This document shows positions 1-23,760 of a stretch of DNA of 23,760 bases, in pieces (the first letter of the stretch is position 1; every line of letters begins with the position of its first letter). Below the pieces are notes generated by a model that worked only from the letters and a program-made list of their open reading frames with translations, searched no databases and had not been told where the DNA came from. Both the position numbers and the translations under genes were made by a program. Origin of the DNA: a virus. The DNA lies in IMG/VR virus record IMGVR_UViG_3300017726_000085, positions 1 to 23,760 of that record. One strand, 5' to 3'.

Positions 1-322
1 ACACAAAGTCTGCATGCCAGCACCTTTTCTGCATCACCTTACACGCGAGCGCGTGAAACAATCTTGCGCGTGCGCAGCAGAGACGCAATAAAATTCCTGG
101 TCCGAGTCCAGGGGCGCAATAATGTTACCCCACCGCGCAATAATATTACAATTGCGAAAAACCCAAGGAAATCAAGGGCTTGTGTGTGTATGTACGACGG
201 GTACGCATGGGCCACGCCCCCTGTACCAGTTACATGTATACGGCTACGACACGAGATTTGGGAATGAGAACTATATACCAGACCGCGCCAACTTGCCTAC
301 GGAGCCGCCCCAGTCAGAATTT
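1..322. other. non-coding region at window start
   Basis: I see no convincing gene on either strand here. Open frames at 64-325 have low-complexity translations, no Shine-Dalgarno and no family resemblance. The stretch is less AT-rich than what follows. It holds CGCAATAA-type direct repeats (84-149), a short palindrome CACGCG-AG-CGCGTG (42-55), a CCTGG/CCAGG hairpin with a 7-nt loop (96-112) and a TG-rich tract near 180-195. It could be part of a replication or control region, or a contig end; the sequence alone does not decide. Confidence 0.5.
84..149. repeat. CGCAATAA iteron-like direct repeats
   Basis: Three direct copies start at 84 (CGCAATAAAATT), 115 (CGCAATAATGTTAC) and 136 (CGCAATAATATTAC). 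The last two share 13 of 14 bases and lie 21 bp apart, two helical turns. A related GTGCAATAACATT occurs at 755-767. The third copy is also the left arm of a small hairpin, CGCAA (136-140) with TTGCG (152-156). Such spacing fits iterons or tandem protein-binding sites; function is not shown. Confidence 0.45.
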
Positions 323-323
323 T

Positions 324-366
324 GACAAAAATAAAGGCTGGCAAGGATTTTAGCCCTATACCAGCC
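324..366 (-). terminator. leftward rho-independent terminator
   Basis: Read on the minus strand, GGCTGG (366-361) pairs with CCAGCC (341-336) and is followed directly by TTTATTTTTGTC. A short inner AGG/CCT pairing may extend the stem. The T-tract is on the minus-strand side, so it would stop leftward transcripts, matching the leftward promoter at 710-738 and the small ORFs between. The 19-nt loop region makes it weaker than the terminator at 1183-1224. AAAAATAAAG is directly repeated on both sides (327-336 and 369-378). Confidence 0.55.
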
Positions 367-412
367 GTAAAAATAAAGTTTGTTTTATAATTTCTGGGGT
401 TTTTGCTTTAAA

Positions 413-538
413 CTAACCCCTGTATTTTTGTTTTCTTGGAATAATTTTCTTCTTATTAGGTAAAATAGAGAATTTCTTTCTCCATAATTCTTTAGCTATT
501 GGATTTATCGGTTTTATCCGTGCTATTTTCCTTATCAT
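413..538 (-). CDS. small basic protein, leftward mini-operon (41 aa)
   Basis: Minus-strand ORF from ATG (538-536) to TAG (415-413), 41 residues. It begins MIRKIARIKPINPIAKELWR and continues with a Lys/Arg-rich tail ending KQKYRG. The INP-[IV]-AK core followed by a basic, proline-containing tail resembles a very small basic family I recall from marine phages; this is from memory. No strong Shine-Dalgarno precedes the ATG, but the ORF starts inside the preceding leftward ORF, so translational coupling is possible. It lies between a leftward promoter (710-738) and a leftward terminator (366-324), and its stop is within a GGGGTT/AACCCC hairpin (396-420). Function unknown; the charge suggests nucleic-acid binding. 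Confidence 0.6.
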   Translation of the reverse strand: MIRKIARIKPINPIAKELWRKKFSILPNKKKIIPRKQKYRG

Positions 539-647
539 TTTCTTTTACCAAGGTACTACCCCACATAATTACAGGACTTTTGTACTTTTTTCTTTTGTAC
601 TTGTTCCTTGTAAAAGTATTTGGGCTATTCTTTATTATTTTTTTTAT
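492..647 (-). CDS. small basic protein with apparent ATA start (51 aa)
   Basis: On the minus strand the frame is open from 710 to the TAA at 494-492. The coding-like part starts at ATA (647-645), which is preceded by AAGGAAG (662-656) with an 8-nt gap, a good Shine-Dalgarno. The product would start (I/M)KKIIKNSPNTF, then carry a KYKRKKYKSP basic stretch, an IMWGSTLV segment and a polar Asp/Lys/Asn/Ser tail. The only ATG is internal (566-564) and lacks a Shine-Dalgarno. Either AUA initiates, or an ATG was lost by mutation or sequence error, or the ORF is not translated. It overlaps the next leftward ORF by 47 nt in another frame. Function unknown. Confidence 0.42.
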   Translation of the reverse strand: MKKIIKNSPNTFTRNKYKRKKYKSPVIMWGSTLVKENDKENSTDKTDKSNS

Positions 648-709
648 CTCGGCTACTTCCTTAAGTTGATTCTGAAAAAGAAAAAAAGGGAAAAAAGAAA
701 AACAAGTAA

Positions 710-738
710 TTTATAGTTGATTTTGACCCCTCTGTCAA
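710..738 (-). promoter_or_regulatory. leftward sigma70-type promoter
   Basis: On the minus strand: TTGACA (738-733), a 17-bp spacer, then TATAAA (715-710). The -35 is perfect and the -10 is five of six. The -35 overlaps a perfect dyad TTGAC-N6-GTCAA (723-738), a possible operator. The predicted start near 703 gives a roughly 55-nt leader before the ATA start. It is divergent from the rightward promoter at 871-907. Confidence 0.65.
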
Positions 739-813
739 CCCCTAAAACGCACCTGTGCAATAACATTTCACTATTACATGTATTTGAGCAATATTATTCT
801 GTAATCTATTCCA

Positions 814-848
814 TTACCAGAAGATTTCTCCTAAGCGGGTACTGGTAA
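814..848. other. 7-bp inverted repeat upstream of rightward promoter
   Basis: TTACCAG (814-820) and CTGGTAA (842-848) are perfect inverted arms 21 bp apart, lying between the two divergent promoters. It could be a regulator-binding site or a transcript hairpin. No T-tract follows, so it does not look like a terminator. Confidence 0.35.
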
Positions 849-870
849 CGTTAAGGATGTCAATATAAAC

Positions 871-907
871 CTTCACAAGTCAAGCTATTTGTGGTACAAT
901 ATATATA
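871..907 (+). promoter_or_regulatory. rightward promoter/operator, copy 1
   Basis: TTCACA (872-877), a 17-bp spacer, and TACAAT (895-900) preceded by TGG, an extended -10. The whole arrangement CTTCACAA-N10-TTGTGGTACAATATATATA recurs at 14910-14946 with the same spacing, while the N10 differs. CACAA (874-878) and TTGTG (889-893) form an inverted repeat between the -35 and -10, so a bound repressor would block polymerase. The predicted start is at about 907-908, only 2-3 nt before the ATG at 910. Confidence 0.75.
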
Positions 908-909
908 GA

Positions 910-1128
910 ATGGCTAAAAGAAAGAAATATGGCTCGTTATTGGAGCAGATATCTGCTGAATACGAGAAATACGGACACTATAGGGCACACGTACCTAGTC
1001 ATCATGTGTATTACATACGTGCTGCTTTAAAAGAACGTACTGGTAAAGACTTCAGTGTTGAGGATGTTGAGAAAGCGTTGGTTGCTGAGGGGCATTTACA
1101 GTATGCAACGGGGAAACCCGGAACGTAA
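910..1128 (+). CDS. small conserved-looking protein, probably leaderless (72 aa)
   Basis: The product starts MAKRKKYGSLLEQISAEYEK and looks like a small soluble helical protein with a basic N-terminus and a C-terminal helical part (FSVEDVEKALVAEGHL) that could be a winged-helix or helix-turn-helix remnant. An upstream in-frame TTG at 889 is rejected because it lies inside the -10 region, so ATG 910 is chosen. No Shine-Dalgarno is possible between the predicted start site (about 907) and the ATG, implying leaderless translation. The gene is alone between a strong promoter and a strong terminator, unlike the polycistronic genes that follow. A regulator acting on its own promoter and on the capsid promoter is possible but inferred. 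Family not recognised. Confidence 0.75.
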   Translation: MAKRKKYGSLLEQISAEYEKYGHYRAHVPSHHVYYIRAALKERTGKDFSVEDVEKALVAEGHLQYATGKPGT

Positions 1129-1182
1129 GACCTGATGCTGTACTTATTCCTGCGGGGTTCGCTACAGCCACTCTAAGGCATA

Positions 1183-1224
1183 ATGGACGGAATTTTGACA
1201 ACGTGGATTCCGTCCATCTTTTTT
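1183..1224 (+). terminator. strong rho-independent terminator
   Basis: ATGGACGGAAT (1183-1193) pairs perfectly with ATTCCGTCCAT (1207-1217), an 11-bp stem with a 13-nt loop, followed by CTTTTTT (1218-1224). It ends the single-gene transcript from the promoter at 871-907. An open frame starting in the stem at 1183 is therefore not a likely gene start. Confidence 0.9.
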
Positions 1225-1233
1225 GAGGTTACT

Positions 1234-1431
1234 ATGTTTAAGGCTATGGTACTAGCGTGTGCGCTACATCAGCCTAGCATGTGCGCCGTATTCGAAGATG
1301 AGTATGGCCCGTATGCAGAGAGAGCTGAATGTGTGGAGAGAGTAGAAGAGATTACCACTGTTATTGGTAATGCTTTTCCTTTTCCGCAGACATTCCGCTA
1401 CAGATGCGAACAACAAGGTGAAGCTACATAA
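1234..1431 (+). CDS. small cysteine-containing, possibly exported protein (65 aa)
   Basis: ATG 1234 is chosen because GAGG (1225-1228) sits 5 nt upstream, just past the terminator T-tract; the ATG at 1183 lies in the terminator stem. The protein begins MFKAMVLACALHQPSMCAVF, a short hydrophobic start like a weak signal peptide, and has four cysteines (residues 9, 17, 34 and 58). It resembles two other small proteins here (2380-2565 and 5071-5259) in having a hydrophobic N-terminus and spaced cysteines. Its stop overlaps the next start as TAATG. No promoter was identified between the terminator and this gene, so expression may need read-through. Function unknown. Confidence 0.65.
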   Translation: MFKAMVLACALHQPSMCAVFEDEYGPYAERAECVERVEEITTVIGNAFPFPQTFRYRCEQQGEAT

Positions 1432-1715
1432 TGGCACGTAAGCCTTCCAAGATGCCAGCACGCAATAAAAAGAATTTTCGCTCCACTAAGACTGGCGCGG
1501 GGATGACTGAGGCGGGTGTTAAGGCGTACAGGCGTGCTAATCCAGGTAGTAAGCTGAAGACAGCTGTTACTGGCAAGGTAAAGCCGGGCAGTAAGGCGGC
1601 TAAGCGTAGGAAGTCATTCTGTGCTCGTTCAGCGGGACAGATGAAGAAGTTTCCGAAGGCGGCAAAGAATCCTAACAGCCGTTTGCGTCAAGCCCGTAAG
1701 AGGTGGAAATGTTAA
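1431..1715 (+). CDS. highly basic phage protein, FCAR/RKWxC type (94 aa)
   Basis: Lys/Arg-rich throughout, with GAGMTEAGVKAYRRANPGSK, an internal KRRKSFCARSAGQMKKFP segment and the C-terminal RKRWKC. From memory this pattern marks a small basic family of unknown function (possibly the one filed as DUF6321, unchecked) common in marine phages and some giant viruses. The two conserved cysteines could bind metal or cross-link. The charge suggests binding DNA or a negatively charged virion surface. It overlaps its upstream neighbour as TAATG and the holin start by 7 nt. It is one of five strongly basic small proteins between 1431 and 6492. Confidence 0.8.
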   Translation: MARKPSKMPARNKKNFRSTKTGAGMTEAGVKAYRRANPGSKLKTAVTGKVKPGSKAAKRRKSFCARSAGQMKKFPKAAKNPNSRLRQARKRWKC

Positions 1716-2092
1716 ATCTGCTAGTTGGACCTATTGCAGAACTTGCCGGTACATGGTTATCTGGCAAGGTAGAAGAGAAGAAAGCCGTGTCGGCCACCAA
1801 GGTAGCGAAAGCGCAAGCAGAAGCTATCGTGATGCAGAAGAAGGCCACCGGTGAGATTGACTGGGACTTGGAGATGGCTAAGGGTAGCCAATCCTCGTGG
1901 AAAGACGAGTGGCTTACCATTTTGTTTTCAATCCCGCTTATCATGGCCTTTGTGCCTGGGATGGAAGAAGTAGTTGCAAATGGATTTCAACAACTGGAGC
2001 AAATGCCTGAATGGTACCAGTACAGCTTGGGCGTCATTGTTGCTGCAAGCTTTGGGGTCAGAAGTGCGACAAAGTTTTTCGGAAAGAAGTAA
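1709..2092 (+). CDS. holin-like membrane protein (127 aa)
   Basis: An N-terminal amphipathic segment and an Ala/Lys-rich helix (about 20-55) are followed by the WKDEWLTILFSIPLIMAFVP membrane segment and a second one, YQYSLGVIVAASFGV, ending FGKK. This matches phage holins of the GTA/3TM-like kind, which breach the inner membrane so that endolysin reaches peptidoglycan. The PEWYQY-G-FG-R pattern near the C-terminus is typical as I recall it. ATG 1709 is preferred over GTG 1703 because AAGAGGTG lies directly upstream and overlaps the GTG. It heads the lysis cluster that ends with the lysozyme at 2653. Confidence 0.75.
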   Translation: MLNLLVGPIAELAGTWLSGKVEEKKAVSATKVAKAQAEAIVMQKKATGEIDWDLEMAKGSQSSWKDEWLTILFSIPLIMAFVPGMEEVVANGFQQLEQMPEWYQYSLGVIVAASFGVRSATKFFGKK

Positions 2093-2319
2093 TGGTCACT
2101 GTATTAGAGGATGTGATGGGTATCATGTGGTGCATGCACAATCGAACTACGGAAGAACAGGCGAGGGTAAATCGTGGCAGAAGTAACAATGGAACGTTTT
2201 CTAAAGTGGAAGATACTACCCCGCTTGATGATGATTATGATGTCAATATCCGCTTGGCGGGTAGTGGAATGGTTTATGACTTTACCAAGCCCAACAATGG
2301 AACAGTCGGCGCTAGTTAG
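2092..2319 (+). CDS. uncertain small ORF overlapping the next gene (75 aa)
   Basis: It starts at ATG 2092 in a TAATG overlap with the holin stop, the coupling signature used throughout this cluster. The product begins MVTVLEDVMGIMWCMHNRTT and ends in a polar, Asp/Asn-rich stretch. From 2174 on it overlaps the next gene by 146 nt in another frame, unusual here. Support: the TAATG overlap, and otherwise an 80-nt gap in a compact region. Against: no recognised family and a low-complexity second half. It may be real only at its 5' part, or be an embedded lysis accessory gene. Confidence 0.4.
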   Translation: MVTVLEDVMGIMWCMHNRTTEEQARVNRGRSNNGTFSKVEDTTPLDDDYDVNIRLAGSGMVYDFTKPNNGTVGAS

Positions 2320-2380
2320 CGTTGTGACAGGGGCTATGACGGGTGCTTTTGCGGTATGGCTGGGACATGAGAAACACTGA
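2174..2380 (+). CDS. small two-helix membrane protein in lysis cluster (68 aa)
   Basis: GTG 2174 is chosen because GAGGG (2163-2167) lies 6 nt upstream; ATG 2189 is a weaker alternative. Two hydrophobic segments are visible: ILPRLMMIMMSISAWRVVEW and SALVSVVTGAMTGAFAVWLG, joined by a short PSPTMEQ turn, with a charged end GHEKH. This hairpin topology fits a small holin, pinholin or antiholin partner for the protein at 1709. The stop overlaps the next start as TGATG. I recall similar proteins beside marine phage holins but cannot name a family. Confidence 0.7.
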   Translation: MAEVTMERFLKWKILPRLMMIMMSISAWRVVEWFMTLPSPTMEQSALVSVVTGAMTGAFAVWLGHEKH

Positions 2381-2565
2381 TGTTAAACGAATGGGTTTTG
2401 GTTTTAGTGACGGCGGTGACGCCGTTTGAGTTTGAAGTTGAACCGTTGGTACACACACGAACAATGGCAGAGTGCTATTTTCAGTCCACGGTAACAGAAT
2501 TTGATATAGTGCAGGAGTACAACAAGGAGCTTCTGTGCATTAGGGTGAATAAAGAAATTGATTGA
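2380..2565 (+). CDS. small exported or membrane-anchored Cys-pair protein (61 aa)
   Basis: Hydrophobic N-terminus (MLNEWVLVLVTAVTPFEFEV) followed by a polar part with two cysteines about 21 residues apart (AECYF and LLCIRV). This layout, a signal-like start plus one cysteine pair, recurs at 5071-5259 and loosely at 1234-1431. It starts in a TGATG overlap. Its place just before the endolysin suggests a periplasmic or envelope role in lysis, but there is no lipobox and no coiled coil, so it is not a recognisable spanin. Confidence 0.65.
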   Translation: MLNEWVLVLVTAVTPFEFEVEPLVHTRTMAECYFQSTVTEFDIVQEYNKELLCIRVNKEID

Positions 2566-2656
2566 ATGGTGGGAAGTGTGGCTGGTGGCCATGATAACAA
2601 CAAACACTGTAGTTAACTGCGCAAGATGGTACTTGGATAGGAAAAAGTTTAAATGA
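2558..2656 (+). CDS. very small Trp-rich membrane peptide (32 aa, TTG start)
   Basis: A short ORF between 2380-2565 and the lysozyme. From TTG 2558 it reads (M)IEWWEVWLVAMITTNTVVNC and ends ARWYLDRKKFK: a Trp-rich hydrophobic segment then a basic tail, as in small inner-membrane peptides. Codons just upstream (ATA AAG AAA) would extend it, but a TGA at 2546-2548 closes the frame. AGGGTG (2542-2547) gives a Shine-Dalgarno 10 nt before the TTG. It ends in an ATGA overlap with the lysozyme start (2653-2656), the coupling signature of this operon. A tiny holin or antiholin is possible. Confidence 0.55.
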   Translation: MIEWWEVWLVAMITTNTVVNCARWYLDRKKFK

Positions 2657-3138
2657 AATACAATAGCGAAGTTTTCGTAAATAAGTTGATTGCGCATGAA
2701 GGGCTGCGGCTTGCTGTATACAAAGACAGTTTAGGCATTGATACCATCGGTATCGGGCGTAACCTAGAGGGTCGCGGCATCAGTAAAGAAGAGTTGGATT
2801 GGATGGATATCCCTAGTATGGATGCTGTCTACGAACACGGCATTACAGAAGCGGATGCTATGTATTTGGCCAAGAACGATGTTGCGATTGTTGAAGATGA
2901 ACTGTGTAGAGCGCATGAATGTGTTGCTGACCTAGACGCAGTTCGCCAGCTTGTCGTAATGGACATGGCGTTTAATATGGGGGTTCCACGCCTCTGTAAG
3001 TTTAAAAAGATGTGGGCGGCAATTCATGAAGGTGACTTTGCCACTGCATCTGTAGAGATGCTGGATAGCAGGTGGGCGAAACAAGTAAAGGGACGCGCCA
3101 TCAAGCTTTCAGAAGCTATGAAATCAGGGGAACTGTAA
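2653..3138 (+). CDS. endolysin, T4-type lysozyme (GH24, 161 aa)
   Basis: A glycoside hydrolase family 24 lysozyme that cuts the MurNAc-GlcNAc bond of peptidoglycan. The catalytic triad is visible as HEG (E16), KDSLG (D25) and IDTIGIG (T31), with exactly the spacing of E11, D20 and T26 in T4 lysozyme. The family's C-terminal AFNMG signature is at about 110-114. Length matches the family (about 160 aa). There is no signal peptide or SAR helix, so release through the holin upstream is expected. The start is fixed by an ATGA overlap with the 32-aa ORF; the stop overlaps the next start as TAATG. Confidence 0.93.
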   Translation: MKYNSEVFVNKLIAHEGLRLAVYKDSLGIDTIGIGRNLEGRGISKEELDWMDIPSMDAVYEHGITEADAMYLAKNDVAIVEDELCRAHECVADLDAVRQLVVMDMAFNMGVPRLCKFKKMWAAIHEGDFATASVEMLDSRWAKQVKGRAIKLSEAMKSGEL

Positions 3139-3797
3139 TGTCAGACAAAGAATCGAAGCGTAGTCCGAGAGTTCAAGAACATCTTGATTCTCGCATGGGA
3201 ACAAAATTCAAGGTGGATGATGATACACCACGCCCCAAAAGCCTCAGTAATCTTGTTGATGAGCTATATCATAAACACTCTTTAACACAAAAGGGTGGCA
3301 GATTTGCTGACATGGTAGACCCAAAACCTTCCATGAAAGAAAAAATTACAATTCTTTTAAAAGGTCCGATGGGGAAATTAAAAGAAGATGTATCTCCTGA
3401 ATTGCTTGCACGTCTTCGTCGAGAAGCTAGCGACACAAAAGTCAGTGATGCCCTTAAAAAGAATAAGGGCGGAACTAATGTTAAAATTAAAGAAATACCT
3501 TCGGGCCTTATGCAACAATACCGTGAAAACTTTTATGACAAAGGCCGCGATGATACGCAGTCTTTGACTGAGTATGTTAACAGCGGTCGCGCTGCACGAG
3601 ATTTGAAAGCCGATGGAAAGAAAAAAGGCGGTATGAAAGCCGGTAAGAAACACATCATGGATATGCCAACTAATGTTCCCCGACTACGAGCAGGAGCCAC
3701 ACTAGGCGATTTGAACAAAGATGGCAAGATGTCCGGCTATGAAAAAGTTCGTCAAGCCGCTATTCAAAAGAATATGGATGCCCGAAAGAAGAAGTGA
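3138..3797 (+). CDS. protein with C-terminal EF-hand-like loop (219 aa)
   Basis: ATG 3138 overlaps the lysozyme stop as TAATG and has AGGGG upstream; an in-frame upstream ATG at 3072 is inside the lysozyme gene and rejected. The protein is hydrophilic and Lys-rich, with a helical N-terminal half and a KADGKKKGGMKAGKK basic patch. Near the C-terminus is DLNKDGKMSGYE, which fits the 12-residue EF-hand/dockerin calcium loop (D1, N3, D5, G6, S9, E12), followed by a helix (KVRQAAIQKNMDARKKK). Calcium binding is inferred. No family name; possibly a virion-associated protein. Confidence 0.7.
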   Translation: MSDKESKRSPRVQEHLDSRMGTKFKVDDDTPRPKSLSNLVDELYHKHSLTQKGGRFADMVDPKPSMKEKITILLKGPMGKLKEDVSPELLARLRREASDTKVSDALKKNKGGTNVKIKEIPSGLMQQYRENFYDKGRDDTQSLTEYVNSGRAARDLKADGKKKGGMKAGKKHIMDMPTNVPRLRAGATLGDLNKDGKMSGYEKVRQAAIQKNMDARKKK

Positions 3798-4326
3798 CGT
3801 GCACCCAGTTGAACAGGATATTCGTATCTGGTCAAGCGATTTTTTGGAAATACCGAATGCAAAACTGAACGGTCTTCCTCCTTGTCCTTACGCTAGGAAA
3901 GCTTGGGCAGAGGATAAAGTTACATTTAGCATCAACACCGGCACAGACGGACTGCTAGAGGCAATTCGTAATTTTGATGGTCATGACTACGATATCGTAG
4001 TTTGGGCTGATGAAAATTTACCGGACATGGAATACCTTGATGGTATGTGCGACGGTATCAATGAGTTGATGTCTATAGCTGGAATTGATTTGCACCTTAT
4101 GGTGTTTCATCCCGACTATGACGCAACAGAGGCTGGTCTTGATTTCCTTGTCGATGATGACGTGACAGATGACAGCCTGTCTTACTGCATGGTCTTTGTT
4201 CAGAAACTTTCTAAACTGGATGATGCAGCTCTGTACCTGGAAAAGTCTAATTACTACGAGCACTTTCCCAAGGATGTATATGAAGCCTTAGTATTAGATA
4301 GAAGGAGATTAAGAAATGGCTACTAG
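3778..4326 (+). CDS. conserved-looking protein of unknown function (182 aa)
   Basis: ATG 3778 overlaps the preceding gene by 20 nt; an upstream in-frame ATG (3721) would be 77 nt inside it, and GTG 3799 is an alternative. Visible segments include LNGLPPCPYARKAW, VTFSINTGTDGLLEAIRNFD, YDIVVWADENLPDMEYLDG, a VFHPDYDATEAGLDFL motif and a C-terminal DRRRLRNGY. It is acidic and looks like a compact alpha/beta enzyme-like or binding domain. I believe similar proteins occur in marine phages, but I know of no function. The gene end holds the Shine-Dalgarno AAGGAG (4302-4307) of the next gene. Confidence 0.7.
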   Translation: MPERRSDVHPVEQDIRIWSSDFLEIPNAKLNGLPPCPYARKAWAEDKVTFSINTGTDGLLEAIRNFDGHDYDIVVWADENLPDMEYLDGMCDGINELMSIAGIDLHLMVFHPDYDATEAGLDFLVDDDVTDDSLSYCMVFVQKLSKLDDAALYLEKSNYYEHFPKDVYEALVLDRRRLRNGY

Positions 4327-4549
4327 AGAAGAACAAATGGCTGCGCTTGAAGCACTCGCAAAAAAACTGGGAGTTAAACTCCCTGCAAAAAAGATGGGTG
4401 GTGGCATGGCTAAAATGGCTAAGAAGCGTATGCGTGGCGGAATGGCCAAGAAAATGCGTGGCGGCGGCACAAAAAAGATGATGGGCGGCGGCATGGCAAA
4501 AATGGCTAAGAAGCGTATGCGTGGCGGAATGGCTAAAAAGAAAAAGTAA
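4316..4549 (+). CDS. Lys/Gly/Met-rich repetitive basic protein (77 aa)
   Basis: A short helical start (MATREEQMAALEALAKKLGV) is followed by repeats of GGGMAKMAKKRMRGGMAKK, ending KKKK. The composition (Lys, Gly, Met, Arg, with RGG-like steps) suggests nucleic-acid or capsid-interior binding, as in histone-tail-like or RGG proteins; this is inference. A 35-bp exact DNA repeat with an 87-bp period encodes part of it. A strong Shine-Dalgarno AAGGAG lies 8 nt before the ATG. It ends as TAATG into the SET-domain gene, so the two are translated together, and it is an obvious candidate lysine-methylation substrate. Confidence 0.75.
   Translation: MATREEQMAALEALAKKLGVKLPAKKMGGGMAKMAKKRMRGGMAKKMRGGGTKKMMGGGMAKMAKKRMRGGMAKKKK
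4412..4533. repeat. 35-bp exact direct repeat, 87-bp period
   Basis: Positions 4412-4446 and 4499-4533 are identical over 35 bp (AAAATGGCTAAGAAGCGTAT continuing to GGCGGAATGGC). They encode repeated MAKKRMRGGMA blocks of the basic protein. Such exactness over both codon choice and protein suggests a recent duplication or ongoing slippage/recombination that changes repeat number. Confidence 0.85.
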
Positions 4550-4920
4550 TGCCGTATGTTGATGATTCAACAGTTCACGGCCTCGGCGTATTTGCAGATA
4601 AGGATTACGTTCAAGGTGACATAATTGAACTGTGTCCTTATCTGGTCGCTGATTATAATGACGTGGGAGATGAGTGCATTCTGCACGACTACATGTTCCA
4701 TACGCCATACGAAGATGACGAAGAATACTACATCCCACTTGGCTTTGCTATGGTCTATAACCACAGCGCAAGTCCAAATGCTGAGTGGAGTATTGAAGAT
4801 GGAGATGACCGCTATATTCGGTTTTTTGCGCTCAAAGAAATAAAACAGGGCGAAGAAATATTTCACGATTACGGCGATAAATATTGGGACAGTAGAAATC
4901 ATGGCCAAAAAGAAAACTAA
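4549..4920 (+). CDS. SET-domain protein, putative lysine methyltransferase (123 aa)
   Basis: SET-domain motifs occur in the right order over nearly the whole protein: HGLGVFADKDYVQGD (10-24), matching GxGVFAxxxixkGe; VYNHSASPNAEW (69-80), with the cofactor-contacting NHS; and IKQGEEIFHDYGDKYW (98-113), with the GEE and the candidate catalytic Y108 in DYG. SET proteins transfer methyl from S-adenosylmethionine to lysine. At 123 aa it is close to the minimal viral SET protein of chlorella virus (vSET, about 119 aa); there are no pre-SET or post-SET Cys clusters. It sits directly between Lys-rich proteins (4316 and 4901), with TAATG upstream and a 20-nt overlap downstream, so these are inferred substrates. 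Confidence 0.85.
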   Translation: MPYVDDSTVHGLGVFADKDYVQGDIIELCPYLVADYNDVGDECILHDYMFHTPYEDDEEYYIPLGFAMVYNHSASPNAEWSIEDGDDRYIRFFALKEIKQGEEIFHDYGDKYWDSRNHGQKEN

Positions 4921-5071
4921 AGCTAAGTCAAAAAAGCCGGTGCCCACCAAACCAGCTCTTTGGTCAAAGGCCAAATCTGAGGCTAAGCGCAAATTTAAAG
5001 TGTACCCATCAGCTTACGCAAATGCCTACGCATCAAAGCGCTATAAAGCAATGGGCGGCAGCTGGCGATAA
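4901..5071 (+). CDS. small basic protein, YPSAYANAYASK type (56 aa)
   Basis: Starts at ATG 4901 inside the SET gene and stops at TAA 5069-5071, overlapping the next ATG. It begins with a Lys-rich tail (MAKKKTKAKSKKPVPTK), then ALWSKAKSEAKRKFKVYPSA, YANAYASKRYKAMGGSWR. The WSxAKxxAKxKFxVYPSAYANxxASKxYK pattern is, from memory, widespread in marine phages and large DNA viruses, usually with no known function. The histone-like Lys tail and overlap with the SET gene make it a second candidate substrate. The short length makes it easy to miss, but the motif is convincing. Confidence 0.8.
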   Translation: MAKKKTKAKSKKPVPTKPALWSKAKSEAKRKFKVYPSAYANAYASKRYKAMGGSWR

Positions 5072-5259
5072 TGAAACATGTTTTTCTCCTGTTTGTATTT
5101 TTGGGTACAGGGGAAAATCAAAAGATGGTTAGCAACGATATGTATTTTGCCAACCTGAATGATTGTGTTTGGTTTGCACAAACACTACACAAACAAGGGG
5201 AGAAGATAACCTCCTATTGCTTACCCAAGCTTATAGATAAAGATGTAAAGGTGTACTGA
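5071..5259 (+). CDS. small exported Cys-pair protein (62 aa)
   Basis: Begins MKHVFLLFVFLGTGENQ, a short signal-peptide-like segment, followed by a polar domain with two cysteines (NDCVWFAQTL and SYCLPKLID) about 18 residues apart. The CxxFAxxL...YCxPK layout resembles small periplasmic-type proteins I recall from marine phages and is shared in outline with 2380-2565. A disulfide is likely if exported. It is coupled by TAATG upstream and TGATG downstream. Function unknown; perhaps superinfection exclusion or envelope modification (inference). Confidence 0.7.
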   Translation: MKHVFLLFVFLGTGENQKMVSNDMYFANLNDCVWFAQTLHKQGEKITSYCLPKLIDKDVKVY

Positions 5260-5957
5260 TGGACCCCATTAGCGCAATGGCGACAGCATCGGCGGCTTTC
5301 GGTGCAATTAAAAAAGGATTTGCCGTAGGCCGTGACATCGAACAGATGGCTGGGGATTTGTCGCGTTGGATGGGCGCCATGTCTGACCTAGAACAGGCAG
5401 AAAAAGAAGCAAAGAACCCACCTATATTTAAAAAGCTATTTGCTGGACAGACTGTAGAACAAGAAGCAATAGCTGCATTTGCTAACAAAGAAAAGGCAAA
5501 ACAACAGCGCTACGAACTACAGCAGTGGATTTCCCTAACTATGGGCAAGTCTAAGTGGGACTCCCTCGTAGCAATGGAAGGACAAATTCGTAAGCAGCGT
5601 AAAGAAACACTTTACAAACAGCGCGAACGTAGACAGAAGTTTGTAGAGATTGTAGCGTGGATAGTCATGGTTGGCATCGGCATCACTGCTCTTTACTTTT
5701 TTATTACATTTCTTAAAGGACAAGTAGCACACGCAGCAGACCCAGATTACGTAACTTGCCGATTGAAGGGCTGCACGAATGTAGAAGACCAGCGTGTGTG
5801 TGTTTATCACGGAGTAAACAATACTGTAGATACTTTGTTTTTTCGTATGGACGAGTGGTTCCCCCGTGAGTTTCAGTGTAAGTATGACCCTAACGATACC
5901 AAACCACCAAGCATACAAGAAACATTTAAACAGATAAGAAAGTCGCAGAAAAAATAA
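5259..5957 (+). CDS. single-pass membrane protein with four-Cys C-terminal domain (232 aa)
   Basis: The N-terminal 126 residues are soluble and helical (MDPISAMATASAAFGAIKKG, then charged coiled-coil-like helices rich in Glu, Lys and Gln). One membrane segment follows (about 129-152, VEIVAWIVMVGIGITALYFF), and then an AHAADPDYVTC start to a C-terminal domain with four cysteines (167, 172, 181 and 207). Topology would be N-terminus in the cytoplasm, Cys domain in the periplasm. The MDPI-A-A-A-FGAIKKGF start and WMGAMSD segment are recurring features of a marine phage family with no assigned role, as far as I recall; it may be virion-associated or act in lysis or DNA entry. Start fixed by TGATG. 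Confidence 0.7.
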   Translation: MDPISAMATASAAFGAIKKGFAVGRDIEQMAGDLSRWMGAMSDLEQAEKEAKNPPIFKKLFAGQTVEQEAIAAFANKEKAKQQRYELQQWISLTMGKSKWDSLVAMEGQIRKQRKETLYKQRERRQKFVEIVAWIVMVGIGITALYFFITFLKGQVAHAADPDYVTCRLKGCTNVEDQRVCVYHGVNNTVDTLFFRMDEWFPREFQCKYDPNDTKPPSIQETFKQIRKSQKK

Positions 5958-6238
5958 TGGCTTATCAGGGAGGATTGCGTAAATGGTTCAAAGAGGATTG
6001 GCGGGACGTATCCACAGGAAAAAAGTGTGGGCGTAAATCATCTTCGAAGTCAAAGAGAAAGTATCCAGCGTGTCGCCCGAAGGCGGTCGCAGATAGGATG
6101 TCCAAAGGACAGAAGGCTACAGCCACCCGTAAGAAACGGAAAGCCGGAAATACAGGAGGAAAACCTACCTCTATTCGATGGTCCGTTTCACCCTCTGGAC
6201 GTAAACAAAAGGCCAAACGGAAAAAGTCAAAAGCATGA
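5957..6238 (+). CDS. basic protein, GLRKWFKEDW type (93 aa)
   Basis: Opens MAYQGGLRKWFKEDWRDVST, followed by KKCGRKS, KRKYPACRPKAVADRMS and AGNTGGKPTSIRW, then a Lys/Arg-rich tail. This order (GLRKWFKExW...CGRK...YPxCxP...GNxGGKPT) matches a small viral family of unknown function that I recall, possibly the one filed as DUF5872 (unchecked). The two conserved cysteines and basic charge suggest zinc or nucleic-acid binding. Overlaps are TAATG upstream and ATGA downstream. It may be an early-injected or packaging-linked protein. Confidence 0.78.
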   Translation: MAYQGGLRKWFKEDWRDVSTGKKCGRKSSSKSKRKYPACRPKAVADRMSKGQKATATRKKRKAGNTGGKPTSIRWSVSPSGRKQKAKRKKSKA

Positions 6239-6492
6239 CGCGTAAACGTAATTACAAAAAAGAATATGCTAGCTACCATAGCAAGCCGAAACAGATTAAA
6301 CGTCGTGCTTCCCGTAACGCCGCCCGTGCCATCATGGCTAAAAGAGGCAAAGTGACTAAGGGGGACGGCAAAGACGTACACCATACTACTGGCAATCCTA
6401 TGAACAATAAGAAGCTATCTGTTAAGTCTCGTAGTAGGAACCGGTCTTTTGCCCGTACTAAAACAGGAAGAAAGAGAAATCCTCGTGCCTAA
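6235..6492 (+). CDS. mini HNH-like basic protein next to terminase (85 aa)
   Basis: Starts in an ATGA overlap. The basic N-terminal half (NYKKEYASYHSKPKQIKRRA, SRNAARAIMAKRG) leads to GDGKDVHHTTGNPMNN and SVKSRSRNRS. The DVHH-x2-GNPxNN segment resembles the first half of the HNH nuclease beta-beta-alpha-metal fold, which is followed in full HNH proteins by NL-x-(V/L) and a further His. Here NNKKLSVKSRSRNRS is the corresponding stretch, so the active site may be complete or degenerate. HNH proteins beside terminase genes aid cos cleavage in some phages; a packaging role is inferred. Confidence 0.75.
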   Translation: MTRKRNYKKEYASYHSKPKQIKRRASRNAARAIMAKRGKVTKGDGKDVHHTTGNPMNNKKLSVKSRSRNRSFARTKTGRKRNPRA

Positions 6493-6877
6493 ACAACTTA
6501 CAGAATTGCAATCTAATTTTCTAGACGCTTTATTTGGTGAGGCCAAAGGCAACTACACCAGAGCGTTGAAAGCGGCGGGGTACTCGACAAACACAAACCC
6601 CTATGCTATAATGCAAGCTCTTCGCACAGAAATTATTGAACGTGCGGAGATGGAGATGGCTGCTAACGCCCCAAAGGCTGTATTGTCTATGGTAGGCGTC
6701 ATTGATGACCCCACAGCTGTTGGTAATAGAGAGCGCCTCGCTGCATCACAGCAAATTCTTGATAGGGTGGGGCTTTCCAAAGTGGAAAAGCTTAACGTTT
6801 CTTCGGATAAGCCAATAGGCGTATTTATCTTACCTGCAAAGAATGATGACGATAGCACAGAAACTGAATCCGACTGA
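6485..6877 (+). CDS. terS: terminase small subunit (130 aa)
   Basis: GTG 6485 is preferred to TTG 6449 because the latter extends far into the preceding gene; the overlap is then 8 nt. The N-terminal helix-turn-helix (LTELQSNFLDALFGEAKGNY, TRALKAAGYS) is characteristic of small terminase subunits, which recognise the phage DNA end or pac/cos site. The following helices (IERAEMEMAANAPKAVLSMV and RERLAASQQILDRVGL) match the usual oligomerisation region. It ends in an acidic tail (KNDDDSTETESD). Position just before TerL supports the call. Confidence 0.85.
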   Translation: MPKQLTELQSNFLDALFGEAKGNYTRALKAAGYSTNTNPYAIMQALRTEIIERAEMEMAANAPKAVLSMVGVIDDPTAVGNRERLAASQQILDRVGLSKVEKLNVSSDKPIGVFILPAKNDDDSTETESD

Positions 6878-7181
6878 CAGATACGATAGGGCTAAGGGAC
6901 CTACGGTGCCTTGGGGATACAAAAGGGCAGACCATGACCCTCAGCTTTTCGACCCCATAGAAGAGCAGTTAGAAGCCCTACAGCAGGGCATAGAGTACTT
7001 AAAGGCATCATCCTACCCTGAAGTTGCCAGATGGCTCACGGAGTACACAGGGCGCCCCATAACGCCTATGGGATTGTGGAAACGTATAAAGACTGACAAA
7101 TCTGACAGACGGAAATATGTTGAACAAAAACGCCGTGCCGCCAAGGCCCAAGACCAAGGCAACATCAGCACCCAAAACTAA
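6843..7181 (+). CDS. helix-turn-helix protein between TerS and TerL (112 aa)
   Basis: Contains VPWGYKRADHDPQLFDPI, then EEQLEALQQGIEYLKASSY and PEVARWLTEYTGRPITPMGL, ending in a basic helix (WKRIKTDKSDRRKYVEQKRR). The SYPEVARWL-x-GRPITPMGLWKR segment is a helix-turn-helix like that after the catalytic domain of large serine recombinases, here standalone. I recall this protein beside marine phage terminases. ATG 6843 overlaps TerS by 35 nt, ATG 6846 is equivalent and GTG 6906 would avoid overlap. It could help DNA-end recognition or act as a regulator (inference). Confidence 0.75.
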   Translation: MMTIAQKLNPTDRYDRAKGPTVPWGYKRADHDPQLFDPIEEQLEALQQGIEYLKASSYPEVARWLTEYTGRPITPMGLWKRIKTDKSDRRKYVEQKRRAAKAQDQGNISTQN

Positions 7182-8736
7182 AGAAGAAAAAGAAAAGGCG
7201 AAGTTAGCCCGACAAAAACGTTCTGCGCGTATACAAATGAATATGGCGCAGAAGAAGTTAAAGAGGCTAGAAGCGCAAGAAAATCCAGAAGCGGAGATGG
7301 AGTTTGTTGGCTCCAGTTACACCTCACAAGAACAAGAACCTGAAAAAATTCTGTTTGAGCCTAATCCTGGTCCGCAAACAGAATTTCTGGCCTCATCAGA
7401 ACGGGAAGTATTATACGGTGGCGCAGCAGGGGGTGGCAAGTCTTACGCTCTCATTATTGACCCGCTTCGCTACTGTAGCAACAAGAATTTTAATGCGCTA
7501 ATTCTACGTCGTACAAATGATGAATTGCGCGAACTGATACACAAAAGTCAAGAACTATACCCTAACGCTTATCCGGGCGCTAAATGGATGGAGAAGAAAA
7601 GCCAGTGGACTTTTCCCTCCGGTGCCAGAATATGGATGACATACCTTGAGCAGGACAAAGATGTTCTCCGTTATCAGGGTCAGGCATTTACATATATAGG
7701 CATAGATGAATTAACACAGTATGCGACACCTTATGCTTGGGATTATTTACGTTCGCGCCTTAGAACAGCAGACCCGTCATTACCAGTCTTTATGCGGGCA
7801 ACAACGAACCCAGGCGGCCCTGGACATGCATGGGTCAAGAAAATGTTCATTGACCCCGAAATCCCTGGCAAACCTTTTTGGGCAACGGACATCACCACCG
7901 GTGAAACCCTTGTATACCCTAGTCGTCACAGTAAAGCAGGGATACCGCTCTTTAAGCGTCGGTTTGTGCCAGCTAAGTTGCTTGATAACCCATATCTTTA
8001 CGAAGCAGGTGATTATGAGGCAATGTTGCTCTCACTGCCAGAAGTACAGCGTAGGCAGTTACTAGAGGGTTCATGGGATATTGCGGAAGGCGCTGCCTTC
8101 TCAGAGTTTGACAGGAGATACCATGTTATTGAGCCTTATCAAATCCCAAATTCATGGCGCAAATTTAGGGCTTGTGACTACGGTTACTCCTCTGCTTCCG
8201 GTGTTCTTTGGTTTGCTGTAGACCCCGCAGACGAGACTCTGATTGTCTACAGAGAACTGTACGTAACAAAAGTTCCTGCGAAAGAACTGGCACATATGGT
8301 GCTTGATGAAGAAGAAGGCGAGGCGATTCATTACGGTGTACTTGACTCGTCCCTCTGGCATAAACGCGGAGATACTGGGCCGTCACTAGCAGAGCAAATG
8401 ATTGTTGAAGGATGCAGGTGGCGTCCCTCCGACAGAAGCCGCGGTAGTCGTGTAGCAGGTAAGAACGAGTTGCATAGGCGCCTACAGATTGACGAGGATA
8501 CTGGGCGTGCAGGAATAGAAATAATGAGCAACTGTACAAACTTGATTGCTCAGTTGCCCACTCTTCCGATGGATAAAACTAATCCAGAAGATGTAAATAC
8601 TAAAGTAGAAGACCACCTATATGACGCCCTCAGATACGGTATCATGACACGCCCTCAGTCGCGTTCCATTTTTGATTTTCCTAACGGAATACCTACCCAT
8701 AAGTGGCGACCCGCTGATACAACCTTTGGATATTAA
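7117..8736 (+). CDS. terL: terminase large subunit (539 aa)
   Basis: The DNA-packaging motor: ATPase plus nuclease at the portal. Walker A GGAAGGGKS (101-109), Walker B YIGIDEL (193-199, D197/E198), coupling motif TTNP (229-232), nuclease aspartates in ACDYGY (D354), GVLDSS (D410) and the C-terminal DHLYDALRYG (D499/D503). All catalytic positions are present. The first 60 residues are a basic, Ala/Lys/Glu-rich extension; ATG 7117 overlaps the previous gene by 65 nt without a strong Shine-Dalgarno, so starts at 7237, 7243 or 7297 are possible. Confidence 0.96.
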   Translation: MLNKNAVPPRPKTKATSAPKTKEEKEKAKLARQKRSARIQMNMAQKKLKRLEAQENPEAEMEFVGSSYTSQEQEPEKILFEPNPGPQTEFLASSEREVLYGGAAGGGKSYALIIDPLRYCSNKNFNALILRRTNDELRELIHKSQELYPNAYPGAKWMEKKSQWTFPSGARIWMTYLEQDKDVLRYQGQAFTYIGIDELTQYATPYAWDYLRSRLRTADPSLPVFMRATTNPGGPGHAWVKKMFIDPEIPGKPFWATDITTGETLVYPSRHSKAGIPLFKRRFVPAKLLDNPYLYEAGDYEAMLLSLPEVQRRQLLEGSWDIAEGAAFSEFDRRYHVIEPYQIPNSWRKFRACDYGYSSASGVLWFAVDPADETLIVYRELYVTKVPAKELAHMVLDEEEGEAIHYGVLDSSLWHKRGDTGPSLAEQMIVEGCRWRPSDRSRGSRVAGKNELHRRLQIDEDTGRAGIEIMSNCTNLIAQLPTLPMDKTNPEDVNTKVEDHLYDALRYGIMTRPQSRSIFDFPNGIPTHKWRPADTTFGY

Positions 8737-8738
8737 AT

Positions 8739-10841
8739 ATGGCTGAAGAAGAACACATTGAAGCGTTTGTATTTGAACCTAAGTCCGGTTCAGAGCAACT
8801 AGCGGAGTATGTACGCACAAAATTTGAAAATGTTGAATCCAGCCGACAAGAAGAAGAAGAGCGGTGGTTGGACTCTTATCGCCAGTATCGGGGATTGTAC
8901 AGCGTAGATACACAGTTCACGTCCACAGAAAAATCAAAAGTATTCATCAAGATTACAAAAACTAAAGTCTTGGCGGCATATGGACAGATTATTGATGTCC
9001 TGTTCGCCGGACAGCGATTTCCGCTGGGGGTAGATTCTACCCGCGTCCCTGAGGGAGTAGAAGATGCTGTCCATTTTGACCCTAAAGATAATACAAACGC
9101 TATGGAAGCGTTGCAAGACAAGTACGGTTTTGCAGGAGATGGTGCAGAACTTCCGCCGGGTGCTACGAATCAAACGCTAGAAGATTTAAATCTTGGAGTG
9201 CTTACAGACGAGCTAGGCGAAATACAAGATGACATTCGCCTTGGACCCGGTAAGACAGCATCTTCGCAAACTTATCATCCCGCAGAAGATGCTGCGACTC
9301 GCATGGAAAAGAAAATTCTTGACCAGCTTGAGGAGTCTAGCGCATCTAAGCATCTGCGACACACGGCATTTGAGATGGCTCTTTTCGGAACTGGTATTCT
9401 GAAAGGGCCGTTTGCATATGATAAAGAATATCCAAACTGGGACGAAGAGGGCAATTATGACCCAGTTCTCAAAACCGTCCCTAAGGTAGAGAATGTTTCC
9501 ATATGGAACATGTATCCTGACTCGGACGCAAAGAACATGGATGAGTGCGAGTACGTTATCCAACGTCATCGTCTAAGTCATTCCGAACTTCGTAACCTTA
9601 AGAAACGTCCATACTTCCGGCATGATGCCATTGATAATGCCATTGGCATGGGCACAAACTATGTCCGTAAATGGTGGGAGACAGACCTAGAAGATTACCG
9701 TAATAGCTACGATGTTGAACGGTTTGAGATTCTAGAATTCTGGGGCAACATTGACAAGGACTCTGCGGAAGAGGCGGGACTTGAGGTTCCTAGAGAACTT
9801 GATGATTTGGACACTCTGCAAGTAAACTGCTGGGTATGCCATGACCAGCTTCTACGTCTAGTTATCAATCCATTCACACCGAAGCGTATTCCATACTTTG
9901 CCGCACCATACGAACTTAATCCATACTCGTTCTTCGGTGTTGGCCTTGCTGAAAACATGACGGATACCCAACAGCTTATGAACGGCTTTATGCGCATGGC
10001 TGTTGATAACGCCGTGCTGTCGGGTAATCTTATCTTTGAGATTGACGAAACTAATCTTGTTCCGGGACAGGACTTAGAACTGTATCCGGGCAAAGTGTTC
10101 CGTCGTCAAGGCGGCGCACCGGGGCAAGCCCTGTTTGGCACCAAGTATCCCAACGTATCATCAGAAAATATGATGATGTTTGATAAGGCACGACAGCTTG
10201 CTGATGATGCTACCGGCATCCCATCATACTCACATGGACAAACAGGGGTGCAGGGCACAGGCCGAACTGCGGCAGGTATTTCTATGCTAATGGGCGCTGC
10301 CCAAATCAGTGTTAAGGGCGTGGTAAAGAATATTGACGATTACCTACTACAGCCGTTGGGAGAAGCGTTCTATGCATTTAACATGCAGTTTAACTTCGAC
10401 CCGTCTGTGCGTGGGGACTTGGAAGTCAAGGCGCGTGGCACTGAAAGCTTAATGAAGAACGAGGTGCGGAGTCAGCGACTTCTGCAACTGTTGCAGATTG
10501 CTGGCAATCCTAACGTTGCGTCGTTTGTTAAGTTTCCTGTTGTGCTACGCGAACTCGCACAAGCTATGGATTTGGATGCAGAGAAGCTAATCAATGACGA
10601 ACGAGAAGCCTTCCGTCAAGCAGAAATAATTAGAGCGGCTGGCGGTGCTGGACCAGAAGAAGGTGCGCAGGGCGTTAATCCTATGGATATGTCCGGTGGC
10701 GGTGGTGGTAACATTGGCGTCGGCGGTGCGGCAGTTCCGGGTGAGCCGGGCTTTAGCGCAGCTGGTCAACAGCCTCCACAACCTGAGGGTGGCGGAGACG
10801 TAGGTGCTCAGTTAGCCAGCATCATGGGCGGACTTAAATGA
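8739..10841 (+). CDS. portal protein (700 aa)
   Basis: Forms the dodecameric DNA channel at the capsid vertex. It follows TerL by 2 nt. It has a charged helical start, a clip/stem-like middle with TKTKVLAAYGQIIDVLFAGQ, the WNMYPDSDAKNMDECEYVIQ stretch typical of P22/podovirus-type portals, an NPYSFFGVGLAENMTDTQQL segment, and IAGNPNVASFVKFPVVLREL. The Gly-rich end (GGGGGNIGVGGAAVPGEPGF) fits a flexible C-terminal tail. The length of 700 aa matches large podovirus portals. It overlaps the next gene as ATGA (10838-10841). Confidence 0.9.
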   Translation: MAEEEHIEAFVFEPKSGSEQLAEYVRTKFENVESSRQEEEERWLDSYRQYRGLYSVDTQFTSTEKSKVFIKITKTKVLAAYGQIIDVLFAGQRFPLGVDSTRVPEGVEDAVHFDPKDNTNAMEALQDKYGFAGDGAELPPGATNQTLEDLNLGVLTDELGEIQDDIRLGPGKTASSQTYHPAEDAATRMEKKILDQLEESSASKHLRHTAFEMALFGTGILKGPFAYDKEYPNWDEEGNYDPVLKTVPKVENVSIWNMYPDSDAKNMDECEYVIQRHRLSHSELRNLKKRPYFRHDAIDNAIGMGTNYVRKWWETDLEDYRNSYDVERFEILEFWGNIDKDSAEEAGLEVPRELDDLDTLQVNCWVCHDQLLRLVINPFTPKRIPYFAAPYELNPYSFFGVGLAENMTDTQQLMNGFMRMAVDNAVLSGNLIFEIDETNLVPGQDLELYPGKVFRRQGGAPGQALFGTKYPNVSSENMMMFDKARQLADDATGIPSYSHGQTGVQGTGRTAAGISMLMGAAQISVKGVVKNIDDYLLQPLGEAFYAFNMQFNFDPSVRGDLEVKARGTESLMKNEVRSQRLLQLLQIAGNPNVASFVKFPVVLRELAQAMDLDAEKLINDEREAFRQAEIIRAAGGAGPEEGAQGVNPMDMSGGGGGNIGVGGAAVPGEPGFSAAGQQPPQPEGGGDVGAQLASIMGGLK

Positions 10842-11053
10842 TACGAGAAATAGCTAAGAAACTAATGCCGTTGGTCGGTGTTAAACGCAATGTCGATGCG
10901 CTAAATGCGTACGTAGAATACCGTACACATGAGATGCACAAAGTATTGGAACAGGCCGAGGATACAAAAACCATGTTTATGGCGCAGGGAGCCATCCATG
11001 AGTTGCGTAGAATTAATACACTACGTGAAGAAGCACAGGCCAGAGGGGAATAA
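10838..11053 (+). CDS. small helical protein after portal (71 aa)
   Basis: Starts in an ATGA overlap with the portal stop. It begins MIREIAKKLMPLVGVKRNVD and continues as one long charged helix (HEMHKVLEQAEDTKTMFMAQ, GAIHELRRINTLREEAQARG). Probably a coiled-coil assembly factor or a head accessory protein. No family recognised. The next gene starts 3 nt after its stop. Confidence 0.7.
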   Translation: MIREIAKKLMPLVGVKRNVDALNAYVEYRTHEMHKVLEQAEDTKTMFMAQGAIHELRRINTLREEAQARGE

Positions 11054-11055
11054 CA

Positions 11056-13962
11056 ATGGCACGAAAAATAATGATGGCACAAGAAGGTAAAGCACCGCTT
11101 CCAATGCAGGAAGCGACATCCGCACCACAAGGTGGCGGACCAAAGGCGGCTAACCCCGCAGCCATGATTCAAGGCTTAGCGGCACCATCTGGCCCCGCCC
11201 CTCGCCCCGGTGCTGTAGACCCACGGGATGAAGCAGTAAAAGAAGTGTCAGCTAAAATGCAAGCTAAGAAAACTCCCCCACCTGCGCCTCCTGCTCCTAT
11301 GGCACCATCCCAAGGCGGAATCGCAGATGCGTTGATGCAACCCCCATCAGCTCCCGCACCAGCGTTGAACCCTATGATGCAACCTGCAGCCGCTGCTATG
11401 GCACCCCCTCCTATGCCACAAGTCCCCGCAATGGCAAAAGGTGGTATGCCCGAAGATGCCGAAGGTAAAGGACTAGCTGTTATGATTGGCCTCGGTGCCC
11501 CTTCTTATGAAGAAGCCGCTGAAGGTAATCCGCCCCCCGGCGCTACAAAAGAAGAAGTTGCCGACGACCAGCTTGTCCTGCTGAGTGAGGGCGAACTTGT
11601 CGTACCTGCCAATGTGGTTCGCTACCACGGCCTCGGTACATATGAAGGTATGCGGCGTGACGCGCTTATGGGCATACAAGAGATGGAAAACAGCGGTCAG
11701 ATTGAATATGTAAGCGGTGGTAAAGAAAAAGCGGACCCTGTTGATGATAATGGCGGACTAATTAAGGCACAAGCTGGACAGTACATAACCAACGCTCCTT
11801 CTGACGTTTCCGTTAATTTAGACCCAATGGAGAGACCTGGGGCAGGTGTATTTGGACCGGGCAGAGGTGGCGTACCTGGATTCCCTCTTGGGGTTCCACT
11901 GCCCCCAAACTTTAAATTTGATGACCCTTTGATGGGGCCGGTTATTGGGGGACCGTATATGCCCCCAACTCCAGAAGCCGCCTCAGAAAAATTTGTTACC
12001 ACACCGACAACAAGTGGGACGCCACGTTCCGGCGCTACAACAGATACAACTCCGTTGACTATTTCTGATAAGCCATACACCCCTACCACAGATTTGACGG
12101 GTGTGTATGCGCCTAATATTGATAAGTACAAAGAGTCAACCGATGACGGAGATGACGGGGATGATGGAGATGATGGAACTGCACCTCCGGTAGACCCGTG
12201 CCCTCCAGGATACAAGATGAATGCTGCTACAGGAGTCTGCGAACCTATCGCGCAAAGAAGAACTGGTCCACCGTCACCTGACGACGATGGCGACAGCACT
12301 AATGACCCCACCATCACGCAAACTACGTTTTTTGGTGGTTACAGTGATGGCAAGGGTAGCATCCGCGGAGCCACAAGGTACGGCTTAACAGGTAGAACGG
12401 CAGAACCAAGTGGATTTGGGGCTGTACCAAGTCTTTTTTCTGCTTTGACAGCATCAGATGAAGAAAGTCAAAAAATAATTGTAGACCAAAATGACCCTAC
12501 CCGAAGAGCGATAATGTCGAAAGGTCAATACGACTTTATGCGAGATAACCTCGGTAAAGGGGGACAAACTGGCTATATTGACCTTTTAATGGATAAACAG
12601 GCGCAGATTAATGCTGCATATAAAGAAATGGACCCCCCAAAAGGCATTTTTGACATAGGTCAACCAAACCGACAACATCAGTATGAACACGATACGGCTA
12701 AAGCAATAATGAATGGTCTTGGTCAAAAGTACACCGGTCAGTCTCTTGCTGAAGCTCAGATAGTATCGGAAGCCGCCACACAGAATACTGGAATTGTAGA
12801 CTATGATGACAGTGGCATTCCAAGCAACATATTTTCAGATGACGGTGCTGCTGGCACTAATATGGGTACATCTGCAGACATAACTGCACGGACTAATCAA
12901 ATTTTTAATGAGTTGTCAACACAAGGACCGCCATCACGTGCCTCTGGACAAGCTTTTGACGATAGCATCACTAACGCTGTTAACGAAAGGGTAGCTAAAG
13001 GCGAAATGCAGACTTTAAATACAGTATTCTCTGGTATTGACTCTGTTAAAGAAAGAGCTTTTGGACGGCCTGGCGTGGACCGTCTAGCTCCTGTTCCTAT
13101 AGCTGAACAAATGAAAGCGTTACAGCTGTTGTCAAAGGGAGAGGCAGGAGACTTTGAACGGGCAGATGGTTCTAGGGGTAGGATTTCTAAAATCAATAAT
13201 ATGCAACCGGGAACAAGGATAGCCATTGACAGAAAGATAAATGAACTTGAAGAATCTATGACCCCTGACACACGACGTAAAATTATGGATGAAGGTATAG
13301 ATGAAGAAGCAGCGGCTTTCGAAAGCGGAGTCTTTGATGACCAAGCAAATAGAGCTGCAGAAAACGCTCGTCGCGCAGAACAAGAACGACAAAACCGACA
13401 AGATGTTAGAATGGGCCGAGCTAATATTGTTACTGATGATAGTGGTCGCCCTGTTACAGACAATAGTGGTCGCCCTGTTACGACTCTTCAAGGTGCAGTA
13501 GCACGTAACACCCCTGGTGGAGATGATGAAATTAATCGTCAAGCAGAGGCTATGCGCAAAGAGGCAGATATTAGAAGCGAAAGCCGCAACCAACAAGAAG
13601 AAGACCCCGGAGAAAGCGGCGGTGAACCAGAATCCAGTAAGATTGTCTGCACAGAAATGTATCGCCAGACACAGCTTGATGATTGGGCTAGGACAATGAA
13701 GATATGGGATACATATCAGAAAAAGTACTTGACACCTACACATGAAGTAGGGTATCATTGGCTCTTCAAACCATACGTTCGCGGTATGCAGAACAGCGGC
13801 ATTTTAACTAATGTCGGTGCGTTCTTTGCACAGAAGCGAACACAGCACCTCAGACATATTCTAACAAAAGGCAGGGCTAAGGATAGCTTTGTCGGCAATG
13901 TCTGGTGCAAAATTATACATCCTATCGTCTATTTGATAGGAAAGATGGTTTACAAAAAATAA
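11056..13962 (+). CDS. large Pro/Ala-rich multi-domain structural protein (968 aa)
   Basis: Region 1 (1-130) is low-complexity Pro/Ala/Met. Region 2 (about 135-215) has MPEDAEGKGLAVMIGLGAPS and LLSEGELVVPANVVRYHGLG, a domain common in marine phage structural proteins as I recall it. Then come Pro/Thr-rich linkers with an acidic DDG tandem (about 362-376), a CPPGY...GVC motif (C382-C395), a long Asp/Gln/Arg-rich helical middle and a SGRPVTDNSGRPVT repeat (about 796-809). The C-terminal 104 residues (from C865) form a basic, Trp/Tyr-rich helical domain containing HWLFKPYVRGM and FFAQKRTQHLRHILTKGRAK. Position before scaffold suggests an internal virion or ejection protein (inference). Function not recognised. 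Confidence 0.75.
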   Translation: MARKIMMAQEGKAPLPMQEATSAPQGGGPKAANPAAMIQGLAAPSGPAPRPGAVDPRDEAVKEVSAKMQAKKTPPPAPPAPMAPSQGGIADALMQPPSAPAPALNPMMQPAAAAMAPPPMPQVPAMAKGGMPEDAEGKGLAVMIGLGAPSYEEAAEGNPPPGATKEEVADDQLVLLSEGELVVPANVVRYHGLGTYEGMRRDALMGIQEMENSGQIEYVSGGKEKADPVDDNGGLIKAQAGQYITNAPSDVSVNLDPMERPGAGVFGPGRGGVPGFPLGVPLPPNFKFDDPLMGPVIGGPYMPPTPEAASEKFVTTPTTSGTPRSGATTDTTPLTISDKPYTPTTDLTGVYAPNIDKYKESTDDGDDGDDGDDGTAPPVDPCPPGYKMNAATGVCEPIAQRRTGPPSPDDDGDSTNDPTITQTTFFGGYSDGKGSIRGATRYGLTGRTAEPSGFGAVPSLFSALTASDEESQKIIVDQNDPTRRAIMSKGQYDFMRDNLGKGGQTGYIDLLMDKQAQINAAYKEMDPPKGIFDIGQPNRQHQYEHDTAKAIMNGLGQKYTGQSLAEAQIVSEAATQNTGIVDYDDSGIPSNIFSDDGAAGTNMGTSADITARTNQIFNELSTQGPPSRASGQAFDDSITNAVNERVAKGEMQTLNTVFSGIDSVKERAFGRPGVDRLAPVPIAEQMKALQLLSKGEAGDFERADGSRGRISKINNMQPGTRIAIDRKINELEESMTPDTRRKIMDEGIDEEAAAFESGVFDDQANRAAENARRAEQERQNRQDVRMGRANIVTDDSGRPVTDNSGRPVTTLQGAVARNTPGGDDEINRQAEAMRKEADIRSESRNQQEEDPGESGGEPESSKIVCTEMYRQTQLDDWARTMKIWDTYQKKYLTPTHEVGYHWLFKPYVRGMQNSGILTNVGAFFAQKRTQHLRHILTKGRAKDSFVGNVWCKIIHPIVYLIGKMVYKK
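13441..13481. repeat. 17-bp exact repeat, 24-bp period
   Basis: AGTGGTCGCCCTGTTAC occurs at 13441-13457 and 13465-13481 and encodes a tandem D-x-SGRPVT peptide in the large structural protein. Exact identity of 17 bases suggests a recent local duplication. Confidence 0.85.
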
Positions 13963-13981
13963 CAATTGTAAACTATAGTCC

Positions 13982-14015
13982 GGCTACCCATCACCCCGAA
14001 AGGCTACTGGTGGCC
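13982..14015 (+). promoter_or_regulatory. hairpin in scaffold leader
   Basis: GGCTACC (13982-13988) can pair with GGTGGCC (14009-14015) over 7 bp with one G-U wobble, enclosing 20 nt. The Shine-Dalgarno AAGGAG (14021-14026) follows 5 nt after. With 70 nt of spacer (13963-14032) in an otherwise gapless region, it may regulate scaffold translation or mRNA processing. No T-tract follows. Confidence 0.4.
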
Positions 14016-14032
14016 CCAACAAGGAGACTAAA

Positions 14033-14902
14033 ATGGCTGAAGCAGCTGTTAAGCAAGACATTAAAACCGCACCTATGAAATACAAGAACAATCGCCAAGA
14101 AACAGAACAAGCTGAATTGCAACGATTGGAAGCGGAACGAGCAGGAATTCTAGACGAACAAGAAGCTGAAGAAAAGGATAAAGCAGAAACTGATGGACTG
14201 GCTCCCGAAGAAAAAACATTTAAAAAGCGCTATGGCGACCTTCGCAGACATGCCCAGCAAAAAGAAGAAAATATGCGTGAGAAGATACGTCAGCTTGAGA
14301 CGCAGCTTTCGACGGCAGCTAGGGAGGCTATCCAACTTCCTAAAACAGATGAGGAGCTATCTGAGTGGTCTAAGCAGTATCCAGATGTTGCAAAGATGGT
14401 GGAAACAATTGCCACTAAGAAAGCCCAAGAACTAGACAGTTCTATTGAACAGCGCCTCGCCGCAATTGCAGAACGCGAAGTAGAGGCAAATCGAAAGACT
14501 GCTGAAGCTGAACTTATGCAGTATCACCCTGATTTCGATGATATTCGCAATAGTCAGGATTTCCATGATTGGGTTGAGATACAGCCTAGTTGGGTTCAGA
14601 AAGCACTTTATGAAAATGAAAATGATGCTCGTGCTGCATCTCGTGCTATTGACCTTTATAAAGTTGACATGAATATCAACGAAAAAAAGGAAAAAGCCCC
14701 TACAAGTAACAAAGATGCTGCTAAATCCGTTACGTCCCGTGGGACTAGCGCCGTCGCTGAGACAAAAGAAAAACAGTCAAACCAGTGGCGCGAATCACAG
14801 GTAGCAAAAATGAAGGGTGCTGAGTTTAGCAAGCATGAGCAAGAAATTGCAGAAGCTGTACGAACTGGCAACTTCATATATGATATATCAAGAGGTGAAT
14901 AA
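14033..14902 (+). CDS. capsid scaffolding protein (289 aa)
   Basis: Highly charged, Glu/Lys/Ala-rich and predicted almost all helix, without hydrophobic core, as expected of an internal scaffold that guides procapsid assembly and is then lost. A coiled-coil stretch covers about 20-60 and 65-120 (KRYGDLRRHAQQKEENMREK, IRQLETQLSTAAREAI); a C-terminal helix-turn-helix (SNQWRESQVAKMKGAEFSKH, EQEIAEAVRTGNFIYD) fits the coat-binding end. Shine-Dalgarno AAGGAG lies 8 nt before the ATG. Placement immediately upstream of the capsid gene supports the call. Its stop codon is in the hairpin 14891-14911. Confidence 0.85.
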   Translation: MAEAAVKQDIKTAPMKYKNNRQETEQAELQRLEAERAGILDEQEAEEKDKAETDGLAPEEKTFKKRYGDLRRHAQQKEENMREKIRQLETQLSTAAREAIQLPKTDEELSEWSKQYPDVAKMVETIATKKAQELDSSIEQRLAAIAEREVEANRKTAEAELMQYHPDFDDIRNSQDFHDWVEIQPSWVQKALYENENDARAASRAIDLYKVDMNINEKKEKAPTSNKDAAKSVTSRGTSAVAETKEKQSNQWRESQVAKMKGAEFSKHEQEIAEAVRTGNFIYDISRGE

Positions 14903-14911
14903 AATACCTCT
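14891..14911 (+). terminator. hairpin at scaffold end, possible weak terminator
   Basis: AGAGGT (14891-14896) pairs with ACCTCT (14906-14911), loop 9 nt, over the scaffold stop codon. A second hairpin, CACAATTA-GTTT-TAATTGTG (14913-14932), overlaps the promoter that follows. No proper T-tract is present, so attenuation rather than full termination is likely. It may insulate the capsid promoter from upstream transcription. Confidence 0.4.
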
Positions 14912-14946
14912 TCACAATTAGTTTTAATTGTGGTACAATATATATA
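14910..14946 (+). promoter_or_regulatory. capsid promoter/operator, copy 2
   Basis: TTCACA (14911-14916), 17 bp, TGG TACAAT (14931-14939, extended -10), then ATATATA. It has the arrangement of the promoter at 871-907: CTTCACAA-N10-TTGTGGTACAATATATATA, with 19 identical bases in the right half and identical spacing. Here the dyad is longer (CACAATTA-GTTT-TAATTGTG, perfect 8-bp arms). The predicted start near 14946 gives a leader of about 220 nt. This would allow the capsid gene to be transcribed more strongly than the upstream genes. Confidence 0.75.
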
Positions 14947-15166
14947 ACTTTACGCGTGGCCCTTGATTTTTTCAAGCAACCCACATTGTGCTCTACACAT
15001 TAATAGCACTTAGTTTTATTGTAACCTTGGTGTAGCAAGGTATACGATTTTCTCTCCTCTAAACCACCCAGGTGATGATTGGCCCCACGTAGTGGACACC
15101 CAAGCTGACTGGCCTTTATGGTGTTCAGGAAATCGGAGTTTAATAGCCTCATTTTAGGAGAATAAG
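14947..15166 (+). promoter_or_regulatory. structured 5' leader of capsid mRNA
   Basis: 220 nt without a credible ORF (a 15-codon ORF at 15118-15165 has no Shine-Dalgarno). It contains short hairpins: CTTGA/TCAAG (14962-14976), ACCTTG/CAAGGT with a 6-nt loop (15024-15041) followed by a T-rich stretch, and CCAC/GTGG (15085-15095). The capsid Shine-Dalgarno AGGAGA lies 6 nt upstream of the ATG. A long leader in a compact phage genome suggests translation control or mRNA stability; no known RNA family is recognised. Confidence 0.45.
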
Positions 15167-16237
15167 ATGGCTTTTCAAACTGCCGCTGGATACGGTAACC
15201 TACCGAATGGCAACTTTAGCCCGGTAATTTACTCGCAAAAAGTCCAGCAAGCTTTTCGTAAGTCTTCTGTCGCTGAGTCAATCACGAATTCTGACTATTT
15301 CGGTGAGATTGCAAACTATGGTGATACCGTTCGTATCATCAAAGAGCCTGAAATCACCGTTAAAGAATACGCTCGTGGTGCACAAATTACACCACAAGAC
15401 TTGGATGATGAAGACTTTTCCCTTGTCGTAGACAAGGCCAACTACTTTGCATTTAAAGTAGATGACATTGAAGAAGCGCATTCACACGTTAACTTCGAAT
15501 CTCTTGCATCTGACCGCGCCGGCTACCGTCTGCGTGACCAGCATGACCAAGAAATTCTGGGTTATATGTCTGGCTTCAAACAGTCCAGCCTTAGCTCTGC
15601 TGCTGGCACCGCAAACGATACCGTAAGCGGTTCAAAAGCAGTATCTACCGCTGGTAGTGATGAACTTCTGACTAGCATGAAGCTTCGCAAAGATAGCTTC
15701 GGCAACATCACCACAGGTTCTGCTGGTGACCACTCAATTCCACTGGCTGCGCGTCTTCCTGGTGCCACTGCCCTTCCAACTGCAACTGCCTCACCTCTGA
15801 TGGTTATTGCACGTATGGGCCGTCTCCTTGACCAGCAGTTTGTAGATAACGATGGTCGTTGGCTGATTGTAGACCCTGTTTTCATTGAACTGCTTAAGGA
15901 CGAAGACTCCCGTCTTCTGAATGGCGATTTCGGTGGCTCAGGTCTCCAAGGTGGTCTTGCTGTCGGTCAGCTGCATGGCTTTGATGTATATGTATCCAAC
16001 AACCTGCCGTCTGTCGGCACGGGCGCTGGTACAACTGGTTCAGCTAACCAGAACTCCAACTATGGTGTTATCGTTGCTGGCCACACATCAGCTGTAGCTT
16101 CGGCTTCACAAATTACGAAAACTGAGGCATACCGTGACCCAGATTCGTTTGCGGACATCGTTCGCGGAATGCACTTGTACGGCCGTAAGATTCTTCGCCC
16201 AGAAGCAATCGTAACTGCCAAGTACAATGCAGCTTAA
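15167..16237 (+). CDS. major capsid protein (356 aa)
   Basis: Probable HK97-fold coat protein. Features: MAFQTAAGYGNLPNGNFSPV start, an N-arm (YSQKVQQAFRKSSVAESITN), a DYFGEIANYGDTVRIIKEPE strand region, KANYFAFKVDDIEEAHSHVN spine-helix-like stretch, and GRLLDQQFVDNDGRWLIVDP followed by the GFDVYVSNNLPSVGTGAG segment typical of the A-domain of podovirus-like capsid proteins. Length fits. It has its own promoter, a long leader and a strong Shine-Dalgarno, and sits between scaffold and decoration genes, as expected for the most abundant virion protein. Confidence 0.9.
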   Translation: MAFQTAAGYGNLPNGNFSPVIYSQKVQQAFRKSSVAESITNSDYFGEIANYGDTVRIIKEPEITVKEYARGAQITPQDLDDEDFSLVVDKANYFAFKVDDIEEAHSHVNFESLASDRAGYRLRDQHDQEILGYMSGFKQSSLSSAAGTANDTVSGSKAVSTAGSDELLTSMKLRKDSFGNITTGSAGDHSIPLAARLPGATALPTATASPLMVIARMGRLLDQQFVDNDGRWLIVDPVFIELLKDEDSRLLNGDFGGSGLQGGLAVGQLHGFDVYVSNNLPSVGTGAGTTGSANQNSNYGVIVAGHTSAVASASQITKTEAYRDPDSFADIVRGMHLYGRKILRPEAIVTAKYNAA

Positions 16238-16251
16238 GGGGAGATTAGACA

Positions 16252-16779
16252 ATGGCAACCTTTGATTTGACTGCTTCCGGCACCACAGGTGTTGGCGCTA
16301 ACTCAATTGCAGTTCTTCCTTCCCATAAGCACACACATGTGATGCGCAATCTGGAAGCGTACGTTGATGTTGATGCACTGATTGCTGCAGGAAATTCTCT
16401 TGCAGACGGTGATATCTTTCAAGCACTTGAAATCCCTGCCGGAACTTTGGTTCTGAACGCAGGTGCAGAAGTGATGAAAGCGTTCAACGCAAGCGTGACT
16501 GCAGACATTGACTTCGCAGCTGGTGATGACATCGTTGACGGTGCAGACGTAACCTCTACAGGTTTCTGTGCGGCTGGCACAAATGGTCAGACCAACACTG
16601 TTGTAGGTAGTGCAGCCTCAACTTACACGCAATTCGTAGCTAGCACAGATACGATTGATGTGAAGTTGGCTGGTGCGGCACCTAGCACAGGGCGTATTCG
16701 TGTCTATGCAACAGTCATCGACTGTAACGAGCATGGTTCAGATAAACCTACTGATGTAGACCGCGACCAACTCGCCTAA
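16252..16779 (+). CDS. probable capsid decoration/stabilising protein (175 aa)
   Basis: Small beta-rich, Ala/Thr/Asp-rich protein starting MATFDLTASGTTGVGANSIA, with NLEAYVDVDALIAAGNSLAD and a C-terminal RIRVYATVIDCNEH. It begins 14 nt after the capsid stop with GGGGAG as Shine-Dalgarno, the usual place for a head decoration or minor capsid protein. A hairpin (16786-16813) follows it. No specific family recognised; the decoration role is inferred from position and composition. Confidence 0.65.
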   Translation: MATFDLTASGTTGVGANSIAVLPSHKHTHVMRNLEAYVDVDALIAAGNSLADGDIFQALEIPAGTLVLNAGAEVMKAFNASVTADIDFAAGDDIVDGADVTSTGFCAAGTNGQTNTVVGSAASTYTQFVASTDTIDVKLAGAAPSTGRIRVYATVIDCNEHGSDKPTDVDRDQLA

Positions 16780-16785
16780 ACATTA

Positions 16786-16813
16786 TAGGGGGCTACTTTA
16801 GGGTGGCCCCCTA
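16786..16813 (+). terminator. strong hairpin after decoration gene
   Basis: TAGGGGGC (16786-16793) pairs with GCCCCCTA (16806-16813): a perfect 8-bp stem with a 12-nt loop. The bases after it (ATTTAAGG) are not a T-tract, so it may be a partial terminator, or an mRNA-stabilising 3' structure that keeps capsid and decoration transcripts abundant while letting some read into the tail genes. Confidence 0.6.
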
Positions 16814-16827
16814 ATTTAAGGATTGAG

Positions 16828-17766
16828 ATGGCTCTAACTTTTCTTACACTTACCAATGAAGTATTGGCTCGTATGAATGAGCCACAACTTACCTCGTCCA
16901 CTTTCTCTAGTGCACGGGGTATTCAAGTACAGGCACAAAATGCTGTAAATGAAGCCATTCGGTATATTAACCAAAGAGAATTTAGTTACCCTTTCAATCA
17001 TTCTACTAAGACAGAGACACTAGTTCCTGGCACTGTTCGGTATTCTATTCCTACAGATGCAAAACATGTAGATTATAACACAGTTCGTATTTCAAAAGAT
17101 GATGCCCTTAGTTCTGCGGGGCGCAAACTACTGAGTTTGACATATAACGAGTACATTAGTAAGTATGTTGACCAAGAAGATGATGTTACATCCACGCTTT
17201 TAGATGGAGCTTTAACAGATTCCGCTACTACGATTACTGTAGATAGCACTACGGGTTTTGATTCTTCTGGCACTCTTCATATCGAAAACGAACAAATTAC
17301 GTACACTGGAACGAGTAGCACGCAGTTTACTGGTTGTACACGGGGCGCAAACTCAACAACTGCCGCGGCACACTCTGATGATACTAGAATAGCACAGTTT
17401 TCTTTAGGTGGAATACCACAGTATATCGTAAGAACTTTAGATAACAATTATCTTCTTTACCCATTTCCTGATAAGGCTTACGGCCTTAAATATGATTACT
17501 TTACTTTTGGTTCTGACCTTTCCGCGCACAGTGACACCACATCAATCTATGACCGGTTTTCTCCAGTTATTGCGGATGGCGCTACGGCATATACATATCA
17601 GTATCGCGGAGAGATTGAGCAATACCAACTTAATTTTGCAAGATTTGAGCAGGGCATCAAAAATATGCAAACGCTGCTTGTCAACAAATATGAGTACGTA
17701 CGTTCTACGGTAGTGCTAAAACCGGCAAGCATGGCAGGATATTTTAATACTGAAACAGCAACATAA
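16828..17766 (+). CDS. head-tail adaptor (T7 gp11-like) with inserted beta module (312 aa)
   Basis: The start, MALTFLTLTNEVLARMNEPQ, with the helix-rich segment that follows, resembles podovirus tail tubular protein A/adaptor, which rings the portal and joins it to the nozzle. Residues about 128-182 (TITVDSTTGFDSSGTLHIEN and YTGTSSTQFTGCTRGANSTT) are a small beta module that also occurs in the next gene, inserted where an adaptor would otherwise continue. The end (QGIKNMQTLLVNKYEYVR) is helical. Stop overlaps the next start as TAATG. The adaptor call relies on position and family resemblance. Confidence 0.7.
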   Translation: MALTFLTLTNEVLARMNEPQLTSSTFSSARGIQVQAQNAVNEAIRYINQREFSYPFNHSTKTETLVPGTVRYSIPTDAKHVDYNTVRISKDDALSSAGRKLLSLTYNEYISKYVDQEDDVTSTLLDGALTDSATTITVDSTTGFDSSGTLHIENEQITYTGTSSTQFTGCTRGANSTTAAAHSDDTRIAQFSLGGIPQYIVRTLDNNYLLYPFPDKAYGLKYDYFTFGSDLSAHSDTTSIYDRFSPVIADGATAYTYQYRGEIEQYQLNFARFEQGIKNMQTLLVNKYEYVRSTVVLKPASMAGYFNTETAT

Positions 17767-19517
17767 TGGCAGATACATCCCGCGTACAACCTATGGCGTT
17801 CATATGCGAGGGCGGGTTGATAGCAAACCGTTCTACCTTTATCATGCAACCTGGTCAAGCACTACAGCTTGAGAACTTTGAACCAGATATTGAAGGTGGC
17901 TATAAGCGCATACAAGGCTACCAAAAACACGTAAAACAAATTGTTCCTCACACCTCATCAGCCGATGAAGAACTTTTGATGGTGGTTAACTTCGCTAACA
18001 AAATTATAGCGGCTAGAGGAGAAAAAATATTTAGTGCTGCGACTGGTTCACTAGCCGCGGCAATCGCACAAGGAACCGCTATGACAGGTTCCGGCACTAT
18101 AACTGTAGAATCGACATCTGGCTTCAGCTCCAGTGGAACTCTTCAGATTGATAGCGAACAGTTTACATACACTGGAATAACTTCAACTACGTTTACCGGT
18201 GTAACACGAGCGACTAACAGCACTTCTGCTGCCGCACATGCACCAACTAGCGATGCGTCCCTTACAGTAGTATCTGAGAGCTGGACAGAAAGAGACGCAG
18301 GTCGTACAAATGCTACGAAGTATAACTTCGAACGTTTTAATTTTGATGGTAACGAAAAACTAATTGTTGTAGATGGGGTCAATGACCCTACAGTATTTAG
18401 TACTTCGATGGCCGCTACCGATGTAACTGCATCCGCAGTAGAAGGGGCCAGCATCGTAGCGGCATACCGAGAACATATGTTCTACGCAGGTATGTCCACC
18501 ACACCACAAGAACTCGTATTCAGTGTCCCTTTTGATGAAGACAATTTTACAGGTGGGCAAGGTGCTGGAAGCATAAAAGTTGATGATACTATTGTGGGTA
18601 TCAAAGTATTCCGTGAAAATTTATTTATATTTTGTGAAAACAGAATCTTTAAATTAACGGGCAGTTCCAGTTCAGACTTTTCAATGGCGCCAGTTACCCG
18701 TGATATTGGATGCATAAATGGCCATACTATTCAGGAATTTGCTGGTGATATTATCTTTCTTGGCCCTGACGGATTGCGCACTGTCGCTGGTACGGAAAGA
18801 ATTGGTGACGTGGAATTGGGAACTATAAGTTCCAATGTTCAATCAATATTTGATGAGAATATTATCAGTGCCGCCGCATTTGAATCTGTTGTCATCCCCA
18901 ATAAAACGCAATACAGATTATTCTTTTCTAAGCAAGGCGGGGCAGAAAGCCGTACAGAAGGCATAACCTGCGTCCTAAAAAGCCAACAAGGTGGTAACAA
19001 AGGTTACGAGTTTTCGTCACTAAAAGGTATAAAACCTGCGTGTACGGATACTTTTATAAGAACTGGAGATGTTTTAGTTCTACATGGTGGTTTTGATGGC
19101 TACGTATATCGACAAGAACAAGGTTCTACTTTCGATGGTTCAGCCATAAACGGGCGTTACAGAAGTCCCGATTTGACTATGCAAGACCCTGGCATACGAA
19201 AGCATATGCAACGAGTCATTGTAAACTTTAAGCCTGAGTCCACAATTGATGCAGATTTATTCGTTAGATACGATTATGAAGCTGCAGACGCAGTTAGACC
19301 AGCCGCTTATCCGCTAGATTCTACAAATATCGCGGGTATTTACGGCACATCTAGTTACGGAACCCCTACATATGGTGGACCATCTCAGCCCTTGGTTAGG
19401 CAAGCAGTAGAAGGTTCTGGATTTGCTGTGGCATTGAGGGTTAATGACGGCGGCGCAACAGCCGCATATTCCCTAAAAGGCTTTCAGTTAGAGTATCAGT
19501 TAGGAGCAAGACGCTAA
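17766..19517 (+). CDS. tail nozzle/tail tubular protein B-like (583 aa)
   Basis: Beta-rich protein with repeated blade-like segments (NEKLIVVDGVNDPTVFSTS, REHMFYAGMSTTPQELVFSV, DTIVGIKVFRENLFIFCENR, AGDIIFLGPDGLRTVAGTER), consistent with the beta-propeller nozzle (T7 gp12-like or P22 gp10-like) below the adaptor. Residues about 104-158 are the same beta module as in the preceding gene (TITVESTSGFSSSGTLQIDS). C-terminal KGFQLEYQLGARR is typical of tail hub proteins in this position. Start in TAATG; the next gene follows after 0 nt. Confidence 0.7.
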   Translation: MADTSRVQPMAFICEGGLIANRSTFIMQPGQALQLENFEPDIEGGYKRIQGYQKHVKQIVPHTSSADEELLMVVNFANKIIAARGEKIFSAATGSLAAAIAQGTAMTGSGTITVESTSGFSSSGTLQIDSEQFTYTGITSTTFTGVTRATNSTSAAAHAPTSDASLTVVSESWTERDAGRTNATKYNFERFNFDGNEKLIVVDGVNDPTVFSTSMAATDVTASAVEGASIVAAYREHMFYAGMSTTPQELVFSVPFDEDNFTGGQGAGSIKVDDTIVGIKVFRENLFIFCENRIFKLTGSSSSDFSMAPVTRDIGCINGHTIQEFAGDIIFLGPDGLRTVAGTERIGDVELGTISSNVQSIFDENIISAAAFESVVIPNKTQYRLFFSKQGGAESRTEGITCVLKSQQGGNKGYEFSSLKGIKPACTDTFIRTGDVLVLHGGFDGYVYRQEQGSTFDGSAINGRYRSPDLTMQDPGIRKHMQRVIVNFKPESTIDADLFVRYDYEAADAVRPAAYPLDSTNIAGIYGTSSYGTPTYGGPSQPLVRQAVEGSGFAVALRVNDGGATAAYSLKGFQLEYQLGARR

Positions 19518-21893
19518 ATGGGTGCTACATACACAAGACAGTCATCCTATACTGATGGTGACGTAATTCAGGCAGCAGATACTAACAACGAATTTGACCA
19601 GTTGTTAGCCGCTTTTGCTGCCGGAACAGGGCACACGCACGATGGTACATCTGCTGAAGGTGGCCCCGTCACAAAACTGTTAGGCACCTCCCTAACTCTC
19701 GGGGATGGCACAGCAGGAACAGATATCACTGTAACTTTTGATGGCGAATCAAATGACGGTATTATTAAGTGGATGGAAGACGAAGACTACTTTGAGTTTT
19801 CAGATGATATCCTCATTGCTTCCACAGAAAAAATACAATTCCGTGATACCGCCATATACATTAATTCAAGCGCAGACGGGCAGCTTGACCTTGTAGCCGA
19901 TACAGAAATTCAAATTGCTGCAACTACCATCGACATGAATGGTAATGCAGATATATCTGGTAATTTGGGCATCGGTGGTAATCTTACCGTAACAGGTACG
20001 ACCACGTTCAATGGCGGCACCATTACGATGGGTGACGCTGCTACAGACAATGTGGTATTCGGCGCGGATGTTGATTCTAGTATCATCCCTGACGACGACA
20101 ATACGTACGATTTAGGTTCCTCCAGCCAAGAGTGGCGCGATATTTACATCGACGGCACGGCGTACTTAGATGCAATTAACTTTGACGGCACGGCAATTAG
20201 CGCCACTGCCGCAGAGTTAAACATCATGGATGGTGTGACAGCCAGCACTGCCGAACTTAATAAGCTAGACGGTGCCACAGTCACTACATCTGAAATAAAC
20301 ATTCTTGATGGTGATACAACTGCATCTTCCACTACTGTAGTGGACGCTGACCGCGTTGTTCTCAATGACGCCGGCACCATGAAGCAAGTCGCAGTTACTG
20401 ACCTTGCTGCGTACTTTGATGATGAGATTACGGCTATGCCAAATCTTGTTACAACAGCCGCTACCACAGTTGGTGCGCTTAACTCTGGTTCTATTACTTC
20501 TGGGTTCGGTACTATTGACACCGGCTCATCTACAATTACCACAACGGGTCTTATAACCGGTGGTTCGTTGGACATTGACGATGTAGTCATCAACGGGTCA
20601 ACAATTGGTCATACTGATGATACGGACCTCATTACAGTTGCTAGCGGCATTGCCACAATCGCAGGTGAGCTATCAGTAACCACGCTAGATATTGGCGGCA
20701 CAAACGTCACTTCTACAGCTGCTGAACTGAATATCCTTGATGGAGTAACCTCTACAGCAGCGGAACTGAACATTCTTGATGGGGTAACATCAACTGCGGC
20801 AGAACTAAATATTCTTGATGGTGTAACATCAACTGCTGCAGAATTAAACATTCTTGATGGTGTTACTGCCACAGCGACGGAACTTAACTATAGCGACACA
20901 GGTTCTTCTGTAGGCACTGTGGTTGCAAGTAAGGTTGTGACTGTTGACGCAAATAAAGACGTAGCCAGCTTCCGTAACATCACACTTACCGGAGAATTGG
21001 ACGCTGGCTCACTTGATATTTCAGGTGATGCAGATATCGACGGTACACTGGAAGCTGATGCTATTACAGTTAATGGTACAGCACTAAATACAGTTATCGC
21101 AGGAGTAACAGTAGCTAACGCTACTTTAGCCGCTACGACAACCGTTGCTGATAGCACAGCTAACACAAACTTTCCTGTAGTATTTCACGATGAATCAAAT
21201 GGATTACTTGACGACACCGGTGCTTTGCGCTATAATCCAAGTACTGGTGAATTATTAGTACCTAAACTTACTGTAGCTGGAACTACTACAACTGTAGATA
21301 CAGTTACGATGAATGCAGAGAATGCAATCATCTTTGAGGGTGCTACTGCTGACGCACACGAAACTACACTTACTATTGTAGACCCAACAGCAGACCGAAC
21401 AATAAATCTTCCTAATCAGTCAGGTACAGTTCCTGTACTAGCAGTAGCAAGTAATACTGCTATTACAGCTACACCCGCAGAGCTAAATATTCTTGATGGT
21501 GTGACATCAACTGCTGCAGAGCTAAATATTCTTGATGGTGTAACATCAACTGCTGCAGAACTAAACATTCTTGATGGTGTAACATCTACTGCCGCAGAAC
21601 TAAATATTCTTGATGGCGTAACTGCTACAGCAGCTGAGCTTAATTACAGTGATACCGGCGCATCCGTAGGCACTGTCGTTGCTAGCAAAGTAGTAACAGT
21701 AGATGCCAACAAGGACGTAGCTAGCTTTAGAAATATTACTCTGACAGGCGAACTTGATGCGGGTTCCTTGGACGTTTCTGGTGACGCTGATATTGACGGA
21801 ACATTAGAAGCAGATGCTATAACAGTTAACGGTGCTACCCTTAATTCAGTAATTGCTGATGAGGCTACAGCCCTTGCTATTGCGCTAGGCTAA
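19518..21893 (+). CDS. repeat-rich tail fibre (791 aa)
   Basis: The N-terminus (MGATYTRQSSYTDGDVIQAA) looks like a particle-binding domain, with an AGTGHTHDG motif common in fibres. The rest is a long Thr/Ala/Gly/Asp beta-solenoid-like shaft built of short repeats: DYFEFSDDI- and QFRDTAIYI-type segments, a DNTYDLGSSSQEWRDIYIDG motif frequent in marine phage fibres, and many 13-residue TSTAAELNILDGV repeats. Two blocks of four near-regular repeats (about residues 399-450 and 651-702) are each followed by a cassette that is nearly identical in protein. Shine-Dalgarno AGGAG precedes the ATG. It presumably binds the host surface; no receptor-binding tip domain is recognised. Confidence 0.85.
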   Translation: MGATYTRQSSYTDGDVIQAADTNNEFDQLLAAFAAGTGHTHDGTSAEGGPVTKLLGTSLTLGDGTAGTDITVTFDGESNDGIIKWMEDEDYFEFSDDILIASTEKIQFRDTAIYINSSADGQLDLVADTEIQIAATTIDMNGNADISGNLGIGGNLTVTGTTTFNGGTITMGDAATDNVVFGADVDSSIIPDDDNTYDLGSSSQEWRDIYIDGTAYLDAINFDGTAISATAAELNIMDGVTASTAELNKLDGATVTTSEINILDGDTTASSTTVVDADRVVLNDAGTMKQVAVTDLAAYFDDEITAMPNLVTTAATTVGALNSGSITSGFGTIDTGSSTITTTGLITGGSLDIDDVVINGSTIGHTDDTDLITVASGIATIAGELSVTTLDIGGTNVTSTAAELNILDGVTSTAAELNILDGVTSTAAELNILDGVTSTAAELNILDGVTATATELNYSDTGSSVGTVVASKVVTVDANKDVASFRNITLTGELDAGSLDISGDADIDGTLEADAITVNGTALNTVIAGVTVANATLAATTTVADSTANTNFPVVFHDESNGLLDDTGALRYNPSTGELLVPKLTVAGTTTTVDTVTMNAENAIIFEGATADAHETTLTIVDPTADRTINLPNQSGTVPVLAVASNTAITATPAELNILDGVTSTAAELNILDGVTSTAAELNILDGVTSTAAELNILDGVTATAAELNYSDTGASVGTVVASKVVTVDANKDVASFRNITLTGELDAGSLDVSGDADIDGTLEADAITVNGATLNSVIADEATALAIALG
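20712..20867. repeat. four 39-bp fibre repeats, block 1
   Basis: Four consecutive 39-bp units encoding STAAELNILDGVT. Codon choice differs between units (for example TCTACAGCT, TCTACAGCA, TCAACTGCG and TCAACTGCT at the start), so they are not freshly amplified copies. A diverged fifth unit (ATATELNYSDTG) follows from 20868. Confidence 0.9.
21468..21623. repeat. four 39-bp fibre repeats, block 2
   Basis: Four 39-bp units encoding (A/S)T(P/A)AELNILDGVT. Units 2 and 3 differ at only 2 of 39 positions, so they look recently duplicated, in contrast to block 1. A diverged fifth unit (ATAAELNYSDTG) follows from 21624, mirroring block 1. Confidence 0.9.
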
Positions 21894-21904
21894 AGGAGAA
21901 ATAA

Positions 21905-22264
21905 ATGGCCAATACATTCAAGGTAGTATCGCATGACGTTATGCCAGCCTCAAGCGGTACGCCAGAAGACTTATACACCACCCCCGGCAGTACAACTACA
22001 ATTATTTTGGGTATGGTGCTTTCAAACGTACATACTAGTCAAGTCACGGTGAGTGTAAAGCTGGTCAGTGATACATCAGGTGGTGGGCGTACGGCGACAA
22101 ACACGACGACATTCCTATTGAAGGATGCACCTTTGCCTGTTGGTGCATCTCTTGAAATTCTTGCTGGCAACAAAGTAGTGCTTGAAACTACAGATAAGAT
22201 TCAGATTGACTGTTCTGTAGCAGATAAAGCAAGCGTAACTATGAGCATCATGGAGATAACCTAA
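21905..22264 (+). CDS. small beta-rich virion-associated protein (119 aa)
   Basis: Starts MANTFKVVSHDVMPASSGTP, 11 nt after the fibre stop, with AAGGAGA as Shine-Dalgarno. Alternating hydrophobic strands (TTIILGMVLSNVHTSQVTVS, ASLEILAGNKVVLETTDKIQ) suggest a compact beta-sandwich like the small fibre-associated or tail-decoration proteins placed after fibres in marine phages. The stop overlaps the next start (TAATG). Precise role unknown. Confidence 0.65.
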   Translation: MANTFKVVSHDVMPASSGTPEDLYTTPGSTTTIILGMVLSNVHTSQVTVSVKLVSDTSGGGRTATNTTTFLLKDAPLPVGASLEILAGNKVVLETTDKIQIDCSVADKASVTMSIMEIT

Positions 22265-22713
22265 TGCCGTATCTGGGTCAGCAAACAGCCGATAACTTCC
22301 AGAGTACGACTGCAGTACAACGGTTCAATGGTGATGGCAGCGATACCACATTCACCCTGACCACCGCAGTATCATCTGTCCAAGATGTCCTTGTGTCTGT
22401 TGACGGTGTTGTCCAAGACACTGCGGCATACACCATTCCTGATGGCACTACGCTGACATTCACTGCTGCCCCGTCGAGTGGCACCGGCAATATCTTTGTG
22501 AACTACCTTGCGCCACAGGGTGCAACAATCACACCTGCTGCTGAGAACAAGGGTAACTTCAAGGGTGGTGGCCTGTTCCGTACCAACGCACAGTCGTTGA
22601 CTGCGAACACAACCATCCTTGCAACTGAGAACGCAAACGTGACTGGCCCCTTTACTGTAGGCAGTGGCGTAACCCTGACCGTTGAAAGCGGTGGAACATT
22701 GGTGACGCTATGA
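22264..22713 (+). CDS. tail fibre-like beta protein (149 aa)
   Basis: Contains VQRFNGDGSDTTFTLTTAVS and VQDVLVSVDGVVQDTAAYTI, with LTFTAAPSSGTGNIFVNYL: a beta module common at the N-termini or shafts of phage tail fibres. The C-terminal half (FKGGGLFRTNAQSLTANTTI, GPFTVGSGVTLTVESGGTL) resembles a capping, solenoid-like end. Probably a short fibre or fibre accessory. Overlaps the next gene as ATGA (22710-22713). Confidence 0.65.
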   Translation: MPYLGQQTADNFQSTTAVQRFNGDGSDTTFTLTTAVSSVQDVLVSVDGVVQDTAAYTIPDGTTLTFTAAPSSGTGNIFVNYLAPQGATITPAAENKGNFKGGGLFRTNAQSLTANTTILATENANVTGPFTVGSGVTLTVESGGTLVTL

Positions 22714-23096
22714 GTGTATTGAAGGCAGATACCATCCAGTCAACTGGCGGCGGTGCGGCTACGCTGACGAAGCAACACGCTGCGAAGGCTTGGTGCAAAT
22801 TTGGTAGTGATGCACAGCCCGACGACAGTTTTAACATTGCATCTGGAACAGACGTAGGAACAGGACAATGGAGATTTGCAAAAACAAACGCAATGAGTAG
22901 CACCCAGCATGTTATTGGGGTTACGAGTGGTTTTCAAATTGACACATTTAACACAGGTTTCAACAGTGCTGCTATAGAAAGCACAACAAATCACACACAA
23001 TCAAAATATCACGAGGCTGGCTCCGCTTTCCAAGATTTTAATTCATCTGGTACTGCTGGTTATGGTATGCACTCAATCCATGGAGACCTCGCATGA
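22710..23096 (+). CDS. tandem fibre-like paralogue 1 (128 aa)
   Basis: Starts in an ATGA overlap: MSVLKADTIQSTGGGAATLT, then QHAAKAWCKFGSDAQPDDSF, NIASGTDVGTGQWRF, ending HSIHGDLA. It shares with the next two genes an (I/L)-x-(A/V)-x-T(L/I) start, a KAW or KVW core, a (D)SFN(I)AS-type core and, with gene 2, the C-terminal GDLA. The family looks like a small beta-rich virion or fibre-tip protein; I recall similar tandem genes at the ends of marine phage structural modules. Its last 13 bases before the ATG overlap (GGAGACCTCGCAT) supply the Shine-Dalgarno of the next gene. Confidence 0.65.
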   Translation: MSVLKADTIQSTGGGAATLTKQHAAKAWCKFGSDAQPDDSFNIASGTDVGTGQWRFAKTNAMSSTQHVIGVTSGFQIDTFNTGFNSAAIESTTNHTQSKYHEAGSAFQDFNSSGTAGYGMHSIHGDLA

Positions 23097-23500
23097 GTAC
23101 CATTCTTGTAAACACGCTAACTGGTACTAGCACTGCTGGCTCTATTGTAGTCACGGGTGAGGGTAACAGCACGACCACAAACTTGCAGCAGGGGCTGGCG
23201 AAAGTATGGTGTCTACTAGATGGAACAGGCACCATCGGTGTAACTGACAGTTTTAATATCGCATCTGCCACAGATAATGGCACGGGCGACTACACTACCA
23301 CAGCTACAAACGCTTTTGGCAATTCAACTTATGCTTGTTGCGCTACAGCAGGGCAAAACTCAGGTGACCAAGTTTCTGCTAGTAATGAAGGTGGTGCAAG
23401 GTCAACGACAGCTATTAGAACGCAATGTACTCGTAGCACATCGGACAGCTTTCTTGACTGTGATTTTGTTGAGACTATTCGCATGGGAGACCTCGCATAA
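23093..23500 (+). CDS. tandem fibre-like paralogue 2 (135 aa)
   Basis: Second of at least three related genes: MSTILVNTLTGTSTAGSIVV, then GLAKVWCLLDGTGTIGVTDS, FNIASATDNGTGDYTTTATN and an end in IRMGDLA. It overlaps its upstream neighbour as ATGA and downstream as TAATG. The start and middle align with paralogue 1; the part after about residue 80 is more divergent, as expected if the outward face varies. Five cysteines are present, unusual for a virion-surface fibre. Function is inferred only from position and family. Confidence 0.65.
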   Translation: MSTILVNTLTGTSTAGSIVVTGEGNSTTTNLQQGLAKVWCLLDGTGTIGVTDSFNIASATDNGTGDYTTTATNAFGNSTYACCATAGQNSGDQVSASNEGGARSTTAIRTQCTRSTSDSFLDCDFVETIRMGDLA

Positions 23501-23760
23501 TGCCTAGTTTCGGTACACTCAAAGCAGATACCCTGACGCACTCGACTGCGGGTTCGCTGGCTACGAATTATGTTGTAAAAGGAACTGCAAAGGTTTGGGC
23601 AACAGTAAATGCTGGCGCAGAAAAAAACAGTTTTGGAGTTTCCAGTTTTGATGACAACGGAACTGGAAATCACGATATCAATTTTATCAACGCATTTGAC
23701 AACGCCTTGTATAGCTGCTTGCTCACTGCAAGTGATAATCCCGGCACAGCCAACGATTAC
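23500..23760 (+). CDS. tandem fibre-like paralogue 3, cut by window end (87 codons seen)
   Basis: Third related gene: MPSFGTLKADTLTHSTAGSL, then VVKGTAKVWATVNAGAEKNS, FGVSSFDDNGTGNHDINFIN. It starts in a TAATG overlap with the previous stop. It continues past the window end, so its length and C-terminus are unknown. Confidence 0.65.
   Translation, partial: MPSFGTLKADTLTHSTAGSLATNYVVKGTAKVWATVNAGAEKNSFGVSSFDDNGTGNHDINFINAFDNALYSCLLTASDNPGTANDY

Follow-up and report, generated by a model that had tools for sequence, protein, structure and literature searches.

SET-domain proteins have already been annotated in phages, as well as in giant viruses, and the obvious relative of the phage protein described here is vSET (A612L) of chlorella virus PBCV-1, a stand-alone viral SET protein of about 120 amino acids that acts on eukaryotic histone H3K27, as the names of its PDB entries also state. 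Among prokaryotes, cpnSET has been reported to methylate Hc1, a basic DNA-binding protein of its own cell, and Go1-SET of Methanosarcina mazei to methylate MC1-alpha, likewise a DNA-binding protein of the cell that encodes the enzyme (PMC3980110); the methylation of Hc1 was not reproduced with the C. trachomatis protein NUE (PMC2904774). A survey of the HMO-2011-type phages contains neither the words SET domain nor methyltransferase in its text (PMC9038755), and we found no report on SET proteins in phages of this type in the open-access literature.

Here we analyze a virus record of 23,760 bases (hereinafter, the window) that encodes a SET-domain protein immediately behind a lysine-rich repeat protein, which we denote KMG. 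What is new at this locus is the KMG-SET unit in HMO-2011-type phages, which is near-invariant in one clade; the association of SET with a particular sequence type of KMG; and KMG itself, an overlooked, unannotated core gene that is missing from the annotation of HMO-2011.

The SET protein and its gene neighbourhood

The window contains no end repeats. Its terminase large subunit (TerL; 7117-8736, plus strand) is of the HMO-2011 type, being 66-68% identical to those of Puniceispirillum phage HMO-2011 and Roseobacter phages CRP-1 and CRP-345, and by this comparison the phage of the window is an HMO-2011-like marine phage. Portal, capsid and tail genes are located 3' of TerL, and a lysozyme gene 5' of it. 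KMG and SET are thus encoded close to the packaging and structural genes, in the lysis, packaging and structural part of the genome. This position and the shared strand suggest that they are expressed late.

The three open reading frames (ORFs) that the original prediction had singled out, and the gene overlaps on both sides of SET, were confirmed. KMG (4316-4549, plus strand) is an ORF for a 77-amino-acid Lys/Met/Gly/Arg repeat protein, a candidate substrate of SET, with a homologue 5' of SET in close relatives. The SET gene (4549-4920, plus strand) encodes a vSET-like protein of 123 amino acids, a predicted protein-lysine N-methyltransferase; its start shares one base with the KMG stop (TAATG), and the gene overlaps by 20 nt an ORF for a basic protein of 56 amino acids (4901-5071, plus strand) that belongs to phrog_27331 and weakly resembles DUF5872. 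RNA structure was sought at the KMG-SET junction and nothing was found (z 0.40). Directly 5' of KMG lies a gene of the family phrog_28122, a distant DUF1415-like protein (3721-4326, plus strand), and another basic protein, which is DUF5872-like, is encoded at 5957-6238 on the plus strand. Small basic genes are common in this part of the window (5 of the 18 genes in 889-7181, counted by hand from the ORF list), and by a hand calculation a randomly placed gene would adjoin one or more of them with p of about 0.5 and two with p of about 0.07, so that the Lys-rich neighbourhood of SET in a single window carries little weight. The ORF at 5259-5957 weakly matches a SMODS-associated 4TM effector (PADLOC 3.6e-5; Pfam 0.012, under the cut-off), a similarity that probably reflects a membrane segment only.

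The SET protein matches the Pfam SET domain (PF00856) with an E-value of 6.2e-15 and 55.9 bits, compared with a gathering cut-off of 22.4, over the entire profile (positions 1-105 of 105; residues 11-109 of the protein), and contains no other domain. The top sequence match among solved structures is PBCV-1 vSET (phmmer 4.6e-16), in an alignment that spans the GxG motif, NHS..PNA and YGDxYW and places Tyr108 opposite Tyr105 of vSET. The residues G11-x-G13, N71-H72 and E103-I104 are retained along with the candidate catalytic Tyr108. When the window SET is aligned with 29 diverse phage and bacterial relatives, 14 columns are invariant, including G13, V14, F15, N71, H72, E103 and Y108, and G11 is nearly so. 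The AF2 model of the protein (pLDDT 83.9) superimposes on vSET with a Z score of 14.0 (rmsd 2.1 over 101 residues) and on Plasmodium SET7 (PfSET7) with a Z score of 15.1; SET chains, with Z scores up to 15.1, make up the whole of the best 50 matches listed in the Foldseek and VIA-align comparisons. With a median dN/dS of 0.146 (2194 pairs, 78 clade members), the SET gene is under purifying selection. The protein is an intact minimal SET domain, and the resemblance is far beyond chance; the SET motifs and the likeness to chlorella virus vSET that had been noticed by eye are borne out by profile, sequence and structure comparisons alike, with the cofactor and catalytic residues kept. We regard the protein as a conserved, predicted lysine methyltransferase that is probably active. 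A role as a defence or counter-defence gene was considered and rejected because no PADLOC model matches the SET protein.

KMG and SET across related viruses

More than 100 relatives of SET were detected in IMG/VR, and 128 SET-bearing viral loci were compared after the removal of duplicates. Of the 82 loci of the close clade (SETs of about 60% identity and above) that have a readable upstream flank, 81 place the KMG stop at most 12 nt from the SET start, and in the sole exception (L272) a single gene separates the two, making the upstream pairing convincing. On the 3' side, at least four families alternate: among 77 scorable loci, the gene directly behind SET is of the GSKF type in 32, DUF5872-like, that is, related to the 5957 protein of the window, in 29, of the 4901 type in 5, of the GVHKKN type in 2 and of some other kind in 9. 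The stable unit is thus KMG followed by SET. No more than 8 SET loci contain the 4901-type gene, all within the subclade of the window itself; because the 3' gene varies, the placement of SET between two Lys-rich genes, initially viewed as a module, is general in the close clade for its upstream half but is otherwise a feature of this subclade. The Lys-tailed 4901 protein was dismissed as a partner of SET given that unrelated genes replace it in most relatives.

The co-occurrence of SET with Lys-rich genes that the original prediction anticipated in related phages holds within the close clade but not beyond it. At or below about 51% identity, no KMG was found beside the phage SETs examined, among them those of the loci L345-L347, which are about 50% identical to the SET of the window, and a huge-phage group at 33-45% identity; no Lys-rich neighbour was seen beside these or the bacterial SETs examined. 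A near-constant adjacency, as a dedicated enzyme-substrate pair would show, is seen in the close clade but not among the more distant SETs. In the phage isolate collection, the nearest SET is a 39% match from a 735-kb uncultured phage, and the SET of the window is encoded by no isolate of the collection. A SET 52% identical to that of the window is encoded on an Alphaproteobacteria MAG contig (L276:2977-3345), where it adjoins genes without a phage-like look, and is a possible cellular donor or relict. The most divergent KMG-SET pair (L077-L080) includes a long KMG with many KKKMRGGGMVKAA repeats that are interrupted by a non-repeat segment.

KMG consists of repeat units such as MAKKxMRGGG, with about 32% lysine in the repeat part, and has no match in Pfam, PHROG or NCBIfam. 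Loci sampled by a KMG DNA pattern contained SET in 4 of 80 cases, whereas sampling via the upstream phrog_28122 gene yielded KMG in 77 of 80 loci and SET in 6; in the remaining three, the sequence ends within 200 bases of the phrog_28122 gene. Altogether, about 5-8% of the sampled KMG loci carry SET. The phrog_28122 gene is the most constant neighbour of KMG, whether SET is present or absent, and the phrog_28122-KMG pair is common to the phage of the window, HMO-2011 and CRP-345. In CRP-345, KMG is gp77; in HMO-2011, a phage without SET, it is an unannotated ORF of 50 amino acids between phage1322_66 and phage1322_65 (L510:4503-4655; about 50628-50780 of GU557055, minus strand). KMG is a near-universal core gene at this locus in the HMO-2011-type group. 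SET-less phages often encode another small protein, of 38 amino acids, in the slot that follows KMG; in L431 and other SET-less loci, the occupant is a protein of 36-40 amino acids of the type KYLGWALLYMGKPFT..GNWFWK.H..VLDWN. Given that KMG is near-universal and mostly found without SET, and that the slot is otherwise occupied in SET-less phages, SET is an accessory gene behind a core gene. A substrate never found without its enzyme, as expected of a dedicated pair, is not what these loci present, because KMG lacks SET in most of them, and methylation cannot be essential to the basic role of KMG. The upstream gene was set aside as a clue to the function of KMG because it offers only a weak DUF1415 likeness (in 11 of 24 members of phrog_28122) and an AF2 model (pLDDT 90) without a confident fold match in the PDB.

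KMG as a candidate substrate of SET

We compared the KMG sequences of 143 non-redundant loci, 69 with and 74 without SET. The motif GKAKMAK is present in 55 of the 69 KMGs accompanied by SET and in none of the 74 others, and KKKKM is distributed similarly (47/69 versus 2/74), whereas GGV, GGAV or GGSV occur in 4 of the former and in 70 of the latter. The groups were sampled differently, via SET, via the KMG pattern and via the neighbour gene, but the neighbour-sampled set displays the same contrast. On the tree of phrog_28122, SET undergoes 7 state changes; for GKAKMAK on the best tree, 3-5 of the 7 contrasts agree and none opposes (5:0 gives p 0.06), and the three well-supported independent contrasts all or mostly agree, with p 0.05 out of reach at n=3. 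With only 3-7 independent contrasts on the phage tree, the association between KMG type and SET is statistically insecure. Moreover, one SET clade is found in several phrog_28122 backgrounds and the KMG of one locus (L050) is a mosaic whose SET-proximal half is of the SET type, which makes the exchange of a linked block an adequate alternative; two other loci, L077 and L269, possess SET along with features of the SET-less type. A KMG type that tracks SET is the pattern expected of an enzyme and its substrate, but is not proof of such a relationship. We also searched for a Lys-only repeat position as a signature of a methylation site, but among 249 repeat units from loci with SET and 260 from loci without it, no position is restricted to lysine in the former and tolerant of arginine in the latter.

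KMG is the leading, although unproven, candidate substrate of SET. Under the mechanism that we propose, a stand-alone SET methyltransferase would be translated from a start overlapping the KMG stop and would methylate repeat lysines of KMG, the core protein encoded on the same message, soon after both are synthesized; we consider this the likeliest of the readings but rate it somewhat short of an even chance. Methylation might alter charge-neutral contacts or the readability of the basic KMG protein, and as a result its putative affinity for nucleic acid or for a partner molecule could change. The roles in DNA condensation, packaging or ejection that have been suggested are ideas only. The broader picture, in which abundant marine phages would carry a self-contained protein-methylation cassette, with a vSET-like enzyme that tunes the phage's own histone-tail-like repeat protein, added to an older, unmethylated KMG, would amount to a viral analogue of histone methylation inside bacteria; it seems to us possible but rather unlikely.

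SET could instead merely occupy a variable slot behind KMG, as other small genes do in SET-less phages, and this counts against KMG as the substrate. An active SET methyltransferase might have a host protein as its main target, be it a nucleoid, ribosomal or defence protein, with the slot serving as an accessory-gene site that provides coupled late expression. That SET is optional within the HMO-2011-type group and that the contents of the slot vary in SET-less phages would fit such a role, and the distant phage and bacterial SETs adjoin unrelated genes, indicating that the SET family as a whole needs no KMG; however, the close-clade SET is found outside the slot in only one of the 82 testable loci, although the 3' side has been reshuffled, and the KMG type follows SET, so that we view a host target as a real possibility but a rather unlikely one. 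It is improbable that the target of SET is a different phage protein of the late region, basic or structural (a DUF5872-like protein, DUF6321, the 4901 protein, or a capsid or tail protein), with KMG as a bystander or scaffold: several small basic proteins are encoded in the same gene run, and DUF5872-like genes frequently follow SET directly, but none of these genes is a constant neighbour of SET. Least probable of all appears a purely historical association, in which SET was inserted once behind KMG, was then disseminated by homologous recombination at the KMG repeats and has a small-molecule, automethylation or other role, for although repeated state changes of SET, of the kind expected from recombination at one site, the spread of one SET clade across backgrounds and the mosaic KMG could all be so explained, the 3' gene should then be bound to SET as tightly as KMG, which it is not, and SET is under constraint.

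If the conserved SET does act on the Lys-rich KMG, a histone-code-like modification would exist in a bacterial virus, and the pair would provide a simple two-gene system to probe the effect of lysine methylation on a basic protein, with the SET-less relatives as a natural control for the KMG-SET phages. As an overlooked core gene, KMG matters independently of SET.

Comparison with known SET systems

Among phages, the fold of the window SET recurs in A0A6J5L8Y2 from an uncultured Caudovirales phage (match 6.5e-10), and annotated SET-domain proteins of giant viruses have the same fold. Unlike the window SET, the distant phage relatives lack a KMG neighbour, whereas the isolates HMO-2011, CRP-1 and CRP-345 are close to the window phage by TerL but lack this SET. 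With vSET, the window SET shares both its viral origin and its stand-alone, minimal form, but its gene adjoins a Lys-rich phage gene, and its bacterial host would have no histones, histone H3 included. The chlamydial system, cpnSET or NUE together with Hc1 and Hc2, resembles KMG-SET in that a SET enzyme and a Lys-rich basic protein are encoded in one genome; however, the chlamydial enzymes are of cellular origin, one of them, NUE, being secreted into the nucleus of the host, whereas the window SET is viral, and no similarity of KMG to a known family was detected. Finally, Go1-SET and MC1-alpha exemplify a prokaryotic SET reported to act on a DNA-binding protein encoded by the same cell, a relationship of which KMG-SET is a predicted counterpart only, and the folded archaeal protein MC1 differs from KMG, whose repeats are predicted to be of low complexity.
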